A stretch of DNA of 64,000 nt from Saccharopolyspora erythraea NRRL 2338 (GTDB taxonomy: Bacteria; Actinomycetota; Actinomycetes; Mycobacteriales; Pseudonocardiaceae). The stretch spans positions 868,001 through 932,000 of the forward strand of contig NC_009142.1 in NCBI RefSeq assembly GCF_000062885.1, read 5' to 3'. The notes beneath the pieces are model-generated. The model was not told the DNA's origin. It made no database searches and was given only the letters and a program-made list of their open reading frames with translations. Shown one piece after another: positions 1 to 64,000 of this stretch. How positions within the stretch are numbered: the stretch's first letter is position 1; each line of letters starts with the position of its first letter. Position numbers and translations under genes: made by a program.

Positions 1-216
1 GAGTACGAGGACGGCGAGTACGACCAGGTCGACGACTACGACGACGTCCCAGAGCGCGAAGAGCCGGAGGAGGTCGATGACCGCCCGCGCAGGCGCGCGG
101 CGGCGACGTCGACGCACACCGGCGCGGTCGCGGTGGAGATCGACGACGAGGACCCGATGTTCGACGAGCTCGACGAGCGCACCTGGGAGCCGTACCGCAG
201 AGCGGTCGGCGAGTAG
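1..216 (+). CDS. C-terminal end of an acidic hypothetical protein (5' truncated)
   Basis: The reading frame is open from the first base of the window and stops with TAG at 214-216, leaving 71 residues. The tail is very rich in Asp and Glu, with alternating acidic and tyrosine residues at the start, a short basic patch (RPRRRAAAT) and a second acidic run near the end. No domain is recognisable. The hairpin at 230-259 follows directly, which supports this as a genuine gene end. The function is unknown because the body of the protein lies outside the window. Confidence 0.6.
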   Translation, partial: EYEDGEYDQVDDYDDVPEREEPEEVDDRPRRRAAATSTHTGAVAVEIDDEDPMFDELDERTWEPYRRAVGE

Positions 217-229
217 CCGCGGTCGATCC

Positions 230-259
230 GGAAAGGGCCTGGTGGACCAGGCCCTTTCC
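230..259 (+). terminator. Intrinsic-type terminator hairpin
   Basis: A perfect 14-bp stem, GGAAAGGGCCTGGT paired with ACCAGGCCCTTTCC, closes over a 2-base GG loop. It starts 14 bases after the stop codon of the acidic protein. There is no long T tract, which is common for actinomycete terminators. Confidence 0.8.
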
Positions 260-325
260 GCTTTCCGGGGGGTGGTGCGAGGGGCTCTCAGGGGGCTTGC
301 TAAGCTACAACGGCAATTGAACAAG

Positions 326-398
326 GGGGCTGTAGCGCAGTTGGTAGCGCGTCTCGTTCGCATCGAGAAGGTCAGGGGTTCGATTCCCCTCAGCTCCA
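326..398 (+). tRNA. tRNA-Ala (anticodon CGC)
   Basis: The 73-nt cloverleaf folds cleanly. The acceptor stem GGGGCTG pairs with CAGCTCC and includes the G3:U70 wobble that identifies alanine tRNAs. The D arm is GCGC/GCGC, the anticodon stem TCTCG/CGAGA encloses the loop TTCGCAT with anticodon CGC at 359-361, and the T arm is AGGGG-TTCGATT-CCCCT. The discriminator is A and the CCA end is not encoded. It reads GCG codons, which are abundant in this genome. A terminator follows 11 bases downstream. Confidence 0.95.
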
Positions 399-408
399 CG
401 GAATGGCA

Positions 409-440
409 GGCTCGTGCTCGCGGAGAGCACGAGCCTTTTT
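409..440 (+). terminator. Terminator after tRNA-Ala
   Basis: GGCTCGTGCTC (409-419) pairs perfectly with GAGCACGAGCC (425-435) and is followed by a T5 run, giving a textbook intrinsic terminator for the tRNA transcript. Confidence 0.9.
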
Positions 441-891
441 CCGTTTCGCGTGTTTGTCGCGGGGGCCGAGCCCCCGCGGGCCCCACGGTGCGGTGGTCAC
501 CTTTTCACAGCTCTTTGCGGTCCGGAGCGTTCCCGGCCTGGTCTTGGACCAGCCTTCCGTTGGCGAAACTCCACCGGGCAGAACACGGACTGGCTCGCGT
601 TGGGTGCGGGGGGGCACGAGTGGTGGTGGCGTCCGGTCCTAGGGATGTGGCTGGAGCTTCCCCGCGGTGGGGAGGGCCGGGCATGTGGGGAATGTGGCTC
701 CGCGCTCGCTCTTCGACATTCCGTGGGTCGGGATGCGGATGCCGTACAACGCGCACCTGATGTCCAAAGCGGTGTGGCTGCTGGTGGCGTTGGGCGCGGC
801 CGTCGCGATCCCCCGTGGCGCTCCTGGTGCTCACCGAGCGCGCACTTCCTGACGTGCAAGGGTGAGGGCCCTGCCTGGCGGGGGTTCTAGC
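441..891. other. Non-coding stretch with a possible gene remnant
   Basis: No convincing complete gene lies between tRNA-Ala and the insertion sequence. A small GC-rich hairpin (GCGGGGGC/GCCCCCGC) sits at 459-477. On the + strand, 667-852 can encode 61 residues ending in a hydrophobic segment (AVWLLVALGAAVAI) preceded by MPYNAHLMSK. This resembles the membrane-segment style of small actinomycete membrane proteins. It lacks a clear ribosome binding site and is best regarded as a possible eroded fragment. Confidence 0.35.
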
Positions 892-933
892 GGTCCTCGC
901 AACACCTGCGACCTGTGGGAGTTGCGAGGACCG
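891..933 (+). promoter_or_regulatory. Hairpin at the left end of the insertion sequence, covering the transposase start
   Basis: CGGTCCTCGCAAC (891-903) is repeated in perfect inverted orientation as GTTGCGAGGACCG (921-933). The second arm ends on the first base of the GTG chosen as transposase start. In a transcript entering from outside the element, this 13-bp stem would cover the GAGG ribosome binding site and touch the start codon. Some insertion sequences use such stems to stop activation by read-through. That role is inferred here. Confidence 0.55.
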
Positions 934-2344
934 TGGCATGTGAGGGTGACAGTGCCGAGCTGAAGCAACGCTTCCTGGACCGGCTTGATGCGGTTGGGAG
1001 CGTCACTGTGGCGGCCCGTGAGCTGGGCCTGAACCGGAACACGGCCTTTGGTTGGGCCCGGCAGGCTGGGCGGCGGTCGATTCGGGCGTCGCGTCGACAC
1101 CCACGGCGCGAGGAGTACGAGCGGTTGCGTTCCGAGGGTGTGGCCCGACGTCGGGCGGCCGAGCGGGTGGGCATCAACGAGCGCACGGCGAAGGACTGGG
1201 ACTACGGGGTCCGCAAGAGCCGGAACGCCCGGACCTACCCGAACGGGGTTCGTGTCGACTACGCGGCGGGCACCAGCACGATCGTCGACGTGAACTCCGT
1301 GGCGCCCAAGCTGTCCGCACTGGACAAGCAGTTGCATCCCCGGCTGCTGACCTTGGTGGAGCGGGAGCGGATCCGGGACCTGCGGGCCGAGGGCCACTCA
1401 CTGCGGGCGATCGGGAAGGCATTGGGGCGGTCGGCCAGCACGATCTTGCGGGAGATCCGCGCGAACTCCGCCCACGGCGCCTACCGGCCGTATGCGGCTC
1501 ACCGAGCGGCGGCCGCTCGTCGACCGCGCCCGAAGCAACGCAAGCTGATCGCGCAGGGACCGTTGCGCCAGTTCGTGGTTGACGGGCTGCGCAAGCGCTG
1601 GTCACCGGAGCAGATCTGCCACGCTCTAGGCAAGGAGCATCCCGGCGACCAGAGGATGCGAGTGAGCGTGGAGACGATCTACCAGGCGCTGTACTTCCAG
1701 GCCCGCGGTGGTCTCAAACGCGAAGTACAGGCCGCGATCCGCACCGGCCGGACCCGCCGCAAGCCACGCCGCAACCCGAACCAGCGCACCGCGCGGTTCA
1801 TCGACCCGATGGTGATGATCAGCGACCGCCCTGCCGAGGTCGAGGACCGGGCCGTGCCCGGCCACTGGGAGGGAGACTTGATCATTGGCGCTGGCAGCCA
1901 GTCCGCGATCGGCACTCTGGTGGAACGCACCACGCGGTACACCATGCTGGTCCACCTGCCGAACGGGCATGACGCTGAAGCGGTCCGGGACGGTCTCGTA
2001 GCGACTATCACAACGCTGCCGACTCACCTTCGTGGCTCGCTGACCTGGGACCAGGGAGCCGAGATGGCCCGCCACAAGCAGTTCACCATGGCCACCGACA
2101 TGCCGGTCTACTTCTGCGACCCGGCCAGTCCCTGGCAGCGCGGCAGCAACGAAAACACCAACGGACTGCTGCGCCAGTACTTCCCCAAGGGCACCGACCT
2201 CGGCACTTACGGACCCGAGGACCTCGAGCACGTCGCCCAACAGCTCAACGGGCGACCACGCAAAACGCTCGGCTGGGACTCCCCAGCCGAGCGCCTCGCT
2301 ATGCTCCTGACCGAAGCCAGTTGACCATCTGTGTTGCGACGACC
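892..2344 (+). mobile_element. IS30-family insertion sequence, apparently intact
   Basis: A single IS30-type transposase gene is bracketed by imperfect terminal inverted repeats. The left end is GGTCCTCGCAACAC (892-905). The right end, 2331-2344, reads GGTCGTCGCAACAC as reverse complement, so 13 of 14 bases match. The element is about 1.45 kb. The exact outer boundary and any 2-3 bp target duplication cannot be fixed from the flanks. The transposase frame is full length, so the element is probably active or recently acquired. Confidence 0.85.
933..2324 (+). CDS. IS30-family transposase
   Basis: DDE transposase of 463 residues that cuts and joins the ends of its own element. An N-terminal helix-turn-helix array (about residues 8-75, including a VAARELGLNRNTAFGW helix) is followed by the IS30 helix-turn-helix around LRAIGKALGRSASTILREI. 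The catalytic core has WEGDLI with D315, TWDQG with D373, and SNENTNG with E407, matching the IS30 D-D-(33)-E spacing. GTG at 933 was chosen because GAGG lies just upstream; GTG at 915 is an alternative. There is no frameshift or internal stop. It is unrelated to the neighbouring genes. Confidence 0.92.
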   Translation: MACEGDSAELKQRFLDRLDAVGSVTVAARELGLNRNTAFGWARQAGRRSIRASRRHPRREEYERLRSEGVARRRAAERVGINERTAKDWDYGVRKSRNARTYPNGVRVDYAAGTSTIVDVNSVAPKLSALDKQLHPRLLTLVERERIRDLRAEGHSLRAIGKALGRSASTILREIRANSAHGAYRPYAAHRAAAARRPRPKQRKLIAQGPLRQFVVDGLRKRWSPEQICHALGKEHPGDQRMRVSVETIYQALYFQARGGLKREVQAAIRTGRTRRKPRRNPNQRTARFIDPMVMISDRPAEVEDRAVPGHWEGDLIIGAGSQSAIGTLVERTTRYTMLVHLPNGHDAEAVRDGLVATITTLPTHLRGSLTWDQGAEMARHKQFTMATDMPVYFCDPASPWQRGSNENTNGLLRQYFPKGTDLGTYGPEDLEHVAQQLNGRPRKTLGWDSPAERLAMLLTEAS

Positions 2345-2387
2345 CCTTGAATCCGCCTGGCGCAGGCAGGGCCCTCCACTGTGGAGG

Positions 2388-2771
2388 TCAGGCGTCCGGG
2401 TACTGGTACGGCGCGGTGATGGCTTCCAGGACGTGGCCGTTGGGGTCGTCGAAGTAGACGCCGCGGCCGCCGTGTTCGTGGTTGATCTCGCCCGGCTTGG
2501 TGTGGTGCGGGTCCGCCCAGTAGTCGATGCCAGCCTCGCGGATGCGGCCGAAGATCCGGTCGAACTCCTCGTCGGTGACCAGGAACGCGTAGTGGTTGGG
2601 GCGGATCTCGTCGGAGTCGGCGAAGTCCAGCGTCACCCCGTTCGCCGTCTCCACCGGGGTGAACGGCCCGAGGTCGGGCAGCACCTCCAGGTCGAGGAGG
2701 TCGGCGAGGAACTTCGCCGAGGCGTGCCGGTCCTTGCAGTGGACGATGGTGTGGTTGAGGTCAACGGACAT
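2388..2771 (-). CDS. VOC family (glyoxalase/bleomycin-resistance fold) protein
   Basis: A 127-residue protein with the vicinal oxygen chelate fold, about the usual single-domain length. Likely metal ligands are H7 (LNHTIV), H60 (PNHYAFLV) and E116 (GHVLEAI). The C-terminal motif YFDDPNGHVLE is typical of the family. Family members include glyoxalases, dioxygenases and antibiotic-binding proteins; the substrate here cannot be assigned. Its ATG lies 11 bp inside the end of the upstream flavin reductase gene, so the two are almost certainly translated from one message. Confidence 0.85.
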   Translation of the reverse strand: MSVDLNHTIVHCKDRHASAKFLADLLDLEVLPDLGPFTPVETANGVTLDFADSDEIRPNHYAFLVTDEEFDRIFGRIREAGIDYWADPHHTKPGEINHEHGGRGVYFDDPNGHVLEAITAPYQYPDA

Positions 2772-3336
2772 CGCACAGCCCTTCCTTCTCGGTCATCGCG
2801 GTGGTCAGCGTCCAGACGGCCTCGCCGAGCTCGATGTGCAGCGCCGCGTCGGCGAGCCGCCCGTCGGCGTCGAACGCCTCGTCGGAGCGCGGGACGGCGA
2901 CACCGGTGTCGAGCACGTGCGCGCCGGCGGCCTCGAGCGAGCGCCGCAGGGCGTCCTGCGCCCACGTGGCGCCGTAGTCGCTGGGGCTGGCGCCGATCAC
3001 GGCGGTCGTCTTGCCGGTGAGCGCGCTGTCGCCGTAGGGGCGCGAGGCCCAGTCCAGCGCGTTCTTGAGCTGGCCCGGGATCGAGCCGTTGTACTCCGGG
3101 GTCGCGATCACCAGCGCGGCCGCGCCGTCGATGGCCTCGCGCATCCGCAGCACCGGGTCGGGCGGCTCGGCTTCGTGGTCCTCGTCGAAGGGTGGGATCG
3201 TCGCCAGCTCGTCCCACAGCCGGAAGCCGATGGCCGGGTCGACCAGGGCGCCCGCCGCGCGCAGGAGCGCGGTGTTGGTGGAAGCCGAGCGCAGGCTTCC
3301 CGAGATCCCGAGAACGCATGCCGTGGTGGTGCCCAT
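2761..3336 (-). CDS. NADPH-dependent FMN reductase family protein
   Basis: A 191-residue flavodoxin-fold oxidoreductase. The FMN phosphate loop is GISGSLRSASTN near residues 10-21, and PEYNGSIPGQLKNALDW near residue 80 is the family's hallmark flavin-contact segment. It would reduce FMN, quinones or azo compounds with NADPH in the cytoplasm. The ATG at 3336 was chosen because AGGAGG lies directly upstream and the glycine-rich loop then sits at the usual distance. It forms a two-gene operon with the VOC protein and is divergent from the SARP gene 95 bp away. Confidence 0.88.
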   Translation of the reverse strand: MGTTTACVLGISGSLRSASTNTALLRAAGALVDPAIGFRLWDELATIPPFDEDHEAEPPDPVLRMREAIDGAAALVIATPEYNGSIPGQLKNALDWASRPYGDSALTGKTTAVIGASPSDYGATWAQDALRRSLEAAGAHVLDTGVAVPRSDEAFDADGRLADAALHIELGEAVWTLTTAMTEKEGLCDVR

Positions 3337-3431
3337 CTGTCCTCCTCGTTCGTGTGGGGACACGATGCGGCGCGGGACTTTCGGTTCGCTTACCACCCGC
3401 TTGCGGCCTGCCATGTGGCTATCGTCGGCCC

Positions 3432-6400
3432 ATGTGGTTCGGCGTGCTGGGTCCGCTCGTGGTGCGCACCGACGCGGGCGACCCGGTCGCGGTGCCCGGG
3501 GTCAAGGTCCGCGCGTTGCTGGCGTGCCTGCTGGTGCGCCCTGGGACCGCGGTCTCGGCGGACCGGCTGGTAGAGGAGCTGTGGGGCGGCGAGCGGGTGC
3601 CGGCCAACCCGCTGGGCGCGCTGCAGGCCAAGGTGTCGCAACTGCGCAAGGCGCTGGCCGACGCCGAGCCCGGCGGTCGCGAGCTGGTGGTGTCCGGGCC
3701 GGCCGGATACGCGTTGGACGTGGGCACCGACGCCGTCGACTCGCTGCGCTTCACGGCGCTGGTCGCCGGCGCGCGCGACGCGCGGGGGCTGGCCGAGGCG
3801 CTGGAGCTGTGGCGGGGACCGGCCTTCGCCGGCTTCGCCGACTCCGACTTCGCGCGCCCGGTCGTCGAGGGCCTGGAGGAGCAGCGGCTGTCCGCTGTGG
3901 AGGACCACGCGCAGGCGCGGCTGGCGGAGGGCGAGCACGGCTCGCTGGTCGCGGAGCTGGGGGCGCTGGTGGCCGAGCACCCGCTGCGGGAGCGGCTGTG
4001 CGCGGCGTACATGCGTGCGCTCTACCGCAGCGGCAGGCAGGCCGAGGCGCTGGAGGCGTTCGCGGCGCTGCGCGGGAGGCTGGGCGAGGAGCTGGGCGTC
4101 GATCCGGGCCCGGAGATCATGGCTCTGCACCAGCGGATCCTGGAGCAGGACGCGGGGTTGACCGCGATGCGCTCGAACCTGCCGACCCCGCTCACCGGGC
4201 TGGTGGGCCGCGGCGGCGCGGTCGCCGAAGTGCGGGAGTCGTTGCGGGCCAACCGGCTCGTGACGCTGACCGGCCCGGGCGGTGTGGGCAAGACGCGGCT
4301 CGCACTGGAAGTGGCCGGTGAACGCGGTGAAGACGCGTGGCTGGTCGAGCTGGGGGCGCTGGAGCGCGCCGACGACGTCGGGCGCGTGGCGGAGCTGGTC
4401 GCAGAGGTGCTCGACGTCCGGGACCACGTCCTCGTCACGCCGTTCGGCGCCGGGCAGCGGCCGGACGCCGTCCGGCGTCTGGTGAACGCGTTGCGGGACA
4501 AGGAGATCCTGCTCGTGCTCGACAACTGCGAGCACGTCGTCGAACCGGTGGCCGCGCTGGTCCAGGCTCTGTTGCGGGCTCTGCCGGGGCTGTGCGTGCT
4601 CGCGACCAGCCGCACGTCGCTGGGCGTACCCGGTGAGGCGCTGCACCCGGTGCCGCCGCTGGACGTGCCCGAGTCCGGCCGTGCGGCCACCGGGTCGAGC
4701 GCGGTGGATCTGTTCGTCGAACGCGCGGTCACCGCGGCGCCCGGCTTCGCGCTCGACGAGCACAACGCCGAGGCCGTCGCCGCGATCTGCCGCAGGCTGG
4801 ACGGGCTGCCGCTGGCGCTGGAGCTGGCCGCCACGCGCGTGCGCGCGCTGGGCGTCGAGGAGCTGGCGCGGCGGCTCGAGGACCGGTTCCGCCTGCTGGC
4901 GGCGGGCTCGCGCGCCGCCCCCGCACGGCAGCAGACGTTGCGGGCAGTGATCGACTGGAGCTGGGAGCTGCTGGCCGAACCGGAGCGGGCCGTGCTCCGC
5001 AGGCTGGCCGTGCACAACGACGGCTGCACGCTCGACGCCGCCGAAGCGGTGTGCGGGCGGGGCGGTGAAGATGTCGTCGGCGCGCTGGCGCAGCTCGTCG
5101 ACCACTCCCTGGTCGTCGTCGCGGAGGGCGCGGCCGGACTCCGGTACCGGTTGCTGGAGACCGTCGCCGCCTACAGCCTCGAGCGGCTGGCCGAGGCCGG
5201 TGAGACCGACCAGGTCCGGCTCGCGCACGCCGAGTTCCACGTCGACCTGGCCGAGCAGGCCGAGCGGCGGTTGCGCGGGCACGACCAGCGCCGGTGGCTG
5301 GAGCGGCTGGACGCCGAGAGCGGAAACCTGCGGGCCGCGCTGGACTGGGCGGTGCGGCAGCGGCGGTCGGACTTGGCGTTGCGGCTGGTCAACGCATTGG
5401 CCTGGTACTGGTTCCTGCGCGGCAGGCACCAGGAGGGCCACCGGGCGCTCACCGCGGCCCTCGACCTCGACGACACCGCCTCCCTGGACCGGGCGAAGGC
5501 GATGACCTGGCGTTCCGGCCTGGACTACCTCGTGCGGGCCAGCGACGACCCGGAAGCGCAGGCGCGGGAAGCGCTCACGCTCTACGACCGGCTGGGCGCG
5601 CTCGACGAGCAGGCCCACGCGAAGTGGCTGCTCAGCTTCAGCATGTCCGGCAGCGGCCGGGTGGCCGCCGCCCGCGTGCTCGCCGACGAGGCGCTCCGCC
5701 GCTTCCGCGAGCGCGACGACCGGTGGGGTGTCGCGGCGGCGCTGACGGTCCGGGCGCAGCAGACGGCCGTGTCCGACGACCGCGACGCCGGCCGCGACGG
5801 GGCGCGCGCCAGGGAGCTGTTCACCGAGCTGGGTGACCGGTGGGGCCAGGCGTGGAGTGCCCGGGTGCTCGGCGGCGTGGCCATGGACGCCGGTGACTAC
5901 GACCTGGCCGCCCGCCTGCACTGCGAGGGTCTGCGCACGGCCGAGGAGCTCGGTCTGTGGTCGGTGGTGTCCGGGCACCTCGCGCAGCTCGGGAGGGTCT
6001 CCATGCTGCGCGGAGACTACGCGCGGGCCGACGAGCTGCACCGGCGCGCGCTGCGGCTGGCGCGGGAGCAGTCATACGAGCCGTCCGCTGTCTACGCCGA
6101 GACGGGCCTCGGCATCGCGGCGCGGTGGCGCGGGCGGCTGGAGGAGTCCGAGGAGCACCACCGGCACGCCCTGGAGTGGAACCGGCGCGCAGGCTACGAG
6201 CCCGGGATCGCGCTTTCGCTGGCGGAGCTGGGGTTCGTCGCCGAGCAGCGCGGTGACCTGGACTCGGCGCTGGCGCTGCACCGGGAGGGCTTCGACGTGG
6301 CCGGCCGGACCGGTGACGCCCGCGCCGTGGCGCTCGCGCTGGAGGGGCTGGCCGCGGTGCGGTCGGCGGCCGGGGAGCACGAGCTCGCGGCGCGGTTGCT

Positions 6401-6572
6401 CGGGGCGGCGGCCGAGGCGAGGACGTCGGTGCCGGCGCCGCTGCCCGCGGCCGAGCGGGGTGACATCGACCGTGTCGAACGCGCGGTGCGGCAGGCGCTC
6501 GGCGAGGACTTCAGCTCGGCGTTCGAGTCCGGCCGCCGGAGCCCTCCGGACGGCCTCGCGGGGCGGGGATGA
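3432..6572 (+). CDS. AfsR/SARP-type regulator with BTAD, NTPase and TPR domains
   Basis: A large cytoplasmic regulator of 1046 residues, close to AfsR in size. An OmpR-like winged helix (about 1-95) is followed by a bacterial transcriptional activation domain (about 96-245), an NB-ARC-type NTPase with Walker A GPGGVGKT at 281-288 and Walker B LLVLDN ending near 365, then GLPLALELAATR, and a long TPR array to the C-terminus. SARPs activate secondary metabolite or stress genes by binding direct repeats near -35. ATG 3432 was chosen because MWFGVLGPLVV is the canonical SARP N-terminus. The last 62 bp overlap the convergent LuxR gene. Likely targets are neighbouring genes such as the lysine aminotransferase (inference). 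Confidence 0.9.
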   Translation: MWFGVLGPLVVRTDAGDPVAVPGVKVRALLACLLVRPGTAVSADRLVEELWGGERVPANPLGALQAKVSQLRKALADAEPGGRELVVSGPAGYALDVGTDAVDSLRFTALVAGARDARGLAEALELWRGPAFAGFADSDFARPVVEGLEEQRLSAVEDHAQARLAEGEHGSLVAELGALVAEHPLRERLCAAYMRALYRSGRQAEALEAFAALRGRLGEELGVDPGPEIMALHQRILEQDAGLTAMRSNLPTPLTGLVGRGGAVAEVRESLRANRLVTLTGPGGVGKTRLALEVAGERGEDAWLVELGALERADDVGRVAELVAEVLDVRDHVLVTPFGAGQRPDAVRRLVNALRDKEILLVLDNCEHVVEPVAALVQALLRALPGLCVLATSRTSLGVPGEALHPVPPLDVPESGRAATGSSAVDLFVERAVTAAPGFALDEHNAEAVAAICRRLDGLPLALELAATRVRALGVEELARRLEDRFRLLAAGSRAAPARQQTLRAVIDWSWELLAEPERAVLRRLAVHNDGCTLDAAEAVCGRGGEDVVGALAQLVDHSLVVVAEGAAGLRYRLLETVAAYSLERLAEAGETDQVRLAHAEFHVDLAEQAERRLRGHDQRRWLERLDAESGNLRAALDWAVRQRRSDLALRLVNALAWYWFLRGRHQEGHRALTAALDLDDTASLDRAKAMTWRSGLDYLVRASDDPEAQAREALTLYDRLGALDEQAHAKWLLSFSMSGSGRVAAARVLADEALRRFRERDDRWGVAAALTVRAQQTAVSDDRDAGRDGARARELFTELGDRWGQAWSARVLGGVAMDAGDYDLAARLHCEGLRTAEELGLWSVVSGHLAQLGRVSMLRGDYARADELHRRALRLAREQSYEPSAVYAETGLGIAARWRGRLEESEEHHRHALEWNRRAGYEPGIALSLAELGFVAEQRGDLDSALALHREGFDVAGRTGDARAVALALEGLAAVRSAAGEHELAARLLGAAAEARTSVPAPLPAAERGDIDRVERAVRQALGEDFSSAFESGRRSPPDGLAGRG

Positions 6573-7206
6573 GCACGTTGGTCATCCGCTCGTCGCGGGC
6601 CAGGTGGAAACCCAGCGCCATCCGGGAGCTGGTGCCGTAGCGCTGCTGGAGCCTGGCCACCGCGGTGCGCACGGTCCGCGCGCTGACGTGCAGGCGGTCG
6701 GCGACCTCGGCGTCGGTCGCGCCGTCGATGAGCAGGCGGGCGACCTCCAGCTCGCGTCCGGACAGGCCGGGCTGGGCCGGCGTCTCCGGTTCCCGGGCGT
6801 TGTCCCAGTGCAGGTCGAACAGGCTGCGGTGCGGGGCCGCCGGGGCGTTCTCGAACAGGTAAGCCCCCCGGCCGAGGTGGGTCAGGTCGAACGGCAGCAG
6901 CGCGAACCGGTCGTCGAAGACGACGACCCGGTGCAGCGGCGCGGTGCTGATGCGCACCTCGACGTCCGGGGTGGAGGAGAGCACCAGCTCCTCCAGGACG
7001 CCGGGCAGCGCGGCCAGCCGGGGCCCGACCAGTACCTGACCTCGGCGGCAGCCCGACTGGAGCTCGGGTGCGGCGTCGGGGCCGGTCAGCGAGGTGCGCA
7101 CGAACTCGGCGGTGCAGGCGAGGCGGTGGATGCGCGTGCGCACCGCCTCCTCGTCGGCCAGGTGCTCGACCCAGCGCGTCTGGTGTGCGAACTGATCCAG
7201 CGTCAT
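6511..7206 (-). CDS. LuxR-type transcriptional regulator
   Basis: A 231-residue regulator with a C-terminal GerE/LuxR helix-turn-helix (about 147-195; LSGRELEVARLLIDG then AEVADRLHVSARTVRTAV). The N-terminal half has no receiver phosphorylation site and resembles the phospholipase-D-like or uncharacterised sensor halves of actinomycete LuxR proteins (middle motif HRVVVFDDRFALLPF). Its final 20 codons lie antisense to the end of the SARP gene. The tail after the DNA-binding domain is long and basic. The signal it senses is unknown. Confidence 0.82.
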   Translation of the reverse strand: MTLDQFAHQTRWVEHLADEEAVRTRIHRLACTAEFVRTSLTGPDAAPELQSGCRRGQVLVGPRLAALPGVLEELVLSSTPDVEVRISTAPLHRVVVFDDRFALLPFDLTHLGRGAYLFENAPAAPHRSLFDLHWDNAREPETPAQPGLSGRELEVARLLIDGATDAEVADRLHVSARTVRTAVARLQQRYGTSSRMALGFHLARDERMTNVLIPAPRGRPEGSGGRTRTPS

Positions 7207-7860
7207 GTGATCTCCCCACGCCGCTGCCTGGTTCGATCGTCGCTGCCCGGTGGTGCGAATACCACCCTTTTCACCCGGGACGTCTACTGGCCGCCCGGCC
7301 GGAATCCGCGCGTTTTCCCCGGCCGTCCTGAATTGGCCTGGCGCGCCGCGCTCGGGGCGGTTTCACCCGTTTGTGTGGCGGTGTCATCCCGGTGGACCGG
7401 GGTGTGAACAGGTGCGAGCAGGACCGGAGTTCTGGGCCACCGCGGATTCTCCTGCGGGGAGAGGTGACAGCCGCTCGAATCCGCCATGGGGGCGAATTCA
7501 CGCAGGAGAATCGCGGTGGCGCTGAAAAAAGTAGCACCGAATGCGGCCTGGACCATTCGGCGGCACTTCCGGAAGCGGCAGTTTCGAGCGGACTCGCGCG
7601 TGCGTCGGCGTCCGCGATCACATTCCCGGGAATTCAATCTTGGAATGCGCGTGCGTGGGGCCGCGGCGTGCGACCGGGCGCCCGCGGGTGTGTAACGCAG
7701 CGTGACGATCTTCCGTAGACCCGGCCGGAGCGAAAGAAAATCTTTCGTCAGGACGCACGTTCAACGGAAGAACGTTGCATTTTTGCGGGATGCTGATGTA
7801 ATAGTTCCTTGACAGTGACGGGCGCCACCGTGACCAAGCGACGACGCCGGGAGGCCGATC
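7207..7860. promoter_or_regulatory. 654-bp intergenic region with promoter and dyad upstream of lat
   Basis: No convincing gene is visible; short basic frames near 7486-7695 lack ribosome binding sites. A sigma70-like promoter is visible at 7775-7804: TTGCAT, an 18-bp spacer, then TAATAG, about 57 bp before the lat start. Just upstream, ACGTTC (7757-7762) and GAACGT (7770-7775) form a perfect 6-bp dyad with a 7-bp spacer that abuts the -35 box, a plausible operator. The region is visibly less GC-rich than its neighbours around 7730-7810. Confidence 0.5.
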
Positions 7861-9228
7861 GTGACGACCCAGCAGGACGTAGTTGTGGAATCGACCGGAA
7901 CCGACATCCCCGCCCAGCGCGGTGACGCCGCCGACGCGGTCACGTCCCTCAAGGCCCAGGTGACCGGCGACCTGATGGACATCGTGGTCGACCTCGACGC
8001 CGGTGACGGCTGCCGTTTGCGCGACCTGCGCGACGGCACCGAATACCTCGACATGACGATGTTCTTCAGCTCGGCCACGCTCGGGCACGGGCACCCGGGC
8101 CTGCGCACCCCGGAATTCGAGGCGGCGCTGGTGCGGGCGGGACGCGTCAAGCCGTCGAACCCCGATTTCGCCACCGTCGAGCAGGCCCGCTTCGCCGAGA
8201 CCTTCCGGCGGGTGGCCGGTGACCCGCAACTGCCGCTGCTGTTCTTCATCGACGGCGGAACGCTCGCGGTGGAGAACGCGCTGAAGGTCGCTTTCGACTG
8301 GAAGACCAAGGTGAACGCCCGCAAGGGTGTCGCGATCCGCGGCAGCCGCGTGCTGCACCTGGAGAAGGCCTTCCACGGCCGCAGCGGCTACACGCTCTCG
8401 CTCACCAACACCGACCCGTCGAAGATCCGCGACTACCCGATGTTCGACTGGCCGCGCATCCCCAGTCCTGCCGTCGTCCCCGGCGACGACTGGGACGACC
8501 CCGAGCTGCTGCCGCACGAGCGGGTCGCGGTGGAGGCCGCCGAAGCCGCGCTGCGCCGCTACGGTCGCGAGATCGCCTGCTTCGTCTACGAGCCGATCCA
8601 GGGCGAGGGCGGCGACCGGCACCTGCGGCCCCGCTTCCTGCGCGCGGTGCAGGAGCTGTGCCGGGAGCACGACGTGCTCACCGTCGCCGACGAGGTGCAG
8701 ACCGGCGCCCTGACCGGCCGGGCGTGGGCCTACCAGGCGCTGGGGCTCGAACCTGACCTCGTCGCGTTCGGCAAGCGCATGCAGGTCTGCGGCGTGATGG
8801 GCGGCAGGCGCGTGCTGGAGGTCGAGGAGAACGCGTTCCGCGAGGCCAGCCGGATCAGCTCCACCTGGGGCGGCTCGCTCACCGACATGGTGCGCGCGAC
8901 CCGGATCCTGGAGGTGATCGAGAGCGAGGACCTCTTCGAGCACAGCCGCCAGATGGGCGAGCTGCTGCTCGGCGAGCTGCGCGCCCTGGTCGCGGAGTTC
9001 CCGTCGGTGGTCCGCGACGCGCGCGGACGCGGCCTGATGTGCGCGATCAGCTTCGCCGACCCGGACAAGCGCAACCGCGCGCTCGCCGTGGCCCGCGACC
9101 ACCACCGCACGCTGTTCCTGCCGTCCGGGACCGACTCGCTGCGGTGCCGTCCGCCGCTCTCGGTGCGGCCGGAGGAGGTCGTCGACGCCGTCTCGGCGCT
9201 GCGCAAGACCCTCGTCGAACTGGCCTGA
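7861..9228 (+). CDS. lat: L-lysine 6-transaminase (lysine epsilon-aminotransferase)
   Basis: A PLP enzyme of 455 residues (class III aminotransferase). It moves the epsilon-amino group of lysine to 2-oxoglutarate, giving the semialdehyde that cyclises to piperideine-6-carboxylate. The PLP lysine is K305 in LVAFGKRMQVCGVMGG, and the KRMQVCG context is specific to lysine 6-transaminases rather than ornithine or GABA enzymes. TVADEVQTG supplies the cofactor aspartate. The start is GTG with GGGAGG seven bases upstream. In streptomycetes the enzyme opens cephamycin biosynthesis; in mycobacteria it is a persistence-linked catabolic enzyme. No beta-lactam genes are nearby. Confidence 0.9.
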   Translation: MTTQQDVVVESTGTDIPAQRGDAADAVTSLKAQVTGDLMDIVVDLDAGDGCRLRDLRDGTEYLDMTMFFSSATLGHGHPGLRTPEFEAALVRAGRVKPSNPDFATVEQARFAETFRRVAGDPQLPLLFFIDGGTLAVENALKVAFDWKTKVNARKGVAIRGSRVLHLEKAFHGRSGYTLSLTNTDPSKIRDYPMFDWPRIPSPAVVPGDDWDDPELLPHERVAVEAAEAALRRYGREIACFVYEPIQGEGGDRHLRPRFLRAVQELCREHDVLTVADEVQTGALTGRAWAYQALGLEPDLVAFGKRMQVCGVMGGRRVLEVEENAFREASRISSTWGGSLTDMVRATRILEVIESEDLFEHSRQMGELLLGELRALVAEFPSVVRDARGRGLMCAISFADPDKRNRALAVARDHHRTLFLPSGTDSLRCRPPLSVRPEEVVDAVSALRKTLVELA

Positions 9229-9242
9229 CCGCCGTCCAGGAA

Positions 9243-9287
9243 CCCGCGAGTCCTTCGGGCGCCACGGCCACCCGAAGGGCTCGCGGG
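9243..9287. terminator. Bidirectional terminator between lat and the MFS gene
   Basis: CCCGCGAG plus CCTTCGGG (9243-9259) pairs with CCCGAAGG plus CTCGCGGG (9271-9287) around an 11-base loop, with a single unpaired base in each arm. It fills the gap between two convergent stop codons, so it can serve both strands. Confidence 0.75.
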
Positions 9288-9297
9288 CGTTGCGTGA

Positions 9298-10890
9298 TCA
9301 GGATCGGCGGAGGATCCACCACGCCTGGACCGCGGCGTAGGCGAGGACCACGGCGCCGAGCACGCTCGTCACGTGCACACCGGAGGTGAACGCCGCGAAC
9401 GCCGACTCCCGCACGAGCTCGGCCTGCGCCGCGGGCAGTTCGGCCGCCGCGGCCAGTGCCCCGCCGAGGGTGTCCTCGGCGGCCTCCGCCATGGACCGCG
9501 GGATGCCGGTGAGGTCGAGTCCGCCACGGTAGGCCGCGGTGAGCGTGCTGCCGAGGATCGCCGTGCCCAGCGCGGCGCCCAGCTCGTAGCCGGTCTCCGA
9601 GATCGCCGACGCCGCGCCCGCGTTCGCCTGCGGCACGCTGCCGAGGATCGCGTCGTTGGTCGCCGTCTCGGTTACGCCCGCCCCGAGGCCGACCACCATG
9701 AACGCGAGCACCACGATCCAGCCGCCGTCGCGCACCGGCAGCAGCACCAGCAGCAGGTAGCCGAGCGCGGTCGCCAGGATCGCCGCACCCAGCAGCTCGG
9801 CCAGCCGCACCCGCCTGATCAGGCGAGCCGCCAGCAGCGACCCGACGACCGACAGGCCGATGCCGGGCAGCAGCGCGATGCCCGCGCGCAGCGGTGACAT
9901 GCCGAGCACCAGTTGCAGGTACTGCGTCATGAAGAACAGCGCGCCGACCATCACGAACACCGCGAGCAGGTTGCTGGAGACCGCGACGCTGAAGCGCCTG
10001 TCCGCGAACAGCCGCAGGTCGAGCATCGGGTTGTCGAGCCTGCGCTGCCTGCGCACGAACACCGCGCCGACGACGACCGCGAGCACGACCGAGCCGGCGG
10101 CGAGCGGGGTGAGGCCCTCGCCCGCCAGTTCCTTGATGCCGAGGACCAGCGCCAGCATCGCGGCCAGCGACAGGCCCGCGCCGAGCAGGTCGTAGCGGCC
10201 GGGCCGCGGGTTGCGCGACTCGGGGATCAGCGCCGGTCCGACGGCCAGCAGGACCACCATGACCGGCAGGTTGATCAGGAACACCGACCCCCACCAGAAG
10301 TGCTCCAGCAGCAGGCCGCCGAGCAGCGGTCCGAATGCGGAGCCACCCGCGAAGGTCGCGGTCCACGTCGCGATCGCGGTGGTGCGGGCGCGCGGGTCGG
10401 TGAAGGTGTTGCGGATCAGCGACAGCGTCGAGGGCATCAGGGTCGCGCCTGCCACGCCGAGCAGCGCGCGAGCGGCGATCAGCAGCTCGGCGTTGGGCGC
10501 GAAGGCGGCCAGCGCCGAGGCGGCGCCGAACCCGGCCGCACCGGTCAGCAGCAGGCGGCGCCTGCCGATCCGGTCGCCGAGGGTGCCCATCGTGACGAGC
10601 AGCCCGGCCAGCATCAGCGAGTAGATGTCGACGATCCACAGCAGTCGGCTGCCGCTGGGGCGCAACTGCTCGCTGAGGTGCGGCACCGCGAAGCTCAGCA
10701 CGGTGTTGTCGACCGAGATCAGCAGCACCGGGAGCAGGAGCGCGCCGAGTGCGGCCCACTGCTTGCGGGTCGTCACCGGACGCGGTTCCCGACCGGCGTC
10801 GGCGGCGCTGTTGGTGGCGGGGTCGGCGTTCGCGACCTGGCTGGAGGTCGCGGTCTGGTCGTGGTTGCGGGAGGAGTTCTGTTCAGTCAT
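9298..10890 (-). CDS. MFS drug exporter, DHA2 (EmrB/QacA) family
   Basis: A 530-residue membrane protein with about 14 predicted hydrophobic helices, the DHA2 layout. The N-terminal 40 residues are polar and cytoplasmic. The family motifs are SVDNTVLSFAVPHL in helix 1, GDRIGRRRLLLTG between helices 2 and 3, and the antiporter motif C region in helix 5 (AFGPLLGGLLLEH). It should export cationic or amphipathic drugs using the proton gradient. It is divergent from a TetR gene across a 53-bp gap holding two related palindromes, so it is probably repressed by that TetR and induced by its substrate. Confidence 0.9.
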   Translation of the reverse strand: MTEQNSSRNHDQTATSSQVANADPATNSAADAGREPRPVTTRKQWAALGALLLPVLLISVDNTVLSFAVPHLSEQLRPSGSRLLWIVDIYSLMLAGLLVTMGTLGDRIGRRRLLLTGAAGFGAASALAAFAPNAELLIAARALLGVAGATLMPSTLSLIRNTFTDPRARTTAIATWTATFAGGSAFGPLLGGLLLEHFWWGSVFLINLPVMVVLLAVGPALIPESRNPRPGRYDLLGAGLSLAAMLALVLGIKELAGEGLTPLAAGSVVLAVVVGAVFVRRQRRLDNPMLDLRLFADRRFSVAVSSNLLAVFVMVGALFFMTQYLQLVLGMSPLRAGIALLPGIGLSVVGSLLAARLIRRVRLAELLGAAILATALGYLLLVLLPVRDGGWIVVLAFMVVGLGAGVTETATNDAILGSVPQANAGAASAISETGYELGAALGTAILGSTLTAAYRGGLDLTGIPRSMAEAAEDTLGGALAAAAELPAAQAELVRESAFAAFTSGVHVTSVLGAVVLAYAAVQAWWILRRS

Positions 10891-10893
10891 TTT

Positions 10894-10931
10894 CTATACC
10901 GTCCAGACGGTATAGTAGCCCGTCCGGACGG
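10894..10931. promoter_or_regulatory. Two palindromic operators between the MFS and TetR genes
   Basis: The first is a 22-bp near-perfect palindrome at 10894-10915: CTATACCGTC, two bases, then GACGGTATAG. The second is CCGTCCGGACGG at 10920-10931. Both share the ACCGTC/GACGGT core, and their centres are 21 bp apart (two helical turns). They fill most of the space between the two divergent start codons, the standard arrangement for TetR autorepression and repression of an efflux gene. Confidence 0.85.
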
Positions 10932-10943
10932 TAGAGTGCCACC

Positions 10944-11492
10944 GTGGCAGCCAGGGACACCCGCGACCGCATCCTCGACGCGCTCCAGCGCATCCTCGTC
11001 CGCAAGGGAACGGCGGCGGTCACGCTGGAGTCGGTGGCCGCCGAGGCCGGGGTCTCCAAGGGCGGGCTGCTCTACCACTTCCGCTCGAAGCAGGCGATGC
11101 TGCAGGGGCTCACGCTGCGGCTCAGCGAGGACGCCGAAGCCGAGTTCGCGCAGGCCGAGCGGGCCGGCGCCGACGTCGTGCGGTACTTCCTGGAGACCTC
11201 GCTGCCCGCCTCCGACGAGGAGATGGCGCTGTACTGGTCGGTCATCGCGGCGCTGCGCAGCGCGGAGGGCCTGAGCGAGGACGGCACCGAGGTGCTGGCC
11301 CGCGTCTTCGGCCGCTGGTCGGAGCTGCTGACCGACCACATCGGCGACCCGGTGCTGGCCGAGACGGTGCGCCTGGTCGGCGACGGCCTCTACCTGAGCG
11401 CGTTGTCGGGGCTGCCGAACCCGGATCCGGAACTGCTGCGCCGCGTCTTCGACCGCCTGCTGGAGCAGGTGGCCGAGGCGCGCGGGGAGTAG
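10944..11492 (+). CDS. TetR family repressor of the adjacent exporter
   Basis: A 182-residue regulator. The N-terminal helix-turn-helix covers roughly residues 8-55 (VTLESVAAEAGVSKGGLLYHFRSKQAML), and the rest is the all-helical ligand-binding and dimer domain, with an acidic C-terminus. The start is GTG at 10944. It is divergent from the MFS exporter, and the two palindromes in the gap are the obvious binding sites. The inducing ligand is not predictable from sequence. Confidence 0.9.
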   Translation: MAARDTRDRILDALQRILVRKGTAAVTLESVAAEAGVSKGGLLYHFRSKQAMLQGLTLRLSEDAEAEFAQAERAGADVVRYFLETSLPASDEEMALYWSVIAALRSAEGLSEDGTEVLARVFGRWSELLTDHIGDPVLAETVRLVGDGLYLSALSGLPNPDPELLRRVFDRLLEQVAEARGE

Positions 11493-11541
11493 GGCTTCGG
11501 CGGGCCGCACCCACCGGGGTGGCGCGGTCTCGGCGGCTGCC

Positions 11542-12144
11542 CTAGATCCAGCCTTCTTCCCAGGCCCGGCGGGCCGCCTCGTGGCGGGTGCTGACCGAGA
11601 GCTTCGCCATCGCGGCGGACAGGTAGTTGCGCACCGTGCCCTGCGCCAGGTGCACCTCGTCGGCGATCGCCGCGATGGTCCCGCCGCGCACGGTGTGGCG
11701 CAGCAGCTCCAGCTCCCGCGCCGTCAGCGGGCACGCGCCCTCGGTGAGCGCGCTGGCCGCGATCTCCGGGTCGACGTAGCGGCCGCCGCCGTGCACGTCG
11801 CGCAGGATCGCGGCCAGCCGGGTCGCGGGCGTGGTCTTGGGCACGAACCCGCGCACACCCGCCGCCAGCGCCCGCCGCAGCACGCCCGGCCGGGCATGCC
11901 TGGTGACCAGCACGATCGGCAGCTCGGCGACCCGGCGGACCTCTGTGGCCGCCTGCACGCCGTCCAGCTCGGGCATCTCCAGGTCGAACACGGCGACGTC
12001 GGGCCGGTGCTCGGTCACCGCCCGCACCGCCGCCCTGCCGTCGCCGACCTGCGCGAGCACGCTGATGTCCGGCTCCAGGTCGAGCAGGGCCGCCAGGGCC
12101 CCGCGGATCAGGTCTTCGTCGTCGGCGAGCACCACCCGGATCAC
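11542..12144 (-). CDS. NarL/DesR-type response regulator
   Basis: A 200-residue regulator. The receiver domain has the acidic pair D8-D9, the phospho-acceptor D54 (VAVFDLEMP) and K104 region (FVPKTTP). The C-terminal LuxR helix-turn-helix is LTARELELLRHTVRGG followed by IAAIADEVHLAQGTVRNYL. The final EEGWI resembles DesR proteins. The GTG start overlaps the kinase stop by four bases (GTGA), so the pair is translationally coupled. Its likely target is the divergent ABC exporter operon. Confidence 0.92.
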   Translation of the reverse strand: MIRVVLADDEDLIRGALAALLDLEPDISVLAQVGDGRAAVRAVTEHRPDVAVFDLEMPELDGVQAATEVRRVAELPIVLVTRHARPGVLRRALAAGVRGFVPKTTPATRLAAILRDVHGGGRYVDPEIAASALTEGACPLTARELELLRHTVRGGTIAAIADEVHLAQGTVRNYLSAAMAKLSVSTRHEAARRAWEEGWI

Positions 12145-13463
12145 GAGCGCGGCCTCCCTGGTTCGTCGGCGAGGCCGGTCAGCTCGAACCAGCCGTCGCG
12201 GCCGGCGGCCCGCACCTGGCCGCCCAGCGTCGCGAAGCGCTCGCGCAGTCCGTCGATGCCCGAGCCCGCGGAGTCGCCGCCCCCGATGATGCCGTCGTTG
12301 CGCAGGACGACACGCACGCGCCCGTCGTCGGAGCGGATCTTCAGCTCGCAGCGCCGCGCCCGGCTGTGCCGCAGGACGTTGGTCGCGCCCTCCCGGACCA
12401 GCGCGCCGAACAGCGGTTCCAGCGGGGGCGGCACCAGCGCCGGATCACCGTCCACCGTGGTGTCGATGTCGGCGGAGCGCAGGATCGCCACGGCGTTGTC
12501 GATTTCGGTGGCCAGGCTGGTGCGCCGGTAGCCGTGCACGACCTCGCGGGTGTCGCGCAGCGCGGTCCTGGCGAGCTCGGCGACCTCCGCGGCCTGCGCG
12601 CGGGCCGCGTCGTCGTCGACCCCGACCAGCCGCTCGGCCAGCTCGCCCTTCAGCGCGATGGCCTGCAGGTGGTGGCCCTGCACGTCGTGCAGGTCCGCGG
12701 CGAAGCGCAGGCGCTCCCTGGCCACCGCCAGCTCGGCGGAGACCCAGCGTGCGCGGTCCAGTTCGAGCACGATGTCCCAGACCCACGCCTGGAAGATCAT
12801 GGCGAAGACCGTGGCCCCGGAGACGAAAGCGCTGTAGGACAGCACCGATCCGGACAGCTCGGGCTTGCCCGCCAGGACCATGGAGACCGGACCCACCGCG
12901 ACGACCAGCACGATCAGGCCGGTGGCCAGCCGCAGCCGGAAGCGCCTGGGCGCCGCCGCGGCGAGCGCGCCCGCCAGCGCGGACGGCAGCAGGGTCCATG
13001 TCAGCACGTTCGGCGGGCTGAGCCAGATCGCGTAGCACATGCCCGCCACCGCCAGCGCGAACGCGCCCGCCTGCTCCAGCGGGTGCTGGCGCGGCTTGCC
13101 CAGCCCGCCCATCATGCCGAGGGAGAACCGGGTGCCCTCCACCGCGACCACGACCAGGATCGCTACCAGCGCCGCGATCTGGATCGTGCTGATCCCGGTC
13201 TCGGCCGGGGCGACCACCGCGAAGACGCCGGCGACGCAAGCGAACACCGGAACCGTCGGGACGATCGCCCACCAGGTGAGCCTGCGCAGGCGCAGGATGC
13301 GCCGGGTGTTGAACTCCGGTTCCCCTGGCGCGGTGCTCTCGCCCTCCCGCGCGGGGACGTGGGGCTGGGCGGCTCGGCGGCTTCCGGTCGGCGGGGTCGG
13401 GTGGACGCCGGTCGGGTCGCTGCCGGTCGGCCGGGGTCGGCGGACGTCGGTCGGGTCGGGCAC
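12141..13463 (-). CDS. DesK-like sensor histidine kinase (HisKA_3)
   Basis: A 440-residue membrane kinase. A proline- and arginine-rich cytoplasmic N-terminus of about 55 residues precedes five or six hydrophobic helices (about 62-230). The dimerisation box RFAADLHDVQGHHLQ has H259 as phospho-acceptor, then an ATPase domain with EGATNVLRHS (N box) and GSGIDGLRERFATLGG (G box). There is no large extracellular sensor loop, so it probably senses membrane state or an envelope-active drug. The start is GTG; a later start is possible because the N-terminal tail is low complexity. Confidence 0.9.
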   Translation of the reverse strand: MPDPTDVRRPRPTGSDPTGVHPTPPTGSRRAAQPHVPAREGESTAPGEPEFNTRRILRLRRLTWWAIVPTVPVFACVAGVFAVVAPAETGISTIQIAALVAILVVVAVEGTRFSLGMMGGLGKPRQHPLEQAGAFALAVAGMCYAIWLSPPNVLTWTLLPSALAGALAAAAPRRFRLRLATGLIVLVVAVGPVSMVLAGKPELSGSVLSYSAFVSGATVFAMIFQAWVWDIVLELDRARWVSAELAVARERLRFAADLHDVQGHHLQAIALKGELAERLVGVDDDAARAQAAEVAELARTALRDTREVVHGYRRTSLATEIDNAVAILRSADIDTTVDGDPALVPPPLEPLFGALVREGATNVLRHSRARRCELKIRSDDGRVRVVLRNDGIIGGGDSAGSGIDGLRERFATLGGQVRAAGRDGWFELTGLADEPGRPRS

Positions 13464-13507
13464 CGCTACAGCATCGTCGATCCGCGGCGGGGTGTCTGCC
13501 GACGGCC

Positions 13508-13533
13508 GTCACGGCAGTCCGTGACATCTGTCA
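13508..13533. promoter_or_regulatory. Overlapping palindromes between kinase and ABC operons
   Basis: GTCACGG and CCGTGAC form a perfect dyad with a 4-bp spacer at 13508-13525. A second dyad, TGACA and TGTCA with a 2-bp spacer, overlaps it at 13522-13533. They lie in the 151-bp gap between divergent operons and are candidate sites for the adjacent response regulator. Confidence 0.55.
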
Positions 13534-13614
13534 TCGGTCCTGGTGACAACGCCGGACCGAGCCGCTGACTGATCGCCCTACCGGCGGGCGCGGCCCGCGG
13601 CGAGGCTTCGGGGC

Positions 13615-14535
13615 ATGACAGGACCAGTGATCGCGGTGAACGGGCTGCGGTGTTCCTACGGGGACTTCGAAGCCGTTCGCGGCGTCGACTTCGAAGTGGC
13701 GCAGGGCGAGCTGTTCGCGTTGCTGGGCACCAACGGCGCGGGCAAGACGACCACGATGGAAACCGTCGAGGGCCACCGGCCTCCGGCCGCGGGAACGGTT
13801 CGGGTGTTCGGGATGGACCCCTGGCAGAACCGGGCCGAAGTGCGAAGGCAGGTCGGGATCATGTTGCAGGACAGCGGTTTCGCGGGAGACCTCACGGTCG
13901 GCGAGACCGTCCGGCTGTGGCGCTCGATGGTCAGCCGTGCATCCGATGTGGACACCGCGCTGGACGCGCTTTCCCTCGGCCACCGCCGGGACGTCGCGGT
14001 CAAGCGGCTCTCCGGCGGTGAACGCCGCAGGCTCGACCTGGTGCTGGCGATGCTGGGCAGGCCGCGGCTGCTGTTCCTCGACGAGCCCACCACCGGGCTC
14101 GACCCCGAGTCGCGGCGGGCGACCTGGGAGGTCGTGCGCGGGCTGCTCGCCGAGGGCACCACGGTGCTGCTGACCACGCACTACCTGGAGGAGGCCGAGC
14201 GGCTGGCGCACCGGTTGGCGATCATGCACCGGGGCCGGATCGCGGTCTCCGGGTCGCTGGTCGACGTGCTGGCCAGCCGCCAGGCCCGGATCGACTTCGT
14301 CCTGCCCCGGCCCGCGGTGCTGCCGCGGCTGCGCGGATCGGTGAGCGCGGACGATGCCGGGAGCTACCGGATCACCACTCGCGACCTGCAGCGCGATCTG
14401 CACGCGCTGCTGAGCTGGGCGGACGAGCACGGTCTGCGCCTGGGCGGACTGCGCGCCCGCAACGCCTCGCTGGAGGACGTGTTCCACGGCGTGCGGGAAG
14501 AGGACGACGTGCGGGAAGGGGAGGTCGCGGTCTGA
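13615..14535 (+). CDS. ABC transporter ATP-binding protein (DrrA/CcmA type)
   Basis: A 306-residue cytoplasmic ATPase of an ABC-2 type exporter. Walker A is GTNGAGKTT near residue 39, the signature is LSGGERRRLDL, Walker B is LLFLDEPTTGLD, and the switch histidine is in TTHYLEEAE. The C-terminal 90 residues form the drug-ATPase extension. Its stop overlaps the ATG of the permease (TGATG). It is divergent from the DesK/DesR-like pair, the arrangement of bacitracin- or drug-responsive exporters, so regulated export of an envelope-active compound is likely. Confidence 0.9.
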   Translation: MTGPVIAVNGLRCSYGDFEAVRGVDFEVAQGELFALLGTNGAGKTTTMETVEGHRPPAAGTVRVFGMDPWQNRAEVRRQVGIMLQDSGFAGDLTVGETVRLWRSMVSRASDVDTALDALSLGHRRDVAVKRLSGGERRRLDLVLAMLGRPRLLFLDEPTTGLDPESRRATWEVVRGLLAEGTTVLLTTHYLEEAERLAHRLAIMHRGRIAVSGSLVDVLASRQARIDFVLPRPAVLPRLRGSVSADDAGSYRITTRDLQRDLHALLSWADEHGLRLGGLRARNASLEDVFHGVREEDDVREGEVAV

Positions 14536-15263
14536 TGGGCAACGCACTGCTCGCGATCGGCGCCACCGAGTGGAAGCTGCTGATCCGCAACCGGACCGTC
14601 GCCTTCAGCGCGACCGCCCTGCCGCTGGTGATGGGCGTCTTCCTCGCCTACTCGCGGCCCGCCGAAGGTGGCTGGGCCATGACCGTCGCCTTGCAGCTGC
14701 TGGCGGTGCTGGGCTTCACGGTCTACTTCACCACCAGCACCGCGCTGACCAGCCGTCGCGAGGACCTCTACCTCAAGCGGCTGTGCAGCGCCGAACCCGC
14801 GCCGGTCGTGGTGCTGGCCGGGATGCTGGTCCCGACGGCCGTGCTGGGCGTCGTGCAGTCCGCCGTCGTGCTCGGGCTCTCGGCGGCGTTCGGCGCTCCG
14901 CTCGGCGGCAACCCGCTGCTGCTGGTCGTCGCGGTGGCCGGGGGCCTGGTCATGTGCCTTCTCGCGGGCGTCGCGACCAGCGGTCGCACCTCGACGGCGG
15001 AGCAGGCGCAGATCACCACCCTGCCGTTCTTCTTCGCCATGTTCGGCGGGGCGCTCTGGGCGTCGGTCAGCGCGGGCGGAACGTGGGCGGCGCTGCTGCT
15101 GCCGGGCGCGGCCGTGGCCGAGCTGGTGCGGCTGTCCATGACGCCGCAGGACTGGACAGCCCAGGTCAACGCGGCCCTTCCGGCGGTGCTGGCACTGCTC
15201 GGGTGGGTGCTGCTCTGCGGTGTGGCCGCTCGCGGGTGGTTCCGCTGGGACCCGCGGGCATAG
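14535..15263 (+). CDS. ABC-2 type permease
   Basis: A 242-residue membrane protein with six predicted helices, the half-transporter length of ABC-2 permeases. Hydrophobic segments begin with AFSATALPLVMGVFLAY, and the middle has the typical polar TSRREDLYLKRL loop. It overlaps the ATPase gene by one base and presumably dimerises with two ATPase subunits to form the exporter. The 180 bp after the stop contain no gene. Confidence 0.85.
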   Translation: MGNALLAIGATEWKLLIRNRTVAFSATALPLVMGVFLAYSRPAEGGWAMTVALQLLAVLGFTVYFTTSTALTSRREDLYLKRLCSAEPAPVVVLAGMLVPTAVLGVVQSAVVLGLSAAFGAPLGGNPLLLVVAVAGGLVMCLLAGVATSGRTSTAEQAQITTLPFFFAMFGGALWASVSAGGTWAALLLPGAAVAELVRLSMTPQDWTAQVNAALPAVLALLGWVLLCGVAARGWFRWDPRA

Positions 15264-15446
15264 TGGCGCAGCGGCGCGCCGGGTCCGGCTGGGGGTCCCG
15301 GCGCGCCGACGCGCGGGGGGCGCGGCTCGGCTGGGTGGCGGGGGCTCAGAGGGGCTGACGGGGACGCAGCGGCTCGCGGTACCGATCTGTAGTGGCTTGC
15401 GGTGCCGTGTTGCGGCTGATCAGCGGGCGTGCCGCGCCGTGGTGGC

Positions 15447-17024
15447 TCAGCGCCAGGACGGCAGCCACAGCTCGGCCTGCCAGCGCTCCGGGGTGATCGC
15501 GTCGCCGTTGAGCACCGGCCACAGCCACACGAAGTTGGCCACCACCAGTCCCGTGTAGAGCGCGACGACCAGCAGCCCGGTCTTGCGCCGCTCCAGGTGG
15601 TCGCGGGCGCCGCCGAGGATCTCGCCGAGCACCAGCACGATCCCCAGCACCAGGAACGGCGCCAGCGGCGTCGCGTAGAAGTAGTACATCTGCCGGTCGA
15701 GGTTGAGGAACCACGGCAGGTAGCCCGCGCCGTAGCCGACCAGCACCGCGCCGTAGCGCCAGTCCAGCGCGCTGGTCGCCCGCCACACCGCCCACGCGGC
15801 CACCGGCAGCGCGATCCACCACAGCGCGGGCGTCCCGATGAGCATCGTCGCCTCGACGCAGCTCGCGCGGCCGCAGCCCGGCACGTTGTTCTCGTAGTAG
15901 TAGAGCATCGGCCGCATGCCCATCGGCCACGCCCAGGGCTTGGACTCCCAGGGATGCGGGTCGTTGGCGGGCGTGGACAGGTGCGTGTGGAAGTCCAGCA
16001 CGTTGAGCTGGTAGTACAGCAGCGACCGCAGCGGGTCCGGCAGGAACGCCATCCCCACGTCGTCGGCGACCAGCGTCGCGTGCCGGTCGGTCGCGGTCTC
16101 GCTGGCGAACCAGTTCGCCCAGGTCGCGAAGTACACCAGCAGCGGGATCGCCACCATCGACCGCAGCGCGGGCAGCGTGTCGCGCACCAGCGTGCCCGAC
16201 CACGGCCTGCGCACCCCGGCCGCCCGCCGGGCCATGACGTCCCAGAACACGCAGAGCAGCCCGAACGCCATGATGTAGTAGATGCCGTTCCACTTGACCC
16301 CGCAGGTCAGGCCCAGCAGGATCCCGGCGCCGAAGCGCCACCACCGGAACCCGAGCCGCGGACCCCACACCGAGTCACCGATGCGGCCGTCGGCGAAGAC
16401 CAGCGACATTCGCTGCCGCACCTGGTCGCGATCGGCCAGCAGGCACGCGAACGCCGCCAGCAGGAACATCGCCTGGAAGATGTCGAGCATCCCCACCCGC
16501 GACTGCACGTGGCTCAGCCCGTCGCAGATCAGCAGCAGCCCCGCGAGCGCGCCGAGCAGCGTCGAGCGGGTGAGCCTGCGGGCGATGCGCACGATCAGCA
16601 GCACCATGACCGTCCCGGCCAGCGCGGCCGCCACCCGCCATCCCCACGGCGTGTAGCCGAACAGCCACTCGCCGATCGCGATGAGCTGCTTGCCCACGGG
16701 CGGGTGCGCCACCAGCTCGTAGCCGGGGTTGTCCTCGTAGCCGCCGTTGCGCAGCATCTGCCACGCCTGCGGCACGTAGTGCTTCTCGTCGAAGACCGGC
16801 GTGCCCTCGTCGGTGGCGTGGCCCAGGTTCCAGAACCGGACCACGCCCGCGGCCAGCGCGATGACCACCGTGATCACCCAGGCGCGGAGCCGGTCGGCGG
16901 GCATCGCCACGTCGAGCAGGTGCCGGGGATCGCCCTCGCCCGGCGTCCGCACGGGGGGCGTCTGGCCGACCTGGACCGGCTCGTCGGCGGTACGGCCACC
17001 GGAGTTCGGTACGAGGACACTCAC
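15447..17024 (-). CDS. Dolichyl-phosphate-mannose--protein mannosyltransferase (GT39)
   Basis: A 525-residue polytopic membrane enzyme that moves mannose from polyprenyl-phosphate-mannose to Ser or Thr of exported proteins. The acidic motif FDEKHYV in the first outer loop (near residue 78) is the catalytic DE pair of PMT enzymes, and VAHPPVGKQLIA and QSRVGMLDIF are conserved GT39 segments. About ten hydrophobic helices follow. The GTG start gives a 45-residue cytoplasmic leader. It is divergent from rsmI with a 23-bp gap, the same neighbourhood as in mycobacteria. Confidence 0.9.
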   Translation of the reverse strand: MSVLVPNSGGRTADEPVQVGQTPPVRTPGEGDPRHLLDVAMPADRLRAWVITVVIALAAGVVRFWNLGHATDEGTPVFDEKHYVPQAWQMLRNGGYEDNPGYELVAHPPVGKQLIAIGEWLFGYTPWGWRVAAALAGTVMVLLIVRIARRLTRSTLLGALAGLLLICDGLSHVQSRVGMLDIFQAMFLLAAFACLLADRDQVRQRMSLVFADGRIGDSVWGPRLGFRWWRFGAGILLGLTCGVKWNGIYYIMAFGLLCVFWDVMARRAAGVRRPWSGTLVRDTLPALRSMVAIPLLVYFATWANWFASETATDRHATLVADDVGMAFLPDPLRSLLYYQLNVLDFHTHLSTPANDPHPWESKPWAWPMGMRPMLYYYENNVPGCGRASCVEATMLIGTPALWWIALPVAAWAVWRATSALDWRYGAVLVGYGAGYLPWFLNLDRQMYYFYATPLAPFLVLGIVLVLGEILGGARDHLERRKTGLLVVALYTGLVVANFVWLWPVLNGDAITPERWQAELWLPSWR

Positions 17025-17047
17025 ACCCAGATCGTAGGGTTGGGGTC

Positions 17048-17896
17048 ATGGACCTCGTCGCCGGATCGGGCACCTTGCTCCTCGCCGCCACGCCGCTCGG
17101 CGACGCCAGGGACGCGTCGGCCCGGCTGGTCGACGCGCTCGGATCCGCCGACGTGGTGGCCGCCGAGGACACCCGCCGGGTGCGGGCCCTGGCCACTGCG
17201 CTGGGCGTCACGCCGGGCGGGAAGGTCGTCAGCTACTACGAGGCGGTCGAGGCGACCCGGACCCCGATGCTGCTCGACGAGCTGCGCGCCGGCCGCAGCG
17301 TGCTTTTGGTCACCGACGCCGGCATGCCGAGCGTGTCGGACCCCGGCTACCGGCTCGTGTCGGCCTGCGTCGAGGAGGGCCTGGCGGTCACCTGCCTGCC
17401 GGGGCCGTCGGCGGTGACCACGGCGCTGGCGGTGTCGGGCCTGCCGTCCGACCGGTTCTGCTTCGAGGGCTTCCCGCCGCGCAAGCAGGGCGAGCGGCGC
17501 CGGTGGTTCGCCCGGTTGCAGGCCGAGCAGCGGACGTGCGTGTTCTTCGAGGCGCCGCACCGGCTCGCCGACGCCCTCGCCGACGCCGTGGAGGTGCTCG
17601 GCGGCCGGCGGCCGGCGGCGGTCTGCCGGGAGCTGACCAAGACCTACGAGGAGATCCGCCGCGGCAGCCTCGCCGAGCTCGCGCAGTGGGCGGCCGACGG
17701 CGTGCGCGGCGAGATCACCGTCGTCCTCGGCGGAGCGGCACCGGCGGAGACGTCGGACCCGGCGGAGCTGGTGTCGCAGGTCGAGGAGCGCGCCGCAGAC
17801 GGCGTCCGGCTCAAGGACGCCGTCGCAGAGGTCGCCGAGATGGCGGGCGTGCGGAAGAAGGAGCTTTACGACGCCGTGCTTGCCGCGCGTCGTTGA
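17048..17896 (+). CDS. rsmI: 16S rRNA (cytidine-1402-2'-O)-methyltransferase
   Basis: A 282-residue SAM-dependent enzyme that methylates the ribose of C1402 in the ribosomal P site. All family signatures are visible: AEDTRRVRALA, VTDAGMPSVSDPGYRLV, LPGPSAVTTAL, FFEAPHRLAD and CRELTKTYEEI. The length is normal. The C-terminus carries the short helical KELYDAVLAAR tail. The start is ATG, 23 bp from the divergent mannosyltransferase, so the two promoters must overlap the opposite coding starts. Confidence 0.95.
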   Translation: MDLVAGSGTLLLAATPLGDARDASARLVDALGSADVVAAEDTRRVRALATALGVTPGGKVVSYYEAVEATRTPMLLDELRAGRSVLLVTDAGMPSVSDPGYRLVSACVEEGLAVTCLPGPSAVTTALAVSGLPSDRFCFEGFPPRKQGERRRWFARLQAEQRTCVFFEAPHRLADALADAVEVLGGRRPAAVCRELTKTYEEIRRGSLAELAQWAADGVRGEITVVLGGAAPAETSDPAELVSQVEERAADGVRLKDAVAEVAEMAGVRKKELYDAVLAARR

Positions 17897-18022
17897 GGCG
17901 GCCGGAGGGCGGCGCGGCGGCGATTCGGCGGCGGGCGTAGCCCGGCGGTGGTGGCGTGCCGAGTCGGGCGGCGAAGTGGGCAGCGGGCCGTTGCGGCGAC
18001 GTCGTGCGGAAAGGCGCGGCTT

Positions 18023-19396
18023 TCAGCAGGTTGAGGCGGTGGCCGTGTCGGTCGACTGTTGTGAGGTGCCGCTGCGCAGCAGCGACAGCAGAGGGGCGGC
18101 CTTGGTCAGGCACTCCTGCCACTCGCGCTCCGGGTCGGAGTCGGCGGTGATGCCGCCGCCGACACCCAGGTGAAGCATGCCGTTGGAGTACTCCAGGGTG
18201 CGGATCGCGACGTTCAGCTCCAGGCCGGCCGCGGGGGAGACCATGCCCACCGCACCGCAGTAGACGTCGCGCGCCACGTCCTCCAGTTCGCCGATGACCT
18301 CAAGCGCCCGGACCTTGGGAGCGCCGGTCACCGACGCCGGCGGGAAGGTCGCCTCCAGCAGTCGCGAGTTCGACAGCCCGGCTGGGACCTCGGCGCGCAC
18401 GTCGGAGACCAGGTGCCAGACACCCGGGTGCGGCTGCACATCGAGCAGCTTCGGGACGGTGACGCGACCGGTCGACGCGACGCGGCCAAGGTCGTTGCGG
18501 GCCATGTCGACGATCATCACGTTCTCCGCGACATCCTTCGCCGAAGCCCGCAACAGCTCCGCGTTGGCGTCGTCCTGCGGTCCACGACGCGGCAGCGTGC
18601 CCTTGATCGGGCTGGAGTGCACGACGTCGCCACTGCGTGCCAGGAAGAGTTCGGGCGAGAGCGACGCCACCGCACCCCAGTCGCCGGCCACGTAGGCGGC
18701 CCGCGCCGGGCGGAACCGCTCGCTGCCCGCCGCGAACACCTCCAGCGGATCGCCGGTGAACGGCACGGCGAAACGGCTGCAGATGTTGGCCTGGAAGATC
18801 TCGCCGGCCGCGATCTGCTCGACGCAGCCCCGCACGGCCTTGCGGTGCAGGTCGGCGTCCGGCTGGCGTACGGGCCCCACCTGCCACTGGGAATGCTGGG
18901 GGGAAGCGAGATCGGTCGACGAACCGGGGGCGGAAGGGGAACCGAGGTCGGCGTCGGAGACGAGGGCGGTCAACTCGTCGACGAGGGCGGGGTCGGCGGG
19001 ACCGAGCGACTCGAACCACCACTGGCCCTCGCGGTCGCGGCGCAGGACGTGGTCGGTCCAGCCCCAAGCCGACAACGGCAGCCTGCGGGGCTGGGCGTGC
19101 CTTCCCGGGTCGGTCAGGCCGTAGCCGAGGTATCCGATCCAGCCGCCCCCGACCGCGCCCTCCGGCACATCGGCGGTGGACGCGGCATCCTCGGAGTCGA
19201 AGGCGTCCAGGACGGCGAACGGGTCGTCCTGGGGACCGATGGACACCGACGGGACCAGCACGGCGCCGCCCCCGAACCAGTCGCCGGTCAGCGCGGCGGG
19301 CGGCGGCAGCCCGCGTTGCCGGGCGCGGTCCGAGAGCCGCCGCAACACGGCTTCGGCGCTCGCACCGCCGACGATCGATCGGGTGAAAACCTGCAC
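18023..19396 (-). CDS. pabB: Aminodeoxychorismate synthase component I
   Basis: A 457-residue chorismate-binding enzyme. It makes 4-amino-4-deoxychorismate for folate, using ammonia from a PabA amidotransferase that is not in this window. The catalytic lysine motif PIKGT (HSSPIKGTLPRR) distinguishes PabB from anthranilate synthase, which has PIAGT. Other conserved elements are GEIFQANICSRF, DMARNDLGRVA, FPPASVTGAPK and the GLELNVAIRTLE region. A low-complexity Ser/Pro/Asp insert lies near residue 150. The GTG start is not preceded by a strong ribosome binding site. Confidence 0.92.
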   Translation of the reverse strand: MQVFTRSIVGGASAEAVLRRLSDRARQRGLPPPAALTGDWFGGGAVLVPSVSIGPQDDPFAVLDAFDSEDAASTADVPEGAVGGGWIGYLGYGLTDPGRHAQPRRLPLSAWGWTDHVLRRDREGQWWFESLGPADPALVDELTALVSDADLGSPSAPGSSTDLASPQHSQWQVGPVRQPDADLHRKAVRGCVEQIAAGEIFQANICSRFAVPFTGDPLEVFAAGSERFRPARAAYVAGDWGAVASLSPELFLARSGDVVHSSPIKGTLPRRGPQDDANAELLRASAKDVAENVMIVDMARNDLGRVASTGRVTVPKLLDVQPHPGVWHLVSDVRAEVPAGLSNSRLLEATFPPASVTGAPKVRALEVIGELEDVARDVYCGAVGMVSPAAGLELNVAIRTLEYSNGMLHLGVGGGITADSDPEREWQECLTKAAPLLSLLRSGTSQQSTDTATASTC

Positions 19397-19631
19397 TCCG
19401 CCAGTATGAACACCGGGTAGTCCGCACCGGTCGCGGCGGCCCGGCCAGTGAGAAGACGACTCCTGACGAGGCCGGCTCGACCAACCGGCGAAGACTTCCG
19501 CATCGGGACTGCGCTGGGCTGAACGGGTGGCGGCGCAGTGATCAGCATCACCTTCCGGGTGTCGCCCCGTTGTGTTCCGAAAGGCCAGCGTTCCGGAATG
19601 CGCCGGCTTCGATCACGACGAGGTGAGCGGA

Positions 19632-20614
19632 ATGCGGATTCGGAACGCGGTTGTGGCCGTGGCTGCCGCGGTGACCGTGATCGGCGGAGTCTCGCCTGCT
19701 GCGGGCGCCCAGCCGCCGGTGGCGGCGGACGAAACCGCGGTGGGCGGGTCGGTTGGCGGAATCGCGGAGGCCGGTGCGGCTGGCGGAACTGCGGACGCGG
19801 CGGCAGCTGGCGGAACTGCGGAGGCGGGGGCGGCTGAGGAGGCGCCGGCGGGAGCCAACGACTGGAGCTGCGAGCCGTCCGACGAGCACCCGGTGCCGGT
19901 GGTGCTCGTGCACGGTCTGGGCGGAGCGGCCGCCACCAACTGGGCCTACATCGCTCCACTGCTGGCCGACGAGGGCTACTGCGTCTTCGCCCTGACCTAC
20001 GGACGACCGCCCGGGATGCCTCCGGTCACCGGCGGTTTCGCGCCGATGGAGCAGAGCGCCGAAGAACTCGCGGACTTCGTCGACCTGGTGCTGGAGGTGA
20101 CGGGAGCGAGCAGGTGGATTTCGTGGGGCATTCCGAGGGGACGGTGATGCCGCAGTACTACCTGAAGTTCCTGGACGGCGCCCCCAACGTGCGCCGCTAC
20201 GTCGCGCTCACCCCGCTCTACGACGGCACGACGCTCAACAGCACGTCGGAGATCATCGACCGGCTGACCACCGAGATCCCCGGCCTGGGCAACGTCGCCG
20301 ACGGCCTGTGCGCCTCGTGCACGCAGTTCTTCCACGACTCCGACTTCATGAAGAAGCTCAACGAGGGCGGCGCGGCGGTGCCGGGAATCGAGTACACGAC
20401 GGTCATGACGAAGTACGACCAGCTGGTCACCCCGTACACCAGCGGCCACCTCGACTCGCCGGACGCGACGAACATCGTGCTGCAGGACGTGTGCACGAGG
20501 GACTTCGCCGAACACGTCGCGGTGGCTTTCGACCCGAACGTCGGGCAGATGGTGCTGAACGCCCTCGACCCGGCGAACGCCGAACCTGTGCAGTGCCTCC
20601 CCGGAACGGAGTGA
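19632..20614 (+). pseudogene. Secreted triacylglycerol lipase broken by a one-base frameshift
   Basis: The first frame (19632-20147) encodes a signal peptide (VAVAAAVTVIGGVSPAAGA), a Gly/Ala-rich linker, and the start of an actinomycete class 2 lipase: PVVLVHGLGG, NWAYIAPLLADEGYCVFALTYG. It then runs out at an out-of-frame TGA. The second frame, starting at 20114, continues exactly with VDFVGHSEGTVMPQYYLKFL, containing the nucleophile elbow GHSEG, then KYDQLVTP (Asp) and CTRDFAEHV (His). One missing base at about 20111-20114, where AGCAGGTGG should read AGC-NAG-GTG-G, explains the break. It is either a pseudogene or a sequencing error. Confidence 0.85.
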
Positions 20615-20635
20615 GGGGGAGGAGCGGGGGCACGT

Positions 20636-20912
20636 GGGTTTTCGGGGGACTCACCCCGGCCTTGCGGCTTGCGGTGGGTGGGTGGTTTCTGGGGCGCTCG
20701 CCGCCCCCAGGCCCCCGGCAGGTCTCCGGGATGAGTGGGTTTTCGAGGCATCTTGCGGTGGTGCGGTGGCGGTTCTTATCCCGTCGACCTCCACGAGGGC
20801 TATCAGACCGCGTCAAGGGGGCCGGTTTTCGAGGCAGCCTGCGGTGGGAGCGAGCGGGCCCCCTTGACCCGGTCTGATCGGGCTGGCGCCAGGTCGACGG
20901 GATGAGAACCGG
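20636..20912. repeat. Repeat-rich intergenic region with a long imperfect cruciform
   Basis: This fills the gap between the convergent lipase and ABC permease genes. The arms 20769-20823 and 20856-20912 are a long imperfect inverted repeat: the outer 20 bp match at 19 positions (GGTTCTTATCCCGTCGACCT at 20771-20790), and an inner 23-bp block matches at 21. The loop and the left flank carry a direct repeat, GGTTTTCGAGGCA plus TTGCGGTGG, at 20738-20761 and 20824-20847. A third, weaker copy starts at 20636. The fold can act as a terminator for both strands. Confidence 0.75.
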
Positions 20913-20928
20913 GCTCCGCCTGTGTTGG

Positions 20929-21681
20929 CTAGTGCGCTGTGCGGAAGGCGCGGGTGCCCAGTAGCAGTGCCAGGGTGGCCAGCGCTGCCGATGCGCCGAT
21001 GCCGGTGAGGGTCGTTGGTGACATTCCCTCGCCTACGAAGAGGCTGCGTTCGGCGTCGACCACGTAGGTCATGGGGTTGAGCCGCGAGAGCAGTCGGAGC
21101 CAGTCGGGGCCGGCTTCCATCGGGATCAGGAAGCCCGACAGCAGGAGCAGGGGCATCGACAGGCTCTGGACCACGGGGGCGAACTCGTACTCGTTGGTCA
21201 GCCGGAGGGCGAGCAGGTACGAGGCGCTGGCCAGCGTGATGCTCAGCAGCGCCAGCACGCCGAGTCCGAGCAGGATGGCGGTGAGCGGGACGGTGAGTCC
21301 GAACAGCAGGGCTGCCAGCGCGGTGATCAGCACGGCCTGCACGACGACGAGGGTTGTGTCGCGCAGGACCCTGCCGAGCAGCAACGCCGTCCTGCTCAGC
21401 GGGCTCACCCGCATTCGATCGAGCACCCCGGCGCGCTGGTCGGGGATGAGGGAGAAACCGGCGAAGCCGGCTCCGAACATCGCCAGCATCACCAGGATTC
21501 CGGGCAGGAAGCCCTCCCACGACGCCCCGGGCAGACCGGTCACGAGCAGCGGGCCGAACAGCAGCAGGTAGAGCAGCGGCTGGACCAGGCCGATCGCCAG
21601 GACGAACGGGTTGCGCAGCGTGGGGTCCAGCGCGTGCCGGAAGACCAGCCAGGTGTCGGTGGGCCAGGAGTTACGCCGCAA
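20929..21681 (-). CDS. ABC-2 type permease (DrrB-like)
   Basis: A 250-residue membrane protein with six predicted helices and the ABC-2 permease segment RVSPLSRTALLLGRVLRD in the cytoplasmic loop. The C-terminus has GFLIPMEAGPDWLRLLSRLNPMTYVVDAER (split here only for description), typical of daunorubicin-type exporters. The TTG start at 21681 is supported by GGGAGG six bases upstream and by an 11-bp overlap with the ATPase gene. It works with that ATPase as an exporter under PadR control. Confidence 0.88.
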   Translation of the reverse strand: MRRNSWPTDTWLVFRHALDPTLRNPFVLAIGLVQPLLYLLLFGPLLVTGLPGASWEGFLPGILVMLAMFGAGFAGFSLIPDQRAGVLDRMRVSPLSRTALLLGRVLRDTTLVVVQAVLITALAALLFGLTVPLTAILLGLGVLALLSITLASASYLLALRLTNEYEFAPVVQSLSMPLLLLSGFLIPMEAGPDWLRLLSRLNPMTYVVDAERSLFVGEGMSPTTLTGIGASAALATLALLLGTRAFRTAH

Positions 21682-22624
21682 CGGATGCCTCCCGCAGGCT
21701 GTGGCCGGTCAGTTCGAGGAACACGTCGTCGAGGCTGGGGCGCTCGACGCGCAGGGACAGCGGGGTGATTCCCGCCGAGTCGAGCCTGCGGAGCAGGGCG
21801 GTGAGCGCGGTGTCGCCCCGCGCTGTCCGGAGGCGGACCTCGCCGCCTTCGGTGCGGACGTCGGTCGCCTCCGGCATGGCCCGCACGGCGGTGGCGGCCG
21901 TGGCCGGGTCGGCGCAGGTGAACACCACCAGGTCGCCGGATACCCGCTGCTTGAGTTCCTCCGGGGTGCCGGTGGCGACGATCCGGCCGTGGTCGATCAC
22001 CAGCAGCCGGTCGCACAGCGCGTCTGCCTCGTCCAGGTAGTGCGTGCTGATCAGGACGGTCGTGCCGTGCCCGGCGCGCAGCGCGCGGACGTGCTCCCAC
22101 AGGTTGGCGCGGCTGTGCGGGTCGAGGCCGGTGCTCGGCTCGTCGAGGAACAGCAGGCGCGGGTCGTGGATGAGGCCGAGCGCGATGTCGAGCCGCCGGC
22201 GCTGGCCGCCGGAGAGGGCCGCCACCGGGCGCTGGTCGAGGTCGGACAGGTCGAAACGGTCGAGCAGTTCGGCGCATTTCCGGCGTGCCTCGGCTCTGGA
22301 CTGGCCGTGGAAGCGGCCCTGCGTGCGCAGTTCGTCGCCGACCCTGCGGTCCATGCCCGCCGACCCGCTCTGCGGCACGTAGCCGATGCGGCGGCGGACG
22401 CCGAACGGGTCGGTGCGCAGGTCGCGGCCCGCCACGGTCGCCTCGCCCGCCGTCGGCGGCAGCAGGGTCGTCAGCATCCGCATGGTGGTGGTCTTGCCCG
22501 CGCCGTTGGGGCCGAGGAAACCGACGAGTTCGCTCTCCGCGATGTCGATGTCCACCCCGCGAACGGCGTCGACAGGCCCCTGCTTCGTCCGGAAGCGGTG
22601 GCTCAGCCCGCTTGCGTGGATCAT
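21671..22624 (-). CDS. ABC exporter ATP-binding protein (DrrA-like)
   Basis: A 317-residue ATPase. Walker A is GPNGAGKTTT near residue 40, the Q loop is YVPQSGS, the signature is LSGGQRRRLDIAL, Walker B is LLFLDEPSTGLD, and the switch is STHYLDEAD. The C-terminal region contains the DrrA-type RVERPSLDDVFLELTG motif. ATG 22624 was chosen because AAAGGAG lies just upstream and the usual IHASGLSHRF start of DrrA proteins follows. The PadR-type dyad at 22637-22648 sits immediately before the ribosome binding site. Confidence 0.92.
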   Translation of the reverse strand: MIHASGLSHRFRTKQGPVDAVRGVDIDIAESELVGFLGPNGAGKTTTMRMLTTLLPPTAGEATVAGRDLRTDPFGVRRRIGYVPQSGSAGMDRRVGDELRTQGRFHGQSRAEARRKCAELLDRFDLSDLDQRPVAALSGGQRRRLDIALGLIHDPRLLFLDEPSTGLDPHSRANLWEHVRALRAGHGTTVLISTHYLDEADALCDRLLVIDHGRIVATGTPEELKQRVSGDLVVFTCADPATAATAVRAMPEATDVRTEGGEVRLRTARGDTALTALLRRLDSAGITPLSLRVERPSLDDVFLELTGHSLREASVAA

Positions 22625-22634
22625 GCGGCTCCTT

Positions 22635-22697
22635 TGGTCAAGTTTGACTACTCGGTAAGCATGGGCCACCGGCGAGTGTTTGGTCAACTTTGACTAG
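22635..22697. promoter_or_regulatory. Two PadR-type operators before the ABC exporter operon
   Basis: The dyad GTCAA-NN-TTGAC occurs twice: GTCAAGTTTGAC at 22637-22648 and GTCAACTTTGAC at 22683-22694. Flanks are also shared (TGG before, TA after). In the direction of the exporter, the distal copy contains TTGACC, a good -35 hexamer, and the proximal copy abuts the AAAGGAG ribosome binding site. The distal copy overlaps the stop codon of padR, so the PadR product probably represses the downstream ABC genes here. Confidence 0.75.
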
Positions 22698-23254
22698 TCG
22701 GCTTCGCCCGCGAGCCGGTACTCGCCCGCCTCCAGCCGCCCGACCAGCTCGTCGATCCAGCGCAGGTCGCCCTCCACGCCGATCGCCCACAGCCGGAAGA
22801 GCTCCCTGACGTGGGCGGGCTTGCCCATCTCGTCGTTGCCCTCCAGCAGGTGGCGGGTCGTGGCAAGCGCCGACTCGGTCTTCACTCTGCGGTGGGAGAG
22901 CAGGTCGATCAGCTCCTTGCGCCCTACGAAGGGCAGGAAGGGGATCGCGGCGCTGATCGCGATACCGGAGTCCGGGTCCACCAGGGTGCGCCGCAGCAGC
23001 AGGTCGAACTCGGCCTCGCCGTCTTCGGTCAGCCGGTAGGCGGTGCGTTCGGGGCCGGCCTCGCCGGGTTCGGCCTCCTCCTGCGCGAGCAGCCCGTCCT
23101 TGGCCAGCCTGCGCAGCGCGTTGTAGATCGAGCCCTGCCGGACGTTGGCCCACCGGTCGGCCGACCAGGACAGCAGCTCCCTGCGCACCTGGTAGCCGTG
23201 CGCCCGGCCGTGCATCCGCAGCACGCCGAGTACCAGCAGTTTCGTCGCCGACAT
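22694..23254 (-). CDS. PadR family transcriptional regulator
   Basis: A 186-residue regulator. The N-terminal winged helix is typical: [22 protein letters not shown], then the [18 protein letters not shown] recognition region and [13 protein letters not shown] wing. The C-terminal helical dimer domain follows. ATG 23254 has GGAGG just upstream. It lies directly upstream of, and in the same orientation as, the ABC exporter genes. The dyads in the 69-bp gap suggest it represses them until a drug is bound. It is divergent from metG with a 64-bp gap. Confidence 0.9.
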
Positions 23255-23318
23255 CCGACCTCCGCGCAAACCAGAACCCGTTCGAGGCGCACCGCCCCCC
23301 GAACGTAGGCTATGGAAC

Positions 23319-25115
23319 ATGAGTGCCTCTGTGTTGACCGCTGTGGCCTGGCCCTACGCCAACGGTCCGCGGCACATCGGCCACGTCTCCGGCTTCGGTG
23401 TGCCCTCCGACGTCTTCTCGCGCTACCAGCGAATGGCGGGCAACCGGGTGCTCATGGTGTCCGGCACCGACGAGCACGGCACCCCGATCTCGGTCCAGGC
23501 CGACAAGGAGGGCCTGAGCACCCGCGAGCTCGCCGACAAGTACAACCGGGTGATCACCGAGGACCTCCAGGGGCTCGGGCTGTCCTACGACCTGTTCACC
23601 CGCACCACGACCGGCAACCACTACGAGGTCGTGCAGCAGATCTTCCTCGCGCTGCACCGCAACGGCTACATCATCCCGAAGACGACCACCGGCGCGATCA
23701 GCCCGAGCACCGGCCGCACGCTGCCGGACCGCTACATCGAGGGCACCTGCCCGATCTGCGGCTACGACGGCGCGCGCGGCGACCAGTGCGACAACTGCGG
23801 CAACCAGCTCGACCCGGCCGAGCTGATCAACCCGGTCTCCCGGATCAACGGCGAGAAGCCCGACTTCGTCGAGACCGAGCACCTGTTCCTCGACCTCTCG
23901 GCGTTCACCGAGTCGCTGGGCAAGTGGCTCTCCACCCGCACCGGCTGGCGGTCCAACGTCCTGAAGTTCACCCAGAACCTGGTCGAGGACATGCGGCCCC
24001 GGGCGATCAGCCGCGACCTGGACTGGGGCGTGCCGATCCCGCTGGACGGCTGGCGCGACCAGTCGATGAAGCGCCTATACGTCTGGTTCGACGCCGTCAT
24101 CGGCTACTTCTCGGCCAGCGTGGAGTGGGCCCGCCGCACCGGCGACCCCGACGCCTGGAAGCAGTTCTGGACCGACCCCTCGGCCCAGGGCTACTACTTC
24201 ATGGGCAAGGACAACATCACCTTCCACGCCCAGATCTGGCCCGCGCTGCTGATGGGCCACAACGGCCAGGGCGACAAGGGCGGCGAGGTCGGCCCCTACG
24301 GGCAGCTCAACCTGCCCGACGAGATCGTCTCCAGCGAGTTCCTCACCATGAGCGGCTCGAAGTTCTCCACCTCGCGCGGCACCGTGATCTACGTGCGCGA
24401 CTTCCTGCGCGAGTTCGGCCCGGACACGCTGCGCTACTTCATCTCGGTGGCGGGCCCCGAGAACCAGGACACCGACTTCACCTGGGACGAGTTCGTCCGG
24501 CGCGTCAACTTCGAGCTGGCCAACGAGTGGGGCAACCTGGTCAACCGCTCGGTGTCGATGGCCGCGAAGAACAACGGCGCGGTACCGGCGCCGACCTCCC
24601 CGCGGGCCGCCGACGAGGAGCTGAAGACCCTGTCGCGCAACGCCTTCGAGACCGTCGGCGGCCACCTCCAGCGCTCCCGCTTCAAGGCGGCCGCGCAGGA
24701 GGCCATGCGGGTCGTCTCGGCGGCCAACAAGTACCTGTCCGACCAGGAGCCGTGGAAGCTCAAGGAAGACCCGGACCGCCGCGACGCGGTGCTGCACACC
24801 GCGCTGCAGGTGGTCTCCGACGCCAACACGCTGCTCACGCCGTTCCTGCCGCACTCCGCGCAGAAGGTGCACGAGCTGCTCGGCGGCACCGGCGTCTGGT
24901 CGGCTCAGCCGGAGCTGCGCGAGGTGTCCGACCTGGACGTCCCCGAGCGCGAGTACCCGGTGCTGATGGGCGACTACGCCGCCGAGCAGGCGAGCTGGGA
25001 GTCCACGGAGATCGAGGTCGGACGTCCGTTGCACAAGCCCACGCCGCTGTTCGCCAAGCTCGACGCGGCGCTGGGCGAGACGGGGCCGGAGTGGGCGCCG
25101 ATCGAGAAGTCGTGA
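23319..25115 (+). CDS. metG: Methionyl-tRNA synthetase
   Basis: A 598-residue class I aminoacyl-tRNA synthetase that charges tRNA-Met for initiation and elongation. The HIGH motif is HIGH at residues 19-22, and the KMSKS region is [11 protein letters not shown] near 344. A zinc knuckle, CPICGYDG with a second CDNC pair, sits near residues 144-160. The length fits the single-knuckle bacterial form without the C-terminal EMAP-like extension. The start is ATG. A hairpin follows, separating it from tatD. Confidence 0.97.
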
Positions 25116-25143
25116 GGCGCAGCGCGCCGCTGCCGTGACGACT

Positions 25144-25174
25144 GGGCACTCCCGGGTACCTCCCGGGAGTGCCC
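25144..25174 (+). terminator. Terminator hairpin between metG and tatD
   Basis: GGGCACTCCCGGG (25144-25156) pairs perfectly with CCCGGGAGTGCCC (25162-25174) over a 5-base loop. It ends 20 bases before the tatD ATG, so it may also act as a leader hairpin. Confidence 0.75.
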
Positions 25175-25194
25175 TGCTACTTGTGGAGGGTTCG

Positions 25195-26076
25195 ATGAGC
25201 AAGCGGGACAGCAGGCGCGAGCTGCCGCCGGTGCCGGAGGCGCTGCCGGCGTCCGCGGTGGACGCGCACACCCACCTCGACGCCTGCGGCGCGTCGACGG
25301 CCGAGGACGTGCGGGCCATCGTGGACCGCGCGCAGGCCGCGGGCGTCGGCCGGGTCGTCACGGTCGCCGACGACATCGGTTCCGCCCGCTGGGCGGCAGA
25401 GGCGTCCACTTGGGACGACCGCGTGTTCGCCGCGGTGGCGCTGCACCCCACCCGCACCAAGGACTTCGACGACGCCGACCGCGAGGCGCTGGAGGAGCTC
25501 TCGCGGCACCCGCGTGTGGTCGCCGTCGGTGAGACCGGCCTGGACTACTACTGGGACTACTCGCCGCCGGAGCCGCAGCAGGAGGCCTTCCGCTGGCACA
25601 TCGACCTCGCCAAGCGGGTCGGCAAGCCGCTGATGATCCACGACCGCGAGGCCCACGAGGACATCCTGCGCATCCTGGAAGAGGAAGGCGCCCCTTCCAC
25701 GGTGGTCTTCCACTGCTTCTCCGGCGATGCCGACTTCGCGCGCCGGTGCGTCGACGCGGGCTACGTTCTGTCCTTCGCCGGCACCGCGACCTTCCGCAAC
25801 GCCCGGGCGCTGCACGAGGCGGCCCGGCTGGTCCCGGCCGGGCAGATGCTCGTGGAGACCGACGCGCCGTTCCTCACCCCGCACCCGTACCGCGGCAGGC
25901 CCAACGAGCCGTATTGCGCGAATTACACCCTTCGGGCGCTCGCTGAACTCCGTGGGGTGAGCGTCGAGGAACTGGTTGTAGCGACCACCGAGACCGCCGA
26001 ACGGACCTTCCGGCTCGGCGAAGTGGCGCAGAACCGGTCGAACCAGGTCGGAGCGGGCGGTACCGGCTCGTTGTGA
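25195..26076 (+). CDS. tatD: TatD family metal-dependent deoxyribonuclease
   Basis: A 293-residue TIM-barrel hydrolase with 3'-5' exonuclease activity in the family. The metal motif DAHTHLD (H25, H27) opens the barrel. GETGLDYYWDYSPPEPQ, MIHDREAHEDI, VVFHCFSGD and LVETDAPFLTPHPYRGRPNEP are the other ligand-bearing strands. ATG 25195 follows GGAGGG. In mycobacteria the homologue sits at the head of a tatD, rpfB, ksgA, ispE group, as here. Confidence 0.93.
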   Translation: MSKRDSRRELPPVPEALPASAVDAHTHLDACGASTAEDVRAIVDRAQAAGVGRVVTVADDIGSARWAAEASTWDDRVFAAVALHPTRTKDFDDADREALEELSRHPRVVAVGETGLDYYWDYSPPEPQQEAFRWHIDLAKRVGKPLMIHDREAHEDILRILEEEGAPSTVVFHCFSGDADFARRCVDAGYVLSFAGTATFRNARALHEAARLVPAGQMLVETDAPFLTPHPYRGRPNEPYCANYTLRALAELRGVSVEELVVATTETAERTFRLGEVAQNRSNQVGAGGTGSL

Positions 26077-26549
26077 CATAGCGCAAAGAGTCACTCATAG
26101 CTACGGAACTTGCCCGATACGTGCCTGATCTCTGCGCCGTTCGGCGCAATGGGGTGACAGCTTTTCGGCCCAAGGCGAAGATCAGTTGTGACGCACGGTA
26201 CGGAGTTGCGCGGCAAATCGGGGTAATGGAGCTCACAGCGGGAATCCGGGTTCTTGGCACCACCTCCTGATCACGCTAGAGTCTCGGCCTCGTAACCGAT
26301 GACAAAGCAGTCGTCGGGAACACCCGCTAGTCGCCGCCGGTGTCCGTCGGGGAAGCCGGAGCCGCGAACCAGCCACGTTCGGGGCAGGCTAGGACGGCGC
26401 TTGGCTACGGGAGTCGGACGCAAAACGAAGCACGAAGGTTATGCGCACCCTTGCGGGGGATGAACGGTGTCCGGTACCGCGGATGAACGCGGTCGCCGAA
26501 CACGTCCCCGTCCGGAGCGCTACTTCCGCCTTCGGGAGGTAACGACCCT
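26077..26549 (+). promoter_or_regulatory. 473-bp structured leader region of rpfB
   Basis: No gene is visible. The stretch holds a perfect hairpin, TGCGCCG-TT-CGGCGCA (26133-26148), and several further complementary GC blocks up to GGGAGGT before the rpfB GTG. Long leaders with RNA-level control are known for actinobacterial rpf genes, including c-di-AMP (ydaO) riboswitches and an attenuator reported for mycobacterial rpfB. I could not match the conserved ydaO core here, so the class is left open. Confidence 0.4.
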
Positions 26550-28109
26550 GTGAACGGACGCGGCACGCCCGGTTCGCATACCGGATATCCCGGATATGAC
26601 GAGGCCTACTGGGCCGATTCCTTCGACGCATCGACGGACTGGTTCACCCCGGTCGGCGGGCAGGTGCAGGAGCCCGGACACCCGGCTCAGCGCGACGCCT
26701 GGGCGACCGAGATGACAGCCCGCCACAGCGCCGTCGGTGTGCTCGACCGGCCGGACTCCCGGCCGCACCCGGCCTACCCGGCCGAGGACCACCCGAGCTT
26801 CCCGCCCGGGGCGCTGGAGATCACCCCGCAGGACATCTTCGACGCGCTCGGGCCGCAGGCCGAGGACATGCTCGCCACGGCCGAGATCGACGTCGACGAG
26901 GTCATCCGCCTCATAAACGCCGAGACCACGGTCCTGCCGCCGCTGGTCATCCCGGACACCGTCCCGGAGACCGACGGTGCCGACGGCCCGCCGCCGGAGG
27001 TCGTCGAGGCGATCAGCTCCTGGAAGCGCACCTTCCTCAAGGGCGCGGTCACCGCGGTCATCCTGACGATGACCGGCACCGGTGGCGCCGCCGCCGCGAT
27101 GGACAAGTCCGTCACGGTCGAGGTCGACGGCCAGGAGCGGACCGTCAACACCTGGGAGGGCACCGTCGGCGAGGTCCTCGCCGACGAGGGCATCAAGATC
27201 GGCGAGCACGACGCGCTCAGCCCGTCGCCGACCTCCAAGATCGACCACGGCGACACCATCACGCTCGACCGCGGCAGGCTGCTCAAGCTGACCGTCGACG
27301 GCGAGCAGCGCGAGGAGTGGGTCCGCTCGGTCACCGTCGACCAGGCGCTGCGCCAGCTCGGCGTGCGCTCCGACGGGGCGTGGCTGTCGGCCAACCGCGC
27401 GACGGCTGTGCCCGAGCAGGGCATGGACCTGGTCGTCAAGACCAAGAAGTCGATCACCGTCTTCGACGGCGCCAACCAGCCCCGCCAGCTCGACACCACC
27501 GCTGTCGACGTCAACGAGCTGATCGCCGAGCAGAAGCTCGACATCGGCCCGGACGACCACATCACCCCCGGCGGGGACCAGAAGATCACCGACGGCGCCG
27601 AGGTCCGCATCGACCGGACCGGCAGCTCGGTCGTCAACGTCACCACGCCGATCCCGCCGCCGGTGCAGGAGATCGTCGACAAGACGATGTTCAAGGGCGA
27701 GGAGCGGGTCGAGAAGCCGGGCAAGCCGGGCGAGAAGATCGTCTTCACCCGCGTCACCACCAAGAACGGCGAGGAGACCGACCGCGAGGCGGTCGGGGAG
27801 CGGATCCTGCGGGAGCCGGAGCCGCGCGTCGTGCGCGTCGGCGGCAAGGAGCCGCCGGACAGCGCCGTGTGGGACAAGCTGGTGCAGTGCGAGGCCACCG
27901 GCAACTGGGCGATGAACTCGGGCAACGGCTACTACGGCGGCCTGCAGTTCGACAAGAAGACCTGGGACGCCAACGGCGGTTCGCAGTACGCCGCTTACCC
28001 GCACCAGGCGAGCCGGGAGCAGCAGATCGCGGTCGCGACCAAGGTCCGCGACTCCCGCGGCGGCTACGGCGCCTGGCCGTCCTGTTCGTCCAAGCTCGGC
28101 CTGGACTGA
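26550..28109 (+). CDS. rpfB: Resuscitation-promoting factor RpfB-like muralytic protein
   Basis: A 519-residue membrane-anchored peptidoglycan hydrolase for regrowth from dormancy. A long cytoplasmic N-terminus (about 1-150, rich in Pro and acidic residues) precedes one membrane helix (about 158-180, FLKGAVTAVILTMTGTGG). Three DUF348 repeats follow (the first is VTVEVDGQERTVNTWEGTVG), then a G5 domain near VEKPGKPGEKI, and a C-terminal Rpf domain with catalytic E448 (VQCEATGNWAMNSGNGYYGG). The GTG start has GGGAGGT upstream. The N-terminal cytoplasmic extension is much longer than in the mycobacterial protein. Confidence 0.93.
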   Translation: MNGRGTPGSHTGYPGYDEAYWADSFDASTDWFTPVGGQVQEPGHPAQRDAWATEMTARHSAVGVLDRPDSRPHPAYPAEDHPSFPPGALEITPQDIFDALGPQAEDMLATAEIDVDEVIRLINAETTVLPPLVIPDTVPETDGADGPPPEVVEAISSWKRTFLKGAVTAVILTMTGTGGAAAAMDKSVTVEVDGQERTVNTWEGTVGEVLADEGIKIGEHDALSPSPTSKIDHGDTITLDRGRLLKLTVDGEQREEWVRSVTVDQALRQLGVRSDGAWLSANRATAVPEQGMDLVVKTKKSITVFDGANQPRQLDTTAVDVNELIAEQKLDIGPDDHITPGGDQKITDGAEVRIDRTGSSVVNVTTPIPPPVQEIVDKTMFKGEERVEKPGKPGEKIVFTRVTTKNGEETDREAVGERILREPEPRVVRVGGKEPPDSAVWDKLVQCEATGNWAMNSGNGYYGGLQFDKKTWDANGGSQYAAYPHQASREQQIAVATKVRDSRGGYGAWPSCSSKLGLD

Positions 28110-28134
28110 TCTCGACGCGGGCATGCCCGTGCTG

Positions 28135-28181
28135 AACGCGTGTCCCGTTCCCTGCGCTGCTGGGAACGGGACACGCGTTTT
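28135..28181 (+). terminator. Strong terminator after rpfB
   Basis: AACGCGTGTCCCGTTCCC (28135-28152) pairs perfectly over 18 bp with GGGAACGGGACACGCGTT (28162-28179), followed by a short T run. It should isolate rpfB from ksgA. Confidence 0.9.
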
Positions 28182-28211
28182 CCGGTTCCAGGGCGGGTGC
28201 GCCGGGTCGCC

Positions 28212-29237
28212 ATGAGCGCGGGTGCGCGGTCCGGGTACTTTTTCGGTGTGGATGACCAGCGCAGACCCGAAGGGTGGACACCCGGGCAGGGGGCCGACGA
28301 GCAGGAGCTCGCGGCTTCCGGTGATCGTGCCGCCGCGGAACCGGGGACTGCGGAACCGCATCCGGGTGCCGGGACGGCCGGTGCCCGGTTGCTCGGGCCC
28401 GCCGACGTTCGGCGGCTCGCCGGTGAGCTGGGCATCCGGCCGACCAAGAAGCTCGGCCAGAACTTCGTGCACGACCCGAACACGGTGCGCCGCATCGTCG
28501 CTGCGGCGTCGCTGACCGCCGAGGACGTCGTCCTCGAGGTGGGACCGGGCCTCGGATCGCTGACGCTGGCCCTGCTGCCCGTCGCCGGGGCGGTGACGGC
28601 GGTGGAGATCGACCCCGTGCTGGCCGCGAGGCTGGAGCGCACCGCGAGCGAGTACTCCCCGGCGCTGGCCGGCCGGCTGCGCGTGGTGGAGGCCGACGCG
28701 CTGCGCGTGCGGGCCGATGACCTCGGCGACCGCAGGCCCACCGCACTGGTGGCGAACCTGCCCTACAACGTCGCGGTACCCGTGGTCCTGCACCTGCTCG
28801 CCGAGCTGCCGACCCTGCGGCACGGCCTGGTCATGGTGCAGTCGGAGGTCGCCGACCGGATGGCGGCCAGGCCGGGCAACCGGACCTACGGCGTCCCGAG
28901 CGCGAAGGCGGCGTGGTTCGCCGACGTGCGGCGCGCGGGCCCGGTGCCGCGCAACGTCTTCTGGCCGGTGCCCAATGTGGACTCCGGGCTGGTGTCGTTC
29001 ACCCGCGTGGAGCCGCCGTCGGAGGTGGCGCGGGCGGACGTGTTCCGCGTGGTCGACGCGGCTTTCGCCCAGCGGCGCAAGACCCTTCGCGCGGCGCTGT
29101 CGGGATGGGCCGGCTCGGCGGCGCGGGCGGAGCGGCTGCTGCGCGCGGCGGGCGTCGACCCGGCCGCGCGCGGGGAGCAGCTCGAGATCGCGGACTTCGC
29201 CCGGATCGCGGAAGCCGCCGAAGCCGACCCCGAGTAG
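28212..29237 (+). CDS. rsmA: 16S rRNA (adenine-1518/1519-N6)-dimethyltransferase
   Basis: A 341-residue SAM-dependent enzyme (KsgA) that dimethylates two adenines in helix 45 of 16S r[50 protein letters not shown] and VQSEVADRM are the methyltransferase motifs. The N-terminal 60 residues before [11 protein letters not shown] are an unusual low-complexity extension; GTG at 28248 is an alternative start. A terminator separates it from rpfB, so it probably has its own promoter in the 30-100 bp upstream. Confidence 0.93.
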
Positions 29238-29542
29238 GGCGTACCAGCGCTGTTTTGGGCGGCGTGGCAGCGAAAAGGCTCAGGGGTCGCGGGTGGCTGA
29301 GCTGGGAAGGTCGCGCTCTCAGGCGATGGAACCGAAGATCCGGGCGGGGTTGCCGGGCCGGGGTCCGCGTTCGGGTTGAGACCACCCGATCGGCGGCTTG
29401 TCAGCAGTCAGCGTTCAGCTACGCAGGGTCACGTAAACACCTTGGCGGGACTGGAAATTCCCGCTCGTCCGAGGGTGTGATGTATAGAACGATTTCGGTA
29501 AGTGACCACTATCAACTTGCGTCCGGTCCGGCCAGTGGGGTC

Positions 29543-29548
29543 TACTAT
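29543..29548 (+). promoter_or_regulatory. Candidate -10 element of the metNIQ transcript, in a 317-bp gap
   Basis: TACTAT at 29543-29548 ends six bases before the riboswitch begins, so a transcript would start at or just before the aptamer. No convincing -35 at standard spacing is seen (TTGCGT at 29517 is 20 bp away). The rest of the 29238-29554 gap after ksgA shows no gene. Confidence 0.45.
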
Positions 29549-29554
29549 TCGGGA

Positions 29555-29642
29555 AATCCATCCCGAGCGGCCGAGAGACCTGGCTCCGCGACGCCGCAGC
29601 AACCACCCGACGGGCAGGTGCTAACGCCAGGACCGATGGAGT
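29555..29642 (+). ncRNA. SAM-I (S-box) riboswitch upstream of the methionine transporter
   Basis: The aptamer core follows the S-box consensus: GAGCGGCCGAGAGAC, then TGGCTC, GACGCCGCAGCAACC, and GGTGCTAACGCCAGGACC. Stem P1 is TCCATC (29557-29562) paired with GATGGA (29635-29640). It binds S-adenosylmethionine and stabilises P1, which should lower expression when methionine is plentiful. No terminator with a T run follows. Instead the P1 3' strand contains the GGA of a GGAG ribosome binding site for the short ORF at 29647, which points to control of translation initiation. Confidence 0.88.
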
Positions 29643-29646
29643 TGTG

Positions 29647-29799
29647 GTGTCCAAGACTCTGGTACGCAGCCCGCACGCTCGTGCGCTCCCCGCTGGGCGG
29701 GGACGGTCCGGCCGCGGATACCCCAAGTTGCTTTTGACGCAGCGCCGCGTCATCGATCACGGGCGACGGACGACGACTGGCTGTCGTCGCGAGGCGTGA
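29647..29799 (+). CDS. Possible 50-residue ORF controlled by the SAM riboswitch
   Basis: GTG at 29647 follows GGAG (29638-29641) with a five-base spacer and runs 50 codons to TGA at 29797-29799. The product starts MSKTLVRSPHARALPAG and is strongly basic, with no domain I recognise. The ribosome binding site overlaps the 3' strand of riboswitch stem P1. It may be a leader ORF whose translation gates metN, or it may be fortuitous. A C-rich, G-poor stretch follows at 29807-29836. Confidence 0.4.
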   Translation: MSKTLVRSPHARALPAGRGRSGRGYPKLLLTQRRVIDHGRRTTTGCRREA

Positions 29800-29908
29800 C
29801 TTCGTAGTCCCTCTCCCCGACCCCCTCTTTCCTTCCGGCCGCCAGGCCGCGCCGCGCGCTGCGCGGGGCAGGTCCGCGGAGCCGGTGTGAGCTGATGCGG
29901 AGCCGATC

Positions 29909-30928
29909 GTGATCACAGTCGAGAACCTCACAAAGTCGTTCCAGCACAACAAGAGCAACGTCGTCGCCCTGGACGGGGTGTCGATGGAGGTGCCGGCGGG
30001 CGCCGTGTGCGGCGTGGTCGGACCCAGCGGCGCCGGCAAGTCCACCCTGGCCCGTTGCATCGCCCTGCTGGAGAAGCCCGACAGCGGCGCGATCAGGGTC
30101 GACGGCACCGACCTGGTCGCCCTGGACGGCAAGGCCCTGCGCGCCGCGCGCCGCCAGATCGGCGTTGTGCCGCAAGGCGACTCGCTGCTGCGGCAGCGCA
30201 CCGCCGCGGGCAACGTCGCGCTGCCGCTGGAGGCGGCTGGCATGGCCGGGCCGCAGCGCCGCAGCCGCGTCGGCGAGCTGCTGGACCTGGTCGGGCTGAC
30301 CGACAAGGCGTCGGTGTACCCCGACCAGCTCTCCGGCGGGCAGCGCCAGCGCATCGCGGTCGCCCGCGCGCTGGCCGCCAAGCCCTCCGTGCTGCTGGCC
30401 GACGAGCCGACCTCCGCGCTGGACCCGGGCACCACCGACTCGGTGCTGACGGTCCTGGACCGCGCCCGCTCCGAGCTGGGCGTCACCGTCCTGGTGGTCA
30501 CCCACGACATGGCCGTGGTGCGCCGGATCGCCGACGACGTCGCCGTGCTGGAGCAGGGCCGCGTGGTCGAGCACGGCAAGGTGCTCGACCTGGTCGCCGA
30601 GCCCGGCAGCCGGATCGGCGAGACGCTGCTGCCCGAGACCGGCCAGGCCGACCTGCTCAAGCCGTCGAAGAACGGCCACGACGTGGTCGCCGAGGTGGTC
30701 CTGGTCGGGTTCGCCGCCGTGGGCGCCCTGCTGCCCGAGGCCTCCAGCCGGTTCGGCGTCGAGCTGTCCATCCTGGGCGGCGGCCTGACCAGGCTCGGTG
30801 AGACGCCGGTGGCCAAGTTCAAGGTCGGCCTCAGCGGTGAGCGCGCGGAGTCGGCGCTGAAGTGGATGGTCGAGCGTGATGCGCACGTGCGTCGTGCGCC
30901 GGTTTGTGTTGACGGAGCTGCTGCGTGA
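29909..30928 (+). CDS. metN: Methionine ABC transporter ATP-binding protein
   Basis: A 339-residue ATPase of the MetNIQ importer. Walker A is GPSGAGKST at 38-46, the signature is LSGGQRQRIAVA, Walker B is VLLADEPTSALD, and the switch is VTHDMAVV. The C-terminal NIL domain (about 260-335; KFKVGLSGERAESALKWMVERD) binds methionine and inhibits transport in the family. The GTG start has GGAG upstream. Its stop overlaps the metI GTG by four bases. The SAM riboswitch upstream supports methionine as substrate. Confidence 0.95.
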   Translation: MITVENLTKSFQHNKSNVVALDGVSMEVPAGAVCGVVGPSGAGKSTLARCIALLEKPDSGAIRVDGTDLVALDGKALRAARRQIGVVPQGDSLLRQRTAAGNVALPLEAAGMAGPQRRSRVGELLDLVGLTDKASVYPDQLSGGQRQRIAVARALAAKPSVLLADEPTSALDPGTTDSVLTVLDRARSELGVTVLVVTHDMAVVRRIADDVAVLEQGRVVEHGKVLDLVAEPGSRIGETLLPETGQADLLKPSKNGHDVVAEVVLVGFAAVGALLPEASSRFGVELSILGGGLTRLGETPVAKFKVGLSGERAESALKWMVERDAHVRRAPVCVDGAAA

Positions 30929-31611
30929 GTGATGCGACCCCCTGGCCGGAGGTCCTGGAACTACTCGGGGAGGCGACTGGCGAAACCCTCTACATGGTGC
31001 TGGTCTCCACCCTGCTCGCGGTGGTCGGAGGACTGCCGCTCGGAGTGCTGCTGCACCTGGCATCGCCCACCGGGCTGAGCCCGAGACCCGTGCTCTACCG
31101 CGTGCTGGGCGTGGTCGTGGACGTGGTTCGCTCGGTGCCGTTCGTGGTGCTGCTGGTCGTGCTCGCCTCGTTCACCCGGCTGCTGATCGGCACCTCGATC
31201 GGCAGCACCGCGGTGATCGTCCCGCTGACGATCGGCGCCGTGCCGTTCTTCGCCCGGCTGACCCAGAACGCGATCCGCGAGGTGAGCTTCACCGTCGTGG
31301 AGGCCGCGATCACCACCGGGTCGAGCAGGCTGCGCATCGTGTGGACGGTGCTGCTCGGCGAGGCGCGGGCGGCGCTGGTCGGCGCGGTCGGCGTCACGGC
31401 GGTGGCGCTGATCGGCTACGCGGCGATGGCAGGCGCCATCGGCGGCGGCGGCCTGGGCACCACCGCCATCCAGGACGGCTATCAGGGCTACGACGACCGG
31501 ATCCTGTACGGCTCCGTGGTCGTCCTCGGCGTGCTCGCCTTCGCGATGCAGCTGATCACCGACATCGCGGCGAAGGTCGTCGACCGGCGCCGTTCCGCGA
31601 ACCTCTCGTGA
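30925..31611 (+). CDS. metI: Methionine ABC transporter permease
   Basis: A 228-residue inner-membrane subunit with five predicted helices. The EAA loop contacting MetN is visible around VVEAAITTGSSRLRIVWTVL. It forms the methionine channel and is coupled to metN by a GTGA overlap. The 64 bp to metQ contain its ribosome binding site. Confidence 0.94.
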   Translation: MSDATPWPEVLELLGEATGETLYMVLVSTLLAVVGGLPLGVLLHLASPTGLSPRPVLYRVLGVVVDVVRSVPFVVLLVVLASFTRLLIGTSIGSTAVIVPLTIGAVPFFARLTQNAIREVSFTVVEAAITTGSSRLRIVWTVLLGEARAALVGAVGVTAVALIGYAAMAGAIGGGGLGTTAIQDGYQGYDDRILYGSVVVLGVLAFAMQLITDIAAKVVDRRRSANLS

Positions 31612-31675
31612 GCGGGCGGCCCGGTCGACCACCGGGCCGCCGCCCGAGCTGAAAGTCCAGAAAGGACACCAACCG

Positions 31676-32482
31676 ATGCGTGTTCGTCTTGCCGCCGTGG
31701 TGGCGGTGTCCGCCTTCGCGCTGGCCGCGTGCGGGGGATCCAACGCCGCGGAGGACCCGAACGCCCCGATCTCGGTCGCGGTGAGCCCGCAGCCGCACGG
31801 GGAGATCCTGGAGTACGTCGACCGGGAGCTGGCCCCCAAGGCCGGGATCGACCTGGAGATCGAGAAGTTCGACGACTACAACCGCCCGAACGAGGCGGTT
31901 GCCAACGGCGAGATCGACGCCAACTACTTCCAGCACATCCCGTACCTGGACCAGTACAAGTCCGAGCGCGGCGGTGACCTGGTGTGGGTGGGGCCGGTGC
32001 ACCTGGAGCCGCTGGCGGTCTACTCCAAGCAGTTCAAGTCGGTGCAGGAGCTGCCCGCCGGCGCCACCGTCACGCTGTCCAACGACCCGGCCAACCAGTT
32101 CCGCGGCCTGAAGCTGCTGGAGACCAACGGCCTGGTCAAGCTCAAGCCGGAGGCGGCCGTGGGCACCCGGCTGGACGCGGCCATCGCGGAGAACCCGAAG
32201 AACATCCAGTTCAAGGACCTCTCGCCGGACCAGCTCCCGCGCTCGGTCGACGACGCCGCGGCCGCGGTGGTCAACGGCAACTACGCGCTCAAGGCCAACC
32301 TGCAGAACCCGATCGCGGTCGAGAGCGCGCAGGACAACCCGTACGCCAACGGCCTGGTGACCAGCTCGAAGCTGGTGCAGGACCCGCGGATCAAGAAGCT
32401 GGCGGAGATCCTGCGCTCGCCCGAGGTCAAGGACCACATCAACCGCACCTACGGCGGCGTGGGCGTGGTCCCCGCCTCCTGA
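31676..32482 (+). CDS. metQ: Methionine-binding lipoprotein (NlpA family)
   Basis: A 268-residue extracytoplasmic solute-binding lipoprotein. The signal peptide ends at the lipobox LAAC (residues 17-20), followed by a GGSNAAED linker. [16 protein letters not shown] opens the NlpA fold, and NANYFQH-type and [13 protein letters not shown] segments are conserved. A good AAAGGA ribosome binding site precedes ATG 31676. It delivers methionine to MetNI. Confidence 0.95.
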
Positions 32483-32516
32483 TCGCGGCACTTCGACCGC
32501 CGGATCCGGTGGTTCC

Positions 32517-32549
32517 CGACGCCCCGCAGGCACGTCCTGCGGGGCGTCG
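32517..32549 (+). terminator. Terminator after metQ
   Basis: CGACGCCCCGCAGG (32517-32530) pairs perfectly with CCTGCGGGGCGTCG (32536-32549) over a 5-base loop, closing the met operon before ispE. Confidence 0.88.
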
Positions 32550-32606
32550 GCGTTTCGCTCGTGGACAACCCGGCGGCGGACTCGCGCGGGCACGTACGCT
32601 TTAAGG

Positions 32607-33572
32607 GTGCTCTCCGTGGTACCCACACCCATCACCGTCCGAGTCCCGGCCAAGGTGAACCTGCACCTGTCGGTCGGCGACACCCGCGAGGACGGCTACC
32701 ACGAGCTGGTCACGGTCTTCCAGGCGCTGTCGATGACCGACGAGGTCACCGTGCACATCGCCGACGAGCCCGGCATCGAGGTGCGCGGCGAGGGCGCCGA
32801 CTCGGTGCCCACCGGCCCCAGCAACCTCGCGTGGAAGGCCGTGCGGGCACTTGCCGAGCGCTGCGGCCGCGACCCTGACGAACCGGGGGTGCGGGTCTCG
32901 ATCAACAAGGGCATCCCGGTCGCCGGCGGCATGGCCGGTGGCAGCGCGGACGCGGCGGCGGCGCTGCTGGCGCTGAACCACCTGTGGCGGCTGGAGATGG
33001 GGCGCGACGAGCTCGCCGGGATCGCCGCGGACATCGGCAGCGACGTCCCGTTCGCCCTCCAGGGCGGTACCGCGCTGGGCACCGGGCGCGGTGAGCAGCT
33101 CATCCCGGTGCTGGCCCGGCACACCTTCCACTGGGTGATCGCGCTGGACCGGCGCGGCCTGGAGACGCCCGGGGTGTTCAGCGAGCTGGACCGGCTGCGC
33201 GAGGAGTCCCGGCCCAACCGGGTGGGCGAGGTGGAGCCGGTGCTGGAGGCGCTGGCCTCCGGCGATCCCAGGCAGCTCGCGCTGCTGCTCGGCAACGACC
33301 TGCAGGCGGCGGCGGTATCGCTGCGGCCGGGCCTGCGCCGGACCCTGCGCGCGGGTGTGCAGGCGGGCGCCCTCGCGGGCATCGTGTCCGGCTCGGGGCC
33401 CACCTGCGCCTTCCTGTGCACCGACGCGGACGCGGCGGTGCGCGTGGCGGCGGAGCTCTCCGGCGCGGGCGTCTGCCGCACGGTCCGCGTCGCCCAGGGC
33501 CCGGTCCCCGGCGCCCGCCTGGTCACCGACGACCGAGCCGACCGCCCGACCCCGCCTCAGGTACATGCCTGA
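32607..33572 (+). CDS. ispE: 4-diphosphocytidyl-2-C-methyl-D-erythritol kinase
   Basis: A 321-residue GHMP kinase of the non-mevalonate isoprenoid pathway, phosphorylating CDP-methylerythritol. [20 protein letters not shown] is the substrate and catalytic N-terminal motif. [17 protein letters not shown] is the ATP-binding glycine loop, and GSGPTCAFL is motif 3. The GTG start is weakly supported; GTG 32616 is possible. In mycobacteria it directly follows ksgA; here metNIQ lies between. Confidence 0.94.
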
Positions 33573-33650
33573 AGGCCCCCGATGGGTCGAAGGCCCCTGA
33601 TGGGGCCTTCGAAGGCGCGAAGCGCCATCCGTCCAGAGGACGGATGACAG
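33571..33650. repeat. Compound triple-hairpin repeat after ispE (acts as terminator)
   Basis: Three stems lie in tandem: TCGAAGGCCCC/GGGGCCTTCGA (33587-33612), GGCGC/GCGCC around GAA (33615-33627), and CATCCGTCC/GGACGGATG (33628-33648). In reverse orientation the same order of stems, with related sequence, recurs at 50787-50846. The element is therefore a dispersed intergenic repeat, and the first stem is also a good terminator for ispE. Confidence 0.7.
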
Positions 33651-33830
33651 TTCCCGGATCGCAACAGCGGGAGTGACCCAGGCCGGACAAAGCCCGCAGC
33701 CGAAAACCGTGCCCATCAGGAACCTCCAGCCGTAGGACACACCCCAGCCGCACCGTTCCACCCTGCTGACGCGAGGATGGGTATGTCCCGTGCCCGGCAA
33801 CACGACCGCCAATGGAGTAACGAACACCCG

Positions 33831-35621
33831 ATGGTGAACCTGATCAACCTCGAATCGGTGAGCAAGAGCTACGGCGTGCGTCCGCTGCTGGACGAGGTGT
33901 CGCTGGGGGTCGGGGCCTCCGACCGCATCGGGGTCGTCGGGCTCAACGGCGGTGGCAAGACGACGCTGCTGGAGGTCCTCTCGGGCAGCGTGGAGCCCGA
34001 CTCGGGCCGGGTCAGCCACTCCCGCGACCTGCGGATGGCCGTGGTCACCCAGCGCACCGAGCTGCCGGAGGGTTCCACGGTCCGCAACGCCGTGCTCGAC
34101 CCGCACGGCTTCACCGCCGAGCACGAGTGGGCCGCCGACGCCAAGGTGCGGTCCGTGCTCACGGGGCTGGGCATGACGAGCCTGGGCCTGGACACGCCGG
34201 TCGCCGACTTCTCGGGTGGGGAGCGCCGCCGGGTCGCGCTGGCGGCCGCGCTGGTGCGCGAACTGGACCTGCTGGTGCTGGACGAGCCGACCAACCACCT
34301 CGACGTCGAGGGCGTGCGCTGGCTGGCCGACCACCTCCTGCAGCGGCGTTGCGCGCTGGTGATCGTCACCCACGACCGCTGGTTCCTCGACACCGTCTGC
34401 AACCGGACCTGGGAGGTCGTGCAGGGCCGGGTGGAGCAGTACGAGGGCGGCTACGCCGACTGGGTCTTCGCCCGCGCCGAGCGCGCCCGGCTGGCGCAGC
34501 AGGCCGAGGAGAAGCGCCAGAACCTCGCCCGCAAGGAGCTCGCGTGGCTGCAGCGCGGCGCGAAGGCCCGCACCTCCAAGCCGCGCTTCCGCGTCGAGGC
34601 GGCCGAGGCGCTGATCGCCGACGTGCCGCCGCCGCGCGACACGGTGGAGCTGGTGTCCTTCGCCAAGCGCCGGCTCGGCAAGACGGTGCTGGAGCTGGAG
34701 AACGTCGACCTGCGGATCGCCGACCGGGTGCTGCTGGAGGACCTGACCTGGCTGATCGGCCCCGGCGACCGGATCGGGCTGGTCGGGGTGAACGGCTCCG
34801 GCAAGACCACGCTCCTGCGGCTGCTCGCCGGTGAGCGCGAGCCGGACGCGGGCAGGCGGATCGAGGGCAAGACGGTCCGGCTGGCGCACCTGACGCAGGA
34901 GCTGCACGACCTGCCGGGGGACTGGCGCGTGCTGGAGGCGATCGAGGACGTCGCCGAGCGGGTGACGCTGGGCAAGTACGAGCTGACGGCCTCGCAGCTC
35001 GGGGAGCGCTTCGGGTTCGGCAAGGGCAGGCAGTGGACGCCGGTTTCGGACCTCTCCGGCGGTGAGCGCCGCAGGCTCCAGCTCGCCCGGTTGCTCATGG
35101 CCGAGCCCAACGTCCTGGTGCTGGACGAGCCCACCAACGACCTCGACATCGACACCCTGCAGCAGCTGGAGGACCTGCTCGACACCTGGCCCGGCACGCT
35201 CGTCGTGGTCTCCCACGACCGGTACCTGGTCGAGCGGGTCTGCGACAGCGTCCACGCGCTGTTCGGCGACGGGCGGCTGACGCACCTGCCCGGCGGCATC
35301 GAGGAGTACCTGGAGCGCAGGCGGTCGCTGCTGGCGTCGGCCGAGGAGAGCGTCGGCAAGCAGGCCGGGGACGCCGCGGAGGCCACCAGGGCCGCCGGGC
35401 TCACCGGCGCGGAGGAGCGCGCGGCGCGCAAGGAGCTCGGCAGGCTGGAGCGGCAGCTCGACAAGCTGGGCAAGCGCGAGTCGGAGCTGCACGAGAAGCT
35501 CGCCGAGGCCGCGACCGAGCCGGACCGGCTGCAGTCGCTCAACGCCGACCTGCGTGCCCTGGAGCAGGAGAAGGACGACATCGAGACGCGCTGGATGGAG
35601 CTGGCCGACCAGCTCGGCTGA
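33831..35621 (+). CDS. ABC-F family ATPase (Uup-like)
   Basis: A soluble 596-residue protein with two ABC cassettes and no membrane segments. Walker A motifs are GLNGGGKTT and GVNGSGKTT, the signatures are FSGGERRRVAL and LSGGERRRLQL, and Walker B motifs are LLVLDEPTNHLD and VLVLDEPTNDLD. The charged linker between them is short. A C-terminal coiled coil (KELGRLERQLDKLGKRE) places it near Uup. ABC-F proteins act on ribosomes to relieve stalling or drug inhibition. ATG 33831 was chosen for the MVNLINLESVSKSYG start. Confidence 0.92.
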   Translation: MVNLINLESVSKSYGVRPLLDEVSLGVGASDRIGVVGLNGGGKTTLLEVLSGSVEPDSGRVSHSRDLRMAVVTQRTELPEGSTVRNAVLDPHGFTAEHEWAADAKVRSVLTGLGMTSLGLDTPVADFSGGERRRVALAAALVRELDLLVLDEPTNHLDVEGVRWLADHLLQRRCALVIVTHDRWFLDTVCNRTWEVVQGRVEQYEGGYADWVFARAERARLAQQAEEKRQNLARKELAWLQRGAKARTSKPRFRVEAAEALIADVPPPRDTVELVSFAKRRLGKTVLELENVDLRIADRVLLEDLTWLIGPGDRIGLVGVNGSGKTTLLRLLAGEREPDAGRRIEGKTVRLAHLTQELHDLPGDWRVLEAIEDVAERVTLGKYELTASQLGERFGFGKGRQWTPVSDLSGGERRRLQLARLLMAEPNVLVLDEPTNDLDIDTLQQLEDLLDTWPGTLVVVSHDRYLVERVCDSVHALFGDGRLTHLPGGIEEYLERRRSLLASAEESVGKQAGDAAEATRAAGLTGAEERAARKELGRLERQLDKLGKRESELHEKLAEAATEPDRLQSLNADLRALEQEKDDIETRWMELADQLG

Positions 35622-35724
35622 ACCACCGGCCGGCCGGTGCGCCTTCGGCCGCCCGCACCGTCCACAACCGACTGCGACCCGATCGAGACTGTCCGCAGAT
35701 CAACCACCGACGTAAGCTGCCAGC

Positions 35725-37374
35725 GTGAGTCGGTTCGTTGACGAAGTGGTCGCGTCCGCCCGCGCCAACGCCGGAGACGGTGCTCGCGGGCTCACGACGG
35801 GAGAGCCGGACGCCCCCAGGCGCCGGACGTGGGCCGAGGTGCACTCGGTCGCCCTGCGGATGGCCGGAGCGTTGCGCGACGACGTCCGCCCGGGGGACGC
35901 GGTGGCGATCCTGGCCGCCGACCCGGGCCTGATCGCGCCCGCCGTGCAGGGTGTCTGGCTCAGCGGGGGCAGCGTGACGATGCTGCACCAGCCGACTCCG
36001 CGCACCGACCTCGGGCACTGGGCCCAGGACACGCTGCGCGTGCTGAGCATGATCGGGGCGCGGCTGGTCCTGCTCGGTCCTCCCTTCGACCAGCTTTCCG
36101 GGCTGTTGAGCGAGAACGCCATCGAGCACCGCCTGCTCGCCGAGCTCGACGGCGAGCCGCCGGCCGGCCCGGTGGAGGTCGGCGAGGATGCGACCGCGCT
36201 GCTCCAGCTCACCAGCGGGTCGACCGCCGACCCGAAGGCCGTGCGGATCACCCACGGCAACCTCCACTCCAACATGCGGGGCATGGTCACCGCCGCCGAG
36301 CTCGACGCCGAGCGCGACGTCGCGGTGTCGTGGCTGCCGCTGTTCCACGACATGGGGATGGTCGGCTGCCTGACCGTGCCGATGGCGATCGGCATGGAGG
36401 CCGTCAAGGTCACCCCGGCCGACTTCCTGGCCCGCCCGCTGCTGTGGCCGGAGCTGATCAGCCGCCACCGCGGGACGGTGACGGCCGCGCCGAACTTCGC
36501 CTACGCCGTGGTCGGCCGCCGGATGGAACGCGCCGACGAGGGCCAGTTCGACCTGTCCACGCTGCGCTTCACGCTCAACGGCGCGGAGCCGATCGACCCG
36601 GCCGCCGCCCGCGCGTTCACCGACGCGGGTGCCCGGTTCGGGCTCGACCCCGACTGCATGGTGTGCGCGTTCGGGATGGCGGAGTCGACGCTGGCGGTGT
36701 CGTTCGCGCCGCTCGGGTGCGGCATCGAGGTCGACACGATCGACGCAGGCGCCCTGGAGGAGCAGCGCCGCGCGGTGCCGGTGGACGCCGGGGAGGAGCG
36801 GGCGCGGCGGTTCGCCCTGCTGGGCAGGCCGCTGCCGGGACTGGAGGTCGACGTCGTCGACGACGCCGGGAAGCGGCTCGGCGAACGCGAGGTCGGCAGG
36901 CTGCGCATCCGCGGCGATGCGGTGACCCCCGGCTACCTGACCGTGGACGGGCCGCTGGCGACCCAGGACGAGCAGGGCTGGCTGGACACCGGGGACGAGG
37001 GCTACCTGGTCGACGGGCAGGTGGTGATCTGCGGCCGCCGCAAGGACGTGATCATCATGGGCGGGCGCAACATCTACCCGGTGGACATCGAGCGCGCGGC
37101 CTGCGAGGTCGACGGGGTCCGCCCGGGCAACGCCGCCGCGGTCCGGCAGGAGGCCGGGACCAGGCGGGAGCGGTTCGCGGTCGTCCTGGAGTCCAAGCTC
37201 GCCGACGACGAAGCGGCGGTGAAGGCGCTGCGCAAGGAGGTCGCGGCGCGGGTCGTGGACGCCGTGGGCGTGCGGCCGTCGGCGGTGGTGGTGCTCAGGC
37301 CGGGGACCCTGCCCAAGACCCCGTCGGGCAAGCTCAGGCGGGCCGCCACCGCGGAACTGGTGCCCGCGGACTGA
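35725..37374 (+). CDS. Acyl-CoA synthetase / fatty-acyl-AMP ligase
   Basis: A 549-residue ANL-superfamily adenylating enzyme. The AMP-binding loop is LLQLTSGSTADPKAVRITHGN; FGMAESTLAVSF and GWLDTGDEGYLVDGQV carry the adenine and ribose contacts; GRRKDVIIMGGRNIYPVDIE holds the hinge; and PKTPSGKLRR has the C-terminal catalytic lysine. The SWLPLFHDMGMVG segment fits the FadD/FAAL group. Whether it loads CoA or a carrier protein cannot be told, and no polyketide synthase is adjacent. The start is GTG 103 bp after the ABC-F gene. Confidence 0.88.
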   Translation: MSRFVDEVVASARANAGDGARGLTTGEPDAPRRRTWAEVHSVALRMAGALRDDVRPGDAVAILAADPGLIAPAVQGVWLSGGSVTMLHQPTPRTDLGHWAQDTLRVLSMIGARLVLLGPPFDQLSGLLSENAIEHRLLAELDGEPPAGPVEVGEDATALLQLTSGSTADPKAVRITHGNLHSNMRGMVTAAELDAERDVAVSWLPLFHDMGMVGCLTVPMAIGMEAVKVTPADFLARPLLWPELISRHRGTVTAAPNFAYAVVGRRMERADEGQFDLSTLRFTLNGAEPIDPAAARAFTDAGARFGLDPDCMVCAFGMAESTLAVSFAPLGCGIEVDTIDAGALEEQRRAVPVDAGEERARRFALLGRPLPGLEVDVVDDAGKRLGEREVGRLRIRGDAVTPGYLTVDGPLATQDEQGWLDTGDEGYLVDGQVVICGRRKDVIIMGGRNIYPVDIERAACEVDGVRPGNAAAVRQEAGTRRERFAVVLESKLADDEAAVKALRKEVAARVVDAVGVRPSAVVVLRPGTLPKTPSGKLRRAATAELVPAD

Positions 37375-37379
37375 GTCCT

Positions 37380-37580
37380 GTCTTCGACTCACCTTGCTTT
37401 GGTGGTGCCGGTGGCGGAACCCAGGCGTCCTCTGGCTCCGGAATCTTTTTCTCACGTATAGAGCCATACGCCGCGAAAAAGCTGTCCTCGCCAGAGGACG
37501 CCTGAGAACCCGCGGCGGTGCCGGTTGTGAGGGTGAGCCAAGCGGCTACGCCGCTTCAAAGACCAAAGCCAGGCACTGAA
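37380..37580. repeat. Nested palindromic intergenic repeat between fadD-like gene and pth
   Basis: A perfect 15-bp inverted repeat, CAGGCGTCCTCTGGC (37422-37436) and GCCAGAGGACGCCTG (37490-37504), encloses a second pair, CTTTTTC and GAAAAAG. Outer segments (CTCACC near 37388 and GGTGAG near 37532) also pair imperfectly. The flanks resemble the shorter element at 42596-42670, sharing AGCGGCTNCGCCGCTTC near the end. The fold would terminate both convergent genes. Confidence 0.7.
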
Positions 37581-37637
37581 AGCGGCACCGGCGGCCTGGC
37601 GGCGGCCGGGAAACCACGCTCTCGGAAGCGACCGGCC

Positions 37638-38213
37638 TCAGTGGAAGCGGTTCTGCGCGGCTTCCAGCCCCTCCTTGGCGAGGGACTCGACGGCGTCGGC
37701 GCAGAGGTCGACGAAGTACGCGAGCTCCTTGCGCTCGGCGCCGGAGAAGTCCTTGAGGACGTAGTCGGCCGGATCCATCCGGCCCGGCGGGCGGTCGATG
37801 CCGAACCGCACCCGCAGGTAGTCCTTGGTGCCGAGGGACTTGCTGATCGAGCGCAGCCCGTTGTGGCCGTTCTCGCCACCACCGCGCTTGAGCCGCACCG
37901 TGCCGTAGGGCAGGTCGAGCTCGTCGTGGATCACGATCAGCGACCCGGGCTGGACCTTGTAGAACTTCGCCGCACCGGCGACCGGGCCGCCGGAGAGGTT
38001 CATGAACGAGCGCGGTTTCGCGAGCACGGCGCGGACACCGCCGAGCCGTCCCTCGACGATCTCGGCGCCGCTCTTGTGCGCCTTGAACTTGCCGCCGACA
38101 CGCGCGGCGAGCTCATCGGCGACGAGGAAGCCGATGTTGTGCCGGTTGCCCTCGTAGCGGGGGCCGGGGTTGCCGAGCCCGACGATCAGCGCAAGCGGTT
38201 CGGGTGTGCTCAC
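37638..38213 (-). CDS. pth: Peptidyl-tRNA hydrolase
   Basis: A 191-residue cytoplasmic enzyme that frees tRNA from peptidyl-tRNA dropped by ribosomes. [19 protein letters not shown] contains the catalytic H25, [10 protein letters not shown] the substrate-binding asparagine, and [12 protein letters not shown] the catalytic-site aspartate. GTG 38213 was chosen because it gives the usual N-terminus and has AGGAG upstream. It follows rplY in the same direction, the classical rplY-pth pair. Confidence 0.95.
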
Positions 38214-38299
38214 GAGACGACGTCTCTCCTGGGGAGGTTCGGCCGGAAGGGGCACGGCGCGCCGCTGGTGCGGCGCGCCGCCCGCCCGGCGTCAGGGGG

Positions 38300-38926
38300 T
38301 CAGCCCTCTTCGGACGCGGCTTCGGTGGTCTCGCCCTCGGCGGCCTCCTCCTCAGCCAGCTCCGGGGCCATCTCCGCCTCGGAGGGGGCCTCGGTGACGT
38401 TGACGATCAGCAGTTCCTCGTCGGTCTGCAGCACGACACCGCGCGGCAGCACGATCTCCGAGGCGGTGATCTGGGTGCCGACCTCGGCGCCCTCGATCGA
38501 GATCTCGAACTGCTCCGGGATGTGCAGGGCCTCGGCCTCGACCGAGAGCTCGGTGACCTCGTGGGTGACCAGGGTGCCCGGGCCGGCCTCGCCGGTGAGC
38601 ACGACCGGCACGTTCACGGTGACCTTCTCGCCGCGCTGGACGAGCAGCAGGTCGACGTGCTCGATGTAGTTCTTGATCGGGTGGGTGGTGATGGTCTTGG
38701 TGAGCGCGAGCTCGCTGTTGGAGCCTGCCACGTCGAGGGTGAGGACCGCGTTGTGCCCGTTCTCACGGATGGCACGCGCGAACTCGACGGCGGGCAGGGA
38801 CAGGTGCTTGGGGTCGGAGCCGTGGCCGTACAGGACGGCGGGGACCTTGCCGGCGCGGCGGGTGCGGCGGGCGGCACCCTTTCCGAACTCGGTGCGCGGT
38901 TCGACGGTGAGACGGACCTCGGACAC
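38300..38926 (-). CDS. rplY: 50S ribosomal protein L25/general stress protein Ctc
   Basis: A 208-residue, long (Ctc/TL5-type) L25 that binds 5S rRNA. The N-terminal domain is [30 protein letters not shown], and the second domain (about 100-185) follows [19 protein letters not shown]. The C-terminal 25 residues are almost entirely Glu and Ala, an acidic tail common in actinomycetes. GTG 38926 has AGGAG upstream. It lies 86 bp upstream of pth on the same strand. Confidence 0.95.
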
Positions 38927-39292
38927 GGTGGTGCACTCCTCGTTACGTCGGGCGGGACGTGGATGGGTCGCTGGCCTGCGGCGGCGGGGCGCGCTACGCG
39001 GCGTGGGACGACGCGGTGCCGGATGCGGCACCCGGTGTGCGAACGGCACCGGTGTGCCGACCAGAAGGGTCGGCGGCCACCATGCCGCCGCGTCGATCAC
39101 GCCGGGCGAACGGCCCGACCTCGCCGAGGCAACCCGAACAGTCTAAGAGGCGCTTGGAAAGCGCGCTGCATCGGGTTGCGCGACGCGGACGGTAACCGCG
39201 CGGGAACTTCCTGCGGCGCAGCGGTTCCGGGTGCGTTCGGATGCCCCGGGAGCGTCCGAACGCACCCGCGTCGCGGAACGGGCTGCGGCGGA
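38927..39292. other. Intergenic region between rplY and hxlR-type genes, with terminator
   Basis: A hairpin at 39228-39268, CGGGTGCGTTCGGA paired with TCCGAACGCACCCG, follows the stop codon of the HxlR gene and probably terminates it. The remaining 39 to 300 bp before the rplY start should hold the rplY promoter, but no clear hexamers are visible. No gene is seen. Confidence 0.6.
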
Positions 39293-39721
39293 TCAGGGCT
39301 GTGCCGCGGCGGTTTCGTCGTAGCGGTCCCGGGCGTCGAGGACTTCGGTGACGTGGCGCTCGGCCCACGCCGTGACGGCGTGGATGGGCTCCAGCAGGGA
39401 CCTGCCGAGGGCGGTGAGCTCGTAGTCGACCCGCGGCGGCACCTGCGCGTGGACGGTGCGGGTCAGCAACCCGTCGCGCTCCATCGCGCGCAGGGTCTGG
39501 GTGAGGACCTTGGGCGCGACGCCGCCGATCGCGTTGCGCAGCGCGGTGAACCGCAGCGGCCCGGACTCCAGGAAGAGCACGACCAGCGTGGTCCAGCGGT
39601 CGCCGATGCGGTCGAGCACGACGCGCGTCGGGCAGCGCGGATCCATCACGTCGGCGACCAGTGGCGCGCCGTCGGTCCCGTCTTTGGTAACCACACGGTA
39701 CTTATAGCACTTTGAAGTCAC
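39293..39721 (-). CDS. HxlR family transcriptional regulator
   Basis: A winged-helix regulator of up to 142 residues. CPTRVVLDRIGDRWTTLVVLFL is the HxlR signature, with FTALRNAIGGVAPKVLTQTLRAMERDGLLTR following as recognition helix and wing (described in parts). HxlR proteins often sense aldehydes, quinones or electrophiles and control a divergent oxidoreductase, as here. The start is uncertain: GTG 39721 or GTG 39694. Neither has a clear ribosome binding site, so the message may be leaderless. Confidence 0.88.
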   Translation of the reverse strand: MTSKCYKYRVVTKDGTDGAPLVADVMDPRCPTRVVLDRIGDRWTTLVVLFLESGPLRFTALRNAIGGVAPKVLTQTLRAMERDGLLTRTVHAQVPPRVDYELTALGRSLLEPIHAVTAWAERHVTEVLDARDRYDETAAAQP

Positions 39722-39729
39722 TGGTTACC
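39686..39729. promoter_or_regulatory. Candidate operator region between HxlR and oxidoreductase genes
   Basis: GGTAACC (39686-39692) and GGTTACC (39723-39729) form a 7-bp perfect inverted repeat whose centres are 37 bp apart, enclosing an AT-rich core with CTTATAGCAC. They flank the GTG starts of the HxlR gene and lie 43-86 bp before the divergent ATG, the expected place for a regulator acting on both promoters. Confidence 0.5.
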
Positions 39730-39771
39730 AATCGATACCGTCGCGTCGTACCCGGTAGGAGGAGGTAAGCG

Positions 39772-40404
39772 ATGCGACTGGTGTTGTTCGGCGCGACGGG
39801 TTTCGCGGGCGGCCGGATCATGCGGGAGGCCACCGCGCGCGGCCACGAGGTCGTCCCGGTGGCGCGCAACGTGGGTTCGCTGCCCGGCGCTCGCGCCGGT
39901 TCGCTGCACGACGAGGCTTTCGTGCTCGATGTGACCAGCGGTGCCGACGTGATCGCCGTGGCGATCCCCGGCCGCCCGATGGAGGATGGCCGCAAGCTGC
40001 TCGACGCGGTGCCGGGGCTGTTCGCGGCGGCGAGCAAGCACGGCGCGCGGATCGGTGTCGTGGGCGGTGCGGGCAGCCTGCGCGTGTCGGAGGACGGGCC
40101 TCGGCTGATCGACACCCCGGAGTTCCCCGCGGAGTTCAAGGACGAGGCGGGCTCGCACGCCGAGGTGCTGGAAGCCTTCCGCCGGGCGCCCGCGGAGATC
40201 GACTGGTTCTACCTCAGTCCCGCGGCGGTCTTCGGCTCGTACGCGCCAGGCGAGCGCACCGGCCGCTACCGGACGGGCGGGGACGTGCTGCTGACCGACG
40301 AGGAAGGCGTCTCGGCGATCGGCGGTGACGACTACGCGATCGCCTTCGTCGACGAGGTGGAGTCGGCGGCGCACTCGCGCTCCCGGTTCACGGTGGCGTA
40401 CTGA
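39772..40404 (+). CDS. NAD(P)-binding oxidoreductase (YwnB/NmrA-like)
   Basis: A 210-residue atypical short-chain dehydrogenase. The Rossmann glycine motif GATGFAGGRI sits at residues 7-16, followed by ARNVGSLPG, and DWFYLSPAAVFGSYAPG carries the loop typical of NmrA-like NAD(P)-binding proteins. The catalytic YxxxK is not obvious, so it may be a sensor-like or flavin-reductase-like protein. ATG 39772 has a perfect AGGAGGAGG upstream. It is divergent from the HxlR regulator, its probable controller. Confidence 0.87.
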   Translation: MRLVLFGATGFAGGRIMREATARGHEVVPVARNVGSLPGARAGSLHDEAFVLDVTSGADVIAVAIPGRPMEDGRKLLDAVPGLFAAASKHGARIGVVGGAGSLRVSEDGPRLIDTPEFPAEFKDEAGSHAEVLEAFRRAPAEIDWFYLSPAAVFGSYAPGERTGRYRTGGDVLLTDEEGVSAIGGDDYAIAFVDEVESAAHSRSRFTVAY

Positions 40405-40574
40405 GCCTGCGGGTTGCGGGCGGTGCCGGGGCGCGATGGCAGCAGGACCTCGCCCGGTGCCGCCCACGGCCCCGCCCGCCCTGAGGTGGCCGGGCGTCAT
40501 CCGAACGCGCGGTCTCGTCACGGTTTGATCGCCGAGGGGCATATGGGCGCTTCGCCGGGGTTAAGTTGACCCGC

Positions 40575-41888
40575 ATGGCTGCCAACGCGAGCTCTGGTGA
40601 CAACGCGGTCCCGGAAGCCGGCAACGGCGTCCCGGAACCGACCTGGAAGGCGCGCCTCAAGCAGGTGGGGCCGGGTGTGATGGCCGCGGCGACCGGCGTC
40701 GGCGCGGGCGACCTGGTCGCGACCATGGTCGCGGGTGCCCGCTACGGCTACGCGCTGTTCTGGGCGGTGGTGCTGGGCACCGCGTTCAAGCTCGCGCTGG
40801 GCGAGGCCGTCGGGCGCTGGCACCTCGGCTCCAACCGCACGATGCTCTCGGGCTGGCGCACGCTCGGCCGGTGGGCGACCGGCTACTTCGGCGTCTACAT
40901 CGTGGTCTGGGGCTTCATCTACGGCGCGACCGCGATGTCGGCGTCGGCGCTGCCGCTGAACGCGATGTTCCCGGTCCTGCCGGTCGGCGGCTGGGCGGTG
41001 GTGTGCGGGCTGGCCGGGCTCGGCCTGGTCTGGTTCGGCCGCTACGCCCTGCTCGAGAAGGTCATGACGGTGCTGGTCGGCGTCATGTTCGTGACCGTCG
41101 TGGGTACCGCGCTGATGGTGGGCCCGAACCTGCTCGAACTGACCAAGGGCCTCGCTCCGACGCTGCCGGAGGGCTCGGTGGCCTACGTGCTCGGCCTGAT
41201 GGGCGGCGTGGGCGGCACCATCACGCTGGCCGCCTACGGCTACTGGACCTTCGCCAAGGGCTGGCGGTCGCCGAAGTGGATCCCGTTCATGCGCACCGAC
41301 AACGCGGTCGGCTACATCACCACCGGGATCTTCGTGGTCGCGATGCTGGTGGTCGGGTCCGAGATCCTGCTCGGCCAGGAGCTGACCGAGAGCGACAAGG
41401 GACTGCTCACGCTCGGCGAGCGGCTGGCGGTGGACTACGGCCAGTGGGCTCGGATCCCGTTCCTGGTCGGCTTCTTCGCCGTCGCGTTCACCTCGGTGAT
41501 CGGGGTGTGGAACGGCGTCAGCCTGCTGTTCGCCGACTGGTGGCGGACCTGGCGGATGCCGAAGGAGGCGCCGGAGGAGACCGCCGAGACCTACGACCAC
41601 AAGGCCGGCATGCACAGCACGCCGTACCGGATCTACCTGCTGTGGCTGACCTTCCCGCCGATGCTGCTGCTGTTCCTCGGCAAGCCGTTCCAGCTCACGA
41701 TCATCTACGGTGTGCTCGGCGCGCTGTTCATGCCGTTCCTGGCGGGCACCCTGCTCTTCCTGCTCAACTCGAAGTCGCACATGCCCGCGCCGCACCGGTC
41801 GCGGTGGCTGTCCAACACGATGCTCGTGCTGTGCCTGGGGCTGTTCGTCGGCGTGGCGGCGAACGAGATGATCGGCATGTTCGAGTGA
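40575..41888 (+). CDS. Nramp-related transporter lacking the DPGN metal motif
   Basis: A 437-residue membrane protein with 11 predicted helices in the LeuT-like Nramp arrangement (helix 1 near GPGVMAAATGVGAGDLVA, followed by the conserved AGARYGYALFW). Canonical Nramp metal transporters have DPGN in helix 1 and MPH in helix 6. Here the helix 1 site reads GAGD (43-46), and helix 6 shows GGVGGTITLAAYGY with no Met-Pro-His. It therefore belongs to the Nramp-related group with other or unknown substrates. ATG 40575 starts the conserved region after a polar tail. Confidence 0.8.
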   Translation: MAANASSGDNAVPEAGNGVPEPTWKARLKQVGPGVMAAATGVGAGDLVATMVAGARYGYALFWAVVLGTAFKLALGEAVGRWHLGSNRTMLSGWRTLGRWATGYFGVYIVVWGFIYGATAMSASALPLNAMFPVLPVGGWAVVCGLAGLGLVWFGRYALLEKVMTVLVGVMFVTVVGTALMVGPNLLELTKGLAPTLPEGSVAYVLGLMGGVGGTITLAAYGYWTFAKGWRSPKWIPFMRTDNAVGYITTGIFVVAMLVVGSEILLGQELTESDKGLLTLGERLAVDYGQWARIPFLVGFFAVAFTSVIGVWNGVSLLFADWWRTWRMPKEAPEETAETYDHKAGMHSTPYRIYLLWLTFPPMLLLFLGKPFQLTIIYGVLGALFMPFLAGTLLFLLNSKSHMPAPHRSRWLSNTMLVLCLGLFVGVAANEMIGMFE

Positions 41889-41984
41889 GAGTTGGGACAC
41901 TCCAGGGTCCGCCAAGAAATTTGAAGCCTCAAGAAAGCGTTGCGCCCGGGGACTCCCGTTGTCACCCCCCCGAGGAGGACGCCC

Positions 41985-42593
41985 ATGACGGCAACCGATC
42001 AGGCCCCCGCCCTGGAGATCGAGCAGCACGTCCAGGACCTGCTGTTCCGCGAGGCCCGCACCGCCAACACCTTCAGCGACGAGCCCGTCACCGACGAGCA
42101 GGTCCGCGCCATCTACGACCTGGTCAAGTGGGGCCCGACCTCGATGAACCAGCAGCCGTTGCGGGTCGTGCTGGTTCGCTCGGACGAGGCCAAGCAGCGG
42201 CTGCTGCCGCTGATGGGCGAGGGCAACCGCGACAAGACCGGCAAGGCGCCGCTGGTCGCGCTGCTGGGCACCGACACCGAGTTCCACGAGAAGCTGCCCC
42301 GGCTTTTCCCGCACTTCCCGGGGGCCCGGGACGTCTGGACCGACGACGACTTCCGCACCAGGCACGCGCTGCTGAACGCGAGCCTGCAGATCGGCTACTT
42401 CATCGTCGGCGTGCGCGCCGCCGGGCTGGCCGCGGGCCCGATGACCGGGTTCGACGCCGACGCGGTGACCAAGGAGTTCTTCCCCGAGGGCCAGCAGGCC
42501 CTGGTCGCGGTCAACCTCGGCAAGCCGGGGCCCGACGCCTGGTTCGAGCGGCTCCCGCGCCTGGACTACGACGAGGTCGTCACGACCGTCTGA
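41985..42593 (+). CDS. Nitroreductase, malonic semialdehyde reductase (RutE/HadB) type
   Basis: A 202-residue FMN-dependent oxidoreductase. FREARTANTFSDEPVTDEQ and WGPTSMNQQPLRVVLVRS are the FMN-binding segments. LNASLQIGYFIVGVRAAGLAAGPMTGFD (read in parts) and VNLGKPGPDAWFERLPRL match the RutE/HadB branch. It would reduce malonic semialdehyde or related enones. Strong GAGGAGG before ATG 41985. It lies 96 bp after the Nramp-related gene. No other rut genes are nearby, so the physiological role is open. Confidence 0.85.
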   Translation: MTATDQAPALEIEQHVQDLLFREARTANTFSDEPVTDEQVRAIYDLVKWGPTSMNQQPLRVVLVRSDEAKQRLLPLMGEGNRDKTGKAPLVALLGTDTEFHEKLPRLFPHFPGARDVWTDDDFRTRHALLNASLQIGYFIVGVRAAGLAAGPMTGFDADAVTKEFFPEGQQALVAVNLGKPGPDAWFERLPRLDYDEVVTTV

Positions 42594-42595
42594 GG

Positions 42596-42670
42596 TCTGC
42601 CTTCGAACTCATCTTGCGGCGGTGCGGGTCGCGAGGATGAGCCGAGCGGCTGCGCCGCTTCGAAGACGAA
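42596..42670. repeat. Intergenic palindromic repeat, second copy of the 37380 family
   Basis: CTTCGAACTCATCTTGCGG opens the element, CTCATC...GATGAG pair, and GAGCGGCTGCGCCGCTTC forms a small stem (GCGGC/GCCGC). The 37380 copy shares the opening TCTTCGACTCACCTTGC and the closing AGCGGCTACGCCGCTTC, but holds a palindromic insert between them. Confidence 0.65.
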
Positions 42671-42702
42671 AGACAGTCTCCGAGCGGGGACGCACCGCAA
42701 GT

Positions 42703-42740
42703 GCGAAAGGCCCCGGTCCGAGTGGACCGGGGCCTTTCGC
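42703..42740 (-). terminator. Terminator of the glmU-prs operon
   Basis: GCGAAAGGCCCCGGTCC (42703-42719) pairs perfectly over 17 bp with GGACCGGGGCCTTTCGC (42724-42740), 15 bases beyond the prs stop. It can also serve the convergent nitroreductase gene. Confidence 0.9.
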
Positions 42741-42755
42741 TGCGGTTGCGCCTGA

Positions 42756-43742
42756 TCAGGCCTTGCCGTCGAAGAGGCTGGTGACCGAGCCGTCCTCGAA
42801 GACCTGGTGGATCGCCTCGGCGACCAGCGGGGCGATCGAGAGCACCGTCAGCGTGTCGAAGCGCCGCTCCTCGGGGATGGGGAGCGTGTTGGTCAGCACG
42901 ACCTCCTTGGCGCCGCACGAGGACAGCCGCTCGACCGCCGGGCCCGACAGCACCGCGTGGGTGGAGGCGATGATGACGTCCTGCGCGCCCGCCGCGAGCA
43001 GCTGCTCGGTGGCCTTGGTGATGGTGCCGCCGGTGTCGATCATGTCGTCGACCAGCACGCACAGCCTGCCCTCGACGTCACCCACGACGCGGTTGGCCAC
43101 GACCTGGTTGGGCTTGCTGGGGTCGCGGGTCTTGTGGATGAACGCCAGCGGCGTGCCGCCGAGGTCGTCGGCCCACTTCTCGGCGACCCGAACCCGGCCG
43201 GAGTCCGGCGAGACCACGGTGATGTTCTGGTCGTGGTAGGTGTCGCGCACGTAGCTGGCCAGCATCTTCTGCGCGAACAGGTGGTCCACCGGCCCGTCGA
43301 AGAAGCCCTGGATCTGGTCGGTGTGCAGGTCCACCGCCATGATCCGGTCCGCGCCCGCGGTCTTGAACAGGTCGGCCATCAGCCGCGCCGAGATCGGCTC
43401 GCGGCCCTTGTGCTTCTTGTCCTGGCGGGCGTAGCCGTAGAACGGCATGACCACGGTGATGCGCTTGGCGCTGGCGCGCTTGAGCGCGTCCACCATGATC
43501 AGCTGCTCCATGATGGCGTCGTTGAGCGGGTTGCAGTGCGACTGGATGACGAACGCGTCACAGCCGCGCACCGACTCGTCGTAACGGACGAAGATCTCGC
43601 CGTTGGCGAACTTGTACGCGGCCTGGGGCGTGACCGTTACGTCGAGCTGCTTGGCCACCTCCTCGGCAAGTTCCGGGTGACTGCTCCCGGAGAAGAGCTT
43701 GAGGCTCTTCTTCGGGGTCGCAGACATGGCACTCACGGTCAT
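42756..43742 (-). CDS. prs: Ribose-phosphate pyrophosphokinase
   Basis: A 328-residue class I PRPP synthetase making phosphoribosyl pyrophosphate from ribose-5-phosphate and ATP. YARQDKKHKGREPISARL, VDLHTDQIQGFFDGPVDHL (ATP and ribose-phosphate site) and VLVDDMIDTGGTI (PRPP loop) are intact. ATG 43742 was chosen because GGGAGG lies seven bases upstream; ATG 43727 is internal. It follows glmU by 32 bp and shares its transcript. PRPP feeds purine, pyrimidine, His, Trp and decaprenyl-arabinose pathways. Confidence 0.96.
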   Translation of the reverse strand: MTVSAMSATPKKSLKLFSGSSHPELAEEVAKQLDVTVTPQAAYKFANGEIFVRYDESVRGCDAFVIQSHCNPLNDAIMEQLIMVDALKRASAKRITVVMPFYGYARQDKKHKGREPISARLMADLFKTAGADRIMAVDLHTDQIQGFFDGPVDHLFAQKMLASYVRDTYHDQNITVVSPDSGRVRVAEKWADDLGGTPLAFIHKTRDPSKPNQVVANRVVGDVEGRLCVLVDDMIDTGGTITKATEQLLAAGAQDVIIASTHAVLSGPAVERLSSCGAKEVVLTNTLPIPEERRFDTLTVLSIAPLVAEAIHQVFEDGSVTSLFDGKA

Positions 43743-43774
43743 CGTCCCTCCCCGTTGACTCCCGGCGTTGGGCG

Positions 43775-45304
43775 TCACTCTGTCGGATTGGTGGTTGTTA
43801 CTTCGGTTTCCGACCGCTGGTCGGCTTGCGCCCGCTGTGCGGCCTCGTCGGCGGCGGTACCCGGGCGGCGCCTGGCCACCCAGCCCTCGATGTTGCGTTG
43901 CCTCCCCCGCGCGACCGCCATCGCGCCGGGGGGGACGTCCTGGGTGATGGTCGAACCGGCGGCGGTGTAGGCGCCGTCGCCGATCTCGACCGGGGCGACG
44001 AACGTGTTGTCCGCGCCGGTGCGGGCGTGCGAACCGATCACCGTGGGGTGCTTGGCCACGCCGTCGTAGTTGACGAAGATCGTCGCGGCACCGATGTTGC
44101 TGTACGCGCCGATGGTCGCATCCCCGACGTAGGTCAGGTGCGGGACCTTCGTGCCTTCGCCGATCCGGGAGTTCTTGACCTCGACGAACGTGCCGATCTT
44201 GCCCCTGGCCGCCAGCCGGGTGCCGGGGCGCACGTAGGCGAAGGGACCCACCGCCGCGCCCGGGCCGATCTCGGCGCCTTCGCCGTGGGTGCGCACGACC
44301 TTCGCGCCGTGGTGCACCGTGCAGCCGGTCAGCGTCGTCTCCGGGCCGATGGTCGCGCCCTCCGCGACCGTGGTGCCGCCGCGCAGCTGCACGCCGGGCT
44401 CCAGCACCACGTCGCGGTCGAGCTCGACGTCGCAGTCCAGCCACACCGACGCCGGGTCGACGACCGTGACGCCCTGGCGCATCCAGTGCCGCAGCAGCCG
44501 CTGGTTGAGCTCGGCGCCGAGCCGGGCCAGCTGCACCCGGTCGTTGACGCCCTCGACCAGCCACGGGTCGGAGCAGACCAGCGCGCCGACCGGCCTGCCG
44601 TCGGAACGCGCGATGGACAGCACGTCGGTGAGGTAGAGCTCGCCCTGCGCGTTGTCGGTGGAGATCCTGCTCAGCGCGTCGGAGAGCACCTCGGCGTCGA
44701 AGGCGTAGACACCGGAGTTGATCTCGGTGATCTCCGCCTGCTCCGGGCTGGTGTCCTTCTGCTCGACGATGCCGGTGACCTGGCCCGCGGCGTCGCGGAC
44801 CAGCCGCCCGTAGCCGGTGGGGTCCTCGACGACGGCGGAGAGCACTGTGACCGCGTTGCCAGCGTCGCGGTGCTCGGCCAGCAGGGCGCGCAGGGTGTCG
44901 GAGTCGAGCAGCGGCACGTCGCCGTAGCTGACGATCACGGTGCCGGTCAGCCGGCCCGCCAGCGGCTCGAGCCCGCAGGCGACCGCGTGGCCGGTGCCGA
45001 GCTGCTCCTCCTGGACCACCGTGCGGACGTCGCGGTCCAGCGAGTCGGCGACGCCCTTGAGGTGCTCGCCGACGGCGTCGCGGCCGTGCCCGAGGACGAC
45101 GACCAGCTCGTCGGGACCGATGCCCGCGGCGGCCCGCACCGCGTGCTCGACCAGCGGCCGGCCCGCGAGCCGGTGCAGCACCTTGGGCGTGGCCGAACGC
45201 ATCCGCGTGCCCTCGCCCGCGGCCAGCACCACCGTGCTGACGCTCGCCGAAGGCTCGCCGGACGCACTGGGGGCAGAGGGGCGGGCGTTCTCGCCCATGA
45301 GCAT
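43775..45304 (-). CDS. glmU: Bifunctional N-acetylglucosamine-1-phosphate uridyltransferase/glucosamine-1-phosphate acetyltransferase
   Basis: A 509-residue enzyme making UDP-GlcNAc for peptidoglycan. The N-terminal pyrophosphorylase starts VVLAAGEGTRMRSATPKVLH, and a left-handed beta-helix acetyltransferase occupies the C-terminal half (hexapeptides such as IGPGAAVGPFAYVRPGT; active-site region KNSRIGEGTKVPHLTYVGDA). A C-terminal tail of about 40 charged residues is family-typical in actinomycetes. ATG 45304 has AGGGAGAG upstream. It leads the glmU-prs operon. Confidence 0.96.
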   Translation of the reverse strand: MLMGENARPSAPSASGEPSASVSTVVLAAGEGTRMRSATPKVLHRLAGRPLVEHAVRAAAGIGPDELVVVLGHGRDAVGEHLKGVADSLDRDVRTVVQEEQLGTGHAVACGLEPLAGRLTGTVIVSYGDVPLLDSDTLRALLAEHRDAGNAVTVLSAVVEDPTGYGRLVRDAAGQVTGIVEQKDTSPEQAEITEINSGVYAFDAEVLSDALSRISTDNAQGELYLTDVLSIARSDGRPVGALVCSDPWLVEGVNDRVQLARLGAELNQRLLRHWMRQGVTVVDPASVWLDCDVELDRDVVLEPGVQLRGGTTVAEGATIGPETTLTGCTVHHGAKVVRTHGEGAEIGPGAAVGPFAYVRPGTRLAARGKIGTFVEVKNSRIGEGTKVPHLTYVGDATIGAYSNIGAATIFVNYDGVAKHPTVIGSHARTGADNTFVAPVEIGDGAYTAAGSTITQDVPPGAMAVARGRQRNIEGWVARRRPGTAADEAAQRAQADQRSETEVTTTNPTE

Positions 45305-45601
45305 CAGCGCTCTCCCTTGTCTCTGGAAGCTGCCCGTGGCAGAGCCGCCGCCTGGCGGCGGGCCGCGGGTCGGCTTCGCTGCGGGGACCGACGCACCGGC
45401 TGGCGCGTGCTTGTGGCGTCCAAGCGGGTGAAGGGTAACCGGGGGACCTCGGACCCGCGGCCGGTGCCCCTGCCCGCTTGCTCGGCGCTGCGATGGTACC
45501 GCCCATCGGGTGCTCCTCGGCCCGCCGGTGTGCTCCGAGCAGCGCGTTTTCCCACTACGCAGCGGGTATCGAGGCCCTGGTCACAGCGGGCCCGGCCGGG
45601 C

Positions 45602-47392
45602 TCACCGCGCGTCCGGCGGGGTCCAGACCGCGTGCCGCGCGCCCTCCGGCGCACCGCTGCTGCCGGGGAACGCCGAGACCTGGTTGCCGCCGCCGCGCTT
45701 GGCCTGGTACATCGCCGCGTCGGCGCGGGCCAGGACCTGGCCGCCGGACTCCTGCGGCCGCATCGCGACCACGCCGATCGACAGCGTCACACCCCGCGAG
45801 AGCTGGTAGGGCAGCCGGTCGACGGCCTCCACGGTGCGTTGCAGCGCCGCCTCGGCGGCGGTGAGCGTCACGCCCGGCAGCAGGACGACGAACTCGTCAC
45901 CGCCGTAGCGGGCGACGAAGTCGTCGGTGCGCAGCGTGTCCCGCAGCGTGCTGGCCACCACCCGCAGCACGTCGTCGCCCTCGGCGTGCGAGCAGCGGTC
46001 GTTGACCTCCTTGAAGCCGTCGAGGTCGACCAGCGCCACCGACAGCGGCTGGGAGTCGTGCCGGTCCTGCAGCTTGTCGAGGCGTTCGTCCAGCGCGCGG
46101 CGGTTGGACAGCCCGGTCAGCGGGTCCTGCAGCGCCTGCCGGGTGATCGCGTCGTGGCGGTGGTTGAGCCGGTAGTTGTCCAGCCGGGTGGCCAGGGTGG
46201 ACAGCCGCACCTCGCGCATGGTCCACAGCTCGGTCTCCAGCTCCAGGGCGTAGTCGCGCAGCGCCTCGCTGGTGCTGTCGGCGTCGAGCTCGGAGAGCTG
46301 GGCGTACTCGCGGGCCAGCGAGATCCGCAGGGTCGGCTCGGAGGTGTCGTCCTTGAGCTCGGTGCGGGTCTCCGACAGCAGCCGCACAGCCTCCTCGCCC
46401 CGCCCGGCGCCGCTGAGGCACCGCGACAGCGCGATCGCGATGATGATCTGCTCGCGCGGGTGCATCGAGCGGTCCAGGTCCCGCAGCGCCTCCAGCCGCA
46501 CGATGTGCTCGACGTGCGGCTGGGCCAGCGCGTGCGCCGCGCCGAGCACCGGCATCTGCTCCGAGGCCGGCCGGTCGGCGACCCGCGGGAACAGCGACTC
46601 CCGCCACGGGCCCTCGACGGCGACCGCAATAGCGGATGCCGTGGCGAAGCGGTCGGTGGCCTCGGCGACCTGCCCGACCCGCTCCAGGCGCAGGCCCCAG
46701 CCGAGCAGCATCCGGCAGCGGTTGATCATGTGCACGGCGATCTCGTGCGGCCCGCCGCTCTCCCGGATGCGCTGGTGGGCGCGGGCCATCACCTGGTCGG
46801 ACATCTCGTACACGCCGAGCTGGGTCAGCACCAGCCCGATGTCGATCAGGGCCTGCGCCAGCAGGCGTTCCCACGAGCGGCGGCCGAGCGTGGCGTCGGG
46901 CGCCAGCTCGTTGTCGAGCATGCTCATGCCGTTGGCGATCTCGGTGAGCGCGCTGTCCTCGCTGCCCGCCAGCAGCGCGCGCCTGCCGCGCAGGGCGTGG
47001 GCGTCGGCCTCCAGCACCTGCAGGCCGTGGCGGCGGGAGTGGGTGAGCAGCTCGTCGAGCAGCGCGTCGGCGCTGTCGAGCAGGTCGGGGACCGAGAGCC
47101 GGATGGCCGCGCAGTGGCGCAGGAGCTGGGCGACGATCCGGGGCTCGCCACGGCGCTGCGCCTCGTTGAGCAGGTTGTCGGCCTCGCGGACGGTGCTGCG
47201 CTGGCCGAGTGCGTCGCTGTGCTGACCGACGGCGTTCAGCTCGCGTGCGCGTCCGACCAACCACGCGTCCGAGACCTCGCTCAGCGTGGTTGCCGCTTCT
47301 TCGCGCACGGCCGTCGTCTCGTCGTGCAGCGGCGCACACCCCCTGTCAACAATTCCTCCCGGCCCCGCTGGACCGCCGCCGGCGGTCGTCAC
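45602..47392 (-). CDS. Diguanylate cyclase with long helical N-terminus
   Basis: A 596-residue protein. The first 410 residues are helical TPR-like repeats with no membrane segment, ending in a coiled stretch (RDYALELETELWTMREV). The GGDEF domain begins DPLTGLSNRRALDERL; VDLDGFKEVND and RYGGDEFVVLLPG are intact, with GGDEF at 497-501. An inhibitory I-site RTDD (488-491) sits five residues upstream. It should make c-di-GMP in the cytoplasm with product feedback. GTG 47392 (GGAG six bases upstream) starts 24 bp after the tRNA-Gln; GTG 47308 is an alternative. Confidence 0.9.
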   Translation of the reverse strand: MTTAGGGPAGPGGIVDRGCAPLHDETTAVREEAATTLSEVSDAWLVGRARELNAVGQHSDALGQRSTVREADNLLNEAQRRGEPRIVAQLLRHCAAIRLSVPDLLDSADALLDELLTHSRRHGLQVLEADAHALRGRRALLAGSEDSALTEIANGMSMLDNELAPDATLGRRSWERLLAQALIDIGLVLTQLGVYEMSDQVMARAHQRIRESGGPHEIAVHMINRCRMLLGWGLRLERVGQVAEATDRFATASAIAVAVEGPWRESLFPRVADRPASEQMPVLGAAHALAQPHVEHIVRLEALRDLDRSMHPREQIIIAIALSRCLSGAGRGEEAVRLLSETRTELKDDTSEPTLRISLAREYAQLSELDADSTSEALRDYALELETELWTMREVRLSTLATRLDNYRLNHRHDAITRQALQDPLTGLSNRRALDERLDKLQDRHDSQPLSVALVDLDGFKEVNDRCSHAEGDDVLRVVASTLRDTLRTDDFVARYGGDEFVVLLPGVTLTAAEAALQRTVEAVDRLPYQLSRGVTLSIGVVAMRPQESGGQVLARADAAMYQAKRGGGNQVSAFPGSSGAPEGARHAVWTPPDAR

Positions 47393-47415
47393 GGGTGCTC
47401 CAGGAGGGCCGGTCG

Positions 47416-47486
47416 CTCCGCCGCCAGGATTCGAACCTGGACCATCGGAACCAAAATCCGAGGTGCTGCCTTTACACCACGGCGGA
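47416..47486 (-). tRNA. tRNA-Gln (anticodon TTG)
   Basis: Read on the minus strand: acceptor TCCGCCG paired with CGGCGGA, D arm GTG/CAC, anticodon stem TCGGA/TCCGA enclosing TTTTGGT with anticodon TTG (47452-47454), T arm CCAGG-TTCGAAT-CCTGG, and discriminator G. It is 71 nt with no encoded CCA. It lies 24 bp upstream of the diguanylate cyclase start on the same strand, so the two may share a primary transcript. Confidence 0.95.
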
Positions 47487-47992
47487 TCGGACCCTGCCGG
47501 CATACCGGGAGGCCCCGGAACGTCCGGCAGGTCGGGCACTGCAGGTGCGTCGTGCCCTGCCGACTCGGCGAGCACGGCCGGCACGTCGCACCGTCGGCCC
47601 GCCCCCGGCAACGCCGCCAGAGCCTACCGGCCCGGCGACGCGGCCGGTGTTGTCCAGCCGACATCGTGACATGCCTGTCCAGTGATGTTGACCTCGGCCC
47701 GGCGCCGGGTAGTGGTGGGGACGGCGTCAGTCCTGCTCGCACCCTGCTGGGACGCGGTGGCCCCGGGTCCGGTTTCGGCTCGTCAGCCCTCTTTCGGGTG
47801 AAGAAACGGACGAGCCGGACACGCCCGGGTACCCGCGACACGCGGGCATTTCGGCCCCCGGGGGTGACGATTTGGCATCGAACAACTTACGCTTGCGTAG
47901 GTTACGGTCCCGTAGCCTGGAGGTGTTCAGGGCCGTTTCTCCCGGCGATGACAGCAGTTTTCCCACCTCCCGACCCCGTTGAGGTAGAGAGC
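47487..47992. promoter_or_regulatory. Intergenic region with tandem TACG palindromes before the desaturase
   Basis: No gene is visible in this 506-bp gap. Two dyads lie side by side at 47887-47900 and 47902-47915: TTACG-CTTG-CGTAG and TTACG-GTCC-CGTAG, each TTACG-N4-CGTAG, with centres 15 bp apart. They end 77 bp before the desaturase ATG. The TACG-N4-CGTA core is typical of TetR operators, and a TetR gene follows the desaturase. Confidence 0.65.
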
Positions 47993-48961
47993 ATGACCGC
48001 AGCAACCGAGAGCGTTGCCCAAGAGGCGCCCAGCGCCGAGTCCGGACCGAAACCGCTCACAGCGGGAAGCCGCCCCTGGATCGGGCAGTTGTCGGTGTAC
48101 CTGTTCGTCCTGGTTCCCTTCGCCGCGCTGATCGCGGCGATCCCCTTCGCCTGGGGCTGGGGACTGGGATGGGTGGACGTCTCGCTGGCGCTGGTGTTCT
48201 ACGCGATCAGCGGCCTGGGAGTCACCGTCGGCTTCCACCGGTACTTCACGCACGGCTCCTTCAAGACCAACCGCGGCGTCAAGATCGCACTCGCGATCTC
48301 GGGCATGATGGCCGTCCAGGGGCCGGCGATCACCTGGGTCGCCGACCACCGCAGGCACCACGCCTACTCCGACCGCGACGGCGACCCGCACTCGCCGTGG
48401 CGCTTCGGCAGCTCGCCCGCCGCGCTGGCCAAGGGCTTCTGGCACGCCCACATGGGCTGGCTGTTCGAGCGGGACCTGACCAACGAGGACCGCTTCGCCC
48501 CGGACCTGCTCAAGGACGGGGAACTGGTCCGCATCAACCGGCTGTTCCCGCTGTGGACCGTCGCCAGCCTCGTGCTGCCCGCCGTCATCGGCGGCCTGGT
48601 CACCTGGTCGCCGTGGGGCGCGTTCACCGCCTTCTTCTGGGCGGGCCTGGTGCGAGTGTCGTTCCTGCACCACATCACGTGGTCGGTGAACTCGATCTGC
48701 CACATGATCGGCGAGCGGCCGTTCAAGAGCCGCGACCGCGCGGCGAACTTCTGGCCGCTGGCGATCCTGTCGTTCGGCGAGTCCTGGCACAACTCCCACC
48801 ACGCCGACCCGACCTGCGCGCGCCACGGCGTGCTGCGCGGCCAGCTCGACATCTCGGCGCGGATCATCTGGTTCTTCGAGAAGGTCGGCTGGGCCTGGAA
48901 GGTGCGCTGGCCGAACGACAAGCGGCTCGCGCGGATCGCGGTGACCGACTACAAGGGCTGA
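47993..48961 (+). CDS. Acyl-CoA delta-9 desaturase
   Basis: A 322-residue integral membrane di-iron desaturase introducing a cis double bond into acyl-CoA. The three histidine boxes are HRYFTH (82-87), HRRHH (119-123) and HNSHH (266-270). Four hydrophobic helices flank them. GFHRYFTHGSF and WVADHRRHHAYSD match the mycobacterial DesA3 and animal SCD group. ATG 47993 has GAGGTAGAG upstream. The tandem dyads in its promoter and the TetR gene downstream suggest lipid-responsive repression. Confidence 0.93.
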   Translation: MTAATESVAQEAPSAESGPKPLTAGSRPWIGQLSVYLFVLVPFAALIAAIPFAWGWGLGWVDVSLALVFYAISGLGVTVGFHRYFTHGSFKTNRGVKIALAISGMMAVQGPAITWVADHRRHHAYSDRDGDPHSPWRFGSSPAALAKGFWHAHMGWLFERDLTNEDRFAPDLLKDGELVRINRLFPLWTVASLVLPAVIGGLVTWSPWGAFTAFFWAGLVRVSFLHHITWSVNSICHMIGERPFKSRDRAANFWPLAILSFGESWHNSHHADPTCARHGVLRGQLDISARIIWFFEKVGWAWKVRWPNDKRLARIAVTDYKG

Positions 48962-48972
48962 CCGCGGGCCCC

Positions 48973-49011
48973 AGCCGCCCCCGCCGCGAGACGCGGCGGG
49001 GGCGGCTTTTT
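48973..49011 (+). terminator. Terminator after the desaturase gene
   Basis: AGCCGCCCCCGCCGCG (48973-48988) pairs perfectly with CGCGGCGGGGGCGGCT (48992-49007) over a 3-base loop, ending in a T5 run. It is a classical intrinsic terminator. Confidence 0.95.
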
Positions 49012-49053
49012 CATCAGGTGCGCACGTGGTGCCACCGAGCACGACCTAGGGTG

Positions 49054-49731
49054 ATGCGAGTGGTGGCGAGGCGACGGCGCAGCGCGCCCGAGGCCGCGGG
49101 CGGACGGACGTCCGCCCGGACGGCGCGGGTGCGGATGACGGGCAAGGAACGGCGGCAGCAACTCCTGGACGTCGCGCGCGAGCTCTTCGCCGAGAAGGGC
49201 TTCGACGGCGCCTCCATCGAGGAGATCGCCCACCGCGCCGGGGTCTCCAAGCCGGTCGTCTACGAGCACTTCGGCGGCAAGGAGGGCATCTACGCGGTGG
49301 TCGTCGACCGCGAGATGCGCCACCTGCTCGACCTGATCGTCTCCGCGCTGTCGGCGGGGCATCCCCGCGAGCTGCTGGAGCAGGCGGCGCACGCGCTGCT
49401 GGAGTACATCGACAACTCCACCGACGGCTTCCGCATCCTGGTGCGCGACTCGCCGGTGGCCAGCACCAGCGGCACCTTCTCCAGCCTGCTCAACGACATC
49501 GCCAGCCAGGTCGAGCACATCTTCGGGCTGCAGTTCAGCGCCAAGGGCTACGACAAGAAGCTGGCGCCGCTCTACAGCCAGGCCCTGGTCGGCATGGTCG
49601 CGCTGACCGGGCAGTGGTGGCTGGAGGTGCGCAAGCCGAAGAAGGAGGAGGTCGCCGCGCACCTGGTGAACCTCGCCTGGAACGGCCTCTCGCACCTGGA
49701 GCACAAGCCGACCCTGCGCAGGCCGAAGTAG
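49054..49731 (+). CDS. TetR family regulator (probable desaturase or lipid regulator)
   Basis: A 225-residue regulator. After a basic N-terminal tail of about 30 residues, the helix-turn-helix reads GASIEEIAHRAGVSKPVVYEHFGGK. The ligand-binding domain contains ILVRDSPVASTSGTFSSLL and LTGQWWLEVRKPKKEE. ATG 49054 is the farthest reasonable start; ATG 49135 would remove the basic tail. It directly follows the desaturase after a terminator, so it has its own promoter. It is the natural candidate to bind the TTACG-N4-CGTAG dyads upstream of the desaturase. Confidence 0.87.
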   Translation: MRVVARRRRSAPEAAGGRTSARTARVRMTGKERRQQLLDVARELFAEKGFDGASIEEIAHRAGVSKPVVYEHFGGKEGIYAVVVDREMRHLLDLIVSALSAGHPRELLEQAAHALLEYIDNSTDGFRILVRDSPVASTSGTFSSLLNDIASQVEHIFGLQFSAKGYDKKLAPLYSQALVGMVALTGQWWLEVRKPKKEEVAAHLVNLAWNGLSHLEHKPTLRRPK

Positions 49732-49904
49732 CCGGTCGGCCGTCGTTCCCGCCGGCGGTACCGACGACGCGTCCGCCGCCGCGACCGCGCAGCCGTGGCG
49801 ACACGGGTTCGTCGTCGTGGCCGAGCCGCCGTCGCCGGCCGGGCCGCGCGCCGCCCGTCCGCCTGGATCGCGCCGCGCCGGGCTGTGAGCTGTAGTTTCG
49901 CCTC

Positions 49905-50717
49905 ATGGCCGCGCACGATCCGGACGCCCCGCGGGAACGCGGGACCGCCGCTCCCACGGTGGCGAGCCGCCTGTTCCGGATCCTCGACGCCTTCTCCGCG
50001 CAGCGACCGGCCATGACCCTGTCGTCGATCAGCCGGCACAGCGGGCTGGCGCTGACGACCACGCACAGGCTGGTCGGCGAGCTCGCTCGCTGGGGCGCGC
50101 TGGAGCGCGACGCGGCCGGGCACTACCGGATCGGACTGCGGCTGCACGAGCTGGCCGCGCTCGCGCCGCGCGGGATGTTCCTGCGCGAGATCGCGATGCC
50201 CTTCCTCGGCGACCTGTACGAGGCGACGCACCAGAACGTCCAGCTCGGGGTACTCGACGGAACCGAGGTCGTCTACGTCGAACGGCTCTCCGGTCGCGGC
50301 GCCGTGCCGGTCGCCTCGCGGCCGGGCGGGCGGCTGCCGCTGCACGCCACCGGTGTCGGGCTGGTGCTCCTCGCGCACGCGGACGGCGATTTCCAGGAGG
50401 AGGTTCTGCGCGCACCGCTGAAGCGGTTCACCGACCGCACGATCAGTAGCGCCGACCGGCTGCGCCGAGTGCTGGCCGACGTGCGCAGGGACGGCTACGT
50501 CATCAGCGACCGCCAGATCGAGCTGTCGACGCTCTCGGTGGCCGCGCCCGTGCGCGACCACACCGACACAGTCGTCGCGTCTCTGTCGATCGTCGTGCCC
50601 GCGGCGGAGGTCGATCCGATGACGCTGGTCCCGGCCGTGCGGGCCGCGGCCCGCGGAATTTCACGGGCGCTGGGTTCGGCGACGCCCCTGGCAGGGCGGA
50701 ACCCGAAGACCGGATGA
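49905..50717 (+). CDS. IclR family regulator of the pobA module
   Basis: A 270-residue regulator. An N-terminal winged helix (about 18-80; TLSSISRHSGLALTTTHRLVGEL) is followed by the IclR effector-binding GAF-like domain (GMFLREIAMPFLGDLYEATHQN to PVRDHTDTVVASLSIVVP). The end matches the family, with the last residues forming the C-terminal helix. In Acinetobacter the pobA activator PobR is an IclR protein responding to 4-hydroxybenzoate; this gene lies 282 bp upstream of pobA in the same orientation, so a similar role is inferred. Confidence 0.86.
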   Translation: MAAHDPDAPRERGTAAPTVASRLFRILDAFSAQRPAMTLSSISRHSGLALTTTHRLVGELARWGALERDAAGHYRIGLRLHELAALAPRGMFLREIAMPFLGDLYEATHQNVQLGVLDGTEVVYVERLSGRGAVPVASRPGGRLPLHATGVGLVLLAHADGDFQEEVLRAPLKRFTDRTISSADRLRRVLADVRRDGYVISDRQIELSTLSVAAPVRDHTDTVVASLSIVVPAAEVDPMTLVPAVRAAARGISRALGSATPLAGRNPKTG

Positions 50718-50846
50718 GGGGTGTGCGGAGCCGGGAAAGCGCCGACCCCCATGCCCTCATCGGGACGGCCTCGCCTCCGGAAGCCGCATCCGGTCTTCGA
50801 CCGGACAGCGCTGCGCGCTGCTCAACGCCCCGTCCGGGGCCTTGAG
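50704..50846. repeat. Palindrome-rich repeat between the IclR and pobA genes
   Basis: CGAAGACCGGATG (50704-50716, end of the IclR gene) pairs perfectly with CATCCGGTCTTCG (50787-50799), with GATGAGGG/CCCTCATC (50713-50720, 50754-50761) inside. Further stems are AGCGC/GCGCT (near 50807) and TCAA-GCCCC/GGGGC-TTGA (50820-50843). The stem order matches the 33571-33650 element in reverse. The 282-bp gap has no gene. Confidence 0.65.
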
Positions 50847-50999
50847 GGTCTTCTGTTCACCGGAAAGAGCGGTACCGCCGGGTCGACCGCCGGGCGCAGG
50901 GTGGTGTCTTCCAGACCCTGTAGCGGCGGTCACACACCGCCGGGTCCGCGGCCGACGCCGCGGGCAGGCCAGGGGTGACATCGGAAGGGACCCACCTCC

Positions 51000-52175
51000 A
51001 TGCGGATCCAGGTCGGGATCGTCGGCGCCGGGCCAGCCGGGCTCATGCTCGCGCACCTGCTGCACCAGCACGGGATCGAGTCCGTGGTGGTCGACACGCG
51101 CACCAGGGACGAGATCGAGGGCACCATCCGGGCCGGTGTGCTGGAGCAGACTTCGGTCGACCTGATGACGGCCACCGGGATCGGCGACCGCGTGAAGCAG
51201 CAGGGACAGGTGCACCACGGCATCGAGCTGCGCTTCGGCGGGCAGGGGCACCGCATCGACTTCGCCGACCTCACCGGTGGTCGCGGCGTCACGATCTACC
51301 CGCAGCACGAGGTGCTCAAGGACCTCATCGCCAAGCGGCTCGCCGACGGTGGCGACATCCGGTTCGGCGTGTCCGACGTCCGGGTCGAGGGCGTCGGCGG
51401 CGACTCGCCGACGATCCGCTTCACCGAGGGCGGCACCGAGCAGGTGCTGCACCCCGTGCTCGTCGCCGGCTGCGACGGTTCGCGCTCCACGACGCGCTTC
51501 CTGGTCCCGGCCCCGAAGCCGCGCCAGGACCACTTCCGGCAGTACCCGTTCGCCTGGTTCGGCATCCTCGCCGAGGCTCCGCCGTCGTCGGACGAGCTGA
51601 TCTACGCCCACCACGAGAACGGTTTCGCGCTGGTCAGCACCCGTTCGCCCACGGTGCAGCGGCTCTACCTGCAGGTCGACCCGAACGACACCCCCACCGA
51701 CTGGCCCGACGACCGCATCTGGCAGGAGCTGCACACCCGGGTCTCCGGAGAGGGAGCGCGGATCCTGGAGGGGCCGATCTTCCAGAAGTCGGTCCTGCAC
51801 TTCCGCAGCTTCGTGTGCGAGCCGATGCAGTACGGCAGGCTGTTCCTGGCCGGCGACGCCGCGCACACCGTGCCGCCGACCGGTGCGAAGGGCATGAACC
51901 TGGCCATCGCCGACGTCTACGTGCTCTCCCGCGCCATGGCCGAGTACTTCGCGGGCGGCGAGACGGGCGCGCTCGACGCCTACACCGCGACCGTCCTGCC
52001 GCGGGTCTGGCGCGCGCAGCACTTCTCGTGGTGGATGACCTCGATGCTGCACCGCATGCCGGAGGCCAGCGGGTTCGACCTCAACCGCCAGCGCGCCGAG
52101 CTCGACTTCGTCACCCGTTCCCGCGCGGGCCGGACGCTGCTCGCAGAGAACTACGTCGGCACCCCGCTCGACTGA
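51000..52175 (+). CDS. pobA: 4-hydroxybenzoate 3-monooxygenase
   Basis: A 391-residue FAD flavoprotein converting 4-hydroxybenzoate, NAD(P)H and oxygen to protocatechuate. The dinucleotide motif GIVGAGPAGLML is at the N-terminus, the FAD and NAD(P)H motif LVAGCDGSRSTTR in the middle, and GDAAHTVPPTGAKGMNLAIAD is the second FAD site. HENGFALVSTRS and the YTATVLPRVWRAQHFSWWMTSML end match PobA. ATG 51000 has GGAAGGG 10 bases upstream. Its last 25 bp overlap the convergent LysR gene. Confidence 0.94.
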   Translation: MRIQVGIVGAGPAGLMLAHLLHQHGIESVVVDTRTRDEIEGTIRAGVLEQTSVDLMTATGIGDRVKQQGQVHHGIELRFGGQGHRIDFADLTGGRGVTIYPQHEVLKDLIAKRLADGGDIRFGVSDVRVEGVGGDSPTIRFTEGGTEQVLHPVLVAGCDGSRSTTRFLVPAPKPRQDHFRQYPFAWFGILAEAPPSSDELIYAHHENGFALVSTRSPTVQRLYLQVDPNDTPTDWPDDRIWQELHTRVSGEGARILEGPIFQKSVLHFRSFVCEPMQYGRLFLAGDAAHTVPPTGAKGMNLAIADVYVLSRAMAEYFAGGETGALDAYTATVLPRVWRAQHFSWWMTSMLHRMPEASGFDLNRQRAELDFVTRSRAGRTLLAENYVGTPLD

Positions 52176-53152
52176 GACGGTCCGGTCCCGCCTGGCAGGG
52201 CGGGACCGGCCGCGCCCGGTCGGGGCGCGTCAGACGCACTCGGCCGGACCCCGCCGGCCGCGCCTGGCTGCTCCGGTGCCGCCGCGGCGATGTCCAGGAA
52301 CGAACGCAGCACCGGCGTCCCGATCTCGCGCCGCCAGGCCATGGCCATCCGCGCGGTGGCCGAGACGTCGGTCAGCGGCACGAAGGTCGCTCCCGCGCGC
52401 GGGATCTGCTGCACCGACGACGGGACGACCGCGATCCCCATCCCGCCCGCGACCAGCCCGACGATGGTCTGCATGAGCCACACGTCGGGCTGGACGACGC
52501 GCGGGGTGAACCCGGCTCGCTCGCACGCCTGCGTGACGCTCGTGTAGAGGCCGGGCATGTCGTAGCGGGGCGGGAGGATGAACGGCTCGCCGGCCACCGC
52601 GCGCAGGTCGACCTCGGGGGAGTCCGCCAGCGGGTGCGTGGAGGGCAGCGCGAGCACCAGCGAGTCGTCGGCCACGCTGCGCACGTGCAGCGACGGGTCG
52701 TCGATGGGCAGGTAGAAGAAGCCCGCGTCGATCCGGCGGTCGTGCAGCCGCTCCACGATCTCGTCCGGGCGCATCTCCCGCAGGCGCAGCCGCACCTCGG
52801 GGTAGCGGGCCTTGAACTGCCGCAGGATCGGCGGCAGCACCACGTTGGACGCCGACGGGATGAAGCCGAGCGAGAGCCGCCCGACGCGGCCGCTGCCCGC
52901 TTCGCGCGTCATCTGCGCCGCGTGGTCGACCTCGTGCAGGATGCGCCGCGCCTCTTCCAGCAGCACCCGTCCGGCGTCGGTGAGCTGGGTACCGCGTGCG
53001 GTGCGGTGCACCAGTACGGCGCCCAGCTCGGTCTCCAGCTTGCGGAGCTGCGCGCTCAGCGGCGGCTGGGCGATGTGCAGCCGCGCGGCGGCACGGGTGA
53101 GGCTCTGCTCCTCGGCGATCGCCACGAAGTAGCGCAGGTGCCGCAGTTCCAC
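52151..53152 (-). CDS. LysR family transcriptional regulator
   Basis: A 333-residue regulator. The N-terminal winged helix ELRHLRYFVAIAEEQSLTRAAARLHIAQPPLSAQLRKLE is canonical (read in parts) and is followed by a type 2 periplasmic-binding-like effector domain. The C-terminal 30 residues are Gly/Pro/Ser-rich and encoded over the pobA terminator. GTG 53152 has GGGAGGA upstream. It is divergent from the aromatic acid permease, with a T-N11-A motif between them, so it probably activates the permease in response to an aromatic acid. Confidence 0.9.
   Translation of the reverse strand: MELRHLRYFVAIAEEQSLTRAAARLHIAQPPLSAQLRKLETELGAVLVHRTARGTQLTDAGRVLLEEARRILHEVDHAAQMTREAGSGRVGRLSLGFIPSASNVVLPPILRQFKARYPEVRLRLREMRPDEIVERLHDRRIDAGFFYLPIDDPSLHVRSVADDSLVLALPSTHPLADSPEVDLRAVAGEPFILPPRYDMPGLYTSVTQACERAGFTPRVVQPDVWLMQTIVGLVAGGMGIAVVPSSVQQIPRAGATFVPLTDVSATARMAMAWRREIGTPVLRSFLDIAAAAPEQPGAAGGVRPSASDAPRPGAAGPALPGGTGPSQSSGVPT
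52182..52209 (+). terminator. pobA terminator inside the lysR coding region
   Basis: CCGGTCCCGCC (52182-52192) pairs perfectly with GGCGGGACCGG (52199-52209) over a 6-base loop. It sits seven bases past the pobA stop and within the last codons of the convergent LysR gene. Confidence 0.8.
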
Positions 53153-53168
53153 GCATCCTCCCGCCGTG

Positions 53169-53187
53169 CCATACCTCCCGGATATGG
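53169..53187. promoter_or_regulatory. LysR-type T-N11-A operator before the aromatic acid permease
   Basis: CCATA (53169-53173) and TATGG (53183-53187) form a perfect dyad around nine bases, containing T53172 and A53184 separated by 11 bases, the LysR consensus. It is 17 bp from the LysR start and 83 bp before the permease start. Confidence 0.7.
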
Positions 53188-53269
53188 AGCACGCTACCTG
53201 GTGGTATTGGACATATGACCCGAGTGACGTCAGTCTCCTTCTCACGTGCGACTCGACGAGGGGACTGCC

Positions 53270-54535
53270 GTGCCGGGTGATGGGAAGATCGACCGCGGGA
53301 ACGCCCGCTGGGTGCTGCCGCTGTGCTGGACGGCGGTCCTGCTCGACGGGTTCGACCTCGTCGTGCTCGGCACGGTGCTGCCGGTGATGCTCGACGAGCG
53401 GGTGTGGGGCCTGACCCCGGCCTCGGCCTCGCTGGTCTCGACGGTCGGCCTGCTCGGCATGATGGTCGGCGCGCTGGTGATCGGCACCGTCACCGACCTC
53501 GTCGGCAGGCGGCGGGTGCTGCTGCTGTCGGTCACCTGTTTCTCGCTGTTCACCGCGTTGTGCGCGCTGGCGCCGTCGATCGTGGTGTTCGGCCTGCTGC
53601 GCTTCCTGGCCGGGCTCGGCCTCGGCGGCTGCCTGCCCACCGCGATCACGCTGGTGACCGAGTTCGCCAGGGGCGGCCGAAGCAGCAGCGCCACAACGAC
53701 GATCATGACCGGCTACCACGTGGGAGCGGTGCTCACCGCGCTGCTCGGTCTGCTGCTGATCCCGGTCGTGGGCTGGCGGATGATGTTCGTCGCCGGTGCG
53801 CTGCCAGCGCTGGTGCTGGTGCCGCTGATGTGGCGCTACCTGCCGGAGTCGCGGGTCTTCCGGGCCACCGCGGACTCCGCGGCGAAGCCGGCCTCGGTGC
53901 GCGAGAACATCGCGACCCTGTTCCGCGGCGGGATGGCGGTGTCCACGGTCGCGTTCTGGGTGGCCTCGTTCCTCGGGCTGATCCTGGTCTACGGGCTCAA
54001 CACCTGGCTGCCGGAGATCATGCGGGCCGCGGGCTACCCGCTCGGCGCCTCGCTCGGCCTGCTGCTGACGCTGAACGTCGGCGCGGTGCTCGGGCTGGTC
54101 GTGGCCGGCGGGGTCGCGGACCGCGCGGGCGTGAAGCGCTCGACGGTGGTGTGGTTCGCCGCGGCGGCAGTTATGCTCGCGCTGCTGAGCGTGCGGCTGC
54201 CCGCGGTCGGTCTCTACGGCGCGGTGCTGATGGCCGGGTTCTTCGTGTTCAGCGCCCAGGTGCTGGTCTACGCCTTCGTAGGCCGCGCCTACCCGGTCGC
54301 CGCCCGCGCCACCGGGCTCGGCTGGACCACCGGTGTGGGCCGGATCGGTGCGATCACCGGCCCGCTGCTCGGCGGGGCGCTGCTGACCGCGGGCATCGCG
54401 TACCCGTGGGGCTTCTACGTCTTCGGCGCGATCAGCGCGCTGGGTGCCGTGGCGATCGCGGTCGCCGCGCGGCCCGCCGCCCGTGCGGAGGTGGTGGAGG
54501 AGCCGACCGCCACCGCGTCGGAAAGGCTCGCGTAG
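53270..54535 (+). CDS. MFS aromatic acid:H+ symporter (AAHS/PcaK type)
   Basis: A 421-residue MFS transporter with 12 predicted helices. Helix 1 carries the AAHS motif LLDGFDLVVLGTVLPVML, and the loop motif GTVTDLVGRRRVLLLSV follows. MMVGALVIGTV and GLGGCLPTAITLVTEF are family segments. It would import 4-hydroxybenzoate or protocatechuate. GTG 53270 has GAGGGG upstream and is preferred to GTG 53246, which lacks one. Divergent from the LysR regulator and 1.1 kb from pobA. Confidence 0.87.
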   Translation: MPGDGKIDRGNARWVLPLCWTAVLLDGFDLVVLGTVLPVMLDERVWGLTPASASLVSTVGLLGMMVGALVIGTVTDLVGRRRVLLLSVTCFSLFTALCALAPSIVVFGLLRFLAGLGLGGCLPTAITLVTEFARGGRSSSATTTIMTGYHVGAVLTALLGLLLIPVVGWRMMFVAGALPALVLVPLMWRYLPESRVFRATADSAAKPASVRENIATLFRGGMAVSTVAFWVASFLGLILVYGLNTWLPEIMRAAGYPLGASLGLLLTLNVGAVLGLVVAGGVADRAGVKRSTVVWFAAAAVMLALLSVRLPAVGLYGAVLMAGFFVFSAQVLVYAFVGRAYPVAARATGLGWTTGVGRIGAITGPLLGGALLTAGIAYPWGFYVFGAISALGAVAIAVAARPAARAEVVEEPTATASERLA

Positions 54536-54581
54536 CGGTGCGGCCGGCAGAACCTCCGGTTGCTGCCGCGGCCTTGCCGTG

Positions 54582-55763
54582 TCAGCCGGCGGTGATGCGC
54601 AGGATCTTGTCGTCGTCGCCGTTCGACGTGGTCACGTAGAGCGCGCCGTCCGGGCCCTGACGGGCAGCGCGCAGCCTGCCGTACGTGCCGTCGAGCGCCG
54701 CGGGCACCTCGGTGCCGCGCACGCTCCCGTCGGGATTCACCGCGTACAGCGACAACTTGGTGCCCCGCAACGCGGTCACGGCGAGCATGTCGTCGAACCG
54801 GCCCCACTGCGGTCCGGTCAGGAAAGCCGCCCCGCAGGGGGCCTCCCGCGCGCGCCCCGACGACCACACCGCGGGCACCGCGTCCGGGAAGCGCCGCAGG
54901 TCGGTCATCGGCACGGACTCGTCGTAGCTGTCCTCGGTTCCGCCCCGGGACGGGTCCCAGCCGTAGTTGCCGCCCGGCCGGAGCAGGTTGACCTCGTCGT
55001 CGCGGTCGGGCCCGTGCTCGGAGACGAACACCTGGCCGCCCGGCCGGAGCGCGACGCCCTGCGGGTTGCGGTGGCCGTAGGTCAGCAGCAGCCGCTCGTT
55101 GGGGTTCGGCGACGAGGCGAACGGGTTGTCCGGCAGCGGGTCGCCGGTGTCGACGTTCATCCGCAGCACCTTGCCGCCGAGCCCGAACCGGTCCTGCGAC
55201 GTCGCGGGACGGGCGGCGTCGCCCGTGCTGACCAGCAGCGCGCCGTCCGCGGCGAGACCGGGCCTGCACCCGGAGTGCCTGCCGCTGGGGTTGACCGGCA
55301 GCCCGGTCACCAGCGGCTCGCCGACCCTCTGCGCGCTCGCGCCGTCGTCGGCCAGCCGCCAGGTGACCAGCCGGACGTCGACGGCCCGGCCGCCGGCCTG
55401 GTGGGTCTGGCAGGTGATGAAGTGCCGGTTCTCGGCGAACCGGGGATGGATCAGCAGCCCCATGGAACCGCCCTCGCCCTCGACGAGGACGTCGCCGAGG
55501 TCGGCGGCCACCGGCCGGACCTGCCCGCCCGTCAGCAGCGCGAGCCGCGCCGGGCGCTGGGTGACCAGGGCGCTGCCGTCCGGCAGGAAGCCGATGTCCC
55601 AGCCGTGCTGGAGCCCGGAGGCGGCGACCTCGACGCGCAGTTCGCCGCCGGCCACCGGCTTCGGCGCCTGCGGTACCTGCGGCGCGGGCACGGGAGGGCC
55701 GGCGGTGGCGCAACCCGCGAGAACAACCAGGCAGACCAGGGCGGATGCGGCGGACCGAAGCAT
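54582..55763 (-). CDS. PQQ-type glucose/sorbosone dehydrogenase-like lipoprotein
   Basis: A 393-residue lipoprotein with signal peptide and lipobox LAGC (residues 15-18), followed by a Pro-rich linker and a six-bladed propeller of the soluble glucose dehydrogenase/GSDH family. Conserved segments are [64 protein letters not shown] (read in parts) and NYGWDP. Catalytic histidine and PQQ contacts lie in these. It would oxidise sugars on the cell surface if PQQ is available. ATG 55763 starts at a hydrophobic signal; it is convergent with the permease gene. Confidence 0.85.
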
Positions 55764-55977
55764 GCCGCCCAGTGTGACACCGGTCATAGGCGAACGGCTG
55801 TCGTTCGGTCCGGGCGCAGGCCGTCGGGGCGGAGTCGTACGCTGGACCGGCGACCCCCCGGCAGCGGCCGCCCGACTGGTGCGTGCAGCCATGTCCACCG
55901 GCAGCCCTGGCGCATCGGGCGAAGTCCCGGGCAGGGGTGTGTCCGCGTTCTCAGACGTTCGGTGCGAGGTAGATGCC

Positions 55978-59565
<3,588 letters not shown>

Positions 59566-59861
59566 GGAACGCAGACGTCGTTCGCGTAGGGGCGCCGGTG
59601 GCGGAGCGGTCCGGCGCTCACACCGCCGCATCGTGAAACAAGCCCGACTCACCGGCGCCGTCGTCGGGCCGCGTTCCGCGGCACCGCCTGCCGGGGTCGC
59701 CCGCCGGGGTCGCCTGCCGGGGGCGTCCGCCGCCCGGTGTCACCCTCGCAGGTCAGACCACGGGAGTGGCGCGCGTGGCGGGGGGCACTCCTGAGTTGCC
59801 GGGAACGCGCCTTCGAGTGACGGTTGACGCGACTCCCATGGTCACGAGGAGGCGCGACGTC

Positions 59862-61556
59862 ATGACGGAGCAGAGAGATCTCGTTCAGGTGCCCGGTGCG
59901 GGCGCGAACGAGCACCGGGCGCGCACCGACTTCGTCGTCTTCGGGGTCACCTCCGCCATCACGGTGTTCTTCGTCCTGTGGGGCGCGCTGTCGACCAGGA
60001 CGCTGGGCAAGGCCGCGAGCAGCGCGCTGTCCTGGCTGGTGACCAACATCGGCTGGGGTTTCGTGCTGGCGTCCACCGCGTTCGTCGTGTTCGCCCTGTG
60101 GCTGGCCTTCAGCCGCTACGGCACGATCCCGCTCGGCGCCGACGACGAGCAGCCGGAGTTCCGCACCGTCTCCTGGATCGCGATGATGTTCAGCGCCGGC
60201 ATGGGCATCGGCCTGATGTTCTTCGGCGTCAGCGAACCCCTGGCGCACTTCGTCAACCCGCCGCCGGGGACCGTGCCGCCTTTCTCCGACGAGGCCGTCG
60301 AGGTCTCGATGGCGACCACCCTGTTCCACTGGACCCTGCACCCTTGGTCGATCTACGCGGTGGTCGGGATGGCCATCGCCTACAGCAGCTTCCGCCGCGG
60401 CCGCAAGCAGCTGATCAGTGCGGTGTTCGCACCGCTGATCGGACGGCGCCGCTGCGACGGGCCCATCGGCAAGCTGATCGACATCCTCGCGCTGTTCGCC
60501 ACCCTGTTCGGCTCGGCGGCGTCGCTGGGCCTGGGCACCCTGCAGATCCAGGGCGGTATGCAGGCGGCGGGCTGGATCGGCGGGGTCGGCAGCACCGTGC
60601 TGGTCCTGATCATCTTGGTTCTGACCATCTGCTTCATCCTGTCGGCGGTCTCGGGCATCGCCCGCGGCATCCAGTGGCTGTCCAACATCAACATGGTGCT
60701 GGCCGCCCTGCTCGCGCTGTTCGTGTTCGTGGTCGGGCCGACGGTGTTCATCCTGGACCTGCTGCCGACGTCGGTCGGCGTCTACCTGCGCGACTTCGCG
60801 ACCATGATCGCCAGGTCCGGCGCGACCGGCGGTACCGAGATGAACACCTGGCTGTCGAGCTGGACGATCTTCTACTGGGCGTGGTGGATCTCGTGGACGC
60901 CCTTCGTGGGCATGTTCATCGCCCGCATCAGCCGGGGCCGCACGATCCGGCAGTTCGTCGGCGGCGTGATCCTGGTACCGAGCGCGGTCAGCCTGGTGTG
61001 GTTCTGCATCCTCGGCGGCAGCGCGATCAGCATCCAGGACCGCGGCATCGACGTCTACCGCAGCGGTGGCGAGGAGGCACAGACCTTCGCGGTGCTGGAG
61101 ACGCTGCCGCTTTCGCTGATCACGACAGTGCTGGTGATGGTCCTGGTTGCGATCTTCTTCGTGTCGGGCGCGGACGCGGCGTCGGTGGTCATGGGCACGC
61201 TGGCCCAGCGCGGCACGATCGAACCGACCCGGTGGATGGTGATCTTCTGGGGTGCCGCGACCGGGGCGGTGGCCGCGATCATGCTGGTCATCGGCGGTGA
61301 GGACGCGCTGAGCGGGATCCAGAACCTGACCTTCATCGCCTCGGCGCCGTTCGCGATCGTCATGGTGCTGCTGTGCGTGGCGCTGACCAAGGACCTGCGC
61401 GACGACCCGTTGATGCGGCGCGGCCAGAAGGGCGCCGAGGTCCTGGAGCAGGCCGTCATCGCGGGCACCGAGCGCCACGGCAAGGACTTCCGGCTGGAGG
61501 TCGGCCCAATGGATTCCGGCGAGGAGGGTTCGCAGGGCGGCGGTCGGCAGTCCTGA
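59862..61556 (+). CDS. BCCT family betaine/carnitine/choline transporter
   Basis: A 564-residue sodium- or proton-coupled osmolyte transporter with 12 predicted helices. SWIAMMFSAGMGIGLMFFGVSEPLAHF and FYWAWWISWTPFVGMFIARISRGRTIR (read in parts) are the BCCT hallmark with the Trp-rich substrate box. A C-terminal charged tail of about 40 residues follows helix 12 and may sense osmolarity. ATG 59862 has AGGAGG upstream; ATG 59838 is possible. There is no obvious synthesis gene nearby, so the role is probably uptake of betaine or choline. Confidence 0.92.
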   Translation: MTEQRDLVQVPGAGANEHRARTDFVVFGVTSAITVFFVLWGALSTRTLGKAASSALSWLVTNIGWGFVLASTAFVVFALWLAFSRYGTIPLGADDEQPEFRTVSWIAMMFSAGMGIGLMFFGVSEPLAHFVNPPPGTVPPFSDEAVEVSMATTLFHWTLHPWSIYAVVGMAIAYSSFRRGRKQLISAVFAPLIGRRRCDGPIGKLIDILALFATLFGSAASLGLGTLQIQGGMQAAGWIGGVGSTVLVLIILVLTICFILSAVSGIARGIQWLSNINMVLAALLALFVFVVGPTVFILDLLPTSVGVYLRDFATMIARSGATGGTEMNTWLSSWTIFYWAWWISWTPFVGMFIARISRGRTIRQFVGGVILVPSAVSLVWFCILGGSAISIQDRGIDVYRSGGEEAQTFAVLETLPLSLITTVLVMVLVAIFFVSGADAASVVMGTLAQRGTIEPTRWMVIFWGAATGAVAAIMLVIGGEDALSGIQNLTFIASAPFAIVMVLLCVALTKDLRDDPLMRRGQKGAEVLEQAVIAGTERHGKDFRLEVGPMDSGEEGSQGGGRQS

Positions 61557-61854
61557 TCCCGTCTGGAATATGCCAACTGGCTCATTGCGCGCGGCCCGCG
61601 CGACGGTAGTGTCCTCGGCAGGGCTTGGCCGCTGGACGCCGATGCGCGCGGACGATAACCCGGGGTGACCGAGCGAGGTATCCACTGCTCGGAGGAAATC
61701 GCTCCTCGGCGGAGTTGCCGAAGTTGCGGCATAAGCATGAAATCCGGTAGCTACGGCCATCAATACCGCAACGGTCACTGATTCCTTCGGTGACTCTCTG
61801 TCAAACTCGGGCCGGTCCTTGTGGCGAATTGCCTTGGGGAGCCCGGGAGGTCCC

Positions 61855-62256
61855 ATGGGAATCGTGAAGGCGTCCTTGGCCGTGTCGCCGGACGGTGCGA
61901 GCCAGCGCCCGGCCGCGGCCGACCAGGCGCTGAGCGCCGGAGCGGCCACCAGCGTCGGCTTCGAGGTGGACCGCGCCGAGATCCCCCACGTGATCGCCGA
62001 CCTCCAGCACGCCGAGGCGGCGCTGGTCGACGCGATGCAGAAGGCCCAACTCCTCGGCGACTACGTGCGCCCACCCGGCCTGGACCCCCACAGCGCCGAA
62101 GCGGCCGAGCGGCTCGGGCCGAAGGCCGCCAGTTCGTACCTACGGGCGGCGGAGCCCCGCATCGACGGCATCCAGGCCCTCATAGCGGAGCTGTTGGCCT
62201 CCATGCGTGCGTACGACGCCCAAGAAGACGAGATAGCGAACTCGCTCTTTAGGTGA
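61855..62256 (+). CDS. Small helical protein of a type VII secretion-associated cassette
   Basis: A 133-residue mainly helical protein with no signal peptide. It starts MGIVKASLAVSPDG, has a regular heptad-like helix from about residue 35 (VDRAEIPHVIADLQHAEAALVD), and ends in another (IDGIQALIAELLASMRAYDA). The size and alternating helices resemble PE/ESX-related small substrates, but the WXG motif is absent. ATG 61855 follows GGGAGG. Its stop overlaps the possible GTG of the next gene, so they are coupled. I recognise no named family; the context gives the link. Confidence 0.6.
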   Translation: MGIVKASLAVSPDGASQRPAAADQALSAGAATSVGFEVDRAEIPHVIADLQHAEAALVDAMQKAQLLGDYVRPPGLDPHSAEAAERLGPKAASSYLRAAEPRIDGIQALIAELLASMRAYDAQEDEIANSLFR

Positions 62257-62264
62257 GGATAGCC

Positions 62265-62876
62265 GTGATCAAGAAGTCCGCACTGGTGCTCGCTCCGCTG
62301 CTGACGAGCGTTCTGATCACGGGTTGCGGTGCACCGGCGGCGGTCTCCCCGCCGCCGGCTCCTCCTCCGGACCTGCACGGCGCTCCGAGTGTGGACAAAC
62401 CGTTGGAGACGGGGAGCCTCCACCAGGATCCGTGCCGCGTGCTGAGCCCGGAACAGCTCGTCGCGCTCGGGATCGCCGGTGCACCGCAGGCGGATTCCGA
62501 CGTGTCCGGTCCCTCGTGCGAGTGGGACGACATCGGCGGACCACCGCACTACACCGTGGACTCGCTCCGCGTGACCTTCGTGGTCGGAGGTGACGGGTTG
62601 AAGCTTTCCTACGCGCGGCGCGACGCGTACTCCTACTTCCGCGAACTTCCCAGGGTCGAGGGATACCCCGCCATTGCCGCGGGGTCGACGCCGGGTGGCA
62701 CGCCGGAGGAGGAAGGCACCTGCGAGCTGGCCGTCGGTGTCACCGACGACCTGGTCGTGCTCACCCAGGTCCACCTGGGCAACGGGTCGCCCTCCACGGG
62801 GGAGCCGTGCGGCCGGGCGGGCCAGGTCGCGACCGAGGTGATGAAGACGATCAAGGCGGCATCGGGAGTGCACTGA
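62265..62876 (+). CDS. DUF3558 domain lipoprotein
   Basis: A 203-residue predicted lipoprotein. The signal peptide ends with lipobox LITGC, followed by a Pro-rich linker, and the DUF3558 domain starts at DPCRVLSPEQLVALGI with the typical SCEWDD and CELAVGVTDDLVVL segments. Four cysteines could form two disulfides. DUF3558 proteins are common in Pseudonocardiales and mycobacteria, often in type VII-like cassettes, but their function is unknown. GTG 62265 has GAGG upstream; GTG 62253, overlapping the previous stop, is also possible. Confidence 0.82.
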   Translation: MIKKSALVLAPLLTSVLITGCGAPAAVSPPPAPPPDLHGAPSVDKPLETGSLHQDPCRVLSPEQLVALGIAGAPQADSDVSGPSCEWDDIGGPPHYTVDSLRVTFVVGGDGLKLSYARRDAYSYFRELPRVEGYPAIAAGSTPGGTPEEEGTCELAVGVTDDLVVLTQVHLGNGSPSTGEPCGRAGQVATEVMKTIKAASGVH

Positions 62877-62896
62877 CCGGGCTGGGGTGAGCTGAC

Positions 62897-64000
62897 ATGG
62901 GGTGGGGACTGGACTACGTCCGGGACATGGCCGAGAAAGCGTGGCAGGCGGGAGGGGGCGCGGTCGAAGGGCTGAAGCGGGCCGCCGCGTCCACCGCCGA
63001 GGAGTTCGACCAGGTCGTGGACTGGGCCGAGCGGCAGATGACCCCGGACATCCGAGCCGAGGGGCTCGGTGGCCACGAGATCTACAACATGTTCCACGGC
63101 GGTCCCGGCACCGGAAGCATGGACGACGCGGCCCAGGGCTGGGGCGGGGTCGCCGAGAACCACCGGGAAGCGGCCGATGCCATCAACTCGGCGCTGGCCA
63201 GGATGCGGACGTCATGGCAGGGGGAGGCCGCAACCGCCGCCGGCGCCGGTACCGCTCCGCTGAGCCGGGCGTCGGAGCACTTCGCGGAGCAGGCCGGCTC
63301 CCTGCGCGCCGCGCTCCAAGCGCAGAGCGAGGGTTTCAACAACGCGAAGCGCCATGTCGTCTACGTGCCGCCCGAGCCGCCGACGATGAGCATCACCGCT
63401 CCGATCAACCCCTTCGCGCCCATCGACTACGCCGTCGAAGCGACCCGCTACTTCGCCGCGCAGGAGGGGAACCAGCGGGCGCTGCAGGGCTACGGCAGGC
63501 TGACCGCCGACCTGGGAGCGCGGCTGCCTGCGTTCGACCGCGAGCGAGTCGGTGATGTCCGGGCGGACTTCCGGGACTCGGGTCGAGTGTCCACAGAGGA
63601 TGCCGAGCCCGGAGAGCCTCCGGCGCGAACGCAGTCGGCCTGGCGGCGCGCGAATCCGCCGGGCACGGCCGACGACGTCACCGGCGGGGCGGGTGCGGCC
63701 GCCGGTGGCGCGGCGGCCGGTGCGGCGTTCGGCGCCGCCGCGGCCGGGGGCCGGAGCGTGGACCGCGACACCGGGCGCAGAGGGTTGTTCGGCGGACGGT
63801 TCGGCGGCAAGGGGAACGGGCGCGGCGCAGGCACGGGTGGCCTGTCCGGGCTGCGCGGCCTAGGCGGTTTCCGCGGTGGCAGAGGAAATCCGGCGGGTGG
63901 GGCCGTCGTCCCGCGACAGCCCGGCGCCGGGACGGGCCGGACCGGAGGTACCGGCGCGAACCGGTCCGGCGCCACCGGATCGACCCGGGCGGGCGGTGCC
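62897..64000 (+). CDS. WXG100/PPE-like secreted protein, 3' end outside the window
   Basis: The frame is open for 368 codons to the last base, so the gene is truncated by the window. The N-terminal 180 residues are helical and carry the WXG-type turn in ARMRTSWQGEAATAAG, preceded by MFHGGPGTGSMDDAAQGWGG, the arrangement of PPE-like type VII substrates. After about residue 220 the protein is low complexity, rich in Gly, Ala and Arg (GGRFGGKGNGRGAGTGG), as in many PPE C-termini. It follows the DUF3558 gene by 20 bp. An EspG-like chaperone might follow, but is not visible. Confidence 0.75.
   Translation, partial: MGWGLDYVRDMAEKAWQAGGGAVEGLKRAAASTAEEFDQVVDWAERQMTPDIRAEGLGGHEIYNMFHGGPGTGSMDDAAQGWGGVAENHREAADAINSALARMRTSWQGEAATAAGAGTAPLSRASEHFAEQAGSLRAALQAQSEGFNNAKRHVVYVPPEPPTMSITAPINPFAPIDYAVEATRYFAAQEGNQRALQGYGRLTADLGARLPAFDRERVGDVRADFRDSGRVSTEDAEPGEPPARTQSAWRRANPPGTADDVTGGAGAAAGGAAAGAAFGAAAAGGRSVDRDTGRRGLFGGRFGGKGNGRGAGTGGLSGLRGLGGFRGGRGNPAGGAVVPRQPGAGTGRTGGTGANRSGATGSTRAGGA

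Follow-up and report, generated by a model that had tools for sequence, protein, structure and literature searches.

A SAM-I riboswitch ahead of metNIQ-like genes in Pseudonocardiaceae is predicted to control a conserved cysteine-type leader peptide

A SAM-I (S-box) riboswitch located ahead of a metNIQ-like operon in Saccharopolyspora erythraea NRRL 2338 carries the Shine-Dalgarno (SD) sequence of a 50-codon ORF within its P1 helix, and sequence comparison argues that this short ORF is more than a product of chance, since the place of its start codon, its frame, its C-terminal end and a single codon are kept across Pseudonocardiaceae. It is rather likely that two regulators act in series ahead of metNIQ, the SAM-I aptamer being followed by a cysteine-type leader peptide. 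The initial annotation of the window (the whole stretch of 64,000 nucleotides analysed here, positions 868,001 to 932,000 of contig NC_009142.1) had proposed that the riboswitch gates this ORF rather than metN directly; the observation is confirmed, and its interpretation is supported by the comparisons presented below. Beyond that proposal, the ORF appears to encode a leader of the sulfur/cysteine type with an invariant TGT codon avoided by metN genes, and it persists at loci that lack the riboswitch. The features of the locus are as follows (positions in the window).

29555..29642, + strand: SAM-I (S-box) riboswitch aptamer (cmscan RF00162, 60.3 bits, gathering score 44.4)
29554..29562, + strand: 5′ strand of P1, AAATCCATC, 8/9 positions complementary to 29635-29643
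29635..29643, + strand: 3′ strand of P1, GATGGAGTT, containing the leader SD (from sequence and complementarity)
29638..29641, + strand: SD GGAG of the leader ORF, five bases (TTGTG) ahead of the GTG at 29647
29647..29799, + strand: leader peptide ORF, 50 sense codons plus TGA (29797-29799), with GTG start at 29647-29649
29734..29784, + strand: conserved 17-codon block LTQRRVIDHGRRTTTGC (profile A2 match 29728-29790, E 2.4e-11, with the window's own leader motif among the profile rows)
29782..29784, + strand: candidate control codon for Cys, invariably TGT in three overlapping sets of loci (67/67, 23/23 and 75/75)
29800..29859, + strand: C-rich, G-poor tract 3′ of the leader stop, candidate Rho-binding region (from composition)
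29899..29902, + strand: SD GGAG of the metN-like gene (from sequence)
29909..30928, + strand: metN-like ABC transporter ATPase, GTG start (NCBIfam TIGR02314, 282.5 bits, cutoff 499.7)
30925..31611, + strand: metI-like permease (NCBIfam NF008049, 184.5 bits, cutoff 212)
31676..32482, + strand: metQ-like lipoprotein (NF008285, 175.2 bits, cutoff 374; TIGR00363, 159.2 bits, cutoff 228.85)

MetN, MetI and MetQ are used as best-match names only, because all scores lie below the curated NCBIfam cutoffs. The three genes are flanked by rsmA/ksgA (28140-29237, TIGR00755 above cutoff) and by an ORF at 32607-33572 which, judged by eye, resembles ispE. The geometry described in the initial annotation was borne out by the sequence: GATGGA at 29635-29640 in the 3′ strand of P1 overlaps the GGAG, the GTG of the 50-codon ORF follows five bases later, and the metN-like GTG at 29909 lies 267 nt past the end of the aptamer. 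Its description of this GGAG as the only ribosome binding site nearby is correct for the surroundings of the aptamer and fails further on, because the metN-like gene has a GGAG of its own, and TGGAG or CGGAG is retained ahead of metN among the relatives listed. An alternative in-frame GTG at 29644 would extend the leader ORF to 51 codons, as given in a program-made ORF list; the start at 29647 is preferred because the start codon lies exactly five bases past GGAG in all 30 loci of the first comparison sample described below. A promoter-like stretch, ATCAACTTGCG ... TCTACT[AG]T, was observed at 29513-29550, just 5′ of P1, and in the same place in at least nine relatives; transcription from it may start a few bases 5′ of the P1 5′ strand.

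Four partly overlapping sets of loci were compared. Sample (a) comprised 30 loci, among them that of the window itself, selected because their DNA resembles the leader and metN taken together; sample (b) comprised 40 further Pseudonocardiaceae loci; sample (c) came from a search of named species genomes with the MetN protein only, giving 77 loci, 75 from Pseudonocardiaceae and two from outside; and a further 20 loci were chosen by the leader profile. The frame leads into LTQRR[VF][IV]D[HL]G[RL]RTTx[AG]C throughout sample (a) (30/30), with lengths of 42-56 codons. SAM-I exceeded the gathering score at 37 of the 40 loci of sample (b), all 37 carrying the leader ORF (that of L064 was overlooked by the initial pattern and recognised by eye), while L060, L065 and L067 have the leader peptide without SAM-I. 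For the 28 sample (b) loci that match the query in the metN part only (L047-L074), the corresponding figures are 28/28 for the leader and 25/28 for SAM-I. Selection by the MetN protein gave the same picture: a leader pattern derived from the earlier loci, applied to the 75 Pseudonocardiaceae loci of sample (c), found motif and frame in 75/75, and SAM-I stands in the same place as in the window in 74/75, with Pseudonocardia nigra (L245) as the sole exception, whereas SAM-I is absent at both loci outside the family (Desulfosoma and Alkalihalobacterium). The conserved short ORF with its SD in P1, as initially proposed, is thus retained in loci selected by MetN.

The spacing from GGAG to the leader start is 5-7 nt in 72 of 74 named loci and 2 nt in the other two, and the start codons of these 74 are GTG (37), ATG (30) and TTG (7). 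Leader length ranges from 22 to 89 codons, with conservation concentrated in a C-terminal block; the 89-codon leaders of L055 and L056 (genus g37) show an AQ[SL]xxAQL-like repeat in the variable N-terminal half, with the frame kept. A leader profile, itself built from Pseudonocardiaceae members, matches in 321/390 genomes and 44/46 genera of this family at E ≤ 0.001. SAM-I accompanies 19 of the 20 profile-chosen loci, the exception being L160, which belongs to genus g31 like L060, L065 and L067. Five loci therefore keep the leader without SAM-I (L060, L065, L067, L160 and L245), and because the peptide module is separable in this way, an attenuator that came first may have gained the riboswitch or lost it. 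At the four g31 loci the leader ORF seemingly starts, by eye, right after a promoter-like stretch, i.e. it is leaderless.

That the ORF is coding follows from a test on the gap-free 17-codon block from 67 loci (56 distinct DNA blocks). Third codon positions vary most (entropy 1.28 bits, compared to 0.48 and 0.32), and 60.0% of pairwise codon differences are synonymous. The share drops to 8% and 6.5% when the block is read in the two alternative frames, and 200 column permutations gave a mean of 19.1% and a maximum of 36.7%. R4, D8, R12 and C17 are invariant in 67/67 and L1, T2, R5 and R11 nearly so, giving the C-terminal consensus LTxRRVxDxxRRTxx[AG]C in a short, Arg-rich ORF. The synonymous excess, the third-position variation and the invariant residues lead us to conclude that selection acts on a peptide. 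The lack of a conserved reading frame in relatives, which the initial annotation had named as grounds for giving up its proposal, was looked for and the opposite was found, the frame being kept in 75/75 loci and codon differences being mostly synonymous (60% in the block from 67 loci).

The SD of the leader lies within P1, as is the case for the controlled ORF of a translational SAM-I riboswitch, and when P1 duplexes were predicted for the 42 distinct strand pairs found in 67 loci, a mean of 3.0 of its four GGAG bases was paired. Closure of P1 is taken from the Rfam fold, because, across the 67 loci examined, the core of the helix is identical and its outer pairs show no covariation, their score being equalled or bettered in 1367 of 5000 permutations; P1 is absent from the ligand-free minimum-energy fold, which is no better than shuffles (z 0.48). 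The other SAM-I element of the S. erythraea genome (G000:C1:1588966-1589093) immediately precedes threonine synthase; the 3′ end of its P1 carries an SD, and no leader peptide is present. The same arrangement is general among the 30 best-scoring class-level SAM-I loci (Actinomycetes): GATGAG is present at the P1 3′ end in 30/30, threonine synthase follows in 30/30 (tblastn with the own-genome protein; that of L084 matched from residue 121 only, its upstream stretch being masked), and the leader motif was found in 0/30. Since all of these loci share GATGAG, an SD on the 3′ strand of P1 is a common platform, which acts on a structural gene at threonine synthase but serves a leader peptide at metN. 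SAM gating of the leader ORF through P1 is very probable and well supported by sequence, with the aptamer presumed to bind SAM and translation of the leader to depend on it.

As for the kind of peptide, the leader resembles members of NF042934, the NCBIfam cis_reg_atten leader-peptide model (curated cutoff 27 bits). This model gives seven matches in the S. erythraea genome at E ≤ 0.001 (L075-L081), three of them above cutoff, and the genes behind them include a nitrite/sulfite-reductase-like gene and dimethylsulfone monooxygenase SfnG, both called from partial proteins that score below full-length cutoffs. By eye, the metN leader shares with these leaders a 17-residue spacing ending in Cys, a skeleton that is a description drawn from the seven own-genome matches; it differs in having its SD inside the P1 of SAM-I, V rather than H at position 6 and usually R at 12. 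With 150 of 296 first-look candidates scored, the 21 NF042934 matches of the S. erythraea genome at E ≤ 10 did not include the window leader; three metN leaders run through hmmscan matched nothing in Pfam or NCBIfam at the same threshold, and the best metN leader seen against NF042934 reached 15.6 bits (in genome G212), below the 27-bit cutoff. Conversely, when the metN-leader profile was run against the seven own-genome leaders, the best score was 7.4 bits, equalled by 2 of 899 shuffles, and the scores of the remaining six were reached by 29 to 228 of 899. Intermediates such as LTRRRHIDHGRRTSTGC do occur, among the second leader copies of the family described below.

Profile A2, built from 34 metN leaders, has matches at E ≤ 0.01 in 86 of the 296 genomes of the class, and many of these matches are partial. 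Of 30 loci fetched, 22 were looked at; eight of these precede a cysteine-synthase-like gene (one checked against NCBIfam) and six a gene named rhodanese-like by eye (one was scanned, without an NCBIfam match), in both cases in small low-GC genomes. Small low-GC loci with a FTRRRVIDFGRACTCAC-type motif are L113, L116-L120, L122-L124, L127, L128, L130, L131 and L134. Second leader copies were found in other Pseudonocardiaceae genera (L168, L169, L171, L172 and L173), where they precede DctA/GltP-type symporters (four loci, one scanned), for which cystine uptake is our guess, or O-acetylhomoserine sulfhydrylase. On these sequence relationships, we place the metN leader, as a separate branch, with the sulfur/cysteine leader peptides of actinobacteria, although it falls formally outside NF042934.

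The codon for C17 is TGT in 67/67, 23/23 and 75/75 loci of overlapping sets. Over the first 900 nt of their metN ORFs, the 75 named loci encode Cys by TGC 159 times and by TGT never, and the earlier locus set gave TGC 106 and TGT 1. A second Cys of metN leaders, at block position 10, is TGC in 14 cases and TGT in two, and the codons flanking C17 vary freely. As TGT is fixed while its neighbours and position 10 differ, it is the codon itself that is conserved, in addition to the residue and not as part of a longer RNA motif, as one expects where ribosome speed matters. Related leaders in high-GC genomes also have TGT (6/7 in the S. erythraea genome, 5/5 elsewhere). The matching codon in small low-GC genomes is TGC in 11/11, with a local use of 26 TGC to 31 TGT. 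A general rule by which the less used of the two Cys codons always serves for control was considered and set aside, as it fits the high-GC genomes but is weak in the low-GC ones, given TGC in 11/11 with near-even use; codon counts of high-GC ORFs, which contain wrong-frame ORFs, were left out. The mycobacterial cysteine attenuators that Canestrari reportedly described in 2020 are said to have several successive Cys codons adjoining the stop and a leaderless start. The window peptide has no such run, containing one Cys three to four codons ahead of the stop region, and its ORF starts with an SD; many metN leaders likewise have one or two Cys and no run, with CAC, ACC or CACC in some relatives.

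It is likely that the leader senses through this codon or through the peptide it encodes. One alternative is that the nascent chain arrests its own ribosome via the conserved residues and senses a small molecule, with SAM-I gating and output unchanged. The invariance of R4, D8 and R12 and the near invariance of L1, T2, R5 and R11, which exceed what a pure codon sensor needs, speak for such an arrest, but the synonymous fixation of the Cys codon at TGT among freely varying adjacent codons favours decoding at that site, and we regard arrest by itself as unlikely; the two may act together.

Downstream of the leader, the 60 nt at 29800-29859 have a C-G of 0.32 and a pyrimidine content of 0.73, values that are reached jointly by 0.008% of the 60-mers of the window (both strands). 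The composition is shared by relatives: among 48 distinct loci (67 minus 19, of which four had no pattern-found metN start and the rest were >80% alike), the 60 nt past the leader stop have C-G ≥ 0.10 in 44/48 and pyrimidine ≥ 0.60 in 40/48, compared to 4/29 and 2/29 past other gene stops of the window and to 3/22 and 0/22 at -110 to -50 of its gene starts, these controls coming from this window alone (genes by a simple GC3 rule) and the leaders from many genomes. A search of 29230-29960 revealed no terminator-like site. The locus has neither an intrinsic terminator 3′ of the aptamer, as in a transcription-terminating S-box, nor the terminator and antiterminator hairpins of a classical trp-type attenuator. 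In the interval from the leader stop to metN, hairpins occur repeatedly with sequences that differ, and no strong conserved fold was detected (mean z -0.57, 48 distinct loci). Two candidate pairings were also examined and rejected: leader GATCACG with CGTGATC at the metN start is perfect in the window, most relatives having GACCAC and others GACCAG, and aptamer GGCTCC with metN GGAGCC is not retained in L017 and L024. The C-rich tract would suit Rho acting on ribosome-free RNA, and we give Rho about an even chance of being the last step.

Combined with the comparisons above, a working scheme can be formulated. With SAM bound, P1 would close and sequester the leader GGAG, blocking ribosome entry; when SAM is absent, P1 would open and ribosomes would load onto the leader. 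If Cys-tRNA is short, the ribosome would be slowed at UGU, or held by the nascent chain, and would cover the RNA just downstream, and we infer that such a ribosome, stalled near the leader stop, shields the C-rich tract. If the leader is untranslated (SAM high) or the ribosome has gone (Cys plentiful), Rho would load at the C-rich tract and transcription would end before metN, so that metNIQ would be made, from its own SD, when SAM and Cys are both low. The sign of the effect, leader translation helping metN, is deduced from the expectation that high SAM should switch methionine uptake off. Because the leader is a candidate sensor of the cysteine type, the relay is probably a two-input gate. 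The full serial version, in which the sole direct target of SAM-I is a cysteine sensor and UGU in an arrest-prone peptide decides metNIQ transcription, is put forward tentatively, at somewhat less than even odds.

In another reading, ribosomes finishing the leader would go on to the metN start, by termination-reinitiation or from a standby position, and SAM would block them via P1. According to the cited passages, the gene downstream of the B12-controlled uORF, ppe2, depends on uORF translation mainly in this way (PMC11260477), and the SD of a SAM-II metA leader serves a start 74 nt downstream (PMC9373788). At metN, however, leader stop and metN start are 75-147 nt apart in the 75 named loci and 62-145 nt apart in a second count, and never overlap, and metN has a good SD of its own, making this route quite improbable. 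Direct action of the riboswitch on metN, through a terminator or a hidden metN SD and with the leader as a bystander, is very unlikely: stretches of 7 and 8 nt in the leader and aptamer of the window have the potential to base-pair with the start and SD of metN, but these pairings are not retained in relatives, neither a terminator-like site nor a strong conserved fold in the interval separating the leader from metN (mean z -0.57) was found, and the leader is under codon-level selection. A trans-acting small protein, acting for example on the transporter and synthesised under SAM control along with the operon, might explain the conservation of the peptide, and the cited part of a study on M-box-gated Rv1805A suggests that this small protein acts in trans (PMC12810186), but conservation centred on the C-terminal block, lengths of 22 to 89 codons and above all the fixed synonymous codon, which indicates a role in cis, render it extremely unlikely.

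The reading of SAM-I and a cysteine-type leader in series has partial precedents. Relays from a riboswitch to an upstream ORF have been published for B12 and M-box elements, and none is described for SAM-I among the open-licence matches listed, in agreement with the initial remark that such a relay is not usually described for S-box elements. In the excerpts cited, the M-box of M. tuberculosis controls the conserved uORF rv1805A upstream of pe20 with Rho-dependent termination, and its leader has a pyrimidine-rich region that is a possible Rho site (PMC12810186). The metN locus resembles it in having a riboswitch on a conserved small ORF ahead of an operon and a pyrimidine-rich region, but the M-box responds to Mg2+ rather than being a SAM-I element, and Rv1805A, as far as these excerpts describe it, is not a cysteine-type leader peptide. 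The B12 OFF riboswitch of M. tuberculosis masks the SD of uPPE2, on which the downstream gene depends, and the passages cited use the term relay (PMC11260477). Masking of the SD of a conserved upstream ORF is likewise found at metN, by sequence and comparison only; the riboswitch class differs, and the uPPE2 stop and the downstream start overlap (AUGA) for termination-reinitiation, in contrast to the gap of 75-147 nt at metN.

Candidate mycobacterial cys leader peptides are followed by a poly-pyrimidine stretch, proposed as a Rho site in a prediction that its authors rated rather weak (Seliverstov et al. 2005, PMC1262725). These leaders, on the cited parts of that work, and those of NF042934 share with the metN leaders the spacing of R4, [IV]7, D8, R11 and C17, the position before sulfur genes and the lack of a conserved terminator, whereas the 2005 peptides have Cys-codon runs, unlike the metN leaders (PMC1262725). 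The metNIQ genes of S. lividans have a short Cys/Met leader, metL, which is reported as leaderless and lacks a typical Rho-independent terminator, and the passages cited assign the RF00162 element of this species to threonine biosynthesis only (PMC8079986). The likeness to our locus extends, on those passages, to a short leader peptide ahead of metNIQ and to the absence of a typical Rho-independent terminator; against the metN-leader profile, metL reaches a score of -13.1 bits.

If the proposed arrangement is true, the direct output of this S-box would be a sensor peptide and not a metabolic gene, placing two RNA sulfur sensors in series. It would offer a natural test case of a riboswitch that licenses an attenuator reading ribosome position, with a sharp prediction at the codon level (UGU, not UGC), and it cautions that, in Actinomycetes, a riboswitch annotated as lying upstream of some gene may in truth act on an intervening ORF that the annotation has missed. 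For the organism, a serial two-input gate would mean that methionine import needs both low SAM and low cysteine, and such serial sulfur sensing would have been retained across a large family of soil actinomycetes.
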